Shown piece by piece: positions 1 through 64,000 of a stretch of DNA of 64,000 bases. Both the position numbers and the translations under genes were made by a program. This stretch comes from Phytoactinopolyspora alkaliphila (GTDB lineage: Bacteria; Actinomycetota; Actinomycetes; Jiangellales; Jiangellaceae). Location of the stretch: positions 124,001 through 188,000 of the forward strand of contig NZ_JAAGOB010000011.1 of assembly GCF_010550695.1 (NCBI RefSeq). The letters are read 5' to 3'. The notes beneath the pieces were generated by a model. The model worked only from the letters and a program-made list of their open reading frames with translations. It did no database searches and was not told the DNA's origin. Every line of letters starts with the position of its first letter. The stretch's first letter is position 1.

Positions 1-331
1 GCATCCGGATCCTGTCCCCCAGCAGGGCGCCCCCGGTGAACGGCGACGAGGGATCCACGGCCAGCACGCCCACGCGGTGACCCTGCCCGCGTAGCGCGGA
101 GATGAGCGCAGAGGTGACGGTGGACTTGCCGACTCCGGGCGAGCCCGTAATGCCGAGCACGGTCGCCGCGCCGGCGTGCGACACAAGCAACGCCATGACC
201 TCGCGTAGTCGCGGCGAGTTGTTCTCCACCAGGGTGATCAGCCTGGCCACGGCTCGTGGATCACCTTCGCGTGCCCGCCTGACCATAGATTCCAAGGAGC
301 CGGACTCCGCCCCCGCGGTCTTCACCGTCAC
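1..331 (-). CDS. meaB: Methylmalonyl-CoA mutase-associated GTPase MeaB (N-terminal part)
   Basis: G3E-family GTPase that guards and reactivates adenosylcobalamin-dependent methylmalonyl-CoA mutase (family knowledge). About 110 N-terminal residues are visible; the rest lies beyond the left edge. The Walker A segment reads [12 protein letters not shown], followed by [19 protein letters not shown], both typical of MeaB/ArgK. The GTG start overlaps the TGA of the upstream thiolase gene by 4 bp (GTGA, 328-331), so the two are translationally coupled. With the thiolase and the epimerase it forms a propionyl/methylmalonyl-CoA group. Identity is secure; the gene is truncated only by the window. Confidence 0.9.
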
Positions 332-1506
332 GGCACCCTCAGTACCAGGGCGTCGCCCTGCCCGCCGCCGCCGCACAGCGCAGCCGCACCCAGGCCACCG
401 CCGCGGCGGCGCAACTCAAGGGCGAGGTGCAGCACGAGCCGTGCGCCTGACATCCCGATCGGGTGCCCCAGGGCGATCGCGCCGCCGTTGACGTTCACGA
501 TCTCCGGTGAGATGTCCAGTTCCCGGGTGGAGGCGATGCCGACGGCGGCGAACGCCTCGTTGATCTCGACCAGAGAGAGGTCGGCCGGGGTCACCCCTTC
601 TCTCGCGCACGCCGCCAGGATGGCGGCGGCGGGCTGGCTCTGCAGGGTAGAGTCCGGACCTGCGACGACGCCGTGCGCCCCGATCGAGGCCAGTGGCTCC
701 AGGCCGAGCTCGGCAGCCTTGGCCTCGCTCATGACCACCACGGCGCATGCGCCGTCGGAGAGCTGCGACGACGAGCCGGCCGTGATGGTGCCTTCGGCGT
801 GGAACGCGGGACGCAGCCGGGCCAGGGAGTCGGCCGTGGTGTCGGCGCGGATGCCCTCGTCGTGCATGAACTCCACGGGGTCGCCTTTGCGTTGCGGTAT
901 CTCCACAGGGAAAGCCTCGTCGGCGAACCGGCCGTCTTTCCACGCCTGCGCCGCTCGCTGGTGCGACCGGGCCGCGAACTCGTCTTGCTCTTCCCTGGTC
1001 AGCTTGATTCCGGCGGTGTTACGGGCTTCCGTCAGCGCGCCCATGGCCTGGTCGGTGAAGACGTCCCACAAGCCGTCGACGGAGACGTGGTCCAGCACGG
1101 CGGCGTCACCGTACTTGAACCCCTGTCGGGCGCCGGGCAGCAGGTGCGGCGCACCGCTCATCGACTCCATACCGCCGGCGACGATGATGTCGAACTCCCC
1201 CGCCCGGACCAGCTGGTCGGCGAGAGCGATCGCGTCGATGCCGGACAAGCAGACCTTGTTCACGTTCAGCGCGGGCACGGTCATCGGCAGCCCGGCGTTG
1301 ACGGCGGCCTGCCGGGCCGGCATCTGCCCGCAGCCCGCGGTGAGCACCTGCCCCATGATCACGTACTCGACCGCATCCGGCTCCACACCGGACCTGGCCA
1401 AGGCGTTCTTGATGGCCATTCCGCCCAGGTCTGTCGCCGAGAACCCGGAGAGAGAACCGAGGAGCTTACCGATGGGCGTCCGCGCGCCCCCTACGATGAC
1501 CGCCAT
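328..1506 (-). CDS. Acetyl-CoA C-acetyltransferase (thiolase)
   Basis: Thiolase of 392 residues, the usual length for the biosynthetic/acetoacetyl-CoA type, which condenses or cleaves acyl-CoA in the cytoplasm. The nucleophilic cysteine lies in [11 protein letters not shown] (Cys86). The conserved [10 protein letters not shown] carries His348, and the second catalytic cysteine is in [12 protein letters not shown] (Cys378), so the active site is complete. The ATG at 1506 is followed by the expected [14 protein letters not shown]-terminus. It is coupled to meaB by a GTGA overlap and lies 42 bp downstream of the methylmalonyl-CoA epimerase gene on the same strand, so the three are probably one transcript. 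The exact acyl-CoA preference cannot be read from sequence. Confidence 0.92.
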
Positions 1507-1548
1507 GCGATCAGCGTAACGCGAGCGCGAACGGAAGCCACGCGCACG

Positions 1549-1971
1549 TCAGGACGGCTGGACCAACTCGACGAGGACGCCTCCGGCATCCTTGGGGTGG
1601 ATGAAGTTGACCAGAGAACCGCCGGTTCCGCGGCGCGGCTCGTCGTACAGCAGCCGCATGCCCCGGTCCCGCAACGTGTCCGCAACCGCGACGACGTCCT
1701 CGACGCGGTAGGCGAGCTGCTGGATGCCCGGACCGGACCGGTCCAGGAACTTCGCGATCGGCGAGTCCGGCCGCAGCGGGGCGAGCAACTGGATCATGGG
1801 GCCGTCGTCGTCGCCGGTCCCTACCCGAAGCATCGCCTCGCGCACGCCCTGCTGCTCGTTCTCCTCGACGTGCACGGCCTCCATCTCGAAGTTCTCCCGG
1901 TACCAGGCGAGCGCTTCGTCCAAATTGTGAACAGCGATGCCGACATGATCGACGGTCGAGAACATGGCCAC
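1549..1971 (-). CDS. mce: Methylmalonyl-CoA epimerase
   Basis: Small VOC-fold metalloenzyme of about 140 residues that interconverts the (R) and (S) forms of methylmalonyl-CoA. The start FSTVDHVGIAVHNLDEALAWY supplies the first metal-binding His. Later segments GPGIQQLAYRVEDV and VNFIHPKDAGGVLVELVQ are characteristic of the family. The GTG at 1971 is chosen because AGGGAGG lies 6 bp upstream; the ATG at 1965, two codons later, is the alternative. First gene of the mce-thiolase-meaB group. The upstream 256 bp up to the DivIVA-like gene probably hold the promoter, but I could not assign it with confidence. Confidence 0.88.
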   Translation of the reverse strand: MAMFSTVDHVGIAVHNLDEALAWYRENFEMEAVHVEENEQQGVREAMLRVGTGDDDGPMIQLLAPLRPDSPIAKFLDRSGPGIQQLAYRVEDVVAVADTLRDRGMRLLYDEPRRGTGGSLVNFIHPKDAGGVLVELVQPS

Positions 1972-2120
1972 GATCGACCTCCCTATGAGCACCAATTATT
2001 TACATAAGTGCCTCGGCAGGGGTGGTGGGCACCGTAGCTCGACCACTACGGTAGGCGAGTACTGTTGCCCTGGGCGGCGAGGCGACAAGCGACGGGGGCT
2101 CCCGGGTAGCAGCTCTAAGG

Positions 2121-2157
2121 AGATCAAGAATACGTCGATCATCCACTATTTTGATCT
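2121..2157. other. Inverted repeat in the mce/DivIVA-like intergenic region
   Basis: The 256-bp gap between the divergent mce and DivIVA-like genes contains AGATCAA (2121-2127) matched by TTGATCT (2151-2157), 23 bp apart. It could be an mRNA leader hairpin or a regulator site for the downstream gene. There is no T-run, so it is not a classical terminator. I see no convincing riboswitch or tRNA in the gap. Confidence 0.25.
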
Positions 2158-2227
2158 GCGGAGCTGATCACTTCAGGACCGAGAAACGTGTGACTCCGGC
2201 GGAGCCGCACGCCCGACGAGGGAGACC

Positions 2228-3535
2228 ATGAGCGAGGTACAGGAAGCAACCATCAACGAGACCGGATCGGACGGCCTGTCGATCTTCGACAGCTCGCCCA
2301 CCGGTGGGTTCACCATAGCGATGCGTGGCTACGACCGCATCCAGGTCGAACAGCATGTCCGGCAGATCGAGGCGACGCTGACGCAGGTACGCGGTCGTGC
2401 GTCGGATCTCGACAAGCAGGTTGTGCGGTTGCGCCAGGAGCTGGCCGAGGCCACCACCGAGTTGCGCGAGGTGGAGCGGCCCTCCTACTCGGGACTCGGC
2501 GCACGAATCGAGCAGCTGCTCAGGCTGGCCGAGGAACAGGCGAGTGAGCTCGTCGCCCAGGCCGACACCGAGGCCTCGGAGATGCGCGCCGAGGCACAGG
2601 CCGAGGCGAGCGAGATGCGCGCCGCGGCCGAGAGCGACGCCTCGGAGCTCCGGGTGAATGCCCGGCGTACAGCCGAGGAGCTCGTCGACGACGCTCGCGT
2701 CGAGGCGGAAGAGCTGCGTTCCAGCGCCACGCGCGAGGCCGAGGACCTGGTCGAGAGCGCCAAGCGCGAGGCAGCGAAGATCCGTTCCGCCGTGGAGCAC
2801 GAGGCGAGCGAGCGCAAGGCCAACGCCGAGCGCGAGCTCAACCGGGTTCGTGCGGCCGGTGAGCGCGAGGTCGCCGAGCTGCGCGCCAACGCCAAGCGTG
2901 AAGCCGAAGAGCTGCGGGCCAACACCAAGCGAGACGTCGAAGAGCTGCGCAAGTCGACCCAGAAAGAGGTCGAGGAAATGCGCGCGGAGGCGCAGAGCCG
3001 TCTCGACGAGGCCAGGGCCCGTGCCGACAAGGAGCTCACCGACCTCGAGCTCACCCTGGTCGCCAAGCGCGAACAGCTCGAGCGGGAGATCAGCGAGCGG
3101 CATGAGACGGCCGTCGCCGAGACGCAGAAGCTGGTCGCCGACGCGGAACACCGTGCCGGGGACGCCGAGGAACGCGCGCGTTCGGCTCAGGAACGCGCCG
3201 AGAAGGTCCGTCGCGACGCGGACGAGCAGGCCAAGGCTCTGCTCGCCAGTGCGCGCCGCAACGCGGACAACCTGATCGCCGACGCCAAGCACCAGGCGGA
3301 GAAGCTGCTGTCCGAAGCCAAGGCCGAGGCACACCAGAGTGTGTCGGCGGCCAAGCGCGAGGTCGCGGAGCTGACCCGTCAGCGTGACGGCATTAGCTCG
3401 CACCTCAACCAGCTGCGCAGCCTTCTCGGCGGCGTGGGTGGAGCACCGGGCCTCGAAGCGGCTCCGCCAGCGGTCGGATCGGGATCCAAGGACGACGACG
3501 TGGTCGACGCCGAAGTGGTGGACGACGACAAGTGA
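2228..3535 (+). CDS. DivIVA-like coiled-coil protein
   Basis: 435-residue protein. The N-terminal 35 residues are unstructured, then FTIAMRGYDRIQVEQHVRQIE resembles the DivIVA membrane/polarity motif. Roughly residues 50-400 are an almost unbroken Ala/Glu/Arg/Lys-rich coiled coil with repeated A-E-E-L-R type heptads. A short acidic tail (DDDVVDAEVVDDDK) closes it. Actinobacterial proteins of this build (DivIVA, FilP and Scy relatives) organise polar growth or cell-wall synthesis. Which of these roles applies here is not decidable from sequence. AGGGAGA lies just upstream of the ATG. It is followed by a convergent small gene 31 bp away. Confidence 0.8.
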   Translation: MSEVQEATINETGSDGLSIFDSSPTGGFTIAMRGYDRIQVEQHVRQIEATLTQVRGRASDLDKQVVRLRQELAEATTELREVERPSYSGLGARIEQLLRLAEEQASELVAQADTEASEMRAEAQAEASEMRAAAESDASELRVNARRTAEELVDDARVEAEELRSSATREAEDLVESAKREAAKIRSAVEHEASERKANAERELNRVRAAGEREVAELRANAKREAEELRANTKRDVEELRKSTQKEVEEMRAEAQSRLDEARARADKELTDLELTLVAKREQLEREISERHETAVAETQKLVADAEHRAGDAEERARSAQERAEKVRRDADEQAKALLASARRNADNLIADAKHQAEKLLSEAKAEAHQSVSAAKREVAELTRQRDGISSHLNQLRSLLGGVGGAPGLEAAPPAVGSGSKDDDVVDAEVVDDDK

Positions 3536-3566
3536 GGTAAACGCGGACTCGTCCGGCAGTGAGCGT

Positions 3567-3818
3567 TCAGCGCCGCCGGCGGTCCCGGGCTTTCCAGCAT
3601 CCGCTGTGCCAGTGCCGGCGTTCGTCGATTCCGGCGCCGGTGAACGACGTGCTCTCGGCCGGCCATGCCACCACGTGTGGTGTGGCCGGCCGGATCAGTT
3701 GGTCACACCCTGGGCATCGGTAGGGCTTCGTCGATGAGCTTCCGGTGATGCGCCGCACCACCCATTCACCGTCCGGCCACGTCTCGATCGTCTCGTGCAC
3801 CCCGATATCGTCTCTCAT
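3567..3818 (-). CDS. Small conserved actinobacterial Cys/His protein
   Basis: Protein of at most 83 residues containing YRCPGCDQ (Cys35, Cys38), then His48, and HWHSGC (His69, His71, Cys74). This looks like a small zinc-binding fold. Relatives in actinomycetes are often labelled ATP/GTP-binding protein without a visible nucleotide motif, so I leave the function open. The longest ORF extends to 3992 but its first 58 residues overlap the MMPL gene and look random. The ATG at 3818 abuts the likely MMPL start on the other strand; the GTG at 3800 (VHETIETWPDGEWVV) is an equally good start. Confidence 0.65.
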   Translation of the reverse strand: MRDDIGVHETIETWPDGEWVVRRITGSSSTKPYRCPGCDQLIRPATPHVVAWPAESTSFTGAGIDERRHWHSGCWKARDRRRR

Positions 3819-5933
3819 GTGTTCGATCGCTGGGGCGCCGTCGTCGTCCGACATCGCTGGAAAACTCTGATCACAGCCGTTCTCGTCGCCCTGATCGGCG
3901 GCGGATACGGGGTGAGCGTCTTCGATTCCATGGCCCAGGGAGGGTATGAGGACCCGGGGAGCGAGGCGGTCCAGGCGCTGCGCGTCATGCAATCCGACCC
4001 CCAGCTCGCCACCGCCGACGTCGTCGCCGTGTACACCGCGCCGGACGGACAGCGGGCCGACTCTCCACAGTTCGCCGAGACGGTCACCGCGGCGCTGTCC
4101 GAGCTACCGGACAGCGCGGTCACCAGCGTGGCGACCTACTGGCAGAGCGAGGCGCCCTTCCTGATCAGTACGGACGGCCGCAGCGCGCTGGCGCTCGTGA
4201 CGCTGGCCGGGGCGGACTCCGGCGACAAGCAGGAGACGTTCGCCGAGGTCCAGTCCTCCTTGGACATCGCCGGCGTGGAAACGACGCTCACCGGTTCCGC
4301 TCCGATGGAGGCGGCCATCTCGGAGCAGACCAAGCAGGACCTGTTCTTCGCCGAGGGAATCGCGCTGCCGGTGGTCATGGTGCTGCTCGTCGTGATCTTC
4401 GGCGGGGTGCTCGCCGCATCCCTCCCCGTTCTGATCGGAGCCTTGACCGTCCCCACGGCACTCGGCGTCCTGCGGCTGATCGGCGAGACGACGACGGTGA
4501 ACGAGTTCGCCGTCAACGTGGCAGGGCTGCTCGGCCTCGGCATGGCCATCGACTACGGGCTGTTCATCGTCAGCAGATTCCGTGAGGAGCGCGATGCCGG
4601 CGTCCCGGTCGAGGACGCGGTGCGCAAGGCCGTAGGCACCGCTGGGCGTACCGTGGCGTTCTCCGCCCTGCTGCTCGTCATCGCCCTGTCCACGCTGCTG
4701 CTGTTTCCGCAGAACTTCCTGAACTCGCTGGCCTATGGCGGAATGACGGCGGTGACTCTGGCCGCCGTCGTGGCTCTCACCGCGCTGCCGGCGATGCTCG
4801 CCCTTACGGGACACCGGATCGACGCCTGGTCCATCACGATCTTCCGCCGCCGCCGAGCAGACCGGGTGGTGTTCTGGTCCAGGCTCGCCGACGGGGTCAT
4901 GCGCCGCCCGGGCCTGATCGCGGCGCCGATCCTCGCGGTGCTCGTGCTGCTGATCTCGCCGTTCCTCAGCACGACGTTCGGCGCACCGGACGAGCGCGTC
5001 CTTCCCGAAGGGGACCCGTCCCGGGTGGCGTTCGAGGACCTGGCGGCGGAGTTCCCGGCCATCGGCGGCGACGGTATCGAGGTCGTCCTGCAGGCACCGG
5101 ACGGAATCGGCGAGGCGGAACTGGGTGCCTTCGCCGCGCAGATCGACGCCCTTCCCCAGGTGAGTGCAGTGGAGCGCACCAGTCCACCGGAAGCGGCCGT
5201 CACCGTCCTGGAGGCGCAGTATCCGGGGCCGGCCACAGGGGACACGGCGCGCGAGGCCCTGGAGCAGATCCGTGCACTGGACCCGCCGGCTGGAGCGGAC
5301 ATGCTGGTCGGCGGGGTCACCGCTGTGAACGCGGACAGCTTGGACGCCATCACCCACCGGCTGCCGCTCATGGTGCTGATCCTCGTCGGCGCCACTCTGA
5401 TTCTGCTGTTCCTCGCCTTCGGGTCCGTCGTGCTTCCGATCAAGGCCGCGGTGATGGCCGCGGTCAGCCTCTCCGCCACATTCGGAGTCCTCACCTGGAT
5501 CTTCGTCGACGGCCACGGCGCCGGGCTGCTCAACGTGACGCCGCAGCCCATGGAGATCGGCGTCGTCGTGCTCATGGCGGCGGTGATCTTCGGGCTCTCC
5601 ACCGACTACGAGGTGTTCCTGCTATCCAGGATCGTCGAGGCGCACGAGCGCGGCGCATCGACGGAGGAGGCGATCCGTACCGGCATGATCCGCTCCGGCC
5701 GGGTGATCACGGCTGCCGCACTACTGCTCATCGTGGTCACCGGCGCGTTCGCCCTTTCCGGTATCCAGATGATGCGGTTCATCGGCGTCGGGATGATCTT
5801 CGCGCTGGCACTGGACGCAACGGTGATCAGGATGCTGCTGGTGCCGTCGGTTCTCAAGCTCATGGGTGAAGCGAACTGGTGGGCTCCCGGTCCGCTGCGC
5901 AAGGTGCAGGAGAGACTGGCGCTGCGGCATTGA
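3819..5933 (+). CDS. MMPL/RND family membrane transporter
   Basis: About 704-residue integral membrane protein of the MmpL type, an RND-superfamily, probably proton-driven exporter of lipids or hydrophobic compounds. It shows two repeats of the family pattern: an N-terminal helix, an extracytoplasmic loop, then a five-to-six-helix bundle. Family signatures are GLGMAIDYGLFIVSRFREE in the first half and VIFGLSTDYEVFLLSRIVE in the second, each with the conserved Asp-Tyr pair in the membrane. The GTG at 3819 gives the usual VFDRWG start; the GTG at 3795 would add eight residues. It is followed after 34 bp by an SDR gene on the same strand. The substrate is unknown. Confidence 0.85.
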   Translation: MFDRWGAVVVRHRWKTLITAVLVALIGGGYGVSVFDSMAQGGYEDPGSEAVQALRVMQSDPQLATADVVAVYTAPDGQRADSPQFAETVTAALSELPDSAVTSVATYWQSEAPFLISTDGRSALALVTLAGADSGDKQETFAEVQSSLDIAGVETTLTGSAPMEAAISEQTKQDLFFAEGIALPVVMVLLVVIFGGVLAASLPVLIGALTVPTALGVLRLIGETTTVNEFAVNVAGLLGLGMAIDYGLFIVSRFREERDAGVPVEDAVRKAVGTAGRTVAFSALLLVIALSTLLLFPQNFLNSLAYGGMTAVTLAAVVALTALPAMLALTGHRIDAWSITIFRRRRADRVVFWSRLADGVMRRPGLIAAPILAVLVLLISPFLSTTFGAPDERVLPEGDPSRVAFEDLAAEFPAIGGDGIEVVLQAPDGIGEAELGAFAAQIDALPQVSAVERTSPPEAAVTVLEAQYPGPATGDTAREALEQIRALDPPAGADMLVGGVTAVNADSLDAITHRLPLMVLILVGATLILLFLAFGSVVLPIKAAVMAAVSLSATFGVLTWIFVDGHGAGLLNVTPQPMEIGVVVLMAAVIFGLSTDYEVFLLSRIVEAHERGASTEEAIRTGMIRSGRVITAAALLLIVVTGAFALSGIQMMRFIGVGMIFALALDATVIRMLLVPSVLKLMGEANWWAPGPLRKVQERLALRH

Positions 5934-5967
5934 CCGACATCGACCGGTGATCATGAGGAGGACTGGC

Positions 5968-6738
5968 ATGGAGGACACGGCGTCGTACGTGGTGACCGGG
6001 GGTGGCCGGGGCGTGGGCCGCGCCGTCGTGGAGAGGCTGCTGGCGGACGGCCAGCACGTGGCCGTCGTCGAACTCGATCCCGTCGCGTTGCGGTGGGTGA
6101 ACGACCACCCTGAGGCGGACCGTATCGAGGCGGTGATCGGCGACGCTGCGGACGAACGGGTGATCGCGCACGCGGCGGAACAGGCGCGGGCCCACCGGCC
6201 GCTGGCGGGCTGGGTGAACAACGCCGCGGTCTTCCGGGACGTGTCGCTGCATGGCGCGGACATCGCCACCGTGCTCGAGACCATCCGGCTCAACCTGGAC
6301 GCCGCTGTCGCCGGCTGCGCGGTCGCCGTACGCGAGTTCCTCGGGACGGGAACGCGAGGTTCGATCGTCAACGTCTCCTCGCATCAGGCACAGCGTCCGG
6401 TGCCGGGATGCCTGCCGTACGCCACCGCCAAGGCCGCGATCGAAGGTCTGACCCGGGCAGTGGCGGTCGACTACGGCGGACACGGCATCCGCGCCAACGC
6501 CGTGGCGCTGGGCACCATCGCCGTGGAGCGCTATGAGAGCGACATCGCCCGGCGTGGCCCGGAGCAGGGAGTGGCGTGGGCACGGGAGACGGAGATGCTG
6601 CACGCGCTGGAGCGGGTTGGCCATCCGGACGAGGTCGCCGCCACGATCACGTACCTCCTGTCCGACGCCGCGAGCTTTGTCAGTGGCGCCGTGATCCCCG
6701 TCGACGGCGGCCGCTCCGCTCTGGCCCGGGAGCCGTGA
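5968..6738 (+). CDS. SDR family oxidoreductase
   Basis: 256-residue classical short-chain dehydrogenase/reductase. It has the Rossmann motif VVTGGGRGVGRA (residues 8-19), the NNAA motif (84-87), the catalytic Ser in NVSSHQ (137/138) and Tyr151/Lys155 in YATAKAA. The C-terminus PVDGGRSAL matches the family's usual ending. The acidic residue after beta-2 (VVELD, about residue 36) favours NAD(H) over NADP(H). The ATG at 5968 is preceded by GAGGAGG at 7-bp spacing; the open frame extends further upstream but overlaps the MMPL gene. It is probably co-transcribed with the transporter. The substrate cannot be inferred. Confidence 0.88.
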   Translation: MEDTASYVVTGGGRGVGRAVVERLLADGQHVAVVELDPVALRWVNDHPEADRIEAVIGDAADERVIAHAAEQARAHRPLAGWVNNAAVFRDVSLHGADIATVLETIRLNLDAAVAGCAVAVREFLGTGTRGSIVNVSSHQAQRPVPGCLPYATAKAAIEGLTRAVAVDYGGHGIRANAVALGTIAVERYESDIARRGPEQGVAWARETEMLHALERVGHPDEVAATITYLLSDAASFVSGAVIPVDGGRSALAREP

Positions 6739-6739
6739 G

Positions 6740-8401
6740 CTACCTGCTAGCCGAATCCGGGCGATGCACGCCTCGTGGTGTGTATCCAAGGGCATCAGCG
6801 CAGCCGAGCAGGTCGGCCAGGTACCAGGCGATGGCGAGCCACATCTCGGTGCCCTGGAGCCCCGGCTCACCGTCGAACCCAGCGCCGTCGCGCAGCGTGA
6901 AGCTGAATCCGGCGTCTGGCCGCCAGGCGCCGAGAACCCGGTCGAGCTGAGCCCGGGCCCACGTCTGCGCCTCTGCGCGCCGGTACTGCGTTTGCGCTCC
7001 GGCGAGCCACAGCGGGTGGATCACGTCCAGCACGTCGCAGGCGGTGCCTTTGTCGTCCCCGAACCAGCGCCCGTCCCGACTATGGGCCAGGACCGTGTCG
7101 ATCACCGCTTCCGGATGCGGCACCGGTAGGTGGAACTGAGCGAAGGTGCCCCGCGTGAGCCGGTAATATCCGTTGACCATCTGCCGGCGCCCGTCCTCGG
7201 CCGTGTACCGGCCCCACATCCCGGTGTCGGGGTGGACGTGTGTGTGCAGCCATCCGATGAGGGTCTCCAGCGCACCACGCCGCCCGAAGTTCTGCTCGTT
7301 CCAGTACAGGCCGGTGCCATAACCGTCCACCCAGTCACCGGCGTGCCACGCATTCTGCGCCCACGGCAGCGCTTCCAATGCGCAGATCAGCTCGTCGGGC
7401 CGAAGATCGTCGACCACGGAGATGGGATGTTCGAACGACGAGCCGAGCAGCCGTAGCGCATATCCGGCCGAGAGAATGTGATAGCGCAGCCCGTCGCCCA
7501 GATCAGGTCCGGCGCCCAGCACCGCGGCCTCGTCGCCGATCTGCGGTACAAGCCCAGTCTGGGGATCCTGCATCGACCGCAGCCGCCGGACTATCTCGTC
7601 GCTCGACAGCTGGGGCAGGGACCCGCCGGCCAGCAGGTCCGCGATCTCCACCGCATCGCACATCGCCCGCACGGTCGCCCGTTCACCTGGACGGTCCACG
7701 AACCACCCGACGCCGTCGTCCCAGCACCGGGCGAGCACATTGCCTATCTCGGCTCGCGCGCGGTCGGCAAGCGCTTTCAGCCGATCCCGAAGAACGGTGT
7801 CGGAGCCGCGTCGCACACGGGTGTCCCGACGGTCACGCAGCTGGCGGGCCGGATTCCCGGCCATGACGGACCACGGCGGCACATCCTTGGTGACCACCGC
7901 ACCGGCGCCGATCACGCTGTGCTCTCCGATGGTCACCCCGTCCACCACGACGACGTTCGAGCCGATCCATACGTCGTCGCCGACGGTGATGCCTACCGTT
8001 GTCGTCGCCTGCTTGAACACGGGCCGGTCCGGCTCCATCGAGTGATTGAAGCCCAGCAGGGAAGAGTGCGCCCCGATCCGCACGCCGGAACCCAGCCGGA
8101 CGTCTCCGCGGACCACCGCGTAGGCGTTCACGGTGGTGTCGGATCCGAGGTGTACGGTGCCCGTCACGTACGCATACGCCGCGATGTAGGAGTTCTCTCC
8201 GACCACGAGATCATCCGGGTAGCATGCGGCCAGCGGCGAGACGAAACCCCGGTCCGAGAATCGCGCCACGCCGCGCGCCACGAACGAGGCCTGGTATTCG
8301 AGCTGCTGCCGGCGCTGCTCGTCGTCGGCCTCGGCCCAGAACGCCCAGGCGTTGTAGTCGAGCAGATGCCCGGCCATGGTTCGCGGATCGTGAACTCTCA
8401 T
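6740..8401 (-). CDS. Hexapeptide-repeat acyltransferase fused to a large alpha-helical domain
   Basis: 553 residues in two parts. Residues about 60-190 are a left-handed beta-helix: repeated hexapeptide-like turns (VVGENSYIAAYAYVTG, VWIGSNVVVVDGVTIGEHSVIGAGAVVTKDV) ending in the diagnostic VMAGNPAR. This is the fold of xenobiotic, maltose or serine acetyltransferases. Residues about 215-545 are helical and Trp-rich (AWHAGDWVDGYGTGLYWNEQNF, GTEMWLAIAWYLADLLG), resembling an alpha/alpha toroid such as those of glycan-active enzymes. The toroid assignment is inference from helix periodicity and aromatic content. It lies 24 bp downstream of the DUF1992 gene and converges on the SDR gene with a 1-bp gap. 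Substrate unknown. Confidence 0.7.
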   Translation of the reverse strand: MRVHDPRTMAGHLLDYNAWAFWAEADDEQRRQQLEYQASFVARGVARFSDRGFVSPLAACYPDDLVVGENSYIAAYAYVTGTVHLGSDTTVNAYAVVRGDVRLGSGVRIGAHSSLLGFNHSMEPDRPVFKQATTTVGITVGDDVWIGSNVVVVDGVTIGEHSVIGAGAVVTKDVPPWSVMAGNPARQLRDRRDTRVRRGSDTVLRDRLKALADRARAEIGNVLARCWDDGVGWFVDRPGERATVRAMCDAVEIADLLAGGSLPQLSSDEIVRRLRSMQDPQTGLVPQIGDEAAVLGAGPDLGDGLRYHILSAGYALRLLGSSFEHPISVVDDLRPDELICALEALPWAQNAWHAGDWVDGYGTGLYWNEQNFGRRGALETLIGWLHTHVHPDTGMWGRYTAEDGRRQMVNGYYRLTRGTFAQFHLPVPHPEAVIDTVLAHSRDGRWFGDDKGTACDVLDVIHPLWLAGAQTQYRRAEAQTWARAQLDRVLGAWRPDAGFSFTLRDGAGFDGEPGLQGTEMWLAIAWYLADLLGCADALGYTPRGVHRPDSASR

Positions 8402-8425
8402 GGATCACAGACTGTAGACGAGGCG

Positions 8426-8917
8426 CTACCGCTTGCGTCGCCACCATCTCAGGCGGCGGGACGGTGGCGCAGGCTCGGGCAGTGGGTCCGCAGGCGGCTG
8501 GGCCGGAGGAGCAGGGCGCTGCGCCCGCCATTGTTCGACCACATCGTCGGCGTCCACCCGTCCCACCGGAATCTGGGGGCCGGATGACGGCGTGCGCACG
8601 TACTCCGCGATCCGCTCGTTCAGCTCCGCGACCACGTCCCTCACGTCCTGCTCAGACCTCAGATCTCGCACCGTCTCGGCCAGCCGGTCGATCTCCTTGC
8701 GCAACAGGATCGGCGTGGGCAGCACCGCCTCGGTGGACAGTCCCTCACGCTCAAGCTTGTCTTTGATCCACCACATCTCACCGTGGGGCTTGCCGAGATT
8801 CTCCAGAGGCTTGCCCGCGCCGGGCAGATCGTCGAACTCGCCGCGTTCCTGCGCCTCCCGGATCTGCCGATCGATCCAGGACTCGTAGCTCATGCCCGCC
8901 GGCTTGCGTTCCGTCAT
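8426..8917 (-). CDS. DUF1992 (DnaJ-C28-like) domain protein
   Basis: 163-residue cytoplasmic protein. The N-terminal half is the DUF1992 signature: YESWIDRQIREAQERGEFDDLPGAGKPL followed by WWIKDKLEREG and LLRKEIDRL. The C-terminus is a Pro-rich, Arg-rich tail. The domain is found in the human DNAJC28 protein and many bacteria; its molecular role is not established. The ATG at 8917 begins the conserved part; the longer open frame to 8956 overlaps the upstream lipoprotein remnant. It lies 24 bp upstream of the acyltransferase fusion, so the two may be co-transcribed. Confidence 0.82.
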   Translation of the reverse strand: MTERKPAGMSYESWIDRQIREAQERGEFDDLPGAGKPLENLGKPHGEMWWIKDKLEREGLSTEAVLPTPILLRKEIDRLAETVRDLRSEQDVRDVVAELNERIAEYVRTPSSGPQIPVGRVDADDVVEQWRAQRPAPPAQPPADPLPEPAPPSRRLRWWRRKR

Positions 8918-8924
8918 ACCGTGA

Positions 8925-9376
8925 TCACCCGCGTTCAGGGTGGTCGCATTCACCATTGCTGTTGTCGGTGCCGCACAAGACGAAGTCGAAGTCCCACACG
9001 AGTTCGTCTTCCCGCCCGCTCTCCGTCTGATAACCGATCACGATGTTGGTTCCCGTGGCTGTATCGTCGGTGGGCTTCGACACCTCGATACCGAGAACGG
9101 CATGCGGGATGTCTGCGTCCGGCTCGTCCTTCTCCGACGAGCATACGATCTCGACGTGCGACTCACCCGCCACGAACCCGTGCTCCGCGAGGTGATAACC
9201 GTCGCTCTCGGCACGTCCGCCTTTCGTTCATACATCGACATCCCGAACCACGGCGGGTCTTCACCATGACCTGGCACGACCAACGTGGGCTCGCGCATGC
9301 CCGCGCAGCCGGCCACGAGTGCAAACGCAGCAAGGGCGGCGACGCGGACATACGCGCATTTCAGATGAGGACTCAT
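8925..9376 (-). pseudogene. Frameshifted small lipoprotein gene
   Basis: The ATG at 9376 opens a frame encoding a clear lipoprotein signal: MSPHLKCAYVRVAALAAFA then LVAGCAG, with Cys in the lipobox at about residue 24. It continues to PPWFGMSMYERKADVP and then degenerates into Arg/Ser-rich nonsense. From about 9230 the neighbouring frame takes over with protein-like sequence (YHLAEHGFVAGESHVEIVCSSE) and runs to a stop at 8925, ending DFDFVLCGTDNSNGECDHPERG. A single indel between about 9200 and 9250 would join them into a protein of about 150 residues. It could be a real mutation or a sequencing error. I do not recognise a family. Confidence 0.6.
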
Positions 9377-9543
9377 GTGATTTTCGTGTGAGCGGACGAG
9401 ACACGTGATCTGTCGGCAGAGTACAGCGTGCCCCCACAGCCGATGTCCTTTCGATGGTCGCCTTCTCGGCTGTAAGCCTGTTGTCAGTGCGCTGTAAGGG
9501 CCGCGCGCGACAGTGTCATGGACGCCAACCGCAAAGGGGCCAC

Positions 9544-11118
9544 ATGACCATGACGACGCCGTCTGGACGACGCGCCGGGCCACGACAGTGGATCGGGCTC
9601 GCCGTGCTGGCCCTGCCGACCATCCTGATCGCGCTTGACCTGACCGTCCTGTACATGGCGCTCCCCCACCTGGGAGCGGATCTGGGCGCGAGCAACACCC
9701 AGATGCTGTGGATCACCGACATCTACGGCTTCATGGTCGCCGGGCTTCTCATCACCATGGGGACCCTCGGCGACCGGATCGGCCGGCGCAGGCTGCTCTT
9801 GATCGGAGCGGTCGCGTTCGGCGCCGCGTCGGTGCTCGCCGCCTACTCCACCAGCGCCGAGATGCTGACCGCGACCCGTGCCCTGCTCGGCGTCGCAGGA
9901 GCGACGTTGATGCCGTCCACGCTGTCACTGATCGGGACCATGTTCACCGAGCCCAAGCAGCGCGGCCTGGCCATCGGCATCTGGGGCATGTCCTTCTCGC
10001 TGGGCACCGCGATCGGCCCCGCTGTGGGCGGGGCCCTGCTGGAGAACTTCTGGTGGGGATCGGTCTTCCTGCTGGGCGTTCCGGTCATGGTGATCCTGAT
10101 GGTCACCGGGCCGGTGTTGCTGCCCGAGTACCGCGATCCGCAAGCGGGCCGGCTGGATCTCATCAGCGTCGTGCTGTCTCTGGGTGCCATCCTGCCCGCC
10201 GTGTACGGGATCAAGGAGATCGCCAAGCACCAGGCGGTCGCCGCCGTGCCGGCCGTGACCCTCGGCGTCGGGATCGTCGTGGGCTGGCTGTTCGCCCGAC
10301 GGCAGAACAGGCTCGCCGATCCCCTTCTCGACCTCCGGATGTTCCGGGACCGGCCGTTCTCCGGTGCGGTGGCGGGCCTGTTGATGGCGGCGATCACGCT
10401 GTCCGCCGTCATGCTCTTCTTCACCCAGTACCTGCAGCTGGTCGAGGGCATGTCGCCGCTGCGGGCAGGGGTGTGGTTCCTTCCGATGGCTGGCGCGTTC
10501 ATTGCCAGCTCGGTCGCGGCTCCGTTGCTGGCCCGAAGGCTGCGTCCGGCCTATGTGATCACCGCAGGGCTGGCGGTCGCCGTCGCCGGTCTCGTCATGC
10601 TGACCCAGCTGCACGCGCAGTCCGGTGTCGCACTTCTGGTGGCAGGTGTCACGGTCTTCGCCTTCGGCATCGTGCCGCTCCTGGCCCTCGGAACCGACAT
10701 GGTGGTCAGCTCGGCTCCGCCGGAGAAGACCGGGTCGGCTGCCGCGACGGCGGAGACGGGCAGCGAGTTCGGTATGGCCATGGGGATCGCCAGCCTGGGG
10801 ACAGTCGGCACGGCGGTCTACAGCAGTCAGATCGCCGACACGATCCCGGCCGGCGTTCCAGAGCCCGCCGCGGACGTCGCCCGAGACAGCTTCGCCAATG
10901 CCTTCGCGGTGGCAGACGAGCTGCCCACGGCGCTCGGAGCCGAGCTCATCGACGCGGCCCGAGCGTCGTTCACCACCGGGTTCAACGTCGTCGCCGCCAG
11001 CAGCGCCGTGCTGCTGGCCGTCATCGCCGTACTTGTCGTGGCGGTCCTCCGCCATGTGCGTCCGCTCGGGCGCGAACCAGAAACAGCCGAGATCCGTACC
11101 GGTAACCCGCACCAATGA
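9544..11118 (+). CDS. MFS drug transporter, DHA2 (14-TM) type
   Basis: 524-residue major facilitator, expected to be a proton-coupled exporter in the cytoplasmic membrane. The first helix carries LDLTVLYMALPHLGADLGAS, the DHA2 motif. The motif A loop LGDRIGRRRLLLIGA lies between helices 2 and 3, and GIWGMSFSLGTAIGPAVGGALL is the antiporter motif C. Hydrophobic segments are consistent with 14 helices. The ATG at 9544 follows AAAGGGG; the open frame upstream to 9454 is not protein-like. The stop lies just before wrbA-like and LLM genes, so efflux and redox genes share an operon. Confidence 0.88.
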   Translation: MTMTTPSGRRAGPRQWIGLAVLALPTILIALDLTVLYMALPHLGADLGASNTQMLWITDIYGFMVAGLLITMGTLGDRIGRRRLLLIGAVAFGAASVLAAYSTSAEMLTATRALLGVAGATLMPSTLSLIGTMFTEPKQRGLAIGIWGMSFSLGTAIGPAVGGALLENFWWGSVFLLGVPVMVILMVTGPVLLPEYRDPQAGRLDLISVVLSLGAILPAVYGIKEIAKHQAVAAVPAVTLGVGIVVGWLFARRQNRLADPLLDLRMFRDRPFSGAVAGLLMAAITLSAVMLFFTQYLQLVEGMSPLRAGVWFLPMAGAFIASSVAAPLLARRLRPAYVITAGLAVAVAGLVMLTQLHAQSGVALLVAGVTVFAFGIVPLLALGTDMVVSSAPPEKTGSAAATAETGSEFGMAMGIASLGTVGTAVYSSQIADTIPAGVPEPAADVARDSFANAFAVADELPTALGAELIDAARASFTTGFNVVAASSAVLLAVIAVLVVAVLRHVRPLGREPETAEIRTGNPHQ

Positions 11119-11132
11119 GAGGAACACCCATC

Positions 11133-11774
11133 ATGAGCACCCCCGAAGCACGAATCGCGATCGTCTACTACTCGTCCACCGGCAACGTCCATCGCCTCGC
11201 CCAGGCTTTCGCGGACGGCGCGGCGGACGCCGGCGCCCAGGTGCGGTTGCGCCGGGCGGCCGAGCTCGCCCCCGATGCGGCGATCGACTCCAACCCGGAG
11301 TGGCGGGCACACCTGGACGCCACCGCTCACATCCAGCAGGCCACCCTGGACGACCTTCGCTGGGCCAACGGTTATGCGTTCGGCACACCCACCCGGTTCG
11401 GCAACGTCAGCTCGCAGCTCCGGCAGTTCCTCGACACCACGGGCGGGCTCTGGGAGGCCGAGGAACTGGCCAACAAGCCGGCCACCGGCTTCACCAGCAG
11501 CCATTTCCCGCACGGCGGGCAGGAGGCCACACTGCTGTCCTTGTACAAGACCCTGTACCACTGGGGAGCGATCGTCCTGCCGACCGGCTACGTCAACTAT
11601 GAGGTAGCCGCCGCTGCTGGCGGCAACCCGTACGGCGTCAGCTTCGTCGAGGAACAGGCGGCCGACGACACCCACGTGAAGGCGGTCCTGGAGGCAGCGC
11701 GCCACCAAGGCGAACGGCTGGCGCACACCGCCGTGCTGCTGGCATCGCTGACAGACCAGCCAGCAGCGGCGTGA
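11133..11774 (+). CDS. WrbA-like NAD(P)H:quinone oxidoreductase (flavodoxin fold)
   Basis: 213-residue flavodoxin-fold protein expected to bind FMN and reduce quinones by two electrons. IVYYSSTGNVHRLAQAFADGA (around residue 8) gives the phosphate-binding loop. GTPTRFGNVSSQLRQFLDTTG and GFTSSHFPHGGQEATLLSLY are the characteristic WrbA segments. The ATG at 11133 is preceded by GAGAGG at about 10 bp; an ATG at 11115 overlapping the MFS stop would add six residues. The gene overlaps the LLM gene by 4 bp (GTGA). Substrate or physiological quinone is unknown. Confidence 0.88.
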   Translation: MSTPEARIAIVYYSSTGNVHRLAQAFADGAADAGAQVRLRRAAELAPDAAIDSNPEWRAHLDATAHIQQATLDDLRWANGYAFGTPTRFGNVSSQLRQFLDTTGGLWEAEELANKPATGFTSSHFPHGGQEATLLSLYKTLYHWGAIVLPTGYVNYEVAAAAGGNPYGVSFVEEQAADDTHVKAVLEAARHQGERLAHTAVLLASLTDQPAAA

Positions 11775-12646
11775 CCGGCCGATCAGGATCGATGGAGTTC
11801 GGCGTGTTCCCCGTGCCCATCGCGGCCGAACATGCTGATCTGCTGCGCCAGGTCCAGCTGGCTGAACATCTCGGCTTGGACCTGGTCGGTGTCCAGGACC
11901 ATCCCTACCAGCGACGGTACCTTGACACGTTCACGCTCTTGCCGTGGCTGGCAGCTCGGACCGACCGCATCCGGTTCTTCCCCGACGTCGCCCATATGCC
12001 GTTGCGACCTCCAGCGATGCTCGCCAAGGCGATCGCCTCACTCGACGTCCTCAGCGGCGGGCGGATCGAACTGGGCCTCGGGGCCGGGGCGTACCCCGAG
12101 GCCAGCCAGGCCATGGGCGCTCCTGTACGTCAGCCACGCGAGTCGGTCGCCGCGGTGGAAGAGGCGATCAGCATCATCCGCCGGTTCTGGGAATCGCCTC
12201 GGCAGGCCATCCATCATCGTGGGCGACACTTCGAACTCGGCGGGGTCAAGGCGGGTCCGCCTCCGGCCCATGACATCGGCATCTGGGTCGGTGGTGACGG
12301 GCCGAGAATGCTGCGGGTCGTCGCTTCCATGGCGGATGGCTGGATCTCTCCTGGGACGAGGCATCTCACATTCGGCGGGCTACTGGCCAAACGGGACGAA
12401 CTCGATCGCTACGCCGCCGACGCGGACCGGGACCCGGCGACGATCCGGCGGCTCACCGACGTGAGCGGCACCATCACCGACGGACCCACCTCCAGCTGGT
12501 TGCATGGGCCGGTGGACCACTGGGTCGACGAGCTCAAGGCGCTCGCCGCCGCGGGATTCGACACGTTCATCTTCTGGCCGGATGAAGCGACCGACGAGCA
12601 GATCCATGCCTTCGCCGAGGTGGCCGGCCAGCTCCGAGGGGGCTAG
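11771..12646 (+). CDS. LLM-class (luciferase-like, probably F420-dependent) oxidoreductase
   Basis: 291-residue TIM-barrel protein of the luciferase-like monooxygenase family. Recognisable segments are [48 protein letters not shown] and DIGIWVGGDGPRMLRVVASMADGWISPG. Actinobacterial members mostly use F420 or FMN; which one applies here is inference. The GTG start overlaps the wrbA-like stop; the ATG at 11792 is an alternative. It is a clear paralogue of the LLM half of the hemerythrin fusion at 36798-38321, sharing the QDHPYQ and LPLRPPA-type motifs. It converges on the AfsR-type gene with a 6-bp gap. Confidence 0.87.
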   Translation: MTGRSGSMEFGVFPVPIAAEHADLLRQVQLAEHLGLDLVGVQDHPYQRRYLDTFTLLPWLAARTDRIRFFPDVAHMPLRPPAMLAKAIASLDVLSGGRIELGLGAGAYPEASQAMGAPVRQPRESVAAVEEAISIIRRFWESPRQAIHHRGRHFELGGVKAGPPPAHDIGIWVGGDGPRMLRVVASMADGWISPGTRHLTFGGLLAKRDELDRYAADADRDPATIRRLTDVSGTITDGPTSSWLHGPVDHWVDELKALAAAGFDTFIFWPDEATDEQIHAFAEVAGQLRGG

Positions 12647-12652
12647 CCGACG

Positions 12653-15600
12653 TCACGGGAGCTCGTCGGCGCCCATCTCACCGCCCCGGGCGAACTCGGC
12701 GTCGAACGCGCTCCTACCGAGTGCGGTCCGTACCCGGTCCGTGATCCGGTCGATGTCGCCGCGCTCGGCGGGCGGCGTCGGCGCGGCCGCTGCGTCCCTC
12801 CCCGCCGCGGCCGCGCCGAGCAGCTTCGCCGCGTGAGCATGTTCGCCGATCAGCGAAGACGCGCCGGCAAGTCCTTCGAGCGCCAACGCGACGGCCCGGG
12901 CGTCTCCTGTTTTTCGTGCCACGGCCAGTCCGTCCGTATGCAGGGCGCTAGCCGACGCGGCGTCACCACGCAGCTCGGCGACGAAACCCAGCTCAGCGAG
13001 GATCAAGGCGGTGCCAGGAAGGTAGCCCGTGCGGTCGTGCCAGTCGAGCAGGTCCCGCAGCCGGTGTTCGGCGTCGTCGAGCTCGCCCTGGCGCCGTGCG
13101 CCGAGGGCCAGGCCGATCGCGGCGAAGGCGGCGGCGGCCCCGTCCGATTGTTCCTCCGCCAGGCGATACGCGCGCTGGTGGAACTCTGCGGCCTCTGCGA
13201 AGCCACCGGCAAGCAGGGAGACCCGGCCGAGGCTGGCCAATTGCATCGACACCGCCGGCCAGAGTTCCAGGTCCTCGGCGATACGAAGGGCATCTCGATG
13301 CAGGCGGGCAGCACCGGCGTAGTCGCCTTCGATCTCCGCCAGCACGCCGAGCAGGTGTGTCGGGTGGAGCCGTCCCCAGTGGTCACCGAGCTCGTCGAAC
13401 AGGAGTGTCGACTCTTCGCTGTCACGCCGCACCGCGGCGAGCCTTCCTTCCACCAGCGCATGTTCGGCACGGGTGAACAGGGCGGCCGCGATCCCCCACC
13501 GGTCCCCGAGCCGCCGGAAACCGGCCAAGGCCTCGGACACCAGGCGCTCACCCACCGCCATGTCGCCCGAGCCCAGCATGGTGAAGGCGCACAGCCACTG
13601 CGCGCGTGCCCGGCCCGCCGGGTCGTCCAGCTCGTCGTACAGTCCGAGAGCGGCACCGCGGCGGGCCACCGGATCGTCCTGGTAGTCGGTGAACGCCACG
13701 CCGGCCAGCCATGCCGACGCCTCCGCCCGGGCCGTGTGGGCAGCGCCGTCCGCCGCGCCCGTCCCCAGCGCAAGTGTCAGGCAGCGGCGCGCCTCCTGGT
13801 GGCGGCCGCGGAGGAACCAGTACCACGCCAGCGAATTGACCAGGCGCAGCGCGATATCCGTTGCGTCCGCCTGGACGGCGATATCCAACGCGGCACGCAG
13901 GTTGGCGGCCTCGCTGTCCAGTCGCCGCAGAGCCTCGCGCTGGCCGTGTCCACGCAGCAGCGGGCCGGTTCGTTCAGCCAAGCCCGCGTAATACGCGGCA
14001 TACCCGCCGCGCACGGCCGCCGACTCCCCCGACTCGTCCAGCCGTTGCAGGCAGTATGCCAAGACCGACTCCAGCAATCGGTACCGCCGGGTGCCTTCTC
14101 CTTCGGAGACGGCGACCAGTGATCGGTCGACCAGGATTCCGAGGGCGTCGACGACGTCGGCCGCGGTGATGTCGCCCCCGGCACATACGTCCTCGGCAGC
14201 TCCGAGCGTGCAACCTCCTGCATGAACGGCCAGCCGGCGCAGCACGGCCTGCTCGCGCGGCTGCAGCAGTTCCCAACTCCAGTCGATCATCGCCCGGAGC
14301 GTCCGCTGCCGCTGCGGTGCCGTGCGATGCCCGGCGGCGAGCAGCCGGAACCGGTCGTCGAGGCGGGCGGCGAGCTCCCGCACGTCCAGCGTCCCCACCC
14401 GGGCAGCCGCAAGCTCGAGCGCGAGTGGGATGCCGTCCAGCCGGCGGCAGATCTCCACCACCGCCGCGGCATTGCCGGAGGACAGCTCGAACCCAGGCGC
14501 GGTCGCGGCGGCACGGGCGACGAACAACTGAACTGCCGCAGCCCGAGCAGAGGTGCGCCATGGCGCGTCCGGATCAGGCAGCTCGAGCGGCGGCACCGGG
14601 AAGACCACCTCCCCGGAGAGGCGTACCGGTTCCTGGCTCGTCACGAGCACCAGCAACCCGGGTGCCGCTCTCAGTAGCCGCTCGACCAGGTGGGCCGCGG
14701 GCTCGATCACATGCTCGCAGTTGTCCAGCACCAGGAGCAGCCGTTTGGAGCGCAGGGCAGCCGCCAGCCGGTCGGTCACACCGAGGTGTTCCGCGCCCGC
14801 CGGGACACCCATCTCCGAGTCCTCACGGACCCCGAGTACGGCCGCGACAGCGGTCGCGATCGAGCTGACACCGGTGGCAAGGCCGTCCGCGGCCGGCTGA
14901 CGTGGCTGGCTGGCGAGTTCCACGATCCAGCTGCCGTCCGGGCACCTGCCTTCCATGGTCCGGGCCACCTCGATCGCGAGCCGGGTCTTGCCGACTCCAC
15001 CGGGACCCGTCAGCGTCACCAGCCGGGCGGCATCGAGAACGTCCTTCAGCTCCGCGATAGCTGCGCTCCTGCCCACCAATCCGCCGTCCGGCTCCGCGGA
15101 GATCGCCGCCGGGAGATTGGTGGCAGGCCGTGCTACCGGTATGGCTGGGCCGGCTGCCGGTGCCAGGTCCGGATCCTGCCGGAGGATGGCCTGGTGCAAT
15201 TCGACCAGCTGCGCGCCGGGGTCGGCACCGAGACTGTCCCGCAGGTGCCGGCGGTGCTGCTCATAGACTTCTAGCGCCTCGCCCTGCCGCCCTGATCCGT
15301 AGAGCGCACGCAGGTGTGCCGCACGCAACCGCTCGCGGAGGGGGTGCTGCGTGACCACGTCGCCCAGCTCACCGACGAGCAGCGTGTGCTCACCCAGCTC
15401 CAGGCGTGCCTCCGCGAGGTCCTCCAGCGCCACCAGCCGCTGCTCGTCGAGACGGATCGCCGAGCCCCGCGCGAACTCCATGTCGGCGACCTCGCCGAAG
15501 GTGGGTCCGCGCCACAGTGCCAGCGCCTCGGTCAGCAAGGCGACTCTTCCCCTGGGATCCCGCCGAGCTCGCGCTTGCGCGATGAGCATCCCGAACCGTC

Positions 15601-15910
15601 CCGCGTCGACCGCTTCGGGTCCCACGTTCAGGCGGTACCCCGACGGCCCGGACTCCACGAGATCCCGGGCACCCGGCTCCGCCTCGTCCAGTGCCCTGCG
15701 CAGCTGGGACACCCTGGCCTGCAGCGTCCCGGCATGGTTACCGGGCGCGTCCGACGTCCACAGATCCTCGATCAGCCGGTCCGCCGGCACCGGCCGGCCT
15801 TCATGGACGAGCAGGTCGGCCAGCAACGCGCGAACCTTGAGGCCAGGGATGCTCACCGGGTTTCCATCCAGCGTCCACACCGCCAGCGGGCCAAGCACCC
15901 CGAATCTCAT
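12653..15910 (-). CDS. AfsR/SARP-type transcriptional regulator (HTH-BTAD-NTPase-TPR)
   Basis: 1085-residue multidomain regulator. Residues 1-95 form the OmpR-type winged helix (RALLADLLVHEGRPVPADRLIEDLW). About 100-250 is the all-helical BTAD domain. About 280-600 is an NTPase with P-loop GPGGVGKT at 302-309 and Walker B LLLVLDNCEHV. The rest is TPR-like repeats. Such proteins switch on secondary-metabolite or catabolic genes, with the NTPase/TPR part sensing or dimerising. The ATG at 15910 starts the canonical MRFGVLGPL; the open frame upstream to 16072 is spurious. It follows the phosphotransferase gene by 40 bp on the same strand, so it may be the last gene of the leftward catabolic arm. 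Confidence 0.9.
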   Translation of the reverse strand: MRFGVLGPLAVWTLDGNPVSIPGLKVRALLADLLVHEGRPVPADRLIEDLWTSDAPGNHAGTLQARVSQLRRALDEAEPGARDLVESGPSGYRLNVGPEAVDAGRFGMLIAQARARRDPRGRVALLTEALALWRGPTFGEVADMEFARGSAIRLDEQRLVALEDLAEARLELGEHTLLVGELGDVVTQHPLRERLRAAHLRALYGSGRQGEALEVYEQHRRHLRDSLGADPGAQLVELHQAILRQDPDLAPAAGPAIPVARPATNLPAAISAEPDGGLVGRSAAIAELKDVLDAARLVTLTGPGGVGKTRLAIEVARTMEGRCPDGSWIVELASQPRQPAADGLATGVSSIATAVAAVLGVREDSEMGVPAGAEHLGVTDRLAAALRSKRLLLVLDNCEHVIEPAAHLVERLLRAAPGLLVLVTSQEPVRLSGEVVFPVPPLELPDPDAPWRTSARAAAVQLFVARAAATAPGFELSSGNAAAVVEICRRLDGIPLALELAAARVGTLDVRELAARLDDRFRLLAAGHRTAPQRQRTLRAMIDWSWELLQPREQAVLRRLAVHAGGCTLGAAEDVCAGGDITAADVVDALGILVDRSLVAVSEGEGTRRYRLLESVLAYCLQRLDESGESAAVRGGYAAYYAGLAERTGPLLRGHGQREALRRLDSEAANLRAALDIAVQADATDIALRLVNSLAWYWFLRGRHQEARRCLTLALGTGAADGAAHTARAEASAWLAGVAFTDYQDDPVARRGAALGLYDELDDPAGRARAQWLCAFTMLGSGDMAVGERLVSEALAGFRRLGDRWGIAAALFTRAEHALVEGRLAAVRRDSEESTLLFDELGDHWGRLHPTHLLGVLAEIEGDYAGAARLHRDALRIAEDLELWPAVSMQLASLGRVSLLAGGFAEAAEFHQRAYRLAEEQSDGAAAAFAAIGLALGARRQGELDDAEHRLRDLLDWHDRTGYLPGTALILAELGFVAELRGDAASASALHTDGLAVARKTGDARAVALALEGLAGASSLIGEHAHAAKLLGAAAAGRDAAAAPTPPAERGDIDRITDRVRTALGRSAFDAEFARGGEMGADELP

Positions 15911-15950
15911 CGGTTCACCATATCCGGGCCTGTCGCGGGCACAGCACGCG

Positions 15951-16883
15951 TCATGTGGCGAGCCGGAGCCGTTCGGCGAACCGGGAGCTGGAGCGCAGCC
16001 GGTGCGCCCGGTCGACATATTCGTCGGTCCAGGCGTCGTAGTCCCAGTCGATGGTGAGCACCGGCTTCGCAATGATCGCCCAGGCCGCCTCGCGCACGGC
16101 CGAGACGAACGCCATCAGTGCCACCCGGGCCTGGTCCACGGGACGCACCTCACCGAAGTACGCGAGGAGCAGCCGGTCCTGTTCGTCGCTGTCCAGTTCG
16201 CCGTTGACGCAAACTCCGCCCAGATCGAAGTAGGGATTTCCCATACCGGCGTACTCCCAGTCGATGATCCGCAACTGCTCGCCGTCGACGATCACGTTCT
16301 GCAGCTGCAGGTCGTTGTGGCAGAGCCGATCAGGGATGGCCGACGCGGCGAATACGGCACCGACCTCGGCCGCGGAGTCGGCCAGCGCTTGCATGCCCTG
16401 GGGTAGCCGGAGGCCCTCCCGCTCCGCCAGGGCCAGGTAGGCGCGGATGTCGTCGAAGGCGGACCAGCGGCCGTCGACCGGTCCCGCGTCGTGCATGCGG
16501 TACAGCGCCTGGCCGAGCGCCTCGATCACGCCGTCGGCGCGGACCCGTTCGGCGTCGAGCACGGCACCGTCGACGAAACGATAGGCGCAGTGTCCCTCCG
16601 GCAACGTGACGGCGGCCAGCTCGGGAGCGAGTCCGGCTGCGGCCGCCGCTCGGTGACCGGCAAGCCCTCTGGCCCGGTCGATGCCGAATCGGTCGACGCC
16701 GAGCTCGGCGATGCGCAGGACCCACGGGCCACCGGCGTCGTCGACCTTGAAGTTGCGGTTGCTCGCACCGCCCGGCAGCGGGGCGACCGACGCGTTCTCG
16801 GTGACGAACGCGAAATCCGGCTGAGCCAGGAGTTCGGCCACGTGCGTGCGGTCGGCCGGCGTCAGCCGGGGGTCAAATCGCAT
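15951..16883 (-). CDS. Choline/aminoglycoside-kinase-like phosphotransferase
   Basis: 310-residue protein with the eukaryotic-like kinase fold of APH/choline kinases. APLPGGASNRNFKVDDAGGPWVLRI is the nucleotide loop. LCHNDLQLQNVIVD is the Brenner motif with the catalytic Asp, and IIDWEYAGMGNPYFDLG supplies the Mg-binding Asp and the choline-kinase-type NPYFDL. It therefore probably phosphorylates a small alcohol or amino alcohol; which one is unknown. Its first 11 bp overlap the aldehyde dehydrogenase end, so it sits in the leftward operon with SurE and the FAD oxidoreductase. That suggests a phosphorylated catabolic intermediate. Confidence 0.82.
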   Translation of the reverse strand: MRFDPRLTPADRTHVAELLAQPDFAFVTENASVAPLPGGASNRNFKVDDAGGPWVLRIAELGVDRFGIDRARGLAGHRAAAAAGLAPELAAVTLPEGHCAYRFVDGAVLDAERVRADGVIEALGQALYRMHDAGPVDGRWSAFDDIRAYLALAEREGLRLPQGMQALADSAAEVGAVFAASAIPDRLCHNDLQLQNVIVDGEQLRIIDWEYAGMGNPYFDLGGVCVNGELDSDEQDRLLLAYFGEVRPVDQARVALMAFVSAVREAAWAIIAKPVLTIDWDYDAWTDEYVDRAHRLRSSSRFAERLRLAT

Positions 16884-18348
16884 CGTCGCCCCTCTCCGGA
16901 GCCACCGCTATCGCCACATGCTTGTGGTTGGTGTGCGCCTCGAGTGCGTGAATCGAGAGGTCCGCGCCGAAGCCGGAGTCTTTCCGGCCACCAAACGGCA
17001 TCTCCGCGACGGTGGCGCCATGGCTGTTCACCCAGACCGTGCCCACGTCGAGCCGGCGGGACACCCGCATGGCCCGGTCGAGATCGGCCGTCCACACCGA
17101 CGCCGCGAGTCCCTGGGCCACACCGTTGGCCATGGCGACCGCTTCCGCCTCGCCGGAGAACGGCGTGACCGTCACGACAGGGCCGAAGACCTCTTCCTGG
17201 ACGATCTCGTCGTCATGCCGTGTTCCACGCAGGACGGTCGGCGAGTAGAAGTAGCCGCGCTCCCAATCGCCGGCCCCGCCCACGACCAGCTCGACGCGGC
17301 CGGTTCCGAGCGCCCGCTCGACGAGGCCGGCGACGCGATCACGGTGATCGGCGGAGACAAGCGGGCCCATGGTGGTAGCCGGGTCGAGGCCGTTCCCCAC
17401 CACCACCGACCGGGCGACCCCGGCGATGGTTTCCACGACCTTGTCGTGGATGGCGGGTGCGGCGTAGACCCGGCTCGCGGCATGACAGTCCTGTCCGCTG
17501 TTGCGGAATGCCGCCATGAAATAGGCATCCGCGAGCCGGTCGAGATCGGCGTCGTCGAAAACCAGAACCGGCGCGTTGCCGCCAAGCTCCAGGTGGATGC
17601 GCTTGACCGACTCGGATGCGGCGCGCATCACGGCCTTACCGGTAGCCGTCCCGCCGGTGACGGATACCATCGCGACGCCAGGATGCCGCACCAGCGCCTC
17701 CCCTGTGGAAGGTCCGCCGGTGACCACGTTGAGTACGCCCGGCGGCATGACCTCGGCGGCGATCTCAGCAAGGCGCAGCGTGGACAGCGGTGTAACCGGC
17801 GACGGCTTCAACACCACGGTGTTGCCTGCCGCGAGTGCCGGTGCGATCTTCCAGACGCCCAGCGCGAACGGGTAATTCCACGGAGCGAGGGCGGCGACCA
17901 CCCCGACGGGCTCGCGCCGCACGAAGCTGGTGAACGGCGGCCGGTACTCCTGCGCCGCGATGCCGTGCAGCACACGGGCGGAGCCGGCGAAGAACCTGAC
18001 CTTGTCGATGGCGCTGGCGATCTCCGCCGGGGCGAGCGCCAGTGGCTTGCCGACGTCGAGGGCTTCGAGCCCGGACAGCTCATCGGCGTGATCCTCGAGC
18101 GCATCCGCGAACCGAAGCATGCTGGTGGCGCGGTCACGGGGTGGGAGGTCGGCCCAGCTCTCGGCTGCCGACGTGGCAGCGGCCACGGCGAGGTCGACGC
18201 CGCGGTCGCCCACATCCGGTACCTCCGTCAGCGGTTCGCCCGTCACGGGGTTCCGGACCACGATTCCGGTGTCGCCGATGTCCGTTGGAGATCCGGCGAT
18301 CACCGGCAAACGAGGAAGCCCGCGGGCCTTCGGGTCGTAGGTGCTCAT
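16873..18348 (-). CDS. NAD(P)-dependent aldehyde dehydrogenase
   Basis: 491-residue ALDH-superfamily enzyme of typical length that oxidises an aldehyde to an acid. The cofactor segment ALAPWNYPFALGVWKIAPALAAGNTVVLKPS is intact. The general base Glu lies in LELGGNAPVLVF and the nucleophilic Cys (about residue 287) in NSGQDCHAASRVY. The overall pattern is closest to the aminoaldehyde/betaine-aldehyde group, but that is inference. The gene starts 4 bp after surE ends and overlaps the phosphotransferase gene by 11 bp. It should handle an aldehyde made by the FAD oxidoreductase or the LLM enzyme of the same locus. Confidence 0.9.
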   Translation of the reverse strand: MSTYDPKARGLPRLPVIAGSPTDIGDTGIVVRNPVTGEPLTEVPDVGDRGVDLAVAAATSAAESWADLPPRDRATSMLRFADALEDHADELSGLEALDVGKPLALAPAEIASAIDKVRFFAGSARVLHGIAAQEYRPPFTSFVRREPVGVVAALAPWNYPFALGVWKIAPALAAGNTVVLKPSPVTPLSTLRLAEIAAEVMPPGVLNVVTGGPSTGEALVRHPGVAMVSVTGGTATGKAVMRAASESVKRIHLELGGNAPVLVFDDADLDRLADAYFMAAFRNSGQDCHAASRVYAAPAIHDKVVETIAGVARSVVVGNGLDPATTMGPLVSADHRDRVAGLVERALGTGRVELVVGGAGDWERGYFYSPTVLRGTRHDDEIVQEEVFGPVVTVTPFSGEAEAVAMANGVAQGLAASVWTADLDRAMRVSRRLDVGTVWVNSHGATVAEMPFGGRKDSGFGADLSIHALEAHTNHKHVAIAVAPERGDDAI

Positions 18349-18352
18349 CTGG

Positions 18353-19198
18353 CTATCTCCTCGCGGACGCGTCGTCGGAACGGAGTGTGGCCGGGAGTCC
18401 GCCGGCCACCAGCCGGCGTGCCCACGTGTCTAGATCAGCCGTACGTGCCGGATCGTGCCAGTCGAGCGACAGCGGGGTCAGCGAGACCCGGCCGGCGCGC
18501 AACGCGGCGGCATCGGTCCCCGGGGCGAACTCGAGAGCCGGCTCCGGATCCTCGGGAAGGCCGTACAGGTGCAGCAGATCCGCATCGTCCGGCTCGGCGA
18601 CCACCCGTCCCACACCGTGCGTGCGCCGGCTCAGCCTGGTCACGTCAAGCCCGCTGTCCATCTCCACGCCGGCCGGCAGGTTCACGGTGAGCGCGAACCG
18701 TCCAGGAGGTGGGTCTTCCGCCACGGCGGCCACAAGGCGCGCTGCCACGTGAGTGCCGGGCTCGAACGTGTGTGGCCCCCGGTCGCGGAACCTGAAGTCC
18801 CCGGTGTCGGGCTGCTGGGAGAAGGCGAGTCCCGGCCGGGAGAGGAGCGCGGCCTCGACGGCCGCACCCACCGTGCCGGAGTAGAGGGCGTCGTCGCCCA
18901 CGTTGAGCCCGTGGTTGACTCCGGCCACCACCGCATCCACATCCGCGGCCCGGTCGGTCAGCAAGGCTCCCCGGACGCAGTCGACGGGGCTGCCGTCACA
19001 GGCGTACACGGGCCCGTCGGACTGGTGACGAGCGGTGAAGCGCACCGGGCGACGGGGGGTGCACCTGCGCGCCGCGCCGCTGCGGTTGCTGTCCGGGGCG
19101 ACGACCACGACGTCCATGCCGAGGGCGCACAGTTCTCGCCGCATGCTCCACAGCCCGGCCGCTTCGATGCCGTCGTCATTGGTCAGGAGGACTTTCAT
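18353..19198 (-). CDS. surE: 5'/3'-nucleotidase SurE
   Basis: 281-residue SurE-fold phosphatase, which dephosphorylates nucleoside monophosphates and some other phosphoesters. The metal site is recognisable: Asp8-Asp9 in LLTNDDG, Ser40 in APDSNRSG, and Asn in AGVNHGLNVGDDALYSGTVGAA. GSPVDCVRGAL follows the family pattern. Its ATG overlaps the TGA of the FAD oxidoreductase gene (ATGA, 19195-19198), so translation is coupled. Its place in a catabolic operon, away from pcm or other stress genes, is unusual and suggests a dedicated substrate phosphatase role (inference). Confidence 0.9.
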   Translation of the reverse strand: MKVLLTNDDGIEAAGLWSMRRELCALGMDVVVVAPDSNRSGAARRCTPRRPVRFTARHQSDGPVYACDGSPVDCVRGALLTDRAADVDAVVAGVNHGLNVGDDALYSGTVGAAVEAALLSRPGLAFSQQPDTGDFRFRDRGPHTFEPGTHVAARLVAAVAEDPPPGRFALTVNLPAGVEMDSGLDVTRLSRRTHGVGRVVAEPDDADLLHLYGLPEDPEPALEFAPGTDAAALRAGRVSLTPLSLDWHDPARTADLDTWARRLVAGGLPATLRSDDASARR

Positions 19199-20415
19199 CG
19201 GCTTTCCACCACGGTCAGCGAGGAACGGCCAGGGAGGTAGCGGCGCGCCTCCGGGATCGAGCGGGCCTCACCCAGCACGGCCCATTCCGCGGCGATCCGG
19301 CCGTAGACCAGACCGTTGGTCAGGCCGACGCCGCCACCACCACACGCGAGCACCACCGTGGGGTGGTCGGGGTGCGGCCCGATCTGGGGCAATCCGTCGG
19401 GGCTGATCGGGTAAAGCCCTGACCAGCCGCCGGCGAACCTCAGGTCGCCGGCTCCGGGCAGCCGAAGCGTCAACCGCTGAGCGACTTCGATCGCATAGTC
19501 GTCGCTGACGCCGCGGTCGAAGCGGTCCGGGTCCTCACTCGCGTGGCCGTCGAGCACGTCGTGCGTGTGCAGCCCGGCGAGCAGAAGTGCGGGGCCTTCA
19601 CCGCGAAAGTACAGGGCGTAGTCGCCGCTGCCGGGGACGTACTCGTTCACCGCGGGAACGGTGCGATCCAGCGGGCGGGGCAGCTGGACTTGCACTACCT
19701 GATGACGCTGCGGGACCAGCGGCACCGGTGCCTCCAGCATCTCTCCGACCTGCGATGCCCACGCGCCGGCGGCGTTGACGACGACGTCTGCCTCCTCGTG
19801 GGACTCGGCTCCATCGGCTGACATGGTGGTGAGGATATGGCGACCACTGCGTGCTCGGCGGTGGCCGGTCACCGTCTCCGTTCTGATTCGCGCGCCCAGA
19901 TCACGTGCGAGACCGGCAAGCACCGAGCACAGCTGATGTCCGTCGAGGTGGCCGTCGCTGGGCCCGTAGAGACCCCCCGCCAAATCTTCGACGTGCAGGC
20001 CCGGAACCACACCGGCCAGCTCCGGAGGGGTCAGCAACGCGGCATCCGGCACACCGAGCGACCGTTCTACCTCCAGTGCCCCGGCCAGCCGGGCGAGCTG
20101 TTCCTCGGTGCGCGCCAGCCGGATGTAGCCGTCCCGGCGCAGGTCGAGTCCGCGGTCTCGCTCGAGTTCACTCAGGAAGCGCTCTGCCTCGATCCGGATG
20201 GCTATGTCGAGCGGGTCGACCGCTTGCCGGTTGAAGATGCCGGCGGAAAGCCCGGACGATCCCGCCGCCGGGTGATCGCGTTCGAAGACGGTCACCTGGT
20301 GTCCGAGCTGAGCCGCCCGGACCGCCGCCGCGAGGCCCATCGCCCCGGCGCCGATGACCGCGATCCGGGGCGGAGCGGGATGATGCCGGCCAGTGTCGGC
20401 CTCGGTCCGGTGCAT
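19195..20415 (-). CDS. FAD-dependent amino-acid/amine oxidoreductase (DAO family)
   Basis: 406-residue DadA/glycine-oxidase/sarcosine-oxidase-type flavoprotein. The dinucleotide-binding motif is AVIGAGAMGLAAAVRAAQLGHQVTVFERD near residue 20. GHLDGHQLCSVLAGLARDLGARI and the C-terminal FAGGWSGLYPISPDGLPQIG are family landmarks. The enzyme would oxidise a primary or N-methyl amine, or an amino acid, to an imine and hence an aldehyde, fitting the aldehyde dehydrogenase two genes downstream. First gene of the leftward operon; its promoter overlaps the palindrome at 20463-20478. The natural substrate is not known. Confidence 0.85.
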   Translation of the reverse strand: MHRTEADTGRHHPAPPRIAVIGAGAMGLAAAVRAAQLGHQVTVFERDHPAAGSSGLSAGIFNRQAVDPLDIAIRIEAERFLSELERDRGLDLRRDGYIRLARTEEQLARLAGALEVERSLGVPDAALLTPPELAGVVPGLHVEDLAGGLYGPSDGHLDGHQLCSVLAGLARDLGARIRTETVTGHRRARSGRHILTTMSADGAESHEEADVVVNAAGAWASQVGEMLEAPVPLVPQRHQVVQVQLPRPLDRTVPAVNEYVPGSGDYALYFRGEGPALLLAGLHTHDVLDGHASEDPDRFDRGVSDDYAIEVAQRLTLRLPGAGDLRFAGGWSGLYPISPDGLPQIGPHPDHPTVVLACGGGGVGLTNGLVYGRIAAEWAVLGEARSIPEARRYLPGRSSLTVVESR

Positions 20416-20435
20416 GAGGACTCTCCCGATGGCTG

Positions 20436-20489
20436 TTGACGACGTCCACTCGCAGTGCGTAGCCTAACGCTTGTTAGGTTGGCTCGCAA
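20436..20489. promoter_or_regulatory. Divergent promoters with TetR-type operator (copy 1)
   Basis: The palindrome CCTAACGCTTGTTAGG at 20463-20478 has perfect 6-bp arms and a 4-bp centre. Rightward, TTGACG (20436-20441) and TAGCCT (20460-20465) are 18 bp apart and would drive the LLM gene. Leftward, TTGCGA (20489-20484) and TAGGCT (20466-20461) are 17 bp apart and would drive the FAD oxidoreductase operon. The palindrome covers both -10 regions, so a bound repressor would block both directions. The same arms recur at 21558-21573 and 29753-29768. Confidence 0.7.
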
Positions 20490-20535
20490 GGATTAGTCGG
20501 CGCGAGGCCGGGCCGACTCGGACGAAGGAGACGGC

Positions 20536-21492
20536 ATGAAGTACGGCATCTATGTCCCGAACTGCTGGTCCTATGGCACGGTCGGCGGACTCACCCGGCT
20601 CGCCCTCGAGGCCGAGGAGGCCGGCTGGGACGGCTTCTTCATCTGGGACCACCTCCTGATCGCCGAGGACATCCCGCTGGTGGACTCCCAGGTGGCCATG
20701 GCCTCGATCGCCGCTGCCACCTCGGCCGAGGGCCTGAAGTCGATCGGCTCGCTGGTGACCCCCCTCGCCCGGCGCCGGCCCTGGAAGGTCGCGCGAGAGA
20801 CGGCCGCGCTGCAGGAGCTCGCCGAAGGCCGTCTGGTGGTGGGCATCGGCCTGGGCCAGCCGCCGGAGTACGTGTTCTCCAATCAGGAGCTGCCCACTCC
20901 GCCCGAGCGCGGCGTGGCACTCGACGACGCGGTGGAACTGCTTGTCGGCTTCTGGAGCGGACAGCCGGTCACGTGGCGACGCCCAGCCGAACGGTGTGGC
21001 GACGGTGAGAGTGTCCCACAGGTGGACGCCCCGCCCTTCCTCCCGGCACCCGAGCCGGTGCCGCCGATCTGGGTGGCCGGCGCCGTCTACCGGGAGCCGG
21101 CGCAGAAGGAGCCGGACGTGGTGGCGATGAGCAAGGACGAATACAAACCGCAACTCGTGGACCGCACAGTCGACCAGCCGACCAGGCCATTCCGGCGCGC
21201 GGCGCGCCATCAGGGGCTGTTTCCGATCACGATGCCCTGGGACAACTCCCGGCCGATCACGCCGGCCGAGCTCCGGCTGGCGGTCGACATGGCATTCCCG
21301 GACGACGCACCCCCGGACGGGTACGACGTCATCGCGTATGGCCGGACCGCCGGCCCCGACGCCCCGACCTCCCTCGGTGACCTGGACCTTTTCCAGGAGA
21401 CTGGGGCCACCTGGTGGCTGGAATCGCCGCCGGACCTGGCCTCGCTCGAGGATGCCTCCGCCATCATCGCCGCCGGACCACCCACGCGCTGA
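20536..21492 (+). CDS. LLM-class flavin/F420-dependent oxidoreductase
   Basis: 318-residue luciferase-like TIM-barrel protein. Segments LALEAEEAGWDGFFIWDHLL, SLVTPLARRRPWKVARETAALQELAEGRLVVGIGLG and PPIWVAGAVYREP are family signatures. It likely oxidises or reduces a substrate using reduced flavin or F420 (inference). It lies alone between two palindrome-bearing promoters in the catabolic locus, divergent from the FAD oxidoreductase operon. It is a paralogue of the LLM protein at 46702-47478, sharing AGWDGFF-WDH and RRRPWK. A start ATG with GAAGGAGAC just upstream is convincing. Confidence 0.86.
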   Translation: MKYGIYVPNCWSYGTVGGLTRLALEAEEAGWDGFFIWDHLLIAEDIPLVDSQVAMASIAAATSAEGLKSIGSLVTPLARRRPWKVARETAALQELAEGRLVVGIGLGQPPEYVFSNQELPTPPERGVALDDAVELLVGFWSGQPVTWRRPAERCGDGESVPQVDAPPFLPAPEPVPPIWVAGAVYREPAQKEPDVVAMSKDEYKPQLVDRTVDQPTRPFRRAARHQGLFPITMPWDNSRPITPAELRLAVDMAFPDDAPPDGYDVIAYGRTAGPDAPTSLGDLDLFQETGATWWLESPPDLASLEDASAIIAAGPPTR

Positions 21493-21521
21493 CCGCGCGA
21501 CGGGCCGAGCTGGACCACCTC

Positions 21522-21573
21522 TTGACGGGACGCCGCGGCACCTCTAGCATTCCGAAAACTAACGATCGTTAGG
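21522..21573 (+). promoter_or_regulatory. Promoter of the ABC/Hyu operon with TetR-type operator (copy 2)
   Basis: TTGACG (21522-21527) and TAGCAT (21545-21550) are 17 bp apart, predicting transcription from about 21557. The palindrome ACTAACGATCGTTAGG (21558-21573; a perfect 14-bp inner palindrome at 21559-21572) sits immediately at and after the predicted start. This is a repressor position. It shares arms and centre with copy 3 at 29753-29768. Confidence 0.75.
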
Positions 21574-21607
21574 TAAACGTCCTCAGACGCTGAACGGGGA
21601 GAGTGCC

Positions 21608-22744
21608 GTGATGTCCAAGAGAACGCTCCGCCCTCTACGCACCGCGACGATGACAGCCGGGATCGCTCTGATCTGTCTCGCCTGCGGCACATCGCCGGAC
21701 GCGCAGACGGCCACCGGTGACACATCCGGAGAGGACGTCGCCCGCTTCCAAGCCGTGGCGGAGGCGGCGATGGAGCCGGCGACGACGTTCACCGGCCCGG
21801 CCGAGGGCCCGCCCGCCGAACCCGACAAACGCATCGTCTGGATCTCGTGCGGACTAGCCGCCGAAGGCTGCAACCTGCCGGCCGAAGGAGCCAAGGAAGC
21901 TGCCGAGGCGCTGGGCTGGGAGATCAAGATCGAGGACGGCCAGTTCAGCCCGTCGTCCTACAGCCAGGCGATCCAGGAGGCCATCGACCAAGGGGTCGAC
22001 GGGATCGTTCTCAACGCCATCTCCAGTGAAGCCGTGGCCGAGCCGGTGCGCCGGGCCCGGCAGGCCGGAATCGTGGTCGGCTCGTTCGACTCCGCGAACA
22101 CGCCGTCCGACGACGGCGTGTCGTTCGAGGTCAACGCGCAGAACGCGGCCCAGGGCGAGGCCCTGGCCAGCTACCTGATCTGGCAGTCCGGAGGCGAGGC
22201 ACGGCCGTTCCTGCTCTTCGCTCCGGAGTTCAAGGCCGTCACCGAGTGGCTCGGAGCTGCCAAGGAGACCTTCGAGAGCTGTTCGAGCTGTCAGATCGTC
22301 GACGAGCGGACCATGGTCGCCAGCGACGCGGCGACCAGCGTCCCCCAAGTTCTGATCAATGCGAAGCGCCAGAACCCGGGCATGAACGTCCTGGTCGGTC
22401 CTTACGACGCGGCGCTGCTTCAAGCCGTCCCCTCGCTCGAGGCGGCCGGTGTGACCTCGGACCTGATGATCGGGTCCTTCAACGCCATCAGTCCCACCGT
22501 GCAGTACATCCGCGACGGCCTGTCCGAGGCGACGGTCGGCCCGGCGATGCGGTGGGGCGCATGGGCGGCGATGGACAACATGAACCGGGTGTTCGCGGGC
22601 CAGGAGCCGGTGGAGCAGAACGTGCCGTTCCGGCTGATCACCTCACAGAATGTCGATTCTCTTCCGGCCGACCAGCCGTGGGACGGCGACACCGACTACC
22701 GCAGCTCCTACCAGGAGCTTTGGCTCGTCGAGGCGGACGAGTGA
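21608..22744 (+). CDS. Sugar-type ABC transporter substrate-binding lipoprotein
   Basis: 378-residue periplasmic-binding-protein type 1 (ribose-like) receptor. The signal ends in a lipobox ICLACG with Cys26, so it is lipid-anchored outside the membrane. Domain landmarks are DQGVDGIVLNAISSEAVAEPVRRARQAGIVVGSFDSA and VAGDAATS-like hinge segments. GGGGAGA precedes GTG (21608) and ATG (21611), which code for the first two residues. Its TGA overlaps the GTG of the ATPase gene. It determines which compound the importer captures, but the ligand cannot be read from sequence. Proteins of this fold bind sugars, autoinducers and purine-like compounds. Confidence 0.87.
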   Translation: MMSKRTLRPLRTATMTAGIALICLACGTSPDAQTATGDTSGEDVARFQAVAEAAMEPATTFTGPAEGPPAEPDKRIVWISCGLAAEGCNLPAEGAKEAAEALGWEIKIEDGQFSPSSYSQAIQEAIDQGVDGIVLNAISSEAVAEPVRRARQAGIVVGSFDSANTPSDDGVSFEVNAQNAAQGEALASYLIWQSGGEARPFLLFAPEFKAVTEWLGAAKETFESCSSCQIVDERTMVASDAATSVPQVLINAKRQNPGMNVLVGPYDAALLQAVPSLEAAGVTSDLMIGSFNAISPTVQYIRDGLSEATVGPAMRWGAWAAMDNMNRVFAGQEPVEQNVPFRLITSQNVDSLPADQPWDGDTDYRSSYQELWLVEADE

Positions 22745-24192
22745 GCTCCGCCCTGGCGGTCGAGAAGCTGACGAAACACTTCGGGGCCACGACCGCGCTT
22801 GACCAGGTCTCGCTCCAGGTGGCTCCGGGCCGGGTGCATGCCTTGATCGGACTCAACGGATCCGGGAAGTCGACACTGGTCAAATGCCTCTCTGGGTTCC
22901 TGGAGCCGGACAGCGGAACCGTCCTGTCCGAGGAGTCGGCGTTCGTCCACCAGGACCTCGGGCTGGCGTCGTCGCTGTCCGTCACGGAGAACTTCGTCCT
23001 CGGCCGGCCACCGGTGATGCGAGGACTGCGGATCGACCGGCGTGCCGAACGGGAGCTGGCTCGCCGGGCGCTGGCTCCCGTCGGACTCGCTGATCGGCTC
23101 GACCACCCGGTCAGCGCGCTCAGTACAGCCGAGCGCGTGGTTCTGGCGATCGCCAGGGCGCTCGACGGGACCACCACGTCCGCGTCGAGCGCTCTGGTCC
23201 TGGACGAGCCGACGTCTGCCCTGCCCGCCGACGAGATCGGTATCGTGACTCGCGCCATCCGCGAGCATGCCGGCCGCGGCATGGGCATACTCTTCATCAC
23301 GCACCGCCTGCAAGAGGTCTGCGATCTCGCCGACGACGTGAGTGTCCTGCGCGACGGCCAGCTGGTCCATTCCGGGCCGGTCGGGGATATGTCGATCGCC
23401 GACCTGGTCGCCACGATGACCGGGACGAGAACACGGGCGGCCGCCCCGCCGGCGCGAAGCGGCCCGCGCGGGGAACCCGTGCTGCATGCGACGTCGTTGT
23501 CCGGCCGGCAGATCCAGGATGTCGACCTCACCCTGCACGCAGGCGAGATCGTCGGTGTCTTCGGGATGCTCGGCAGCGGCGTGGAGGAACTCGGCGGGCT
23601 GCTGGCAGGCCGGGAACGTCCCGCGTCGGGCCGGGTCGACCTGGTCGACGGTGCCGGCCACGCTCGCCGCGCAGGAGCGATCGGCTACATCCCCAGCGAC
23701 CGCCCCAACAAGGCTGTCCTCCCGGGTCTCAGCGTCCGGGAGAACCTGTGCCTGCCCTCGCTGCGCGGCCTCGTACGGCGTGGCCGGATCGATCGGAGCC
23801 GTGAGCACGCTCTCGCCCGGCGGCTCGTCACCGACATGGGCGTCCAGCCTCGAGATCACGGCGCCGCGATCCTCGCTCTGAGCGGCGGCAACCAGCAGAA
23901 GGTGGTTCTGGGCCGATGGCTTGCCGTGGCTCCACCGGCCATCGTCGCGGAGGAGATCACCCAGGGTGTGGACGTGCCGGCGAAGGAGGACCTGCTGGCA
24001 CAGGTTCGCGCCTATGCCGCCCGCGGCGGGGCGGTCGCCCTGCTGGCGCTGGAACCCGAAGAGGTGCTCAGCACATGCGACCGCGTGGTAGTCCTCCGGC
24101 ATGGACGGCTCGTCGACGCCGCACCCCGGTCGCAGACATCCGTGAGCGAGGTGCTCGCGGCGATGCACGGAACAGGAGATGATCTGCCGTGA
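22741..24192 (+). CDS. Ribose-type ABC importer ATPase (two nucleotide-binding domains)
   Basis: 483-residue protein with tandem ABC domains, as in RbsA. The first has Walker A GLNGSGKST (37-45), a degenerate signature ALSTAERVVLAIARAL, Walker B ALVLDEPTSAL and the His loop LFITHRLQEV. The second lacks a good Walker A (GMLGSGVEELGG), as is normal for the family, but has LSGGNQQKVVLGRWLA. Its GTG start overlaps the receptor gene stop (22741-22744), and its stop overlaps the permease start. It powers the importer from the cytoplasmic face. Confidence 0.9.
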   Translation: MSSALAVEKLTKHFGATTALDQVSLQVAPGRVHALIGLNGSGKSTLVKCLSGFLEPDSGTVLSEESAFVHQDLGLASSLSVTENFVLGRPPVMRGLRIDRRAERELARRALAPVGLADRLDHPVSALSTAERVVLAIARALDGTTTSASSALVLDEPTSALPADEIGIVTRAIREHAGRGMGILFITHRLQEVCDLADDVSVLRDGQLVHSGPVGDMSIADLVATMTGTRTRAAAPPARSGPRGEPVLHATSLSGRQIQDVDLTLHAGEIVGVFGMLGSGVEELGGLLAGRERPASGRVDLVDGAGHARRAGAIGYIPSDRPNKAVLPGLSVRENLCLPSLRGLVRRGRIDRSREHALARRLVTDMGVQPRDHGAAILALSGGNQQKVVLGRWLAVAPPAIVAEEITQGVDVPAKEDLLAQVRAYAARGGAVALLALEPEEVLSTCDRVVVLRHGRLVDAAPRSQTSVSEVLAAMHGTGDDLP

Positions 24193-25148
24193 CGACCGCC
24201 CTCCCCAGGTACGCGATGCTCCTGCTCCTGGCCGCGATGGTGCTGACGTTCAGCCTGCTCCGCCCGGAGACTTTCGCCACCGTGGCCAACGTGCGGACGA
24301 TCTTCCTGGAAAGCTCGGTCTTGGCGATCCTGGCCATGGCGGCGATGGTCCCGCTCATCGCCAAGGACTTCGACCTGTCGATCGCCTCGGTACTCGGGTT
24401 CGTCTCGTTGCTGGCCGTCGGGCTGCCGACTCGCCAGGAGCTGCCGGTGCCGGTGGCCCTCGTGGCGTGCCTCGCCGTCGGCGTGGTGATCGGCCTCGTC
24501 CACGCTCTACTGATCGTCCGATGGGAACTGCCGTCCGTGGTGGTCACTCTCGGCACCGGCACCATCCTGACCGGGCTGAGCCTGTGGTACTCGGGTGGCA
24601 CGGTGATCTACGAGGGCGTTCCCGAGCAGCTCACCCGGCTGGGCAATGCGGAGGTCCTCGGCATCCGGCTTCCCGTCTTCTACATGGCGGCGGTGGCTCT
24701 CATCCTCTGGTTCGTCCTCGAGAAGAGGCCGTGGGGCCGGTATCTGTACGCCACCGGCGCCTCCGAGATCACGGCCCGGCTGGCCGGCGTCGACACGGCG
24801 AAAGCCCGCGCTGCCGCGCTGGTCGTGGCGTCGTCGCTGGCGGCGCTAGCGGGCATCGTCCTCTCCGCTCGGCTCGGCTCGGGCAGCCCGACGATCGCCA
24901 ACGACTTCTTCCTGCCCGCGTTCGCCGGAGCGTTCCTCAGCATCGCCGCGTTCAAGCTCGGCTTCTTCAACCCGCTCGGCGTCATCTGCGCCGTCTACCT
25001 GCTGGCCACAGGGGTGAATGGGCTGTCGATGCTCGGTGCCCCGGCCTGGGTGGAACACGTCTTCAACGGCCTCGCGCTGGTGGTCGCCGTGGGGCTCGCC
25101 CACGTCTCCTCCGGGACCGCCCGCACGATGCACAAAGGGAGAAACTGA
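24189..25148 (+). CDS. Ribose-type ABC importer permease
   Basis: 319-residue membrane protein of the RbsC/BPD_transp_2 family with about eight to ten hydrophobic helices. Typical segments are ILAMAAMVPLIAKDFDLSIASVLGF, VVTLGTGTILTGLSLWYSGG and ITARLAGVDTAKARAAALVVASSLAALAGIV. Only one permease gene is present, so the transporter would contain a homodimer. It is coupled to the ATPase by a GTGA overlap, and hyuA-like begins immediately after its stop. That proximity suggests that the imported compound is the HyuAB substrate or its precursor (inference). Confidence 0.9.
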   Translation: MTTALPRYAMLLLLAAMVLTFSLLRPETFATVANVRTIFLESSVLAILAMAAMVPLIAKDFDLSIASVLGFVSLLAVGLPTRQELPVPVALVACLAVGVVIGLVHALLIVRWELPSVVVTLGTGTILTGLSLWYSGGTVIYEGVPEQLTRLGNAEVLGIRLPVFYMAAVALILWFVLEKRPWGRYLYATGASEITARLAGVDTAKARAAALVVASSLAALAGIVLSARLGSGSPTIANDFFLPAFAGAFLSIAAFKLGFFNPLGVICAVYLLATGVNGLSMLGAPAWVEHVFNGLALVVAVGLAHVSSGTARTMHKGRN

Positions 25149-25149
25149 C

Positions 25150-27234
25150 ATGGGATATCGGATCGCGGTCGACACGGGCGGCACCTTCACCGACGTGGTG
25201 GTGGCCGACCCGCACGGGCACCTGTTCTTCAGCAAGGGCCTCACCACGCCGGACCGGATGTTCGACGGTGCCTTGGAAGCGCTGAAGGTAGCTGCCGAGG
25301 AGATCGGCGTGGAGGTGCCCCGGATCATCCAGGATGCCGACGTCTTCGTCTACGGGACCACCCGGGCGACCAACGCCATCATCGAAAAGACCACCGCCAC
25401 AACCGCTCTGTTCTGCACGGAGGGGTTCCCCGATGTGCTCACGCTTCGCGAAGGGGGAAAGCTCCAGCCGTTCAACTTCCGGCTCCCGTACCCCCAGCCG
25501 TACGTCCCGCGGCACCTCACCTTTGAGATCCGGGAGCGGGTGGATTCCCAGGGGAACACACTCATCGCGCTACAGGAGGACAGCGTCGCGCACGCGATCG
25601 CCGCCGCCCGCGCCGCGGGAGCCGAGGCGATCGCGGTCAGCCTGCTCTGGTCCATCGCCAACCCCGAGCATGAGCAGCGCGTCCGTCACCTGATCGAGGA
25701 GTCCTGGCCCGGCGTGCCGGTGACCTTGTCTCACCAGATCAATCCCACCATCCGGGAGTACCGGCGAACGTCGTCCACGGCGATCGACGCCTCCCTCAAG
25801 CCGCTGATGCAAGCCCACCTCACCGCCATCGAGGCGGACCTGGCCGCGGCCGGGTTCCAGGGCGACCTGGTGGTGGTCACATCGGCCGGAGGAGCCCTCA
25901 CGGTCTCCGAAGTCGTCTCGCGCCCGCTGCACACCGTCAGCTCGGGCCCGTCGATGGCTCCGGTCGCGGCCCGGGCGTACGCCGACCACGACGCCCGCAC
26001 ACAGAACATCCTCGTGTGCGACGCCGGCGGAACGAGTTTCGACGTCAGTCTCGTCCAGGACGGCCAGATCAAGCGGACGCGAGAGACCTGGCTGGGCCCG
26101 AAGTACCAGGGACACATCACCGGGCTGTCATCCGTGGAGGTCACCAGCATCGGCTCTGGTGGCGGAAGCATCGCCTGGATCGACGACGGCGGCCTGCTGA
26201 ACGTCGGCCCGGCCAGCGCAGGCTCCGTTCCGGGACCAGCCTGCTACGGCCGAGGCGGCACGGAGCCCACTGTGACGGACGCGGCCGTCGTCGTCGGATA
26301 CTTCAACCCGGACCACTTCCTCGACGGGCGGCTGGCCCTGGATGCCGACGCCGCACGCGAGGCTATCCGATCGCGCGTGGCCGAACCGCTCGGGATCGAC
26401 GAGACGGCCGCGGCCGAGGCCATCCTCGCTCTCGCCAACGAGGCGATGATCGGCGCCATCCGCGAGATCACCGTCAATCAGGGCGTCGACCCGAGAGAGT
26501 GCACTCTGGTGGCCGGCGGTGGCGCGGGCGGCCTGAACGCCGTCTATCTCGGCCGGGAGCTGGGATGTCCGCGCGTTCTGATACCGGCATCCGCGGGCGC
26601 CCTGAGCGCGTGCGGCGCACAGTTCTCCGACATCATCAACGACGTCACGGTGAGCCGTTTCGCCACCACCGCGTCGTTCGACCACGACAGTGTCAACGCG
26701 GTACTGGAGGAGATCGACGAGCGGATGGACGAGTTCGTCCGGAACCTGAACACGCGCGCCGACGTGGCCATCGACCGGGAGTACTCGGTGGAGGCTCGCT
26801 ACCCGCATCAGGTGTGGGAGCTGGACGTCCCCCTGGACCGGGGCAGGGTCGAGACCGAAGCCGAGGTGGCGGAGATCGCGGCTCGCTTCCACGATGTCCA
26901 CGAGCGGACCTTCGCGGTCAAGGAGGTGGGACAGGCCGTCGAGTGCCAGTACTGGCGCGGCCGGCTGACCGCCCGGCTGGCCAAGCCGCGTATTCACGAC
27001 CGGGAGGGGGCCGGACCGAGCCCCGTGACTCACAGGCCGGCGGTGTTCGACGGCGCGGTGGTCCCGGAGACGCCCTGCTACCAGGGACGCACGCTGCCCG
27101 CCGGACTCAGCGTGCCGGGCCCGGCCATCATCGAGGAGCCGCTCACCACCATTGTCATTCCCCCCGGCACCCGGGCTCGGGTCATGCCGTCGGGGAGCTA
27201 TCTCGTGGACACCGATTGGAGCGACGATGCCTGA
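25150..27234 (+). CDS. hyuA: Hydantoinase/oxoprolinase family protein, subunit A
   Basis: 694-residue ASKHA-fold subunit of the ATP-dependent N-methylhydantoinase/5-oxoprolinase/acetone-carboxylase family. The phosphate-binding loops are IAVDTGGTFTDVV (residues 5-17) and LVCDAGGTSFDVSLV. GSGGGSIAWIDDGGLLNVGPASAGSVPGPACYGRGG is the family core. These enzymes use ATP to activate a lactam, hydantoin or ketone. The ATG at 25150 follows GGGAGA. It overlaps hyuB by 8 bp. The precise substrate is unresolved: cyclic amide opening is the default, ketone carboxylation less likely because the third acetone-carboxylase subunit is absent. Confidence 0.88.
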   Translation: MGYRIAVDTGGTFTDVVVADPHGHLFFSKGLTTPDRMFDGALEALKVAAEEIGVEVPRIIQDADVFVYGTTRATNAIIEKTTATTALFCTEGFPDVLTLREGGKLQPFNFRLPYPQPYVPRHLTFEIRERVDSQGNTLIALQEDSVAHAIAAARAAGAEAIAVSLLWSIANPEHEQRVRHLIEESWPGVPVTLSHQINPTIREYRRTSSTAIDASLKPLMQAHLTAIEADLAAAGFQGDLVVVTSAGGALTVSEVVSRPLHTVSSGPSMAPVAARAYADHDARTQNILVCDAGGTSFDVSLVQDGQIKRTRETWLGPKYQGHITGLSSVEVTSIGSGGGSIAWIDDGGLLNVGPASAGSVPGPACYGRGGTEPTVTDAAVVVGYFNPDHFLDGRLALDADAAREAIRSRVAEPLGIDETAAAEAILALANEAMIGAIREITVNQGVDPRECTLVAGGGAGGLNAVYLGRELGCPRVLIPASAGALSACGAQFSDIINDVTVSRFATTASFDHDSVNAVLEEIDERMDEFVRNLNTRADVAIDREYSVEARYPHQVWELDVPLDRGRVETEAEVAEIAARFHDVHERTFAVKEVGQAVECQYWRGRLTARLAKPRIHDREGAGPSPVTHRPAVFDGAVVPETPCYQGRTLPAGLSVPGPAIIEEPLTTIVIPPGTRARVMPSGSYLVDTDWSDDA

Positions 27235-29023
27235 TCCCACCGACACTCGCGCCCGGGACCGGGCACCCGTCGATCCCGTGCTGCTCGCGGTACTGGCCAA
27301 CCGGATGGACAGCATCGTCCGCGAGATGACCAACACGCTGCTGCGCACCGGCAGGTCCGCGATCCTGAACACGGCGAGAGACTTCTCCTGCTCCATCGTG
27401 ACCGCCGACGACCGGCTGCTCTCGGCCGCCGAGGGTCTGCCCATCCATATCGTCGGCAGCGACCTCCTGACCCGGTCGATGCAGCGGTTCCACGACGACA
27501 TCCGGGAGGGCGACGCGTTCCTGCACAACGATCCCTACAACGGCAACACCCACCACGCCGACCACACCATCCTCGTCCCGGTCTTCCACGATGGCGTCCA
27601 CCTGTTCACCGCGGTGGCGAAAGCACACCAGGCCGACTGCGGAAACGCCGAACCGACCACCTACGCGGCACACGCCAAGGACATCTACGAGGAGGGGGCG
27701 CTGAACTTCCCGTGCGTCCGGGTTCAGCGTGAGCACAAGAACATCGACGACATCATCCGGATGTGCAGGCAGCGCATCCGGGTCCCCGATCAGTGGTACG
27801 GGGACTACCTGGCCGCGCTCGGCGCGGCCAGGATCGGCGAGCGGCGGTTGAAGGAGCTCGTCAAACGGTACGGTCCCGAGACGATCCGGAACTTCTGCGA
27901 GGAGTGGTTCGACTATTCCGAACGGCGGATGGTCCAGCAGATCTCGGCGCTTCCGGCGCTGACCATCAGCGGCTCCGGCGTGCACGACCCCCTGCCCGGG
28001 CTTCCGGACGGCATCCCGGTGACGGTCGAGCTGACGATTAAGCCGGACGAAGGGCGCATCGTCGCGGACCTCACACAGAACATCGACGCCGTGCCGAATG
28101 GCATGAACCTGTCCGAGGCCACGGCATTGAGCAGCGTCATCATCGGTATCTGCAACCAGTTGCCCACCCAGGTGCCCCACAACGACGGCAGCTTCCGGCG
28201 GATCGAGGTGAAGCTGCGGGAGAACTCGGTGGCCGGCATACCTCGGCATCCGACATCGTGTTCGGTGGCGACCACCAACGTGGCGGACCGGCTGATCAAC
28301 GCGACGCAGGCCGCGTTCGCACAGCTCGGTGAAGGATTCGGGCTCGCCGAGGGCGCTCTCGGACAAGGCCCGGGATTCGGCGTAGTGTCCGGGCGTGACA
28401 CCCGGTCCGGCGACGTGCCGTTCATCAACCAGGTGTACTTCGCCTCGTCAGGCGGACCCGGCACACCGGGCGAGGACGGATGGCTGTTCTACGGGATCCC
28501 GGTGGCCGCCGGCCTGATGTTCCGGGACAGTGTGGAGGTGGCCGAGCAGAAGTACCCGATACTTGTCGACGAGATCCGGCTTCTCGCCGACACCGAGGGA
28601 GCCGGCACCTTCCGGGGCGCGCCGGGCGCTCGGGTCAGCTTCGGCCCACTCGAATCTCCGGTCACAGTGGCGTACACGGTGGACGGCAACAGCCGGCCGC
28701 CAGCAGGTGTGCGGGGCGGGCAGGCGACCGTTCCGCACGATGTGCACCTGATTCACCCGGACGGATCCTGGCAGGAGCTGGTGACGGTGGGCGCGGTGGA
28801 GGTCCAGCCGGGCCAGAAGATCGTCAGCCGGACCAATGGCGGTGGCGGCTACGGCCCGCCGGAGGCACGAGATCCGCTACGGGTGCTCGATGACGTGCGC
28901 AACGGGTTCGTGTCGGCGGAACGCGCGCGCGAGGTTTACCGGGTGGCCGTAGTCGACGACGCCGCGAGCGGTTACGTCCTGAGCCTGGCGGAGACCGAGC
29001 GGCTCAGGACCTCTCGGCGGTAA
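27227..29023 (+). CDS. hyuB: Hydantoinase B/oxoprolinase family protein, subunit B
   Basis: 598-residue partner of HyuA. Landmarks are ILNTARDFSCSIVTADDRLLSAAEGLPIHI, DAFLHNDPYNGNTHHADHTILVPVF (His/Asp-rich, metal site), and the C-terminal IVSRTNGGGGYGPPEARDPLRVLDDVRNGFVS, which is diagnostic. The ATG at 27227 lies inside the end of hyuA. Last gene of the receptor-ATPase-permease-hyuA-hyuB operon. Its 3' end overlaps the convergent tetR gene by 20 bp, a compact arrangement that leaves no terminator between them. Confidence 0.88.
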   Translation: MPDPTDTRARDRAPVDPVLLAVLANRMDSIVREMTNTLLRTGRSAILNTARDFSCSIVTADDRLLSAAEGLPIHIVGSDLLTRSMQRFHDDIREGDAFLHNDPYNGNTHHADHTILVPVFHDGVHLFTAVAKAHQADCGNAEPTTYAAHAKDIYEEGALNFPCVRVQREHKNIDDIIRMCRQRIRVPDQWYGDYLAALGAARIGERRLKELVKRYGPETIRNFCEEWFDYSERRMVQQISALPALTISGSGVHDPLPGLPDGIPVTVELTIKPDEGRIVADLTQNIDAVPNGMNLSEATALSSVIIGICNQLPTQVPHNDGSFRRIEVKLRENSVAGIPRHPTSCSVATTNVADRLINATQAAFAQLGEGFGLAEGALGQGPGFGVVSGRDTRSGDVPFINQVYFASSGGPGTPGEDGWLFYGIPVAAGLMFRDSVEVAEQKYPILVDEIRLLADTEGAGTFRGAPGARVSFGPLESPVTVAYTVDGNSRPPAGVRGGQATVPHDVHLIHPDGSWQELVTVGAVEVQPGQKIVSRTNGGGGYGPPEARDPLRVLDDVRNGFVSAERAREVYRVAVVDDAASGYVLSLAETERLRTSRR

Positions 29024-29699
29024 CGGCTTCCTCCGGCTTGACCAGGCACATCGCCATGGACCAGATGAAGGCCGCCACCTCGTCCGCTGTGGCACGTGAG
29101 CCGCCCCCGCTCACGTGCCACAGCTTCGCCCGGTCGCAGAGGGCGAGGATCGCGAGGGCGCGTTCCCGGGCTCCCGGCATATCCGAGAGCTCGCCGACCA
29201 GGGCCATCACGTAGGAGTGGTACAGCTCTTGCCGGGAGCGCAGCTCGACGGCGTAGTCGTTGGGTAGCTCGTCGTCGAGGCTGAACTGTTCGAGCGCCGT
29301 GTCCCAGGCGGCAGCCTTGTCGGCGAACTGCAGCTGCCAGTGCACGTGGCGGCCGAGAACGATGCGCAATTGCTCGGTGGTGTCGGCGTCGGTGGCCAGC
29401 GGCTGGGTCACGAATCGCAGGAACGCGTCGAAGATCTCGTCGAGCCCCTCCCGGAGGAGCTGTTCCTTCCCATCCGGAAAGTGCGCGTAGAGGCTGGCGG
29501 CCTTGATCCCGACCCGGGTAGCCACATGCCGCATCGAGGTGCCCGCGTAGCCGCGCCCGGCGAACAGGACGATCGCCGTCGACAAGATGCGCTCCCGGGT
29601 GTTCCCGCTCGGCTTCGCGGGTGTCTTGCTGAGGTGGAACAGGATGCGCAGCAGATGCTCACGGCTGTCAGACGGGGCGCTCTTCGCGTCGTGGCTCAC
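29004..29699 (-). CDS. TetR-family transcriptional regulator of the catabolic locus
   Basis: 231-residue regulator. A flexible N-terminus of about 30 residues precedes the helix-turn-helix NTRERILSTAIVLFAGRGYAGTSMRHVATRVGIKAASLYAHFPDGKEQLL. The ligand domain shows KAAAWDTALEQFSLDDELP, a segment common in TetR members of fatty-acid/acyl-CoA type. The GTG start at 29699 lies 6 bp after a TAGTAT -10 box, so the mRNA is probably leaderless. It is the only TetR gene in the locus and is flanked by palindromes; I infer that it binds CCTAAC-N4-GTTAGG. Whether the effector is the transported compound or an acyl-CoA is unknown. Confidence 0.88.
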   Translation of the reverse strand: MSHDAKSAPSDSREHLLRILFHLSKTPAKPSGNTRERILSTAIVLFAGRGYAGTSMRHVATRVGIKAASLYAHFPDGKEQLLREGLDEIFDAFLRFVTQPLATDADTTEQLRIVLGRHVHWQLQFADKAAAWDTALEQFSLDDELPNDYAVELRSRQELYHSYVMALVGELSDMPGARERALAILALCDRAKLWHVSGGGSRATADEVAAFIWSMAMCLVKPEEAVTAERS

Positions 29700-29705
29700 G
29701 CGCCC

Positions 29706-29737
29706 ATACTACGTGTTTCGTCACCTGCGCGAAACAC
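29706..29737 (-). promoter_or_regulatory. tetR promoter with spaced inverted repeat
   Basis: On the minus strand TAGTAT (29711-29706) is 6 bp before the GTG start of tetR. The inverted repeat GTGTTTCG (29713-29720) and CGAAACAC (29730-29737), 9 bp apart, occupies the spacer and -35 region. This is a typical autoregulation position. Its sequence differs from the CCTAAC-N4-GTTAGG palindrome next to it, so it may serve a different protein. Confidence 0.5.
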
Positions 29738-29741
29738 CTCA

Positions 29742-29769
29742 TTGACAATGTGCCTAACGATCGTTAGGT
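29742..29769 (+). promoter_or_regulatory. Promoter of the aminotransferase/E1 operon with TetR-type operator (copy 3)
   Basis: TTGACA (29742-29747) and TAGGTT (29764-29769), 16 bp apart, drive the rightward operon. CCTAACGATCGTTAGG (29753-29768) is a perfect 16-bp palindrome filling the spacer and the -10 region. It is the best of the three copies in this window. Confidence 0.75.
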
Positions 29770-29829
29770 TGAATTCAGGAACGCTTAATGGAGCTTGAGC
29801 GGCCGGTATCGGGAGAAGCGAGGTAGTCC

Positions 29830-31188
29830 GTGAGCGTGCCGAGAGAGGCAAGACCTACCGCCGTCAGTGCCACGAACCTGACGTTCGATCGTTCGCGCTC
29901 CCACCATCAGGAGGCGGAGCGATATCTGGCTCGCGGCGTGTCGTCCGCGGCCCGCTGGCGGCGGATGCCGGTAGCGATCCGCGCCGCCAGCGGCGCGCAT
30001 CTGGAGGATCTCGACGGCAACCGGCTCATCGACTGCGTGCTCGGCCTCGGGCCCATTCTGCTCGGGCACAACGACCCGCGGATCACCGAGGCGGTCATCG
30101 CTCAGCTGCGCCGAGGCGTCTCCATCGCCGCGGAACACGAAGGCGAAGGCCGGCTGGCGCAGATGCTCGTGGACCACATTCCATTCGTGGAGAAGGTGAC
30201 CTTCGCGAGCACCGGCAGCGAGGCGGTGGCCGCGGCGGTTCGCATCGCGCGAGCTACCACAGCCCGGACGAAGATCCTCAAGTTCGACGGGCACTATCAC
30301 GGCTGGCTCGATCCCGTCTTCGTGAACGTGCCGGGAGCCATGGCCCCGGTCTCCCACCCGGCCTTCGGGGCCCGGCACGCGGTCGCCGGACTCGCGGCGT
30401 CCGATGACGTCGTCGTGGTGCCCTGGAACGACACCGATGCGATCACCGAAGCGTTCAGCCGGCACGCCGCCGAGCTCGCGGCCGTGATCATGGAACCCCT
30501 GGCGCTGAACTTCGGCGTCATCCCCCCGGATCCGGGCTTCCTGGAGACGGTGCGCCGCCTGTGCGACCGGTCCGGAGCATTGCTCCTGTTCGACGAGGTG
30601 CTGTCCGGATTCCGGCTGGCCCACGGCGGCGCCGCCGAGATCCTGGGCGTCGAGCCGGACCTGGTGGTCTACGCGAAGGCTCTGGGCGCCGGGCAGCCGA
30701 TCGCGGCGGTGGGCGGCACGGCAGCCGCCATGGCGTCGATCGTGCACGGGCCGGTCAAGCCCGCTGGAACGTACAGTGGCAATCCGGTGTCCGTCGCGGC
30801 CGGTATCGCCATGCTCGAGGTGCTGGAGGAACGCTCCAGCGGCCTGTACCGCCAGCTTGAGGCGGTCGGAGACGTCGTCGCCCAGGGTCTCCGGGAGGTA
30901 GCGGCCCGTCGAGGCATCCCCCTCGTGGTCCAGCGCGCCGGGTCCGTCCTGCAACTCCTGTGGAGTCCACGTGAGCCCGTCCGCTGTTACGCGGACGCCT
31001 TCCTGTCCGACGCCGAGATGGTGGCGCGGCTGTGCGAAGGAATGCTCCACCATGGCGTTCTCGCCGCTCCGCGCGGCCTGTTGCTCCTCAGCGCAGCGCA
31101 CGGCCAGGCGGAGGCCGAGGCCGTCATCGCCGCCTTCGACGCCAGCTGCCATCGCCTTCTGGCCGCGGGTCAAGGATCGGTCGCATGA
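29830..31188 (+). CDS. Class III PLP-dependent aminotransferase (glutamate-1-semialdehyde-aminomutase-like)
   Basis: 452-residue fold-type I PLP enzyme. GAHLEDLDGNRLIDCVLGLGPILLGHNDP is the N-terminal family motif. FASTGSEAVAAAVRIARA binds the phosphate, LLLFDEVLSGFRLA carries the Asp that contacts the pyridine nitrogen, and VVYAKALGAGQPIAAVGG carries the Schiff-base Lys. GSA-type members outside heme synthesis act as aminotransferases, aminomutases or phospholyases on many amino compounds. The GTG at 29830 is preceded by a GCGAGG-like site. First gene of an operon with VOC and E1 genes, overlapping the next by ATGA. A role in heme synthesis is unlikely given the neighbours. Confidence 0.87.
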   Translation: MSVPREARPTAVSATNLTFDRSRSHHQEAERYLARGVSSAARWRRMPVAIRAASGAHLEDLDGNRLIDCVLGLGPILLGHNDPRITEAVIAQLRRGVSIAAEHEGEGRLAQMLVDHIPFVEKVTFASTGSEAVAAAVRIARATTARTKILKFDGHYHGWLDPVFVNVPGAMAPVSHPAFGARHAVAGLAASDDVVVVPWNDTDAITEAFSRHAAELAAVIMEPLALNFGVIPPDPGFLETVRRLCDRSGALLLFDEVLSGFRLAHGGAAEILGVEPDLVVYAKALGAGQPIAAVGGTAAAMASIVHGPVKPAGTYSGNPVSVAAGIAMLEVLEERSSGLYRQLEAVGDVVAQGLREVAARRGIPLVVQRAGSVLQLLWSPREPVRCYADAFLSDAEMVARLCEGMLHHGVLAAPRGLLLLSAAHGQAEAEAVIAAFDASCHRLLAAGQGSVA

Positions 31189-31727
31189 GTGCCGGCGTCG
31201 ACGTCCCGCTGATCCGGATGAGCGCGGGCAGTGTCGGCCAGGTCGGCATTGTGGTCCGTGACCTCGAGGAAGCTGCCGAACGCTGGAGCGCGGGACACGA
31301 CCCCGCGGCCGCGGTCTGGCGTGTGTGGACGTACGGACCCGCTACGTTGTCGGCCCAGACGTACCGTGGCGCGGCCGCGGCGTACAGCATGCGGATCGCG
31401 CTGCTGGGCCGTGGACCGCAAGTCGAGCTGGTGGAGCCCGTCGACGGGCCGAGCCTGTACCACGAATGGCTCGACCAGCACGGTCCAGGCGTGCAGCACC
31501 TGGGATTCCACGTGCCGTCGGTGGCGACGGCGATCATGGCCATGGAAGAGGCCGGCTTCCGGCTTCTGCAATCCGGCACCGGCACCGGCGCGGACGGCAC
31601 CGGCGGCTTCGCGTACTTCGATACGCAGGCTCGCCTGGGCTTCGTCGCCGAGGCCATCGAGGTCCCGCGACGACGACGGGAGCCGGAGCACGTCATCGCA
31701 TTGAGAACCGAGGAGGATTCACCATGA
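31185..31727 (+). CDS. VOC-family (glyoxalase/epimerase-like) protein
   Basis: 180-residue protein with two betaalphabetabetabeta units. The first begins VGQVGIVVRDLEEAAERW and the second GPGVQHLGFHVPSVATAIMAMEEAGFRLLQSG. The ending GGFAYFDTQARLGFVAEAIEVP supplies a probable metal-binding Glu. The pattern resembles methylmalonyl-CoA epimerase and related isomerases more than dioxygenases. It is coupled on both sides by ATGA overlaps (aminotransferase upstream, E1 alpha downstream). An isomerase or epimerase step on the pathway intermediate is plausible; the substrate is unknown. Confidence 0.8.
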   Translation: MSAGVDVPLIRMSAGSVGQVGIVVRDLEEAAERWSAGHDPAAAVWRVWTYGPATLSAQTYRGAAAAYSMRIALLGRGPQVELVEPVDGPSLYHEWLDQHGPGVQHLGFHVPSVATAIMAMEEAGFRLLQSGTGTGADGTGGFAYFDTQARLGFVAEAIEVPRRRREPEHVIALRTEEDSP

Positions 31728-32728
31728 CGGAGACGACGACCGTCGCGGCCATCCCGCGCCAGACCAGGCTGCGCATGTACCGTGACATCGTCCGAGTACG
31801 GCGCTTCGAGGAGCGGGCCTACAAGCTGTTCATGGACGGCCTGGTCAAGGGCACGTCACACCTGTCCATCGGCATGGAGGCGATCGCCGCGGGTTTCGGC
31901 GCCGCCATGAGGGACGACGACCTGACCTTCTGCACGTACCGGGGCCATGCGCACACACTCGTCCGGGGCACGCCGATGCCACGGGTGATGGGCGAATTGC
32001 TGGGCCGGTCCACCGGCGTGTGTGGCGGCAAGGGCGGCTCGATGCATCTGACCAGCGTGGAGCACGGCGTCATGGGCTCCTACGCGATCATTGGAGCGCA
32101 CCTCCCCATCGCGGCCGGCGCCGCGTGGTCGGCGCAGTTGCGCGGTAGCGATCAGGTCACCGTCTGCTTCTTCGGCGACGGCACCACCAACATCGGCGCC
32201 TTCCATGAAGCGCTCAATCTGGCCGCCGTGTGGGAACTGCCCGTGGTGTTCGTCTGCGAGAACAACCTGTACATGGAGTACACCGCGATCGCCGACGTGA
32301 CCGCCGTCGAGCGGCCGGCGGCGGACCGCGCCTCGGCCTACGGCCTCGCGCCCATCGTCGTGGACGGGAACGATCCGGAAGCCGTCCACGAACAGGCGGC
32401 CCGGGTCATCCAGCGGGCGCGGGACGGGGGCGGCCCGAGTCTGGTCGAGGCGCTCACGTACCGGCACGGCGGGCATTCACGGGCGGATCCGGGCACCTAT
32501 CGGCCACAGGAGGAGATCGACGCGTGGCTGGCTCGCGATCCGGTGCCGTCGTACCGCCGGCGTTTGCTGGGCGACGGAGTCGCGGAGGACGAACTGGCGG
32601 CGATCGAGATGGAGGCTGACGCCGACGTCGACGCGGCTACCGAGGCGGCGCGGCAGGCGCCGTTCCCGGCCCCTGAGGAAGCATTCACCGATGTCTGGGC
32701 GGACGGAGGCTCATCGTGGCGGAACTGA
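31724..32728 (+). CDS. 2-oxoacid/acetoin dehydrogenase E1 component, alpha subunit
   Basis: 334-residue thiamine-diphosphate enzyme subunit. The TPP/Mg motif is GDGTTNIGAFHEALNLAAVWELPVVFVCENN. RGHAHTLVRGTPMPRVMGELLGRSTGVCGGKGGSMHL is the acetoin/pyruvate E1 alpha signature, and the phosphorylation-loop analogue is YRHGGHSRADPGTYR. AGGAGG lies upstream of the ATG, which overlaps the VOC stop. It overlaps the beta-subunit gene by 13 bp. It decarboxylates a 2-oxoacid or acetoin-like compound and passes the acyl group to a lipoyl E2, but no E2 gene is visible in this window. Confidence 0.9.
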   Translation: MTETTTVAAIPRQTRLRMYRDIVRVRRFEERAYKLFMDGLVKGTSHLSIGMEAIAAGFGAAMRDDDLTFCTYRGHAHTLVRGTPMPRVMGELLGRSTGVCGGKGGSMHLTSVEHGVMGSYAIIGAHLPIAAGAAWSAQLRGSDQVTVCFFGDGTTNIGAFHEALNLAAVWELPVVFVCENNLYMEYTAIADVTAVERPAADRASAYGLAPIVVDGNDPEAVHEQAARVIQRARDGGGPSLVEALTYRHGGHSRADPGTYRPQEEIDAWLARDPVPSYRRRLLGDGVAEDELAAIEMEADADVDAATEAARQAPFPAPEEAFTDVWADGGSSWRN

Positions 32729-33696
32729 TCACTTACCGGCAGGCCGTGTCTCGGGCGATCGCGCAGGAGATGCGCCACGACGAGTCCGTCGTCTTCCTGG
32801 GCGAGGACGTCGCGGCTGCCGGCGGCGTGTTCAAGACGACCAAAGGACTGCTGGACGAGTTCGGCGACCAACGGGTACGGGACACCCCCATCTCCGAAGA
32901 GGCGATCCTCGGCGCGGCCATGGGTGCGGCGATGACCGGCATGCGCCCGATCGCCGAGATCATGTTCTCCGACTTCCTCGCCACCTGCTGGGACCTGGTG
33001 GCGGTGGAGATCGCCAAGATGCGCTACATGACCGCCGGCCAGGTCCGTGTGCCGCTGGTGGTTCGCACCGCGAACGGCGGCGGGCTACGCTTCGGCGCCC
33101 AGCACTCGCAGTCGGTCGAGAACTGGGCGATGATGATCCCCGGCCTGAAGGTGGTCGCGCCATCCACCCCGCACGACCTGATCGGACTGTTCGCGGCAGC
33201 CGTGCGAAGCGACGACCCGGTGATGTTCTTCGAGCAGAAGTCGCTCTATCCGGTCAAGGGCGAAGTCCCGGACGGCGAGATCGTCGACCAGCTCGGCACC
33301 GCACGGACGGTGCGGGCGGGGACCGACGTGACCGTCGTCGCGCTGGCGGCCATGGTTCCCCGAGCGGTTGCCGCGGCGAGCGTCCTGCACGATGAACACG
33401 GCATATCGGCCGAGGTCATCGACCTCAGGTCACTCGTGCCACTGGACACGGCCACGCTGCTGCAGTCCGTGGCGCGTACCGGACGGATCGTCACAGTCGA
33501 GGAGAACCCCCGCCTGTGCGGCTGGGGAGCAGAGATCGTGTCGATCGTGGGCGAGGAGTGCTTCGACGCCCTTCGCGGCCCGATGGTCCGCGTCACCACG
33601 CCTCACATTCCGCTGCCCAGCGCGGACGCGCTTGAGGACGCAACCCTTCCGTCGGTAGACCGCATCGTCGAGGCGGTGGTCAAACTCTGCCGCTGA
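32716..33696 (+). CDS. 2-oxoacid/acetoin dehydrogenase E1 component, beta subunit
   Basis: 326-residue transketolase-like beta subunit that completes the E1 heterotetramer. Landmarks are VVFLGEDVAAAGGVFKTTKGLLDEFG, RVRDTPISEEAILGAAMGAAMTGMRPIAEIMF and DLRSLVPLDTATLLQSVARTGRIVTVEE. The C-terminal VTTPHIPLPSADALEDATLPSVDRIVEAV is the usual ending. The GTG start is inside the alpha-subunit gene. Last gene of the operon; the convergent MarR gene begins 37 bp later. An E3 (lpdA) is encoded at 35374-36774 but in another transcription unit. Confidence 0.9.
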   Translation: MAELITYRQAVSRAIAQEMRHDESVVFLGEDVAAAGGVFKTTKGLLDEFGDQRVRDTPISEEAILGAAMGAAMTGMRPIAEIMFSDFLATCWDLVAVEIAKMRYMTAGQVRVPLVVRTANGGGLRFGAQHSQSVENWAMMIPGLKVVAPSTPHDLIGLFAAAVRSDDPVMFFEQKSLYPVKGEVPDGEIVDQLGTARTVRAGTDVTVVALAAMVPRAVAAASVLHDEHGISAEVIDLRSLVPLDTATLLQSVARTGRIVTVEENPRLCGWGAEIVSIVGEECFDALRGPMVRVTTPHIPLPSADALEDATLPSVDRIVEAVVKLCR

Positions 33697-33733
33697 CAAC
33701 AAATGCCAAGGTGACAGCACCAAAATCCTCGAA

Positions 33734-34168
33734 TCAACCGGCCGCGAGCAGCCGGGCAAGAAGCCGCCTGAGCGAGGCATGCCCGCGCACGCCAAGGATC
33801 TCATCGAGCCGGCGTTCAATGCCCTGGATAGTGGCGATACCCGCCGCGATGCACTGCTCCCCCAGCGGCGTCAGGGCGATCAGCTTCGCCCGCCGATCGG
33901 TCGGATCCGGTTTCCGCTCGACGTAGCCCAGCTCCTCCAGTTCGTCGACCAGCTCGCCCATCGCCTGAGGTGACATGTTCGCGCCTCGGGCCAGGGCGGT
34001 GAGGCGGCTTCCTTCGCGGCGGATCTGGGAGAACACCGCCGAGTGGGATGGCTTCTGCGGGTAGCCCGCACCAACGACACCGTCGACTATCTGGAAACCC
34101 AGCAGGCTGTAGGCGCGCCCGAGCATGGCGATCGTGTTGTCGGCCTGTTCCGGTGGGTCTTGCGGCAT
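33734..34168 (-). CDS. MarR-family transcriptional regulator
   Basis: 144-residue winged-helix regulator. The DNA-binding part reads SRLTALARGANMSPQAMGELVDELEELGYVERKPDPTDRRAKLIALTPLG, with the wing DPTDRRAK diagnostic of MarR. The ATG at 34168 has GAGGAA at 6-bp spacing; a GTG two codons upstream overlaps that site. It is transcribed away from the hemerythrin-nitroreductase gene, with a 23-bp palindrome between them, so it probably represses both. MarR proteins typically respond to phenolics or oxidants, but the signal here is unknown. Confidence 0.88.
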   Translation of the reverse strand: MPQDPPEQADNTIAMLGRAYSLLGFQIVDGVVGAGYPQKPSHSAVFSQIRREGSRLTALARGANMSPQAMGELVDELEELGYVERKPDPTDRRAKLIALTPLGEQCIAAGIATIQGIERRLDEILGVRGHASLRRLLARLLAAG

Positions 34169-34182
34169 GACCACTTCCTCAT

Positions 34183-34205
34183 GTATACCTGATTATCAGG
34201 CATAC
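34183..34205. promoter_or_regulatory. MarR-type operator between marR and the hemerythrin-nitroreductase gene
   Basis: A 23-bp imperfect palindrome. Left arm GTATACCTGAT (34183-34193), one central T, right arm ATCAGGCATAC (34195-34205), one mismatch in 11. It starts 15 bp upstream of the marR start codon and lies 45 bp before the divergent gene. The size and symmetry fit a MarR dimer. Confidence 0.65.
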
Positions 34206-34250
34206 TTTAATACCTTCGATCGTCGAAGTGACGATGGACCGGAGCGTCCG

Positions 34251-35348
34251 ATGAGTGCCACCACCGCGCACCAACCCGCCCGCACCGAGGAGATGGCGGT
34301 CGTCCACAGGGTGTTCCGGCAAGGCTTCCCGATGGTCGCGGAGCTGGTGAGGGGCACACCGCCGGGCGCAACCGCGCGCTCCGAGCCGATCGCGGCGCAC
34401 CTGGACTTCCTGCTCCGCGGGATCCATCACCACCATACGGGCGAGGACACGAACATCTGGCCACTGCTACTCGAGCGCGCCGCACCGCAGGCGGAGCTGA
34501 TCGACCGGATGGAGGCGCAGCATGCGGTCGTCGACGACCGATCCGCCCGGGTCCGCGCACTACTGGATGCCTGGCGACCGTCGGCGACTCACGGGGAACC
34601 ACTCGCGGCGGCGATCGACGAATTCACCCTTGCCCTGGTCGAGCACCTCGACGACGAGGAGGCGCACGTTGTACCGCTGATCCGGACCCACGTCACCGCT
34701 GCGGAGTGGGAGAGATTCGGCCAGGAGACGTTCGAGAAGTTCACAAATCCCGAGAAGCTGATCGCCACCGGCACCCTCGAGGACGTGGCGACCGCCGAGG
34801 AGGCCGCATGGTTCACCGGCGGATTGCCAATCCCGATCAAGGTGATGTGGCGACTCGCCGGCCGCCGCAAGTACGCCAGGTACATCGCGGGCGTCCGCGG
34901 CACGCCACGCCCTCGTCCCCTGCTCCGGCAGCTGTTCCGAGGTCTCAACCGCCTCGCCGTCGCGCTCTACCGCCGCTCAGGCGGCAGGATCGGCGGCACG
35001 GCGAAGGGCATTCCCGTCCTGCTCATCACCGCGCCGGGTCGCCGAACAGGTTCACCCCACACCGTCCCGGTGGCGTACATCGAGCACAACGGCGGATACA
35101 TCGTGACCGGGTCTGCTGGCGGCGCGAATGCCGAGCCGCAGTGGTTCCGCAACGTCCGTGCCACCGATCGGGTCCGGATCGAGATCGGCCACGAGTCGTA
35201 CGACGCCGACGTGCTGGTGCCCGACACCACCGGCCGCGACTTGCTGTGGCAGGACGTGGTGCTTAACCGGGCGCCGTTCTTCTCGAAGTATGAGGAGAAG
35301 GCCGCCCGGACAATCCCGGTAGCCGTGCTGACTCCGCGCCAGACCTGA
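34251..35348 (+). CDS. Hemerythrin-like domain fused to a Ddn-type F420 nitroreductase domain
   Basis: 365-residue fusion. Residues 10-150 are a hemerythrin-like four-helix bundle with candidate di-iron or heme ligands His19, His60-62 (HHHHTGEDTNIWPLL), His91, His132 and Glu/His135-139 (VEHLDDEEAHVVPLI). Residues about 235-365 match the deazaflavin-dependent nitroreductase family (Ddn/DUF385): LLITAPGRRTGSPHTVPVAYIEHNGGYIVTGSAGGANAEPQWFRNVRA. The linker (180-230) is basic. ATG 34251 is chosen because ATG 34233 opens only a short frame. A plausible role is O2, NO or oxidant sensing or binding coupled to F420H2-dependent reduction; this is inference. It converges on lpdA. Confidence 0.82.
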   Translation: MSATTAHQPARTEEMAVVHRVFRQGFPMVAELVRGTPPGATARSEPIAAHLDFLLRGIHHHHTGEDTNIWPLLLERAAPQAELIDRMEAQHAVVDDRSARVRALLDAWRPSATHGEPLAAAIDEFTLALVEHLDDEEAHVVPLIRTHVTAAEWERFGQETFEKFTNPEKLIATGTLEDVATAEEAAWFTGGLPIPIKVMWRLAGRRKYARYIAGVRGTPRPRPLLRQLFRGLNRLAVALYRRSGGRIGGTAKGIPVLLITAPGRRTGSPHTVPVAYIEHNGGYIVTGSAGGANAEPQWFRNVRATDRVRIEIGHESYDADVLVPDTTGRDLLWQDVVLNRAPFFSKYEEKAARTIPVAVLTPRQT

Positions 35349-35373
35349 CTGACGGTAGGTCAGAGCTTTACAC

Positions 35374-36774
<1,401 letters not shown>

Positions 36775-36797
36775 AGAGGACAGCCTAGGGCCTCGGG

Positions 36798-38321
36798 TCA
36801 GTGAGATCCGAGCCGGGCAAGGGGTTCGACGAGCTCTCGCTCCTCGTAGGAGAGGTGGGAGAGCAACGCGTCCGTGAGCAGATCCACGGCTTTGCGCAGT
36901 TCAACAATCCCTGCCGTGCCTGCCACTAGCGCGACCAGGGCCTGGTCGACCCGCTCGAGCACCCCGTGAATGGCCACGTGTTCGGCTTCGAGCCGGTCGA
37001 TCACCGGCACGAGTCTCGAGTCCGCTCGGCGCAGGTGCGGAAAGAGTGTCCGGTCCTCGAGGGTGTGGTGAGTGGTGACCACCCGGCAGTACGACTCGCA
37101 GTACGTGCCCAGCGTCCAGTTGTTCTGGCGCATCGTCATCGTGTTGATGTGCGAGCGCGCCGCACCGGCCTCGAGCGATCCCGCCGCCACCTGCTCGATG
37201 AGCCCCCTGAGCTCGGTGAGCTCGGCCCGGAGATGGTCATGGACATCGATCAGATGACGCCCGCTCGCCTGCTCGTGCGCCGTGTACACGCGTCCGGCCT
37301 CGGGCGCCGGGCCCGCCGGCCGGTCATCCTCGTTCCAGACCCGTTCCGCGCTCAAGCGGTCGCCATCGTCCGGCGTAGGCGTCACACCGAATGCGGTCCC
37401 GGGTGCTTCCGGCATCGACCAGGCTCCATCACCGCCCGCCCGTTCCTGATCCACCAGCTCGCGAACAGCTGGAACCACCTCGGCGGCGAACCGGCGGATC
37501 GTGTCCGGGTCATCACTGGCGAGGATGTAGGCGCTCATACCCTCGATGACGGTCAGCTCGGCCAGCTGTTCCGCCCACACGGCCGCAGGCCCCGTCAAGA
37601 ACTCCGCACCCGTTCCGGAGAACGAGCCGCCGATGTTGTAAAGGCGACGGACGAGCGCTGGGTCACGACCGGCTTCCGCGGCCGCGTCGTCGACGATCTT
37701 GTTCATTCCGGCCAGCTGCTCTGGTCCCGCGTAGAACGAACTGGGCAGCCACCCGTCGGCGAGCGCTCCGGTGACGCGCAGCATCCGCGGCTTGTAGGCG
37801 CCGAGCCAGATGCCGATCTCGTGCGGCGTCACGGGCCCGGGCTTGGCGCCCCACACCCGGTAGTGCTTCCCGTCGATACGCACCGGCCCGCCGTCGTGCC
37901 GCCAGATGGACCGGATGATCTCAATCGCTTCCTCCAGGGCCGCCACACTCTCACCCGGGGTGCGTTTCGGCGCCCCCATGGCGACCGCCGCTTCCCCGAA
38001 CGCGCCGGCACCCAAACCCAATTCGAACCGGCCGCCGCTCAGAGCGTCGAGACTCGCGGCGCTGCGGGCGAGAACCGCGGGTGGCCGCAATGGGAGATTG
38101 GCGACGTTGGGTGCTACGTGAATCCTGCTGGTCCGTGCCGCAATGACGGACAGCAGCGTCCAGGTGTCCAGGAACGCAGGCTGGTACGGGTGATCCTGAA
38201 TGGTGACCAGGTCGAGCCCCACGTCCTCGGTGAGCTGGGCCAAGGCAAGGACACGCTGTGGGTCGGCAGCCGTGGGCGTAAGGAACGTTCCGAAAAGGAG
38301 GTCGTGGCCGTAGTCGGGCAT
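36798..38321 (-). CDS. LLM-class oxidoreductase fused to a C-terminal hemerythrin-like domain
   Basis: 507-residue fusion. Residues 1-290 are a luciferase-like TIM barrel ([74 protein letters not shown]). A Pro/Asp-rich linker of about 60 residues leads to a hemerythrin-like bundle at 357-507. Candidate ligands there are His361/His363, His418/His419, Glu422, His448/His452, His489 and Glu493. ATG 38321 begins the conserved part; the frame to 38381 overlaps the divergent operator. LLM proteins of this clade usually use F420. It is divergent from a MarR gene and 23 bp upstream of lpdA. Confidence 0.82.
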
Positions 38322-38332
38322 GAAATCATCCA

Positions 38333-38353
38333 ATCGTCTGCTATGCAGATTAT
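38333..38353. promoter_or_regulatory. MarR-type operator between the LLM-hemerythrin and marR genes
   Basis: Perfect core TCTGC-TAT-GCAGA at 38337-38349, extending imperfectly to 21 bp (38333-38353, two mismatches in nine per arm). It begins 11 bp upstream of the LLM-hemerythrin ATG and lies 59 bp from the marR ATG. The position and symmetry suggest that MarR represses both genes. Confidence 0.55.
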
Positions 38354-38412
38354 ATACGTACCCGAACATCTCCCTGCCCACGCGGAATTCCCGGGCGCCC
38401 TACACTGGGGAC

Positions 38413-38916
38413 ATGGTCACAGCGCCGGATCATGACGAGAGAACGGGCCTGGAGAGAGACCTCGGCTGGGCTCTCGGCCGGGTCTTCAGGACCTACGTCA
38501 AGACGTTCGACGCTGCCCTCGACCGCCTTCCCGGCGGCCCGCGTGGCTACCAGATCCTGGCGGCCGTCACCCGAGCCACTCCGCCCACGCAACTGGCCCT
38601 GGCCAACCGCCTTGGCATCGACCGGACGGTCATGACCTATTTGCTGGACGATCTCTGCCAAGCAGGATTGGTGGAACGACAGGCCGACCCGGCGGACCGG
38701 CGCGCACGCAGGATCGTCGCCACCCGCAAGGGTGAGAATGTCCTCGCCAGTTTGGAACGCCACCTCGCCGGAGCAGAGGAACACCTGCTGTCGCCACTGG
38801 ACGAGGACGGCAAAGCGACGCTGCGCGCGCTTCTCCAGCAGGTAGCCGAGCACATTCAGCGCGTCGACCCGGTGGCCAGCACCTGCGACGTCGTCGACGA
38901 GATCCGCGCTAAGTGA
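38413..38916 (+). CDS. MarR-family transcriptional regulator
   Basis: 167-residue winged-helix protein. TQLALANRLGIDRTVMTYLLDDLCQAGLVERQADPADRRARRIVATRKGENVLASLE contains the recognition helix and the wing with the MarR signature DPADRRARR. ATG 38413 begins MVTAPDHDER; the open frame upstream to 38320 overlaps the divergent promoter. It is divergent from the LLM-hemerythrin gene and its end overlaps the convergent CoA-disulfide-reductase-like gene by 8 bp. It is distinct in sequence from the MarR at 33734, so each fusion has its own regulator. Confidence 0.88.
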   Translation: MVTAPDHDERTGLERDLGWALGRVFRTYVKTFDAALDRLPGGPRGYQILAAVTRATPPTQLALANRLGIDRTVMTYLLDDLCQAGLVERQADPADRRARRIVATRKGENVLASLERHLAGAEEHLLSPLDEDGKATLRALLQQVAEHIQRVDPVASTCDVVDEIRAK

Positions 38917-40279
38917 GCTTGTCCGCCGCCTTGCGCGCGGCGATCTGAACCGGATCCCACACAGGAGAGAACGGCGGCGCGTAGGACAGGTCCGTCATCG
39001 CCACGTCCATGACGGTCATCTCGTTCCACAGCGCCATCGCCAGGACGTCGATCCGTTTGGCCGCGTCCTCCTTGCCGACGATCTGCGCCCCCAGCAGCCG
39101 TCCTCCCGGCCGTTCGGCGAGCACTTTCACAGTCAACGGCTCCGCACCGGGGTAGTAGCCGGATCGCGTGGTCGACTCGATCGTCACGGCCACGTACTCC
39201 AGGCCCGCCGCATCCGCGTCCACCTCCCGGAGACCGGTCCGGGCGATCTCCAGGTCGCAGATCTTGCTGACCGCCGTGCCGACGATTCCGGGGAAGGTCG
39301 CATCGCCGCCGCCGAGATTGGTTCCCAGGACGCGGCCCTGCTTGTTCGCGTGTGTGCCCAGCGGAACGTGCACATAGGCGCCTCGCACCCGGTCGAACGT
39401 CTCCACGCAGTCACCGGCTGCCCACACGTTCTCCGTGCCCCGCACCCGAAGCCGGTCGTCAACCCGGATCCCCCCGCCGGCACCCAGCGGGAGGCCGGCA
39501 GCACTCGCCAGTTCCGACGCCGGGCGCACGCCGATGCCGAGAACGACGACGTCCGCGTCGACCTCACCGGATTCCGTGACGAGTCGGCGGACGTGGCCGT
39601 CGCCGCCGGCCTCGAACGCCTCGACCCCCGTCTCGGTCCGGACGTCGATCCCCATGCCGATCATGGCCATCCGCACGCTCTTACCGAGATCCGGATCGAG
39701 CGTGGTCATCGGCTCCGGCTCCTGCTCCACCACGGTGACGTGCATACCGCGGCGCACCAGGGCCTCCGCCATCTCCAGCCCGATGTACCCGGCGCCCACC
39801 ACCACCGCGGTGCGCGGTTTCCTGATCCCCAGGTAATCGATCACCGCGGCGCCGTCGTCCAGGGTCTGCACACCGAAGATCCCCCGGGCCTCGATGCCCG
39901 GAAGGTCCGGTCGGACCGGGACGGCGCCGATGGCCAGGACCAGCTGATCGAACCCGAGCCGCTCCCGGCGGTCGTCGTCGATCCCGGCGACCTCCACGGT
40001 GCCGGCAGCGAGGTCGACCGACTCCGCGACCGTGCCCAACCGCACGTCGATGCCGTTCGCCCGATGCTCCTCCGCCGTCCGCGCGATCAACGCGTCGGGA
40101 CCGTCGACGTCGCCCGCCACCCAATAGGGAATGCCGCAGGCCGAGTACGACGTCCAGCGCCCCCGGTCCACCGCCACGATCTCCAGTTCTCGTCCGCGTC
40201 CCGCGGCGGTCCGCAATGCCTGCGACGCGGCGCTCATGCCGGCGGCGTCGGCGCCGATGACGACGATGCGTTCAACCAT
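38909..40279 (-). CDS. CoA-disulfide-reductase-like FAD/NAD oxidoreductase
   Basis: 456-residue pyridine-nucleotide disulfide oxidoreductase with a single redox cysteine, not a CxxxxC pair. FAD motif IVVIGADAAGMSAASQALR; the active-site cysteine is in SYSACGIPYWVAGDV, as in CoA-disulfide reductases and NADH oxidases. NAD motif AVVVGAGYIGLEMAEALVRRGMHVTVVE; FAD motif NVWAAGDCVET. ATG 40279 starts VERIVVIGADAAG; the longer frame to 40780 is a shadow of nucS. It follows nucS by 23 bp and could be the tail of the dnaE2-nucS unit. CoA disulfide, persulfide or O2 are possible acceptors. Confidence 0.85.
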   Translation of the reverse strand: MVERIVVIGADAAGMSAASQALRTAAGRGRELEIVAVDRGRWTSYSACGIPYWVAGDVDGPDALIARTAEEHRANGIDVRLGTVAESVDLAAGTVEVAGIDDDRRERLGFDQLVLAIGAVPVRPDLPGIEARGIFGVQTLDDGAAVIDYLGIRKPRTAVVVGAGYIGLEMAEALVRRGMHVTVVEQEPEPMTTLDPDLGKSVRMAMIGMGIDVRTETGVEAFEAGGDGHVRRLVTESGEVDADVVVLGIGVRPASELASAAGLPLGAGGGIRVDDRLRVRGTENVWAAGDCVETFDRVRGAYVHVPLGTHANKQGRVLGTNLGGGDATFPGIVGTAVSKICDLEIARTGLREVDADAAGLEYVAVTIESTTRSGYYPGAEPLTVKVLAERPGGRLLGAQIVGKEDAAKRIDVLAMALWNEMTVMDVAMTDLSYAPPFSPVWDPVQIAARKAADKLT

Positions 40280-40302
40280 GTCGCCAGCCTGGCACGGATC
40301 AC

Positions 40303-40998
40303 TCAGAACAGGCGGGTGCTGGGGTCGTCGACCCCGCGCAAGGCGTCGTAATCCACCGTCACACACGTGATGCCCCGGTCCGTGGCCAGTGTCCGTGCCT
40401 GCGGCTTGATCTCTTGTGCGGCGAACACTCCGCGGACTGGGCTGAGATGCGGATCCCGGTTGAGCAGCTCCACGTATCGGGTCAGCTGCTCGACACCGTC
40501 GATCTCTCCGCGACGCTTCACCTCGACCGCGACGGCGACACCGGCGTCGTCCCGGCACAGCAGGTCGACGGGGCCGATGGGTGTGGGGTACTCGCGGCGT
40601 ACCAGCCGCCAGCCCACACCGAAGGTCTCCACCTGCTCCGCCAGCAGCTTCTGCAGGTGCGCTTCGACGCCGTCCTTGACCAGGCCGGGATCCACACCCA
40701 GGTCGTGGTCGGCGTCGTGCAGTACCTCGTGGATGCTGACGACGAGGCGATCGTCGCTCTTGCTGTTCTGCACCGTCCACACGGCTGTGACGCCGGCCTC
40801 GGCGGCTTCCTCGTCCGGCTCAGCCACCACCAGGGTGCAGGGCGGGCTCATCCAGTTCAGCGGCTTGTACGAGCCGCCGTCGGAGTGCACCAATACGCTG
40901 CCGTCGGCCTTGACCATGATCAACCTGGTGGCCAGCGGCAGATGGGCGGTGAGCCGACCGGCGTAGTCCACCTGACATTTCGCGATGACGAGACGCAC
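40303..40998 (-). CDS. nucS: Mismatch-specific endonuclease NucS
   Basis: 231-residue NucS/EndoMS, the enzyme of non-canonical mismatch repair in actinobacteria that lack MutSL. It cuts both strands at mismatches such as G-T. The N-terminal DNA-binding part is [21 protein letters not shown]. The nuclease motif has Asp145 in [10 protein letters not shown], then Glu159 and Lys161 in [22 protein letters not shown]. It ends STRLF, resembling the C-terminal beta-clamp-binding tails of NucS proteins. The GTG start is only 11 bp after dnaE2 ends, with no good ribosome site, so it may depend on coupling or on a promoter inside dnaE2. Confidence 0.95.
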
Positions 40999-41009
40999 GA
41001 GAGACGACG

Positions 41010-44000
41010 CTACCGGAAGTCACGGCTGCCGGTACTCCCCGTGACCTTCAACGGTGCCAGCCGGATGGCGAGCAGGTTGATCGCGCCGTCGGAACGTTCG
41101 AGCTTGCCGTCGACGAGGACCGCGGTCGACTCCAGGGCTATCTTGCGCTGCCGCTGCCACACCCCCGGCGGACAGATCACGTTGACCATGCCACTTTCGT
41201 CCTCGACATTCATGAACACCACCCCGCCGGCGGTCGGCGGCCGCTGCCGATGGGTGATCAAACCGCCGACCATGAGCCGTCGCCCGTCGCCGAGGTGGCG
41301 CAGGTCGCCGGCGCGGACGGCTCCCCATGTGTCCAGCAGCTCACGCACATGCTGGACCGGGTGGCTGTCGGGAGACACGCCTGTGGCCCACAGATCCGCG
41401 AAGGTCTGTTCTACGGCGGTCATCTTGGGCAGTGCCGGCGGCGCCGAGCCCGGCGTCGTCCCCGGCAACTGATCCGAGCGATCGTGGACCAGCGCGCCGA
41501 CCGCCCAGAGCGCCTCTCTGCGGTCAAGGCCGAAGCAGCCGAACGCGCCCGCCGTGGCGAGCGATTCGAGGACCGCCAACGGCACCGTGCAACGACGCAC
41601 CAGGTCCGCGATGTCGTCGAATGGTCTCGCGTCGGCGATCCGCTGAGCGACGTCCGTCCCGAGTCCACGAACCGTGGACAATCCCAGGCGAATCGCGGGC
41701 TGCGGGCTCTCCGGAGCGTGCGGATGATCGGACTCCACCGGGAGATGCTCTTCCAGAGTCGCCTTGACATCGCTGGCGTTGACGTCGACGCCCCGGACGG
41801 TCACCCCGTGCCGCCGGGCGTCCTCCACCAGGGTTTGCGACGAGTAGAAACCCATCGGCTGGTTGTTGAGCAGTGCCGTGGTGAACACCGCGGGGTAATA
41901 ACGCTTCAGCCAGGAGCTGGCGTAGACGAGATAGGCGAAGCTGTACGCGTGGGACTCGGGGAACCCGTAGCTGGCGAAGCCGAACAGCTTGCCGTAGATG
42001 TCGTTGGCGACGTCGGCCGGGATGCCGTTCTTCGCCATCCCTTCGAGCAGGCGTGCACGCAGCCGCTCGATCCGTTCCGGCGACCGTTTCGAGCTCATCG
42101 CCTGACGTAGCTGATCGGCTTCCTTCGGCTGAAAGTCGGCGCAGTCGATGGCCAGCTGCATCATCTGCTCCTGGAACAGCGGCACGCCCTTGGTCCGCTC
42201 GAGCGCGGGCTTCATGCTCTTGTGCGGATAGGTGACCTCCTCTTGGCCATTCTTACGCCGGATGTAGGGGTGGACCGACCCACCTTGAATCGGTCCCGGC
42301 CGGATCAAGGCCACCTCGATGACCAAGTGGTAGAACGTGCGCGGCTTCAGCCGGGGCAGCGTCGCCATCTGGGCTCGGGACTCCACCTGGAAGACACCGA
42401 TCGTGTCGGCGTCACACAGCATGTCGTACACGGCCGGGTCCTCGGCCGGGAGGTCTCGCAGGGTGTGGTCGAGCTGATGGTGCTCCCGCAGAAGGTCGAA
42501 CGACTCCCGCAACGCGGACAACATGCCGAGGCCGAGCAGATCGAACTTGACCAGCCCCGCGGCCGCGCAGTCGTCTTTGTCCCACTGCAGCACGCTGCGC
42601 CCCGGCATGGTGGCCCACTCGACCGGGCACACCTCACCCACCGGGCGATCGCACAGCACCATGCCACCTGAGTGAATCGACAGGTGCCGCGGCAGCCGCA
42701 GCATCCGGTAGACCAGCCTGACGACGTCCTCGGGGATTCCGACGTCGTCCGCGATCGGTTCGTGATAGCCGACATGGCGTGACCAGCCGTCCACCTGACC
42801 AGGGCTGTACCCGAGCGCCCGGGCCACGTCCCGCAGCGCCATCCGTAGCCGGTAGGTGTTCACGTTGGCCACCTGCGCCGCGCGGTGCCGTCCATAGCGC
42901 TCGTAGACGTACTGGATGACCTCTTCGCGGCGGGCGTTCTCGATGTCGATATCGATGTCCGGCGGCCCGATACGGTCGTCGGTCAGGAAACGTTCGAAGA
43001 GCAGATCATGCTGAATGGGGTCCACGGCGGTGATGCCGAGGGCGTAGCAGACAGCGGAGTTGGCCGCCGAGCCCCGGCCCTGGCAGAGGATGCCCATCCG
43101 CTCGCAGAACTGCGTGATCTCGTAGACGATCAGGAAGTATCCGGGAAAGCCGAGCCGCTCGATGACCTCCAGCTCATGCTCGATCTGCTTGTACGCCTTT
43201 CTGGTGGCCTCGGTGCCGCGCGGCCCGTAGCGCTTCCGCGCACCCTTCTCCACCTCTTGACGCAAGAAGCTCGCGTCGGTGTGGCCGTCCGGAACGTCAC
43301 GCTCCGGGAGCTCCGGAGCGATGAGCGCGATATCGAAGGCACACGCCCGGGCCAGCTCCGCCGTCGCCTGCCTGACCCCCGGAAACCGGGCCAGCCGCTC
43401 CTCCATCTCAGCACCGTTGCGGATGTGCGCCGTACCGTTGGCCGGAAGCCAGCCGGCGATCTCCTCCATGCTGTCCCGCGCCCGGACAGCCGCGAGAAGC
43501 TGCGCCAGATCAGCGTCGCCAGGGCCCGCGTAATGCACATTGTTCGAGGCGACAACGCCTACCCCCACCTGCCGGGCCAACGCGAAGAGCGCGTCGTTGC
43601 GAGCGTCGTCGAGCGGGTGATCATGGTCGATCAGCTCGACGAAGACGTTCTCCACGCCGAACAGGTCAACCAACCGGCACAGCTCCTCCTCGGCCGCCGC
43701 CGGGCCGTCGCGATCCAGCGCAGCCGGGACGAGCCCCTTGCGGCATCCGGTCAGGACGGCCCAGTGGCCGTCGTGCCGTTCGGCCAGCTGGTTCAGGTCA
43801 TAGGCGGGCCGCCCCTTCTCCCCACTCATCTGCGCGTCGGTGATGGCGCCGGCAAGTCGCCCGTACCCCTCCGGGTCCCGGGCGAGGACGAGCAGATGGT
43901 GTCCCTCCGGATCAGGCACACCGGCCTGCCGTGTCCTCAGCTCCAGGCTGAGCTCGGCACCGAACACGGTGTGCAGCTTCCTCCCGGACAGCTCGAACGC

Positions 44001-44318
44001 CTCCCGAGCTGCTTCCGCGAAACGCACTACTCCGTACATGCCGTCGTGGTCGGTGATGGCGAGTGTCTCGACACCCTGCAAGATCGCCTCGATGACGAGA
44101 GCCTCGGGCTCCGACGCCCCGTCGAGGAAGCTGTAGGCCGAATGGCAGTGCAGTTCAGCCCACGCCGGTCCGTCGTTGACAGGAAGCGACAGGCCCGTCG
44201 CCTCAGGAGCAGGGTTCACCTCCCGGGGCAGCTTCTCACCGTCGCTGCGCCAGCCGGTCCCCCACGACAACGCCTTCTCGAACTCGCGCCAGGGAATCGA
44301 CGGATTATGCCAACCCAT
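41010..44318 (-). CDS. dnaE2: Error-prone DNA polymerase III alpha subunit DnaE2
   Basis: About 1102-residue C-family polymerase of the DnaE2 (ImuC) class, which does damage-induced translesion synthesis with ImuA'/ImuB. The PHP domain starts [22 protein letters not shown]. The catalytic aspartates are in [16 protein letters not shown] around residue 450. [20 protein letters not shown] and a C-terminal OB domain ([29 protein letters not shown]) follow. ATG 44318 gives the canonical [17 protein letters not shown] 44333 adds five residues. It lies 39 bp downstream of the HNH/DUF222 gene and 11 bp upstream of nucS. I find no convincing LexA box in the short gap before it. Confidence 0.95.
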
Positions 44319-44357
44319 GGCGTCTTTCGACATTCATCGAGTGGGGTGCTTTCTTGT

Positions 44358-46595
44358 TCATCGAACGGTGGGAGACGGCAACGGCGATGACGGCGGAGAC
44401 AGGCGTGGCAGCTCCACGAGCTGCTGGTGCCCTGATGGGCTGGTCCAGCGCTGTACGCCCGGTGCCACCTGCTCGACGCTCCAGCCGGCCCGATGCTTTT
44501 GCAGATGGCAGGGTTTGCACAATGCCGAGCAGTTACACGCCGAGGTCGTTCCCTTCGGATAAGGAACCCGATGATCGATCTCGCACCTGCGCGCTGGATG
44601 ATGGCATCCGGGCATGACGCATTCCTGATCACGCAACAAGACGAAGTCGACCAGATCTTGGGGTGGTGTGTAACGGGTTCGCCCGTAGTCCAAAGCGTGC
44701 CCGCCGACCGGATCGGTCAGAATCCAGCGCCACACTCCGGCCGCGGCCAGATGACGCGCGGTCTCCGGGTCGATCGGGCCATGACCTTCGAGGTGCGCCG
44801 GGTGCTCGTCCAGTCTGAGCCAGGTTGACAGCGACATGGTCATGTTCACCGAGACCGCCCGTCCATGCGCGCTCGGAAGCGGAACTCCGGAGACGGAACC
44901 ACAGCTGGCGCAGCCCACACCGCCGACCCGGCCGGTACGCAACGAGGTCCAGGCGAGCACGGCCAGCACATCCGCCTGCCGTTGCGCCGCGGTCCGCTTA
45001 GCGCAGCCGCCGCACGGAGCCGGACCGACGGTGTGGGAGTGCTCGTCGGTCGCTCCGCTGTCGTTCGTCCCGCTGTCGTTCGTCCCGCTCTCACTCGCCC
45101 CGCTGTCGTTCGTCCCGCTGTCGCTCGTTCCGCTGTCGCTCGCCCCGCTGTCGCTCGTCCCGCTCTCACTCGCCCCGCTGTCGCTCGTCCCGCTCTCACT
45201 CGCCCCGCTGTCGCTCGTCCCGCTCTCACTCGCCCCGCTGTCGCTCGTCCCGCTCTCACTCGCCCCGCTGTCGCTCGTCCCGCTCTCGCTCGCCCCGCTG
45301 TCGCTCGTCCCGCTCTCGCTCGCCCCGCTGTCGTTCGTCCCGCTCTCGCTCGCCCAGCTCTCGCCGCCTGGTTCTTCTCCGCCTGATCGACCGTACTGAT
45401 TGGGGCACGTGTGCGAGTGGGCACAATCGAGCCCCTTCTCGGCCTCAGCGCCGGCCTTGATCGTCGCCATGATCGCCGCGACTTGTTCAACTGGCAGGTA
45501 GGCATGCAGCCAGGACATCCCGTCCCGCCCCGGCTCGCTCCACACCTCACGTTCTTCACGAGCACGACGATTCTTCTTCGCCGACTCCGGGGCGAGCTCA
45601 TGGATCAAGCGGCGCAGTACCCGGCGCAACTTCACTGACGTCCACGTGTGCACATGCGGAAGGACCGCCGCCTCAACCAGGCGAGCGATATCGTCGTCTT
45701 GCGTACCAAGCTCGGCAAGAATGATCCCAGCTCTGTGATTATCCAAGCGCCCCTCGGCGAGAGTTCGATGCGTAGCCGGGAATCGCTCTACAAGCTTCAC
45801 GGAGTCTCGGACACGCCGTTCTGCCTGAGGCTTGGTCCACGGCCATACCGTGCACATATCGCCCGCGGTGACAGCTTCCGGTGACAATGACCCGAAGCGC
45901 CGATCGTCGTCGACCCGCATCTCCTCGCGCTTGGTCAGTGCGGTAAGCGCCTCGGCCTGGCGCGCTTGTACCCACGCCGTCAGTCGCTCCCATCCTGCGG
46001 CGACCTCGGCCAGCTCGAATGCACCGAGCTGGGCCAGGTCGGCACCATCCAGGACCGCCCCCAGCTCGACACCCGGCGCCATGTCCCAAGCGCCCGGCGT
46101 AGGAACTTCAGACGACTCAGTAGTCTCCCCGGCCGAGCCGGCCGAGACAGTCGAGACAGTCGAGACGGTCGAGACAGTCGAGACGGCGGCCGGTCCAGGC
46201 GTTGCAGGCTCAGTGGTCGATCCGGTGGACCTAACGGCAGTCGTTCCAGCTTCGGCAAGGGGTGCGGTCACCGTCGTGGTCGATGCGGCCGTTTCTTCGC
46301 CGATGGGCCACACCGGACAGGTCGACCACTGATCTTCATTCAACGGAGCGCCGTACCCGGACAGATCGGCAAGCTCGTCCCACGTCAACGGACGAGATGG
46401 CGACTCAGGCAACCGGCCATGTACCGCGGCCAAGGCCGAACACAACGCCACCACTTCGGCGTCAACAAGCTCCACCCAGCGAGCGTCGGCATACCCTCCC
46501 GCGTCACGGCCGGGGTCAGTGCGCTCGAGCTCATCCAGACCAGCAGGGGATCTTCCCGCCAGCCTGGAGCTCTTCGCACAACCCTGATCGAACAC
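44358..46595 (-). CDS. DUF222/HNH endonuclease-signature protein with a pentapeptide-repeat linker
   Basis: 745-residue protein of the actinobacterial DUF222-HNH (13E12-repeat-like) family. The DUF222 part spans about 180-400 (AELAEVAAGWERLTAWVQARQAEALTAL region). Around 420-520 comes a low-complexity linker of 20 G-(T/A)-(S/N)-(D/E)-S-type pentapeptides. The HNH motif is at the C-terminus: CVMPGCHHPARRCEIDHRVPYPKGTTSACNCSALCKPCHLQKH. The GTG at 46595 lies inside a LexA-like box and about 8 bp from a TATACT -10 box, implying a leaderless, damage-inducible mRNA. dnaE2 follows after 39 bp. The nuclease activity and role are not established for the family. Confidence 0.85.
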   Translation of the reverse strand: MFDQGCAKSSRLAGRSPAGLDELERTDPGRDAGGYADARWVELVDAEVVALCSALAAVHGRLPESPSRPLTWDELADLSGYGAPLNEDQWSTCPVWPIGEETAASTTTVTAPLAEAGTTAVRSTGSTTEPATPGPAAVSTVSTVSTVSTVSAGSAGETTESSEVPTPGAWDMAPGVELGAVLDGADLAQLGAFELAEVAAGWERLTAWVQARQAEALTALTKREEMRVDDDRRFGSLSPEAVTAGDMCTVWPWTKPQAERRVRDSVKLVERFPATHRTLAEGRLDNHRAGIILAELGTQDDDIARLVEAAVLPHVHTWTSVKLRRVLRRLIHELAPESAKKNRRAREEREVWSEPGRDGMSWLHAYLPVEQVAAIMATIKAGAEAEKGLDCAHSHTCPNQYGRSGGEEPGGESWASESGTNDSGASESGTSDSGASESGTSDSGASESGTSDSGASESGTSDSGASESGTSDSGASESGTSDSGASDSGTSDSGTNDSGASESGTNDSGTNDSGATDEHSHTVGPAPCGGCAKRTAAQRQADVLAVLAWTSLRTGRVGGVGCASCGSVSGVPLPSAHGRAVSVNMTMSLSTWLRLDEHPAHLEGHGPIDPETARHLAAAGVWRWILTDPVGGHALDYGRTRYTPPQDLVDFVLLRDQECVMPGCHHPARRCEIDHRVPYPKGTTSACNCSALCKPCHLQKHRAGWSVEQVAPGVQRWTSPSGHQQLVELPRLSPPSSPLPSPTVR
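45055..45354 (-). repeat. Minisatellite of about 20 x 15 bp inside the DUF222/HNH gene
   Basis: Plus-strand unit CCGCTGTCGCTCGTC with variants (CTC for GTC, TTC or ACT in the middle). Units alternate in pairs, so a 30-bp super-repeat is visible. It is translated from the minus strand as SGTSD/SGASE pentapeptides. Because the unit is five codons, copy-number change keeps the frame. Confidence 0.9.
46144..46188 (-). repeat. Five 9-bp repeats in the N-terminal part of the DUF222/HNH gene
   Basis: GAGACAGTC-type units at 46144, 46153, 46162, 46171 and a degenerate one at 46180. They encode a run of TVS tripeptides in a Thr/Ser/Val-rich segment before DUF222. Confidence 0.8.
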
Positions 46596-46631
46596 ATGTC
46601 CGAGTATAATCGAACAAACTTTCCCTCACAA
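46588..46631 (-). promoter_or_regulatory. LexA-controlled leaderless promoter of the DUF222/HNH-dnaE2-nucS unit
   Basis: On the minus strand TTGTGA (46631-46626), a 17-bp spacer and TATACT (46608-46603) form a good promoter. Transcription would begin at about 46596, at the GTG codon 46595. TCGAACACATGTCCGA (46588-46603, plus strand) matches the actinobacterial SOS box TCGAAC-N4-GTTCGA at 11 of 12 arm positions and covers the start site. LexA bound there would block the promoter. Confidence 0.7.
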
Positions 46632-46701
46632 GTCCCCCACCAGCATCTCAGAGAAAATCTTGATAGATCTCCAGAGGGGCGAACCCTCGGCGCTGGTCAG
46701 T

Positions 46702-47478
46702 TCAGCGCGGCGGCCCCGCCGCAATCCTGGCGAGCAGTTCCTCACGGGGCTCTTCGGGGTGCCGAGGTCCGTCAAGAGCCCACGTGGCCCCGGCCGCGGC
46801 GAGGTCATCAGCAGATGCGGAATCGGTCAGCACACCGACGACATCGAACCCAGCCGGAGGGTTCAGGCGTTCCACCAACGCGGACAGCTCAGCCGGGGTA
46901 GGCGCCGCCAGCCCGGACAAAGGGTAAATCCCGTCCACACGTAGCGCACGGGCCAGCGGGCGGTCACGACCAACCGTAGCCGCCGCCCAGATGGGCGGCC
47001 GGGGGGTTTGCAGTGCAGGCGGATCCAGCTGCGCGTGTACCTGGTAATGTTCACCGTCATGATCCACGCGGTCCCCCCGCAGGAACGCGTCGAGCAGAGG
47101 CAACGCCTCGTCGAGCCGGGCCGCATGCTCCGGCACTGAGGTGGACTCCCCGAACGCGCCGTACTCGGCATCGACCGGAACCCCTAGCCCCACACCCAGG
47201 ATGGCCCGGCCCTCACTGACATGGTCCAGAGTCACCACTTCCTTGGCCAGCTTCCAAGGCCGCCGCCGCGGAACCGGCGTCACCAGCGTCCCGAGACGCA
47301 CTCGGGTGGTACGGGCTGCCATCGCGCCCAACACAACCCACGGGTCATGCATCTGCGGCAGGGCATTGACGTGGTCCCACACGAAGAAGCCATCCCATCC
47401 CGCGTCGTCAGCGACAACGGCCAGGTCGATCAACGACGACGGGGTTCCGACGTTGGGCATACTCACTCCGAAGCGCAT
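46702..47478 (-). CDS. LLM-class flavin/F420-dependent oxidoreductase
   Basis: 258-residue luciferase-like protein, shorter than most members. AVVADDAGWDGFFVWDHVN, RVRLGTLVTPVPRRRPWKLAKEVVTLDHVSEGRAILGVGLG and RPPIWAAATVGRDRPLARALRVDGIYP are the landmarks. ATG 47478 starts the conserved MRFGVSMPNVG. The frame stays open upstream through a 15-bp tandem repeat to 47730, where each unit carries in-frame GTG codons, so an N-terminally extended form is possible but unlikely. It is a paralogue of the LLM gene at 20536-21492. It lies 106 bp before the DUF222/HNH promoter region. Confidence 0.82.
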   Translation of the reverse strand: MRFGVSMPNVGTPSSLIDLAVVADDAGWDGFFVWDHVNALPQMHDPWVVLGAMAARTTRVRLGTLVTPVPRRRPWKLAKEVVTLDHVSEGRAILGVGLGVPVDAEYGAFGESTSVPEHAARLDEALPLLDAFLRGDRVDHDGEHYQVHAQLDPPALQTPRPPIWAAATVGRDRPLARALRVDGIYPLSGLAAPTPAELSALVERLNPPAGFDVVGVLTDSASADDLAAAGATWALDGPRHPEEPREELLARIAAGPPR

Positions 47479-47520
47479 GGGGCTACGTCTACCACCCGGC
47501 ACTGACAACGCCGCACTCTC

Positions 47521-47730
47521 CGACCCCTTGTTCACCAACCCCGTGTGCACCGACCCCGTGTGCACCAACCCCTTGTTCACCAACCCCGTGTGCACCAACC
47601 CCGTGTGCACCAACCCCGTGTTCACCGACCCCGTGTGCACCAACCCCGTGTGCACCAACCCCGTGTGCACCAACCCCGTGTGCACCAACCCCGTGTGCAC
47701 CAACCCCGTGTGCACCCACCCCGCATTCAC
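47521..47730. repeat. Minisatellite of 14 x 15 bp upstream of the LLM gene
   Basis: Consensus CAACCCCGTGTGCAC, one unit each 15 bp from 47521 to 47730. Variants replace GTGTGCAC with TTGTTCAC or GTGTTCAC and CAA with CGA. Nine units carry the palindromic GTGCAC end together with the GTGTG core. The array begins at the stop codon of the DUF6886-like gene and ends 42 bp before the LLM ATG. On the minus strand all units are open as VHTGL pentapeptides. Confidence 0.92.
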
Positions 47731-48266
47731 CCAGCACTCCCGGCTGGGCGTGCATTGCGCAGCCTGATCCCACTGAAACCCAGCGTGCTACCGATCACCT
47801 CGCTCCACCACGGCCATACGTTGCTCACGACCCGGAGTTCGATTCCGGCCTCGTCATGGAGTTCAACCAGGTCACGTACCCGTATGGGCGGACCGAGCGG
47901 TCGGATCGCACGTGCCGAGACGTATGCGTGGCGCTCCGCTCCGATCGGCGTGAACTGGATCGCGTCGAACCGATATGCGTACAGCTCAACACTGCGCAAC
48001 GCGTCGAGCCAGCCGTACTCGATCATGTGCACGCGCGTTCCGCCGGCGCCGAGCAGGCGGTCGACGTCGTCCCTGGTGGAGGAATCGGTCGCCCACGCCA
48101 TGGCCCGGGGACATTGCCTGGGAAACCAGTAATCCGGCGCGCGTACGGCATCCACCGCCCACACGTAGGGGTCCGCCTCACTCGAGGTAGCCGCGACATG
48201 CGGCACGAACTCGGCGATGGTGGGGTCCTCGGAGAAGTGCAGGACCTCGCCGTCGATAGGACGCAT
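47727..48266 (-). CDS. DUF6886-like conserved protein
   Basis: About 179-residue protein of unknown function. Recognisable conserved stretches are VLHFSEDPTIAEFVPHVA, YVWAVDAVRAPDYWFPRQCPRAMAWA and VELYAYRFDAIQFTPIGAERHAYVSA. The pattern is that of a family found in Firmicutes and actinomycetes, which I recall as DUF6886 with moderate certainty. ATG 48266 begins the conserved part; the frame to 48317 overlaps the divergent operator. The stop codon lies in the last, degenerate unit of the minisatellite, so array expansion may have modified its C-terminus. Confidence 0.7.
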   Translation of the reverse strand: MRPIDGEVLHFSEDPTIAEFVPHVAATSSEADPYVWAVDAVRAPDYWFPRQCPRAMAWATDSSTRDDVDRLLGAGGTRVHMIEYGWLDALRSVELYAYRFDAIQFTPIGAERHAYVSARAIRPLGPPIRVRDLVELHDEAGIELRVVSNVWPWWSEVIGSTLGFSGIRLRNARPAGSAG

Positions 48267-48310
48267 CCCGGCATCATGCCATCGCTTGACACCCGACCTT
48301 CCAGCCTCCA

Positions 48311-48348
48311 TAATCAACTAGAAAGTTAATTAACTAGAGGGTTGATTA
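48311..48348. promoter_or_regulatory. 38-bp palindromic operator upstream of the ArsR-type gene
   Basis: TAATCAAC (48311-48318) and GTTGATTA (48341-48348) are perfect outer arms around a central TTAATTAA (48326-48333). The block also reads as two direct copies of AACTAGA-RR-GTT spaced 16 bp apart. It ends 3 bp before the arsR-type ATG, where a bound regulator would block initiation. It is very AT-rich compared with its surroundings. Confidence 0.7.
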
Positions 48349-48351
48349 CGG

Positions 48352-48699
48352 ATGCCGACTGACGATCTCAGCGTGACGTTCGCCGCACTGGCCGACCCCA
48401 CTCGCCGGGCCATCCTGGCGCGGCTGGCCGACGGTGAGGCGACGGTCAACGAGTTGGCAGCGCCATTCGAGATGAGCCTTCAGGCGATCTCCAAGCATCT
48501 GAAGGTGCTCGAACGGGCCGGCCTGATCAGCCGGAGCCGGGAAGCACAGTGGCGGCCCTGCCGTCTGGAGACAGAACCCCTGGAGACCGCCACCGCCTGG
48601 ATCGAGCAGTACCGGGACCTCGCGCGCGACCGGCTCGACCGGCTCGACCAGGAGATCAGGAAGATCACACAGAAGAAGGAAGGGCACGACCATGAGTAA
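48352..48699 (+). CDS. ArsR/SmtB-family winged-helix regulator
   Basis: 115-residue regulator: FAALADPTRRAILARLADGEATVNELAAPFEMSLQAISKHLKVLERAGLISRSREAQWRPCRLE. The metal-binding ELCVCDL motif is absent (NELAAPFEM), so it is the non-metal type usually paired with an AHSA1 protein. It ends in a charged tail QKKEGHDHE. Its 3' end overlaps the AHSA1 gene by 8 bp. The palindrome covering its promoter suggests autoregulation. Confidence 0.9.
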   Translation: MPTDDLSVTFAALADPTRRAILARLADGEATVNELAAPFEMSLQAISKHLKVLERAGLISRSREAQWRPCRLETEPLETATAWIEQYRDLARDRLDRLDQEIRKITQKKEGHDHE

Positions 48700-49162
48700 G
48701 ACCGAGATCATCGTCGAACCAGGACGCCAGGACATCGTCATCAAGCGCGTGTTCGACGCTCCCAGAGATGTCGTATTCAGGGCGGTCACCGACCCGGACC
48801 TCATCCCTCAGTGGTGGGGGCCGAAGGATCTGACCACGGAGGTCGACCACGCCGACATACGCCCCGGTGGAAGCTGGCGCTTCCTCAACCGGGACGCCGA
48901 CGGCAACGAGTACGGCTTCCGGGGGATCTACCACGACGTCGTCGCTCCCGAGCGAAGCATCCAGACCTTCGAGTTCGAAGGGATGCCGGGCCACGTCGCC
49001 CTGGAGACTCTGACCCTGGAGGAGGTCGACGGGAAGACCCACTACACCGCGGTATCTGTCTTCCAGTCGGTCGAGGACCGGGACGGCATGGCTCAGAGCA
49101 TGGAGCCCGGGGCCAGCAAGAGCCTGGACCGGCTGTCCGAGCTCCTTCAGACCCTTCAGTGA
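48692..49162 (+). CDS. SRPBCC/AHSA1-domain protein
   Basis: 156-residue START-like (AHSA1) protein with a hydrophobic ligand cavity. It opens IVIKRVFDAPRDVVFRAVTDPDLIPQWWGPKDLTTEVDHADIRPGGSWRF, the family hallmark, and ends ESMEPGASKSLDRLSELL-like. It is coupled to the ArsR-type gene. Such pairs are widespread in actinobacteria; the AHSA1 partner may bind a small hydrophobic ligand. It converges on the DHFR-like gene with a 19-bp gap. Confidence 0.9.
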   Translation: MSKTEIIVEPGRQDIVIKRVFDAPRDVVFRAVTDPDLIPQWWGPKDLTTEVDHADIRPGGSWRFLNRDADGNEYGFRGIYHDVVAPERSIQTFEFEGMPGHVALETLTLEEVDGKTHYTAVSVFQSVEDRDGMAQSMEPGASKSLDRLSELLQTLQ

Positions 49163-49181
49163 CCTGGCATCCCTGCGGACA

Positions 49182-49790
49182 CTAGAACGTTCCGGTCTTG
49201 ACGGCACCTGCAGGGCGGTAGGTGCTGACAACCACTCCCGTGCTGGTCGCCTGAGTGTCGATCAGCTCTAGAGCCGACGACACGCACCCCTCCGGGAAGA
49301 GGCGCTTCCCAGTGCCCAGCACCACCGGGTACGTCCACACGTGGTAGAGGTCGATGAGGTCGAGCTCTCGCAAGGACTGGACGAGGTCGCCGCTGCCGTG
49401 CACCTGGATCTCCCGGGTGTGACGCTGCTTCAGGGCGGCGACCTCGTCGGCGAGGTTCCCGGCGATCACGGTACTGCCGGCCCATTCGGGTGTGCTCAGC
49501 GTCGTCGACGCCACATACTTCGGAAGCGTGTTCAGCCGGCTGGCGACCGGGTCGTCGGGATCGGTCACACCGGGCCAGTATCCGGCGAAGATCTCGTACG
49601 TCTTGCGCCCGAGCAAGAAGGCGTCGGCCCGCGCGAAGCGCTCGCCGACGATCCTGCCCATGTCCTCGTCGGCGTGCGGGACCAGCCAGCCGCCGAGATC
49701 GAAGCCGTTGCTGGGATCTTCTCCCGGCCCGCCGGGACCCTGCAACACACCGTCCATCGACACGAAGGTCGTCACAGCTACTGTTCCCAT
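49182..49790 (-). CDS. Dihydrofolate-reductase-like (RibD C-terminal) protein
   Basis: About 202-residue protein of the DHFR/RibD-C fold. TFVSMDGVLQGPGGPGEDPSNGFDLGGWL, FLLGRKTYEIFAGYWP and VLGTGKRLFPEG are typical of the so-called dihydrofolate reductase family in actinomycetes. These are NADPH-binding reductases whose substrate is generally not folate. ATG 49790 follows TGGAGAGA; the frame to 49985 is spurious and would run through the imuA' promoter. It is divergent from imuA' with 158 bp between them. Confidence 0.85.
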   Translation of the reverse strand: MGTVAVTTFVSMDGVLQGPGGPGEDPSNGFDLGGWLVPHADEDMGRIVGERFARADAFLLGRKTYEIFAGYWPGVTDPDDPVASRLNTLPKYVASTTLSTPEWAGSTVIAGNLADEVAALKQRHTREIQVHGSGDLVQSLRELDLIDLYHVWTYPVVLGTGKRLFPEGCVSSALELIDTQATSTGVVVSTYRPAGAVKTGTF

Positions 49791-49912
49791 GTTCTCTCCA
49801 TTCGTGGGGCGGGCCCGGGGGCAATGGCTGTCCCGGTGCGTACCCGCGCCGTCACCCATGCGTCGAACAGGCAAAGGCGGGATCGACACCCACGGCGGAG
49901 TTTTCGCGCCGC

Positions 49913-49942
49913 TTGACAAGCATCGAACACAAGTTCGATAGT
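49913..49942 (+). promoter_or_regulatory. LexA-controlled leaderless promoter of imuA'-imuB
   Basis: TTGACA (49913-49918) and GATAGT (49937-49942), 18 bp apart; six bases later is the GTG start 49949, so the transcript is probably leaderless. TCGAACACAAGTTCGA (49923-49938) is a perfect-arm SOS box lying between -35 and -10. Confidence 0.88.
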
Positions 49943-49948
49943 TGAGGG

Positions 49949-50620
49949 GTGGTGACAGGGCGACAGCAGCAGGCGGCAGAAGCACTGGCCAGCGTGGCCG
50001 GCAAGCCCTCTGACGTCGCCTCGGAGAGTACCGGGCTGCCGGTCCTACCGGCGCTGCAAGGGCTTCTGCCCATGTTGCGCCGCGGGCAGGTGGTGGAGGT
50101 CGACGGCTCCGGTGCCCTCTCCCTGGCTCTGCTCGCCGGCGCGTCGCAGAGTGGATCGTGGTGTGGCGTCGTCGGTATGCCCGAGGGCGGGATGCTCGCG
50201 GCCTCCGAGATGGGCTGCGACCTCGACCGGCTTCTCCTGGTGGACCATCCAGGAGACAGGTGGGTGGACGTCACGGCCGCCTTGCTGGAAGCCGTCGACG
50301 TCGTACTGCTCCGGCCACCCGTGCGCCCCCAGACCGGCGTCGTCCGGCGGCTGGTGGCCCTTGCCAGGAAATCCGGTTCCATGCTGATCGCTGCCGGTGC
50401 CTGGGAGGGGTCGTCCGTGCGGCTCCGAGTCGAGTCGTCGCTGTGGACGGGCCTGGAACACGGCCACGGGCACCTGCGTGGCCGACGAGTCAAGATCGTC
50501 GCCGAGGGCCGCGGGGCTGGTGGACGTCCTCGGTCGGCCTGGGTATGGCTTCCTGGGCCGGACGGATCGGTGAGCCCGGCCGAGCTGGCGGTTGTCCACG
50601 ATTCCGCCGAGGTCGCCTGA
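49949..50620 (+). CDS. imuA': RecA-like mutasome protein ImuA'
   Basis: 223-residue RecA-fold protein lacking a canonical Walker A. LRRGQVVEVDGSGALSLALLAGASQSGSWCGVVGMPEGGMLAASEMGCDLDRLLLVDHPG follows the family pattern, with VVEVDGSGALSL at the degenerate P-loop. In mycobacteria ImuA' bridges ImuB and RecA during DnaE2-dependent mutagenesis (family knowledge). The GTG at 49949 is 10 bp after the LexA box; a second GTG at 49952 follows. The stop overlaps the imuB ATG (TGATG). Confidence 0.88.
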   Translation: MVTGRQQQAAEALASVAGKPSDVASESTGLPVLPALQGLLPMLRRGQVVEVDGSGALSLALLAGASQSGSWCGVVGMPEGGMLAASEMGCDLDRLLLVDHPGDRWVDVTAALLEAVDVVLLRPPVRPQTGVVRRLVALARKSGSMLIAAGAWEGSSVRLRVESSLWTGLEHGHGHLRGRRVKIVAEGRGAGGRPRSAWVWLPGPDGSVSPAELAVVHDSAEVA

Positions 50621-52149
50621 TGACCGCCCCCAGAGCCCTGGTGGTCTGGTGCCCGGACTGGCCGCTCACCGCGGCCGGCACCGACCCGGCCGTGCCTGCT
50701 TTGGTACTCGCCTCCGGCAGGGTGTCCGCGTGCACGGCCGCGGCTCGAGCCACCGGTGTCCGCCGCGGCCAGCGGCTCCGTGACGCCCAGCGATACTGCC
50801 CCGACGTCGCCGTTCTCGACGAGGACCCCGAAGGCGAGACGCGAGCCTTCGAACAGGTCGTCGCTGTCATCGAGCAGAGCTGTCCGCGGGTGGAGGTCAT
50901 CCGCCCCGGCCTCGCCGCGGTACCGGCCCGCGGGCCGAGCCGATACTTCGGCGGCGAGGAGATCGTGGCGGGCATGGTGCGTGACGCGGTGCTGGAGCGG
51001 GATTTCGTCTGTGCCGTCGGAGTCGCCGACGGCACCTTCGCCGCGGATCTCGCGGCTCGGGCCGCGTTCGAGGCCGACGACGGCATCCGCCTGGTGCCGT
51101 CCGCCTCCACCGCGGGGTTCCTGGCACCCCACCCGGTGCCGGTGCTGGAGATGCCGGAGCTCGCCGGTGTCCTGGTCCGGCTCGGGATCCGCACCCTCGG
51201 TGATCTCGCCGCGCTATCCATGCGCGACGTGCTGGGCCGGTTCGGCTCCGAGGGCGCCGTGGCGCACCGGCTGGCCACCGGCCTGGAAGCTCGCCCTCCG
51301 GCCGCCCGGTCCCCCGGTGACGATCTCTCGGCTCAATTCGAGTTCGACCCGCCCATCGACCAGTCGGAGCCGGCGGTCTTCGCCGCCAAGAGCCTCGCTG
51401 ATCTGATGCACGCCAAACTCGGCGAACGCGGCCTGGCGTGCGTGCGGGTGGAGGTCGAGGTCAGCACCGCCGACGGCCAGAGCCGGTCCCGCCTGTGGCG
51501 CCATGACGGCCTGCTCTCCAGCCTCGCGGTCGCCGAACGGGTGCGCTGGCAGCTCGACGCCTGGAGAACAGCGGGACAGCTGACCGGCAGTCTGACCCAC
51601 CTGACCCTGGCACCGGACCAGGTGGTGATCGACACCGGGCGGCAGCTGACCCTGTGGGGGCAGACGGAGAACGACGAAGAAGTCTCCCGGGCGGCGACCC
51701 GGATCCAGGTCATGCTCGGGCACACGGCGGTGACCCGGCCCCGGCTGGCGGGCGGGCGCGGCCCAAGCGAACAGGTGGCCCGGGTGCCGTGGGGTGACAC
51801 GGCCATCGCGGCGCTTCCGGCCGATCGCCCCTGGCCGGGGCGGGTTCCACAACCGGCGCCGGCTGTCGTGCACCCAGCACCGCTTCCGGTTCGTCTGGTC
51901 GACGCCTCGGGCACGTCGGTCACCGTCAGCGGGCGATCGGTGGTGTCGGCGCCGCCCAGCCGGCTGGTGCTGGGCAAGGAGCATCTCGCCGTCACCGGCT
52001 GGACCGGTCCCTGGCCGGTACGCGAGTACTGGTGGGACCGCAGCCGGAGCCGGCGTTGCGCACGCTTCCAGGTCGCCACCGACGACGGCCGCGCCTGGCT
52101 GCTCGTCGTCGAGCAGGGTGAGTGGTTCGCCGAGGCCACGTACACCTGA
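50620..52149 (+). CDS. imuB: Catalytically inactive Y-family polymerase ImuB
   Basis: 509-residue Y-family homologue that acts as the hub linking DnaE2 to the beta clamp. The first acidic motif is lost: the N-terminus reads ALVVWCPDWPLTAAG instead of the usual DxDxFxxSVE, and residues 95-103 (RPGLAAVPA) replace the SxDE motif. The clamp-binding motif QLTLW is at 342-346. The C-terminal ImuB-specific region ends VREYWWDRSRSRRCARFQVATDDGRAWLLVVEQGEWFAEATY. The ATG overlaps the imuA' stop. dnaE2 is not adjacent but about 6.3 kb to the left, in the opposite orientation. Confidence 0.94.
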   Translation: MTAPRALVVWCPDWPLTAAGTDPAVPALVLASGRVSACTAAARATGVRRGQRLRDAQRYCPDVAVLDEDPEGETRAFEQVVAVIEQSCPRVEVIRPGLAAVPARGPSRYFGGEEIVAGMVRDAVLERDFVCAVGVADGTFAADLAARAAFEADDGIRLVPSASTAGFLAPHPVPVLEMPELAGVLVRLGIRTLGDLAALSMRDVLGRFGSEGAVAHRLATGLEARPPAARSPGDDLSAQFEFDPPIDQSEPAVFAAKSLADLMHAKLGERGLACVRVEVEVSTADGQSRSRLWRHDGLLSSLAVAERVRWQLDAWRTAGQLTGSLTHLTLAPDQVVIDTGRQLTLWGQTENDEEVSRAATRIQVMLGHTAVTRPRLAGGRGPSEQVARVPWGDTAIAALPADRPWPGRVPQPAPAVVHPAPLPVRLVDASGTSVTVSGRSVVSAPPSRLVLGKEHLAVTGWTGPWPVREYWWDRSRSRRCARFQVATDDGRAWLLVVEQGEWFAEATYT

Positions 52150-52210
52150 CCTGAATCGACGTAAATCGACGTACAGTGACTGCGCCGACCACCGACGCCC
52201 GGAGATGCCG

Positions 52211-53107
52211 ATGCGCACGTTCACCGCAGTCGTGAATCCCCACGCCGGTGGCCCGCGGCGAGGCCGCCGGGGACCCCACACGCGGCTGAGCGCTGTGACC
52301 CGGCTACTGGAGGACGCCGGCGCGAAGGTCACCACCGAACACAGCCACAGCCTGGATCACGCCGCACAGCTCGCCACCGTGGCGGCCGAGCGGGGCGACG
52401 TCGTCCTGGCCGTGGGCGGCGACGGCACCGTCGGAGCCCTGGCCGCCGCCGTGGTGCCGACGGGCGGCATCCTCGGCATCATCCCGGCCGGCCGGGGCAA
52501 CGACTTCGCGCGCCAGCTCGCATTGCCTCACGAGCCCGAGGCGCTCAGCAGGATCTTCCACACCAGCGAGCCCCGTGCCGTCGACGTGATCGAGGCCGCC
52601 GGGCGAACCGTGGTGGGCAGTGTGTACACCGGGATCGACGCGGTCGCCGCCGAGTACGTCGCGGCGGCCCGCTCCCTCGGCGGAGCGGCCTACCACTACG
52701 CGGCGGTGCGCGCGCTCGCGGCGTGGAAGCCGGTGCACTATCGCGTCCTCGTCGACGGGCAGGAACACACACCGCGCGGCTACACCGTCGTCGTGGCGAA
52801 CTCCGGCTACTACGGGAACGGGCGGCATGCCGCTCCCGCCGCCCGGGTCGACGACGGCATCCTCGACGTGATCGTCCTCACCGACGTGCCGAAGCGCTCG
52901 TTCGTCTCCATCGCGATGCGGGAGCTCTATGCCGGCACCCACGTGAGGCGGCCGGAGATTCTGGTCATGCGCGCCCGTGAGGTGGTCATCGAGGCCGACC
53001 GGGAACTGCGCGCAGGCGGCGACGGTGAGGTCATCGGCCCGTTGCCCATGACCGTCCGAGTCCGCCCAGGCGCACTGCGTGTGCTGGCCGGGGCCGCCAC
53101 CTCGTAG
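52211..53107 (+). CDS. Diacylglycerol/sphingosine-type lipid kinase family protein
   Basis: 298-residue DAGK-catalytic (YegS/LCB5) protein. VVNPHAGGPRRG is the N-terminal phosphate loop, VVLAVGGDGTVGALAAAVV the nucleotide motif, and IIPAGRGNDFARQL the third signature. GYYGNGRHAAPAARVDDGILDVIV is the C-terminal beta-sandwich part. It phosphorylates a membrane lipid alcohol at the cytoplasmic face. ATG 52211 is 7 bp after GGAG; ATG 52205 is too close. It is 61 bp downstream of imuB and 10 bp upstream of the peptidase. Confidence 0.9.
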   Translation: MRTFTAVVNPHAGGPRRGRRGPHTRLSAVTRLLEDAGAKVTTEHSHSLDHAAQLATVAAERGDVVLAVGGDGTVGALAAAVVPTGGILGIIPAGRGNDFARQLALPHEPEALSRIFHTSEPRAVDVIEAAGRTVVGSVYTGIDAVAAEYVAAARSLGGAAYHYAAVRALAAWKPVHYRVLVDGQEHTPRGYTVVVANSGYYGNGRHAAPAARVDDGILDVIVLTDVPKRSFVSIAMRELYAGTHVRRPEILVMRAREVVIEADRELRAGGDGEVIGPLPMTVRVRPGALRVLAGAATS

Positions 53108-53117
53108 AGTCGGGCGG

Positions 53118-55247
53118 GTGGACGCTGTCAACCCGATCACTGCATACCCATCCGCTCCCCGGGGCGACGACGCCGACGTGCTGCACGGTCGCACGGTCCC
53201 GGACCCGTTCCGTGCGCTCGAGAGCCCGGACGAGCCGGACACCGTGGCCTGGTCGGCCGCGCAGGACGCACTGCTGGACAGCCACCGCTCGCAGTGGCGT
53301 AGCCGGCCGGCGTTCCAGGACAGGCTGGAGAAACTGCTCCGGTCGGGCTCCGTGGGCACCCCGGCCTGGCGCGGCACGCGCGCCTTCCACATGCGCCGCA
53401 CCCCAGACCAGGAGCACGCCGTCCTGCTCACGACCGAGCCCGACGGCACCGAACGCACTCTGGTCGATCCGATGGCGGTCGACCCGTCCGGCACCACCAC
53501 GCTCGACGCGTGGCAGCCCTCCAAGGAGGGCGACTTGCTCGCCTACCAGCTGTCCGAGGGAGGCACCGAGGAGTCCGTCGTCCGGGTCCTCGACGTGGCC
53601 ACCGGCGAGATCGTCGACGGACCGATCGGCCGCGCCCGGTACTCGCCGATCGGCTGGCTGCCGGGCGGGAAAGCCTTCTACTACGTGCGACGACTCGCCC
53701 CGGACCTGGTCCCGGACGGCGAGGAGCAGTACCACCGGCGGGTGTACCTGCACCAGGTGGGCACCGACCCGGACGCCGACGTCGAGATCTTCGGCGCGGG
53801 CATGGACAAGACCAACTACTACGGCGCCTCGGTCAGTCGGGACGGCCGCTGGCTGATCGTCTCCGCGGCGCAGGGCACCGCTCCGCGCAACGACGTATGG
53901 ATGGCGGACCTGCACGCTTGTGACCCCGCGGCGCCGGACTTGCGGCCGGTGGCGGTCGGTCTGGACGCTCGGGTGCACCTCCACGTAGGCCGGGACGGCC
54001 GGCTCTACGTCCTCACCGACCTGGACGCTCCGAAACGCCGGCTGGCGGTGACCGACCCCGGCACACCCGAGCCGTCGCACTGGCACGACCTGCTGGCCGA
54101 GGATGAGACGGCGGTCCTGGACGACTATGCACTGCTCGACGGCCCGGAGCTGGAGCGCCCCGTCCTTCTCGCCGCGCACACCCGGCATGCCGTCTCCGAG
54201 GTCGCCGTCTTCGACCTGCGGACAGGAGAGCGGCTGCGGCAGATCGACCTGCCCGGGATCGGCAGCATCGGCGGCCTGGCGGAACGGCCCGAGGGCGGGC
54301 ACGAGTGCTGGTTCGGCTACACCGATCACACCACCCCGCCCGCCGTGCTGCGATACGACGCCCGCAGCGCAGTCCTGGAGACGTGGGCGGAGAGTCCTGG
54401 GGCGATCGAGGTCCCCGCGGTCCGGTCCGAACAGGTCACCTACCGTTCCAAGGACGGCACGGACGTGCGGATGGTGATCGTCTCTCCGGGCGGCGACAAC
54501 CCTGACGGCATCTCTGCCGACGCGCGCTCACCACGGCCCACCATCCTCTACGGATACGGCGGCTTCAACATCTCCCTCACCCCGGCGTACTCGGCCAGCA
54601 TCCTGGCCTGGGTCGAAGCCGGTGGTGTCTGGGCGGTGGCCAACCTGCGCGGTGGTTCCGAAGAGGGCGAGACGTGGCATCGCGCGGGCATGCGGGAGAA
54701 CAAGCAGAACGTCTTCGACGACTTCCACGCCGCGGCCCAGTACCTCGTCGAACATGGGTGGACCACGGCTGAGCAGCTCGGTATCTCGGGCGGTTCGAAC
54801 GGTGGCCTGCTGGTGGGCGCCGCGCTCACGCAGCACCCCGAGTCCTACCGCGCGGTCGTGTGCTCGGCCCCGCTGCTGGACATGGTCCGCTACGAGCAGT
54901 TCGGCCTCGGCGCCACGTGGAACGACGAGTACGGTACCGCGGCGGACCCGGACGAGCTCGGCTGGCTGCTGGGGTATTCGCCGTATCACCACGTGCAGAC
55001 CGGTGTGCCGTACCCCGCGGTGTTGTTCACCATCTTCGACGGCGACACCCGCGTGGACCCGATGCATGCCCGGAAGATGGCGGCGGCCCTGCAGGAAGCC
55101 ACCAGCTCCGGCATCGCCGAGCGCCCGGTTCTGCTCCGGACCGAACGCGACGTCGGCCATGGCGCCCGGGCGGTGTCCCGGACCGTCGACCTTGCCGCTG
55201 ACCAGCTGGCGTTCTTCGCCGCTCACCTCGGCCTGGAGACGGCGTGA
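53118..55247 (+). CDS. S9-family prolyl oligopeptidase
   Basis: 709-residue serine peptidase. The N-terminal two-thirds is a seven-bladed propeller beginning DVLHGRTVPDPFRALESPD, a diagnostic prolyl-oligopeptidase motif. The hydrolase domain has GGSNGGLLVG (Ser about 560), the Asp in DGDTRVDP (about 646) and His in DVGHGA (about 681). There is no signal peptide, so it should be cytoplasmic and act on short proline-containing peptides. The GTG at 53118 is chosen by the conserved N-terminus. Its TGA overlaps the MscS ATG (TGATG). Confidence 0.92.
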   Translation: MDAVNPITAYPSAPRGDDADVLHGRTVPDPFRALESPDEPDTVAWSAAQDALLDSHRSQWRSRPAFQDRLEKLLRSGSVGTPAWRGTRAFHMRRTPDQEHAVLLTTEPDGTERTLVDPMAVDPSGTTTLDAWQPSKEGDLLAYQLSEGGTEESVVRVLDVATGEIVDGPIGRARYSPIGWLPGGKAFYYVRRLAPDLVPDGEEQYHRRVYLHQVGTDPDADVEIFGAGMDKTNYYGASVSRDGRWLIVSAAQGTAPRNDVWMADLHACDPAAPDLRPVAVGLDARVHLHVGRDGRLYVLTDLDAPKRRLAVTDPGTPEPSHWHDLLAEDETAVLDDYALLDGPELERPVLLAAHTRHAVSEVAVFDLRTGERLRQIDLPGIGSIGGLAERPEGGHECWFGYTDHTTPPAVLRYDARSAVLETWAESPGAIEVPAVRSEQVTYRSKDGTDVRMVIVSPGGDNPDGISADARSPRPTILYGYGGFNISLTPAYSASILAWVEAGGVWAVANLRGGSEEGETWHRAGMRENKQNVFDDFHAAAQYLVEHGWTTAEQLGISGGSNGGLLVGAALTQHPESYRAVVCSAPLLDMVRYEQFGLGATWNDEYGTAADPDELGWLLGYSPYHHVQTGVPYPAVLFTIFDGDTRVDPMHARKMAAALQEATSSGIAERPVLLRTERDVGHGARAVSRTVDLAADQLAFFAAHLGLETA

Positions 55248-56311
55248 TGGGAGTAGTACGCCTGCTGGTCGAGGAAGAGGGCCCAGAACGTTTCACCGGC
55301 GAGTGGTGGACCGGCGTCCTCCTGGACAAGCCGCTTCGACTCGCCGGCCTGATCCTCCTGACGCTCGTCATCCGCTATCTCCTGCACAAGGTCATCGCAC
55401 GGGTAGTGGAACGCACCGTCGATCGGGAACCGCCCACCCGTGTCCTCGGCTCGGCCACCGCGGCGCGGATCGTCTTCGGCAGCGCGGGAGCGTACTCCCA
55501 GCGTCGCGCGTTGCGGGTCCAGACGATGGGCTCACTGCTGAAGAGCACGGCCACGATCATCATCGGCGCGATCGCCGTCGTGATGGCGCTGGACATCCTC
55601 GGCTACTCGATCGGGCCGGTGCTGGCGTCGGCAGGCATCGTGGGCGTGGCACTGGGCTTCGGCGCCCAGAATCTCGTCAAGGACTTCCTGGCCGGCATCT
55701 CCATGCTCCTGGAAGATCAGTACGGTGTCGGCGACGTCATCGACATGGGTGAGGCATCCGGCGTGGTCGAGGCGGTCAGCCTCCGTGTGACGCGGCTTCG
55801 TTCCGTCGACGGCACCGTGTGGTACGTCCGCAACGGCGAGGTCATGCGGCTGGGCAATTCGAGCCAGGACTGGGCGCGGGCGGTCATCGACGTGGGCGTC
55901 GCCTACGCCTCCGACACCGCCGATGTTCGCCGCCTGCTGGAAGAGATCAGCCATGATCTGGCCGCGGAGGACGTCTGGAAAGACCTCATCCTCGAAGAAC
56001 CCGAGGTGTGGGGTGTCGAGGCACTCTCGGCGGACAGCATCGTCATCCGGCTGGTGGTCAAGACCAAGCCCCTGGAGCAGTGGAAGGTGGGGCGCGAGCT
56101 GCGCGAGCGGATCAAGCGGCGCTTCGACGCCGAGGGAATCGAGATCCCCTTCCCGCAGCGGACGCTGTGGATCAAGGAAGACACCTCGGCCGAGGGCGCA
56201 CCGCCCTCCACGCCCGACGGTGCGGGGCCAGCACCAGAGAGCCCGGTGGACGATACGGCGGAAGAGCAGCGGCGCAAGGCTTCCCGGCCGCCGGAACCCG
56301 AGGTTCCCTGA
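55247..56311 (+). CDS. MscS-family mechanosensitive channel
   Basis: 354-residue membrane protein. One or two N-terminal helices ([25 protein letters not shown] and [21 protein letters not shown]) precede the pore helix [45 protein letters not shown], the MscS signature. A soluble beta domain and alpha/beta domain follow ([37 protein letters not shown]). A Pro/Glu-rich tail of about 50 residues closes the protein. It releases solutes on hypo-osmotic shock. It is coupled to the peptidase gene. Confidence 0.93.
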
Positions 56312-56357
56312 CGAGCTGGAAGCCTGCGCCGGAGCCTACGACGCCGCCTGGACGCCC

Positions 56358-56783
56358 CTACGCCAGAGCCGCGTCCAGCGTGATGGTGGTGCCGGTGAGT
56401 GCCTGGCTCACCGGGCAGCCCTCCTTGGCGGCCTCGGCGGCGGCGGCGAAGTCCTCGGCCGAGATCCCGGGAACGACGCCCCGGACCGTCAGCTTGATCC
56501 CGGTGATGCCCTCGCCGGGCTGGAATGTCACGTCGGCACTGGTGTCCAGCGACGTGGCCGGTGTACCGGCCTTGGCGAGCCCGTTGGAGAACGCCATCGA
56601 GAAGCACGCCGAGTGCGCGGCGGCGATGAGTTCCTCCGGCGATGTCTTGCCGTTGGCCTCCTCGGCGCGGGCCGGCCAGGAGACTTCATAGGTGCCGAGG
56701 CCGGACGACTGCAAGGTGACCTTGCCGGCGCCCTCGAACAGGGTGCCTTCCCAGCGGGTGGAGGCGGTGCGGGTGGTAGCCAT
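56358..56783 (-). CDS. OsmC/Ohr-family peroxiredoxin
   Basis: 141-residue OsmC-type protein. The two redox cysteines are in [19 protein letters not shown] and [21 protein letters not shown]. The N-terminus [34 protein letters not shown] is typical of the OsmC subfamily. It reduces organic hydroperoxides. ATG 56783 begins MATTRTAS; the longer frame overlaps the hemoglobin gene. It is divergent from glbO across about 110 bp. Confidence 0.92.
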
Positions 56784-56897
56784 GTACGCGGTCCTTTCCG
56801 AGCGGATGCGTGTCGTCAGATGTCGCCTGACGAGTCCCATCCTGCCCGTCCGCCGTGGCGGCGGCGACACCGGCCTTGTCACAATGAGGCTGTGAAC

Positions 56898-57281
56898 ATG
56901 CGCCTGGACAACTTCTACGATGCCGTGGGTGGACGAGAGACCTTCGCCCGCCTGGTCCACCTTTTCTACCAGGGAGTGGCCAACGACCCCGAATTGCGAG
57001 CGATGTACCCGGAGGAGGATCTCGGTCCGGCGGAAGAGCGGCTGCTCCTGTTCCTCGAACAGTACTGGGGCGGACCCACCACCTACTCCGACCAGCGCGG
57101 GCATCCCCGCCTGCGGATGCGGCACGCGCCGTTCAAGGTCAATCCCGCCGCGCGTGATCGCTGGTTGCTGCACATGAAGGCCGCGGTCGACCAGCTCGAC
57201 CTCGCGCCGATGCATCGGGCCACCTTGTGGGACTACCTGGAACGCGCCGCGCACTCCATGGTCAACACCTTCGAGGAGTAG
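56898..57281 (+). CDS. glbO: Truncated hemoglobin, group II (GlbO-like)
   Basis: 127-residue 2-over-2 globin. Heme ligand His76 lies in [11 protein letters not shown]; Tyr24 (B10) in HLFYQGV, and Trp89 at G8 in [13 protein letters not shown], the group II marker. [21 protein letters not shown] is the conserved loop before the proximal His. It binds O2 and handles peroxide or NO. ATG 56898 is 9 bp after GAGG; the GTG at 56892 adds two residues. It pairs divergently with the OsmC gene, a sensible oxidative-stress arrangement. Confidence 0.93.
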
Positions 57282-57315
57282 CCACGACAATGCTGTGACC
57301 ACCGGTGATTCCACG

Positions 57316-57331
57316 TGTGAGTTAGCGCACA
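57316..57331 (+). promoter_or_regulatory. CRP/GlxR-like binding site upstream of the alpha-glucosidase gene
   Basis: TGTGAGTTAGCGCACA matches the actinobacterial CRP/GlxR consensus TGTGANNTANNTCACA at nine of the ten arm positions plus the central TA. It lies 50-65 bp upstream of the start codon. Carbon-source control by a CRP-type protein is likely. Confidence 0.6.
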
Positions 57332-57380
57332 CCCGGTACCGGATCGCGTCGCCGGGCGAGGCGTCATAGGCTTGTCAGTC

Positions 57381-59027
57381 GTGACTGATGCGCGCAAAGA
57401 CTGGTGGCGTAGCGCCACCATCTACCAGGTCTACATCCGCTCGTTCGCCGACGGCAACGGTGACGGCGAAGGCGATATCACCGGTCTTCGCGGCAAACTG
57501 CCATATTTGCGCGATCTCGGGATCGACGCGATCTGGATCAATCCGTGGTATCCGTCGCCCCTCAACGACGGCGGCTACGACGTCGCCGACTACCGGGACA
57601 TCGACCCACGGTTCGGCGACCTCACGCAAGCCACGCAGCTCATCTCCGAAGCCCACGACCTGGGATTGAAGGTCATCCTCGATATCGTCCCGAACCACAG
57701 CTCGTGGGATCACGAGTGGTTCAAAGCGGCCCTTGAGTCCGCACCAGGCTCTCCGGAGCGAGCCCGCTACATCTTCCGCGACGGCGCCGGGCCCAACGGC
57801 GACCAGCCGCCCAACAACTGGCGCAGCGTCTTCGGCGGACCGGCCTGGGAGCGGGTCACCGAGCCCGACGGCTCACCGGGGCAGTGGTACTTCCACATCT
57901 TCGACGTGTCCCAGCCCGACCTCGACTGGAACAACCCGGAGGTGCGCGAGGAGTTCCTCGGCGTGCTGCGGTTCTGGTTCGACCTCGGAGTGGACGGCTT
58001 CCGGATCGACGTCGCCCACGGCATGGTCAAGGACATGACCAAGCCGGACCTGCCCTACGACGAGTCCGGTCTGCTCAATTCGCCCAGCATCGCCGACCAC
58101 CCGTTCTTCGACCGCGACGGCGTCCACGACATCTACCGTGGCTGGCGCGAGATCGCCAATGCCTACGACCCTCCGCGGCTGTTCGTCGCCGAGGCGTGGG
58201 TCGAGCCACCGGAGCGACTTGCTCGCTACGTGCGCGACGACGAACTTCACAGCGCCTTCAACTTCGACTACCTCAAGTCCGCGTGGAACGCCGACGCTCT
58301 GCGCCAGACCATCGAGCAATCCATGGAGGTCTTGCATGCCGTGGGCGCGCCGGCCACCTGGGTGCTGGAGAACCACGACGTCGAGAGGGTGGTCACCCGA
58401 TACGGCCGCGAGGTTACGGCGGCCCCGCGTGGGCATAACAGGCTCGTCCTCGGCGAGTCGGACCGTGCCCTTGGCCGGCGCAGGGCCCGCGCGGCGGCGT
58501 TGCTGATGCTGACGCTCCCCGGTGGCGCGTACATCTACCAGGGCCAGGAGCTGGGGCTACCCGAGGTCCTCGATCTCCCGGAAGACGCCTTGCAGGATCC
58601 CGTCTGGGAGCGGTCCGGACGCACCGAGCGGGGCCGCGACGGATGCCGGGTTCCCCTCCCCTGGACCACGAGCGGCCCGTCTGCCGGGTTCGGCGACAAC
58701 GGATCGTGGCTCCCGCAGCCGGCCGGCTGGGAAGAGCTCTCTGTCGAGGCTCAGCAGGGTGACCCCGAGTCGGTGCTGGAGCTGTATCGCTCGGCGCTGC
58801 GCATCCGGCGTGAGGAGCCGGCATTCGAATCCGAGGCGTTGACCTGGAACCAGGATATCGGAGCCGATGTGCTCGCATTCGAGCGCGAGCCCGGATTCAT
58901 GTGCGTGGTGAACATCGGCTCGGAATCGGTGAAACTGCCCGTGCACACGGAGATCCTCCTCGCCAGCTCTCCGTTGAGCGAGGACGGGCTGCTTCCCGCC
59001 GACACCGCAGTCTGGCTCCGGCCCTAA
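57381..59027 (+). CDS. GH13 alpha-glucosidase
   Basis: 548-residue GH13 enzyme (oligo-1,6-glucosidase/alpha-glucosidase group) that hydrolyses alpha-glucosides from the non-reducing end in the cytoplasm. WWRSATIYQVYIRSFADGNGDGEGDITGL is the N-terminal hallmark. The catalytic residues are Asp210 (DGFRIDVAHG), Glu271 (FVAEAWVE) and Asp333 (LENHDVERV). The GTG at 57381 is chosen; a TTG at 57372 would add three residues. No signal peptide. The CRP-like site upstream fits catabolite control. Confidence 0.92.
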   Translation: MTDARKDWWRSATIYQVYIRSFADGNGDGEGDITGLRGKLPYLRDLGIDAIWINPWYPSPLNDGGYDVADYRDIDPRFGDLTQATQLISEAHDLGLKVILDIVPNHSSWDHEWFKAALESAPGSPERARYIFRDGAGPNGDQPPNNWRSVFGGPAWERVTEPDGSPGQWYFHIFDVSQPDLDWNNPEVREEFLGVLRFWFDLGVDGFRIDVAHGMVKDMTKPDLPYDESGLLNSPSIADHPFFDRDGVHDIYRGWREIANAYDPPRLFVAEAWVEPPERLARYVRDDELHSAFNFDYLKSAWNADALRQTIEQSMEVLHAVGAPATWVLENHDVERVVTRYGREVTAAPRGHNRLVLGESDRALGRRRARAAALLMLTLPGGAYIYQGQELGLPEVLDLPEDALQDPVWERSGRTERGRDGCRVPLPWTTSGPSAGFGDNGSWLPQPAGWEELSVEAQQGDPESVLELYRSALRIRREEPAFESEALTWNQDIGADVLAFEREPGFMCVVNIGSESVKLPVHTEILLASSPLSEDGLLPADTAVWLRP

Positions 59028-59030
59028 GGG

Positions 59031-59669
59031 TTACAGCGCGAACAGAGCAAGTCCGCTGCGGGCGAGGATGGTGCCGTTCGGGGCGTCGAGCCGTTGCCAC
59101 GAGCCGGCCGAGCGCAGCACCACCTCGCCCTGCCCGCCCAGGAAGCCGTACGACGACGATGCGTGGGCGAGTCGCAACAGCACGCCGTGCGCCAGTTCCA
59201 CGTCCCAGATCTGCGCGGCCAGCCCTTCGAGTGCCGCCCGGCCAGCGCGCAGGTCACGGCCTTGGGCCTCCTCCGGCGCCCGCCGGCGAAACTCGGCCAC
59301 ACCGGCATCGACCCGGGCGACGACGTCCCCGAGGTCCAGTCGCCCGAGCTCGGTCCAGCCGGACCGGGGCGGCAAACTGCTGGTCCAGCGCAGCGCCGGC
59401 AATGCGGGCGGGAGCTCAAGCTCCCCGTGCGCGCCGACGGCCTTGGCGGCCAGGGTGGAGGCCTCGACGACGACGTCGACCTCCACGGGATCGGCCAGCG
59501 CCACAGTCCGCAGCGCAAGCGCGTCGAACGGCGTCTCGGCGAAACATCCCGCCACAGATCCCGTCGCCACGATCCTCGCGACAGCTTCAGGCTCGAAGCG
59601 GGCGACACGCTTGGCAAAGGTGGCCAGGTCAGCGGCCGCGCCGGGCCGTGCAGGCGTGAATACTGTCAC
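59031..59669 (-). CDS. Conserved actinobacterial protein of unknown function
   Basis: 212-residue, Ala/Leu/Arg-rich protein without transmembrane segments or a motif I can name. It shows LATFAKRVARFEPEAVARIVATGSVAGCFAETPFDALALRTVALADP at the N-terminus and SSSYGFLGGQGEVVLRSAGSWQRLDAPNGTILARS at the C-terminus. The ATG overlaps the stop of the thioesterase gene (ATGA, 59666-59669), so the two are coupled and probably functionally linked. It converges on the alpha-glucosidase gene with a 3-bp gap. Confidence 0.75.
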   Translation of the reverse strand: MTVFTPARPGAAADLATFAKRVARFEPEAVARIVATGSVAGCFAETPFDALALRTVALADPVEVDVVVEASTLAAKAVGAHGELELPPALPALRWTSSLPPRSGWTELGRLDLGDVVARVDAGVAEFRRRAPEEAQGRDLRAGRAALEGLAAQIWDVELAHGVLLRLAHASSSYGFLGGQGEVVLRSAGSWQRLDAPNGTILARSGLALFAL

Positions 59670-60538
59670 TGCTCTTCCCCCATGAACGGCTCCAGCGCGG
59701 CGTGTTCCGCCGCTGTGATCTTGCGCGGGCGTTGTGCCCCGACGTCGTAGGTGACGAGCGTGGACGTCGCCCGCGCGTAGAGCCGTTCCTCGTCCCGCAC
59801 GTCGTAGGCGACCTCGAACGACGACTCACCGATGTGGGTGACCCAGACGTCCACCTGCAAAGGTTGAGTCCGGAACGGCACCGGAGCGAGGTAGTCGATG
59901 CTCTGGCCCGCCACGACCGAGCCCTGATGGGCGTCGACCACGCCGAGCAGGTGCCGCTGCGCGAAGTCGATCCGGGCCTCCTGCAGGTACTCGGCGAAGA
60001 TGACGTTGTTGACGTGGCCGTAGGAATCGAGGTCGTCGAAACGGACGGCGCACTGATAGACGTGTTTCTTGTCCGGTTTCCCGTCTGGGTCCGGCCGGCG
60101 CGTGCGTGGTACCGGCCCATCGGTCTCCAGATGACCCTCGAGCACGGCCTTCTCTTCCGCCGTCAGCCGGCGCGCGCGGCCGCGTTCCAGATCGTAGGGC
60201 ACCAGCGTGGTGGTGGCGCATGCGTAGACGCGCCTGGCGTCGTCGTCGGCGTCCACCACCTCGTAGCCGAGGGTGAACGTCGAGTTGCGGACCTCACGGA
60301 CCCACGTCTCCACCTGCAGCGGCCGGGCCCGGAAGCGCAGCGGCGCCAGGTAGCCGATGTCATGGCGGGATACCACGGAGCCACGCTGGAAGCTGCCCGC
60401 ACCACGCTTCGGCGCGTGCACGAACAACATGTCGACCCGGGCTTCCTGGAGGTACCGCAGGTACACGACGTTGTTGACGTGCCCGTAGGAGTCCATATCA
60501 GCCCAGCGCAGCGGAACGTGAGCGATGTGGCGCGTCAT
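59666..60538 (-). CDS. Acyl-CoA thioesterase with two tandem hotdog domains
   Basis: 290-residue protein that is an internal duplication. Each half begins with the same 4HBT motif: RWADMDSYGHVNNVVYLRYLQEARVD at about residue 11, and RFDDLDSYGHVNNVIFAEYLQEARID at about 168. Both carry the putative catalytic Asp. Such proteins hydrolyse acyl-CoA esters (family knowledge). It starts 10 bp after the ettA stop on the same strand and is coupled to the following unknown gene. Confidence 0.88.
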   Translation of the reverse strand: MTRHIAHVPLRWADMDSYGHVNNVVYLRYLQEARVDMLFVHAPKRGAGSFQRGSVVSRHDIGYLAPLRFRARPLQVETWVREVRNSTFTLGYEVVDADDDARRVYACATTTLVPYDLERGRARRLTAEEKAVLEGHLETDGPVPRTRRPDPDGKPDKKHVYQCAVRFDDLDSYGHVNNVIFAEYLQEARIDFAQRHLLGVVDAHQGSVVAGQSIDYLAPVPFRTQPLQVDVWVTHIGESSFEVAYDVRDEERLYARATSTLVTYDVGAQRPRKITAAEHAALEPFMGEEQ

Positions 60539-60548
60539 CGTATCGACG

Positions 60549-62225
<1,677 letters not shown>

Positions 62226-62306
62226 AGCGCCCCCAAGCCTACGACGTCGCCGGTCAATACCCTAATGGCGGTGGCGCCCCGGTCGCCGGGGCGCCACCGG
62301 GGTGCC

Positions 62307-62870
62307 TCAGAGGGCCGCGCCCACAGCCGTGAGCTCGTCAGAGTCGTCGAACTCGTCGGTGTCGTCGGGCTCGTCCTGATTGTCGTCCGACGGCAGCGGC
62401 GGTGGTGGCACCTCACCGGTGGCCTTGTCCGCCCCGGCCTCATCTGTGGTGTATCCGGCGACAGCCTGCTTGACCTCATCCCCGTCCGGCTCGGACGGCG
62501 GCTGCCGGACGGCCTTGGTGAACGACGAGATGCCGCGGTACAGATCGTGTCCCACTGAGCTGGCGCTGATCTCGATCGATTGCCGCAGCACGTTCTGCTC
62601 GTCCCGCCACTCCCGCACCCGGCCGCGGCCGTGGACCACCACCGGGTCACCGAGACTCAGGGACGCCGCCACGTTCTTCGCCAGGTGCGGCTGCCAGCAG
62701 ATCACCGTGAAGTACGACGTCTCGCCGTCGGACCACTGGTTGGTGCGGCTGTCGAAGTACCGCTCGTTGCACGCGATGCGGAAGTGACACCACGGGTCGC
62801 CATCCTTCTTCACCTCCCGCCGGACAGTCGTGGCGACGTTTCCGGAAACCGTCATGGTTGCTGCTGTCAT
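62307..62870 (-). CDS. ssb: Single-stranded DNA-binding protein-like
   Basis: 187-residue OB-fold protein. VSGNVATTVRREVKKDGDPWCHFRIACNERYFDSRTNQWSDGETSYFTVICWQPHLAKNVAASLSLGDPVVVHGRGRVREW is the SSB core. The Pro/Asp-rich tail lacks the classical DDDIPF end that recruits partner proteins, ending instead DDSDELTAVGAAL. That makes it an accessory (SsbB-like) rather than the essential SSB. The start MTAATMTVSG may begin at either Met. The DUF2637 remnant lies upstream. Confidence 0.85.
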   Translation of the reverse strand: MTAATMTVSGNVATTVRREVKKDGDPWCHFRIACNERYFDSRTNQWSDGETSYFTVICWQPHLAKNVAASLSLGDPVVVHGRGRVREWRDEQNVLRQSIEISASSVGHDLYRGISSFTKAVRQPPSEPDGDEVKQAVAGYTTDEAGADKATGEVPPPPLPSDDNQDEPDDTDEFDDSDELTAVGAAL

Positions 62871-62958
62871 GTGGGCGCCTCCCGCGCTCGTAGCTGATCT
62901 GACAGCTACGACGCTCCCAATCCAGCGCCCCGGAAAGTAGACCCTCGCGCGAAGATGT

Positions 62959-63288
62959 GGATATCCGGGCCGGCAATCTGCGGCCTGTGGAAACTACCGC
63001 GCGATTCCTGTCCGCCGCCGTCACGGTCGCCCACGGATACCACGCGATACGCCAACCACTAGGCGTCAACAAAACAGCCGCCACCGTCGCCACGCAGATG
63101 AACCCGTCCACGATCAACGGCCACAACCACGCCAGACGCCCATTCACGCCAGCCGCCACTACCCATGACCGCAACGCGTCGAACGATAACGTGAACGCCG
63201 CGAGACCAAGGGCGGCCACCGAGACGGTCAAGATAGCCAAGGCGCGGCGACGCACCGTGCCTATAGGGAGCCCTTCGACCGCGCACAT
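62959..63288 (-). pseudogene. DUF2637-like membrane-protein remnant
   Basis: From ATG 63288 the frame encodes about 85 recognisable residues of a DUF2637 protein: two to three helices with VAAGVNGRLAWLWPLIVDGFICVATVAAVLL and IAWYPW. Normal members continue with further helices and a soluble part. Here the sequence turns into Arg/Ser-rich nonsense (ADRNRAVVSTGRRLPARIS) and the open frame merely runs on into ssb. It is most likely a decayed gene from an integrative element, because DUF2637 proteins are common on actinomycete plasmids and ICEs. Confidence 0.55.
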
Positions 63289-63454
63289 CTGTGACGCAGC
63301 AACCAGTTCCCTAGGCAGCGAGTCACCGGGAAATCGGAGGCCGCAAACCGAACGTCCACATCGTCACTCGAGGTGGATGCGCAGGTCCGCGATGGACTGC
63401 CACGGCACATCGGCGATGGAGTCTGCGAGCATGGGGATTAGGAAGGAGGATGCC

Positions 63455-63610
63455 ATGGTGTTCCAGGGCGAGGTGTCGCCGATCGGTACGCTGCTCGAAC
63501 GTGTTCATCCCCTCCGACATAGGGCCGGCCACAAGTGTGGGTGTACGTCACACCGCAGCGGGAAACGCACGTCACTGCCAAGACCTGATGAGAAGCGGAG
63601 ACAGTCTTGA
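63455..63610 (+). CDS. Possible 51-residue small ORF
   Basis: A very strong ribosome-binding sequence, AGGAAGGAGG, ends 5 bp before ATG 63455. The product would be a basic 51-residue peptide with a Cys-Gly-Cys (HKCGCTSHRSGKR). I do not recognise it. The surrounding 63289-63587 bases hold no other supportable gene, and the RBS may be a relic of a decayed one. Confidence 0.3.
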   Translation: MVFQGEVSPIGTLLERVHPLRHRAGHKCGCTSHRSGKRTSLPRPDEKRRQS

Positions 63611-63944
63611 TGCTTGCTGGCGCTTCGGGATCCTGCAGACCCTCGATGACTACATCTCCACCATCCGCCGCGGCAGTGTGAGGCTCGCAGCGACAGTGTT
63701 CTCTGAAGTGCCTCCACGGACAGGGTCGGTGCAGATCGACGCGGCGTTCGGGGCCCTGGGCGGATACCTGGCCGAGCGCGACGGATGGGACACGCCAGCC
63801 TGGGTCCAGGACCCGACCCACCACACCACAGCGTGGTACCCGGCCGTACCAAAGATCTTCCGGGCAGAGGCGGACCGGGAGAACCCGCACGCCTTCCGCA
63901 AGTGCGGAATCTTCATCCCCAGGCGGTCACTGGCCCGAGCATGA
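63588..63944 (+). CDS. Small accessory protein coupled to a downstream gene
   Basis: 118-residue protein if ATG 63588 is used; the frame is open further upstream but not protein-like. TVFSEVPPRTGSVQIDAAFGALGGYLAERDGWDTPAWVQD and WYPAVPKIFRAEADRENPHAFRKCGIFIPRRSLARA resemble a family that precedes nucleotidyltransferase-type (AbiEii-like or DUF6036-like) genes in actinomycetes, where it acts as the antitoxin partner. That recollection is moderate and needs checking. The stop overlaps the next ATG (ATGA), so the pair is coupled. Confidence 0.55.
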   Translation: MRSGDSLDACWRFGILQTLDDYISTIRRGSVRLAATVFSEVPPRTGSVQIDAAFGALGGYLAERDGWDTPAWVQDPTHHTTAWYPAVPKIFRAEADRENPHAFRKCGIFIPRRSLARA

Positions 63945-64000
63945 GCGAACACAACGCGGACCTGGACGCACACGGCGTCCGCAACCTGTTCCAGGAACTC
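63941..64000 (+). CDS. Start of a gene running off the right edge
   Basis: Twenty codons, beginning MSEHNADLDAHGVRNLFQEL. The ATG overlaps the stop of the small upstream gene (63941-63944). By context it may be the nucleotidyltransferase-like partner of a toxin-antitoxin or abortive-infection pair. Too little is present to identify it. Confidence 0.45.
   Translation, partial: MSEHNADLDAHGVRNLFQEL

Follow-up and report, generated by a model that had tools for sequence, protein, structure and literature searches.

Within the 64-kb stretch of Phytoactinopolyspora alkaliphila DNA analysed here (the window), a gene for a DUF222/HNH protein carries a LexA-like box directly over its start codon, raising the question of whether the box is a LexA operator and how one sequence could serve as operator and coding DNA at once. 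Most probably, the box is the operator of a two-gene SOS operon, consisting of the DUF222/HNH nuclease gene and dnaE2, that is read from a leaderless sigma-70-type promoter and released upon DNA damage. The original prediction had placed the box over the start codon and a TTGTGA element, a 17-bp spacer and TATACT beside GTG 46595, and both placements were borne out by the following features:

46626..46631, minus strand: -35 element TTGTGA, 17-nt spacer to the -10
46610..46615, minus strand: additional GTTCGA half-site; the GTTCGA within the box lies 22 bp downstream
46603..46608, minus strand: -10 element TATACT, last T (46603) shared with the box
46588..46603, minus strand: LexA (SOS) box TCGAACACATGTCCGA, predicted operator; TCGGACATGTGTTCGA on the strand of the DUF222/HNH gene
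46593..46595, minus strand: GTG start codon, predicted transcript start, leaderless; same layout in relative G001
46587..46592, minus strand: codons 2-3, TTC GAT (Phe-Asp); sequence supplied by the box's right half-site

The box departs from the actinobacterial LexA box at one of 12 fixed positions. Its first T is the last T of the -10, the GTG sits at offset 8, and the other half-site is made up of codons 2-3 preceded by the final G of the GTG; an out-of-frame ATG (relative to DUF222) at 46597 also lies within it. TTGTGA-17-TATACT is the sole promoter-like match in 46500-46800 (50 shuffles: mean 0.0, sd 0.2), and GTG 46595 is the first in-frame ATG/GTG/TTG past an in-frame stop 30 nt upstream. 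The -10 lies 7 nt before this GTG and no Shine-Dalgarno-like sequence was seen there by eye, the sequence signs of a leaderless gene; the transcript is predicted to begin at the GTG. As in a LexA regulon, the core promoter contains a candidate operator resembling TCGAACNNNNGTTCGA, which overlaps the -10 and the predicted +1. Repression had been pictured as direct occupation of the start codon. The box does cover the start, but it also takes in the predicted +1 and the last base of the -10, and it likely acts by ordinary exclusion of RNA polymerase rather than at the level of translation; the start codon is occupied because the predicted transcript has no leader. The additional GTTCGA half-site at 46610-46615 also occurs in relatives G001 and G004 and is a possible second, weak operator.

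Within the window, matches with at most two mismatches are no commoner than chance predicts (30 versus 26.4 expected), and the exact pattern TCGAACNNNNGTNCGA occurs there only at this box and at imuA'. Across the 5.5-Mb genome the exact pattern is found at 5 places (8 strand-matches; control 0 forward, 1 reverse). When one mismatch is allowed, 35 genome sites compare with 15 for the reversed pattern, so that any single site is weak evidence. Seven of the 35, matched by hand, lie at, or at most 130 nt upstream of, the starts of the genome's 14 DUF222 loci. The weight in favour of this putative operator comes from the DUF222 family and not from the single site.

The original prediction overlooked what follows the DUF222/HNH gene, with which it probably forms an operon:

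44358..46595, minus strand: DUF222/HNH gene, 745 aa, PF02720
45594..45974, minus strand: DUF222 core, residues 208-334; model resembles ParB/Noc DNA-binding domain
44451..44678, minus strand: HNH nuclease domain, residues 640-715, McrA/IscB-like
41010..44333, minus strand: dnaE2, encoding the error-prone DNA polymerase; 24-bp gap from the DUF222 stop

A separate dnaE2 box was ruled out, since the best match in 44201-46560 has no fewer than 4 mismatches. The DUF222/HNH gene probably heads an operon in which both genes would be cotranscribed, with the box as its predicted operator and dnaE2 perhaps as its main target. Six of the nine readable dnaE2 orthologues of the family (at least 72% identity) show the order DUF222-dnaE2, namely the window's own, G001, G003, G005, G008 and G011, and a box with at most two mismatches stands at the DUF222 start in all five such loci with a readable start. 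Matches with two mismatches also turn up within genes, as in the stretches of G005 and G008, and the two-mismatch boxes of G003 and G005 are thus weak individually. Among these five promoters, the start lies inside the best-matching box only in the window and in G001, where an ATG takes the place of the GTG; a start within the box is thus not obligatory. Three relatives lacking the nuclease gene (G004, G017, G018) carry a one-mismatch box no more than about 140 bp upstream of dnaE2, and in G004 the lost DUF222 gene has left behind its promoter, box and first codons. Among ten more distant dnaE2 genes examined, none was preceded by DUF222.

Upstream regions of actinobacterial DUF222/HNH genes were compared for boxes, as originally proposed, in a sample of 101 DUF222 starts from 103 loci (two were dropped because the start region was missing). 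Sixty DUF222 loci were picked among the matches listed, with at most 4 per genome and reaching the N-terminal part of the domain (5 of 65 dropped). A LexA-like box with at most two mismatches recurs at 44 of the 101 starts, versus 1 of 101 in the reversed control, and is absent from 57; an in-frame start codon lies inside the box in 22 of the 44, at offsets of only 8 (17 genes) and 6 (5 genes). This comparison bears out the suspicion that a LexA-like box at the gene start is a trait of the DUF222 family. In 14 of 44 cases the final base of the -10 coincides with the box's first T, versus 1.7 in shuffled flanks; this is one of two registers (14/44 and 13/44 versus means of 1.7 and 1.6, with maxima of 7 and 6 in 1000 shuffles). 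Shuffled flanks were used because TnnnAT shares bases with TAnnnT and is unusable as a control (7 matches at -5, 10 at +16 to +18, 17 at +11); 11 TAnnnT matches at +7 arise from bases of the box.

PafBC-dependent promoters are given as TGTCGG-N10-TA-N3-T and variants in the available part of PMC8151990. Similarly, TGTCRG-N10-TAnnnT is present at 63 of the 101 DUF222 starts (control 0), the start falling 6-7 nt past the -10 in 55 of the 62 genes with both promoter and start found, and 21 of 101 starts combine the PafBC element with a LexA box. The window copy differs: GGAAAG takes the place of TGTCRG 10 nt before TAnnnT, which speaks against PafBC control of this gene. An independent scan using only the PafBC element, the -10 and ATGTTCGA recovered at least 4 of 5 left-half bases in 45 of 78 sites (0.7 expected), and 54 of 69 ORFs behind sites so chosen encode DUF222 (Pfam was run on ORFs of at least 100 aa, leaving out 12 shorter ones of 81). 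At least 124 composite sites were found and 90 examined, comprising 30 loci and, for 60 of the 62 other genomes, a single site apiece. Pfam was run on their ORFs of at least 60 aa; 29 of the 90 have no such ORF from the RTG and were left out. A LysM-type gene (RLTRRGRL) follows 9 of these 29, and the others, taken to be genes with a later start or chance, were scored as misses.

Repression at this position was further expected to force the box to be coding. This holds where the box overlaps the start. RTG occurs in the core of 58 of 75 perfect LexA boxes (10.8 expected), and because the core prefers RTG followed by TTCGA, a box that starts on the last T of the -10 reads start codon-Phe-Asp/Glu. 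The same applies to four unrelated UvrD helicases with a full box and the same layout, which begin MFD, MFE or VFD; their sites were chosen by a pattern containing GTTCGA and reveal use of the layout by unrelated genes, not its frequency. However, 25 of 38 DUF222 genes that begin MF[DE] keep these codons although their left half is poor, matching at no more than 2 of 5 bases, so something besides the operator can preserve them. Met-Phe-Asp/Glu might instead be retained for the sake of the protein or of leaderless translation; the right half-site would then be a mere by-product of high-GC TTC and GA- codons. Three genes have TTT at the Phe codon, which harms the box while Phe is kept, and the non-DUF222 PafBC-type genes for a SNF2 helicase (L194) and a glyoxalase-like protein (L165) also begin MF[DE], though the pattern that selected them demands it. 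Of the 25 genes with a poor left half, however, 24 belong to one genus, in which the codons are kept and the box has decayed; that lineage may simply have lost LexA control, and elsewhere the left half retains 3 or more of its 5 bases in 12 of 13 MF[DE] genes. In a second DUF222 group, GTTCG persists in a different frame, where it reads MSS/MRS, and both the left-half enrichment in the scan and the UvrD starts speak against a protein constraint, although the UvrD pattern demanded GTTCGA. The notion that the operator alone dictates MF[DE] is thus weakened by the poor left halves and partly restored by their concentration in one genus, and we regard a pure protein constraint as unlikely, if still a serious contender.

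A real LexA site could also coincide with a protein that starts elsewhere, at the in-frame GTG of codon 41, or with ATG 46597 as the start of a short leader peptide, making the overlap accidental. The first ~165 residues are poorly conserved, and the preference for RTG in the operator core leads one to expect start-like triplets in many boxes. Yet residues from about 45 onwards align with G001, G003 and G005, the G001 box holds its ATG at the same place, the PafBC-type relatives keep their narrow -10 spacing, and in-box starts take only two offsets; we judge an accidental overlap quite improbable. If the box were instead a chance match and the gene controlled otherwise, its imperfection and the 15 reversed-pattern sites would be unsurprising, but it would have to fall on the core promoter, at a kind of site of which 7 of 35 coincide with DUF222 starts, in all five readable DUF222-dnaE2 promoters, and upstream of a dnaE2 that has no other box. 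Family enrichment and gene order led us to reject such an origin, which seems highly improbable.

The reading of the box as LexA operator of a nuclease-dnaE2 operon is set in a neighbourhood with a second SOS unit, imuA'-imuB, 3.3 kb from the DUF222/HNH box:

49923..49938, plus strand: perfect LexA box between the TTGACA -35 and the -10 region of imuA'-imuB
49949..50620, plus strand: imuA', NF058630, DnaE2-dependent mutagenesis accessory factor
50158..52149, plus strand: open frame with imuB, PF00817 at residues 180-300

The true imuB start is probably well inside its frame. As in the DnaE2-ImuA'-ImuB mutasome, dnaE2, imuA' and imuB are clustered in about 11 kb, and a LexA box precedes each unit; here, in contrast, dnaE2 comes second after a DUF222/HNH nuclease gene and would rely on that gene's predicted box. 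The genome holds a single LexA gene (one PF01726 match, 1.6e-26), with two one-mismatch boxes about 0.2-0.3 kb upstream of the DNA-binding domain.

The window protein matches PF02720 at 73.9 bits (cut-off 24.4). ParB/Noc/Spo0J/KorB structures take the top ten places among the structural matches to the model of its DUF222 core (Z 6.7-10.2; 5.8 for the one that follows), but the fold is helical, and Z below 13 is then no proof; Foldseek gave a non-significant E of 0.64. The C-terminal HNH part matches phrog_589 HNH at 1.8e-4, and the family profile matches the HNH parts of IscB and McrA; the Pfam HNH model did not reach the 0.001 threshold. No NCBIfam name was obtained at 0.001, and an anti-phage defence role was set aside because PADLOC gave no match at 0.01. 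DUF222/HNH genes are multi-copy, with up to 31 domain matches per genome among the matches listed, and no tested function of DUF222 was found in the literature searched. Gene order suggests that the protein may act together with DnaE2.

Rv3074 and Rv3776 are presumably 13E12/DUF222 members. Both are HNH relatives that carry a LexA box, and moxifloxacin induces them together with dnaE2 (PMC7911356). The link of mycobacterial HNH genes to DNA damage, mentioned in the original prediction, is indeed in print: LexA control and SOS induction appear in PMC7911356, PMC8151990 and PMC4181829, the last of which names 13E12. The window gene resembles these LexA-regulon HNH genes of Mycobacterium tuberculosis but heads a probable dnaE2 operon, with a box that overlaps the -10, the predicted +1 and the start codon; in our survey, overlap of box and start occurs in Mycobacterium species other than M. 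tuberculosis. The M. tuberculosis lexA, likewise an SOS gene, is leaderless by experiment, its start codon being the transcript start (available part of PMC2897130), whereas for the window gene this is predicted. We recognised no description of DUF222-dnaE2 operons or of LexA boxes over leaderless start codons in the open-access literature searched.

In the mechanism we propose, the DUF222/HNH-dnaE2 operon would be transcribed from its sigma-70-type promoter with the transcript starting at the GTG. In the undamaged cell, LexA would sit on the DNA from the end of the -10 through the +1 to the third codon, keeping RNA polymerase out; after damage, RecA-stimulated cleavage of LexA would free the promoter, so that nuclease and DnaE2 are made together, and imuA'-imuB would be derepressed at its separate box. 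Within Actinomycetota, DUF222 genes and certain UvrD genes would reuse this compact module, often with a PafBC-type element upstream that the window copy lacks. More tentatively, and with some doubt, we suggest that the actinobacterial LexA operator core carries a start codon, letting leaderless SOS genes fuse operator and coding sequence; that a 37-bp module (PafBC element, -10, LexA box, start) is reused by DUF222 nucleases and, minus the PafBC part, by unrelated SOS genes such as those for UvrD helicases; and that it controls, in the window's family, an operon of nuclease and dnaE2 whose ParB-like DNA-binding HNH nuclease would supply nicks or gaps for mutagenic DnaE2 synthesis.

The start-in-operator module tells annotators where DUF222 proteins begin and offers a reason for their frequent Met-Phe-Asp/Glu starts, and in such genes operator and first codons may be under joint selection. 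The DUF222-dnaE2 gene order, in turn, provides a handle on function: the nuclease may share the mutagenic repair pathway.

The DUF222/HNH gene upstream of dnaE2 carries a LexA-like box over its start codon, as the original prediction held: the box, with a single mismatch, the two promoter elements and GTG 46595 were all found.

46631-46626, minus strand: -35 element TTGTGA, then 17 nt to the -10
46608-46603, minus strand: -10 element TATACT, then 7 nt to the GTG
46588-46603, minus strand: LexA-like box TCGGACATGTGTTCGA (gene's strand), one mismatch to the mycobacterial SOS box
46595, minus strand: GTG start codon, first possible start in frame
49923-49949 region: perfect LexA box of imuA'-imuB, flanked by a TTGACA -35 on one side and the -10 region on the other, 3.3 kb from the DUF222 box

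The mycobacterial consensus used here is TCGAAC(N)4GTTCGA (PMC4181829). In the window gene, the last T of the -10 doubles as the first T of the box, and the GTTCGA half-site is made up of the final base of GTG followed by TTC and GA from codons 2 and 3. A stop codon in frame is found 30 nt before the GTG with no intervening ATG, GTG or TTG, so no earlier start is possible; an out-of-frame ATG at 46597 also falls inside the box. A second GTTCGA half-site (46610-46615), also present in the relatives G001 and G004, precedes the one in the box by 22 bp, or two helical turns; LexA may bind here in tandem. In the neighboring sequence, a tandem GTGCACCAACCCC-type repeat (47530-47720) encodes HTGLV units that match Pentapeptide_2 and precedes a luciferase-like monooxygenase ORF (46702-47730), the true start of which is probably further inside.

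Loose box matches occur in the window at chance level (30 versus 26.4 expected). In the 5.5-Mb genome, the exact pattern TCGAACNNNNGTNCGA is found at five places, and the box with at most one mismatch at 35 sites versus 15 for the reversed pattern counted as background. By hand comparison, seven of these 35 are at, or no more than 130 nt upstream of, starts among the genome's own 14 DUF222 loci. The window gene encodes 745 aa with PF02720 (73.9 bits) and an HNH domain, and dnaE2 begins 24 bp after its end, with imuA' (NF058630) and imuB on its other side. For dnaE2, we found no box better than four mismatches across 44201-46560, so the 46588-46603 site is the only candidate operator seen for this gene. 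The box is most likely the LexA operator of a DUF222/HNH-dnaE2 operon, with the start codon predicted to lie within the operator.

We searched 40 genomes for dnaE2 and read the upstream DNA of 20 dnaE2 genes. DUF222 precedes dnaE2 in five (G001, G003, G005, G008 and G011), 13 have no DUF222 in the stretch covered, and two (G002 and G009) are unreadable because of contig ends. Among readable dnaE2 orthologues at ≥72% identity, the order is found in six of nine, own genome counted. At the readable DUF222 starts, the box has one mismatch in our genome, G001 and G008, and two in G003 and G005; the latter two are weak taken singly, because single two-mismatch matches also fall inside genes there. 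The start codon is within the box in two of the five readable promoters (the window and G001). The G008 start is downstream of the box behind a Shine-Dalgarno-like GGAGG, the G005 start is 6 nt past a -10 that is itself downstream of the box, and G003 starts MFE 29 nt past the box start, with GTTCGA at the start codon and no left half. Three genomes without the nuclease gene (G004, G017 and G018) have a one-mismatch box no more than about 140 bp ahead of dnaE2, and G004 still carries the lost DUF222 gene's promoter, box and initial codons, with ACG replacing the start codon.

The original interpretation stands in part. Its suggestion that such control may be a family trait was followed up by comparing upstream regions of actinobacterial DUF222 genes, and is supported. 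We collected 103 loci (14 from the own genome, one from each of 29 other genomes as its best match, and another 60 chosen among the matches listed), two of which were left out as their start region was absent; the resulting 101 include paralogues and are phylogenetically non-independent. A box with at most two mismatches is present at 44/101 starts (reversed control 1), with at most one at 25 (control 1), and a perfect box at 10 (control 0). An in-frame start falls within the box in 22 of the 44, only at offset 8 (17) or 6 (5), 15 boxes precede the first start by 14-60 nt and 7 are placed otherwise; the start-in-operator layout is common in the family, not universal. A PafBC-type promoter, TGTCRG-N10-TAnnnT (motif basis from PMC8151990), occurs at 63/101 starts (control 0), together with a box at 21 loci; 15 have neither. 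A start was found for 62 of the PafBC-type loci, and in 55 of these the first one in frame follows the -10 by 6-7 nt, always as ATG. Five contigs of the own genome (C1, C8, C9, C17 and C32) begin or end within DUF222 genes, a pattern that assembly breaks at near-identical copies would produce.

The -10 takes two registers relative to the box: it begins 5 bases before it in 14/44 (1.7 in shuffled flanks, maximum 7) or 16-18 bases after the box start in 13/44 (1.6, maximum 6). LexA would thus appear to sit in one of two places, on +1 and the start or immediately before the -10, and the window has one of each, at the DUF222 gene and imuA'.

Scans were also made without knowledge of DUF222. The pattern TGTCRGTGGN7TANNNTN7ATGTTCGA matched at least 119 stretches of the genome_contigs collection, and all record titles among the matches listed are actinobacterial, many of them mycobacterial. 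In the 80 stretches read (81 sites), the unconstrained positions before the start show four or more of the five CGAAC bases at 45 of 78 unique sites, versus 0.7 expected, and 54 of 69 ORFs of ≥100 aa are DUF222. The others include an SNF2-type helicase (L194, 2790-5594) and a glyoxalase-like protein (L165, 3221-3556), both with predicted leaderless PafBC-type promoters and MF[DE] (Met-Phe-Asp/Glu) starts. Of 296 class genomes, 90 contain the composite TANNNTCGNACNNRTGTTCGA (reversed control 1 among the matches listed). An ORF of ≥60 aa is found at 61 of the 90 sites examined and is lacking at 29; the 61 comprise 38 DUF222 proteins, four UvrD helicases with the start codon inside the box (L281 MFD, L291 MFE, L305 and L306 VFD), one dUTPase, one glyoxalase-like protein, one LysM protein and 16 none of these. 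Nine ORF-less sites (L352, L357-L360, L362, L363, L365 and L366), several of them tandem LexA boxes, precede a small RLTRRGRL gene, which L353 shows to encode a LysM protein and which we take to resemble the lexA-divergent cell-division suppressor.

The start codons could be kept by the protein or by the operator. The left half-site is poor (at most 2/5 bases) in 25 of 38 predicted leaderless DUF222 genes beginning MF[DE]; 24 of these belong to one genus (g3), and outside it 12 of 13 keep at least 3/5, suggesting that the start codons outlived the operator in one lineage and that elsewhere both go together. In another DUF222 group the ATG sits at offset 6 and the same GTTCG is read as M-S-S or M-R-S; this retention in a different frame favors conservation at the DNA level. 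Both pressures may be at work. Among 75 perfect boxes listed from a 60-genome search, some of them DUF222 starts, RTG occurs at offset 8 on either strand in 58, versus 10.8 expected for independent bases at 70% GC, from which we infer that the LexA site itself tends to include a start codon. Where a -10 ends on the first T of such a box, a leaderless gene would then begin within the box. The refined M. tuberculosis motif MKWMTCGAAMRYWTGTTCGA (PMC4181829) has the same shape; we propose that it combines the -10 with the box and, in the case of HNH genes, with the start codon.

The first ten structural matches of the DUF222 core model (mean pLDDT 91.4) are ParB/Noc/Spo0J/KorB proteins (Z 10.2 to 6.7, 96-103 residues, 2.2-3.4 Å; next match 5.8). 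Given a Foldseek E of 0.64 alone and a sequence-profile E of 0.075 to Spo0J, a ParB/Noc-like fold can be treated only as a lead. For the C-terminal part there is a match to EcoKMcrA (Z 6.8, 74 residues, 2.8 Å); between core and HNH domain (about 45000-45350) lies a long Ser/Gly/Asp-rich repeat (SESGTSDSGA) whose length varies strongly among relatives. In M. smegmatis, another HNH nuclease, MSMEG_1275, cuts its own chromosome and kills the cell (PMC9416677); a self-cutting role would also be possible for the window protein. It has been proposed that 13E12 HNH proteins make up a single repair system with DnaE2/ImuAB (PMC4181829), and a predicted DNA-binding HNH nuclease produced along with DnaE2 would agree with this.
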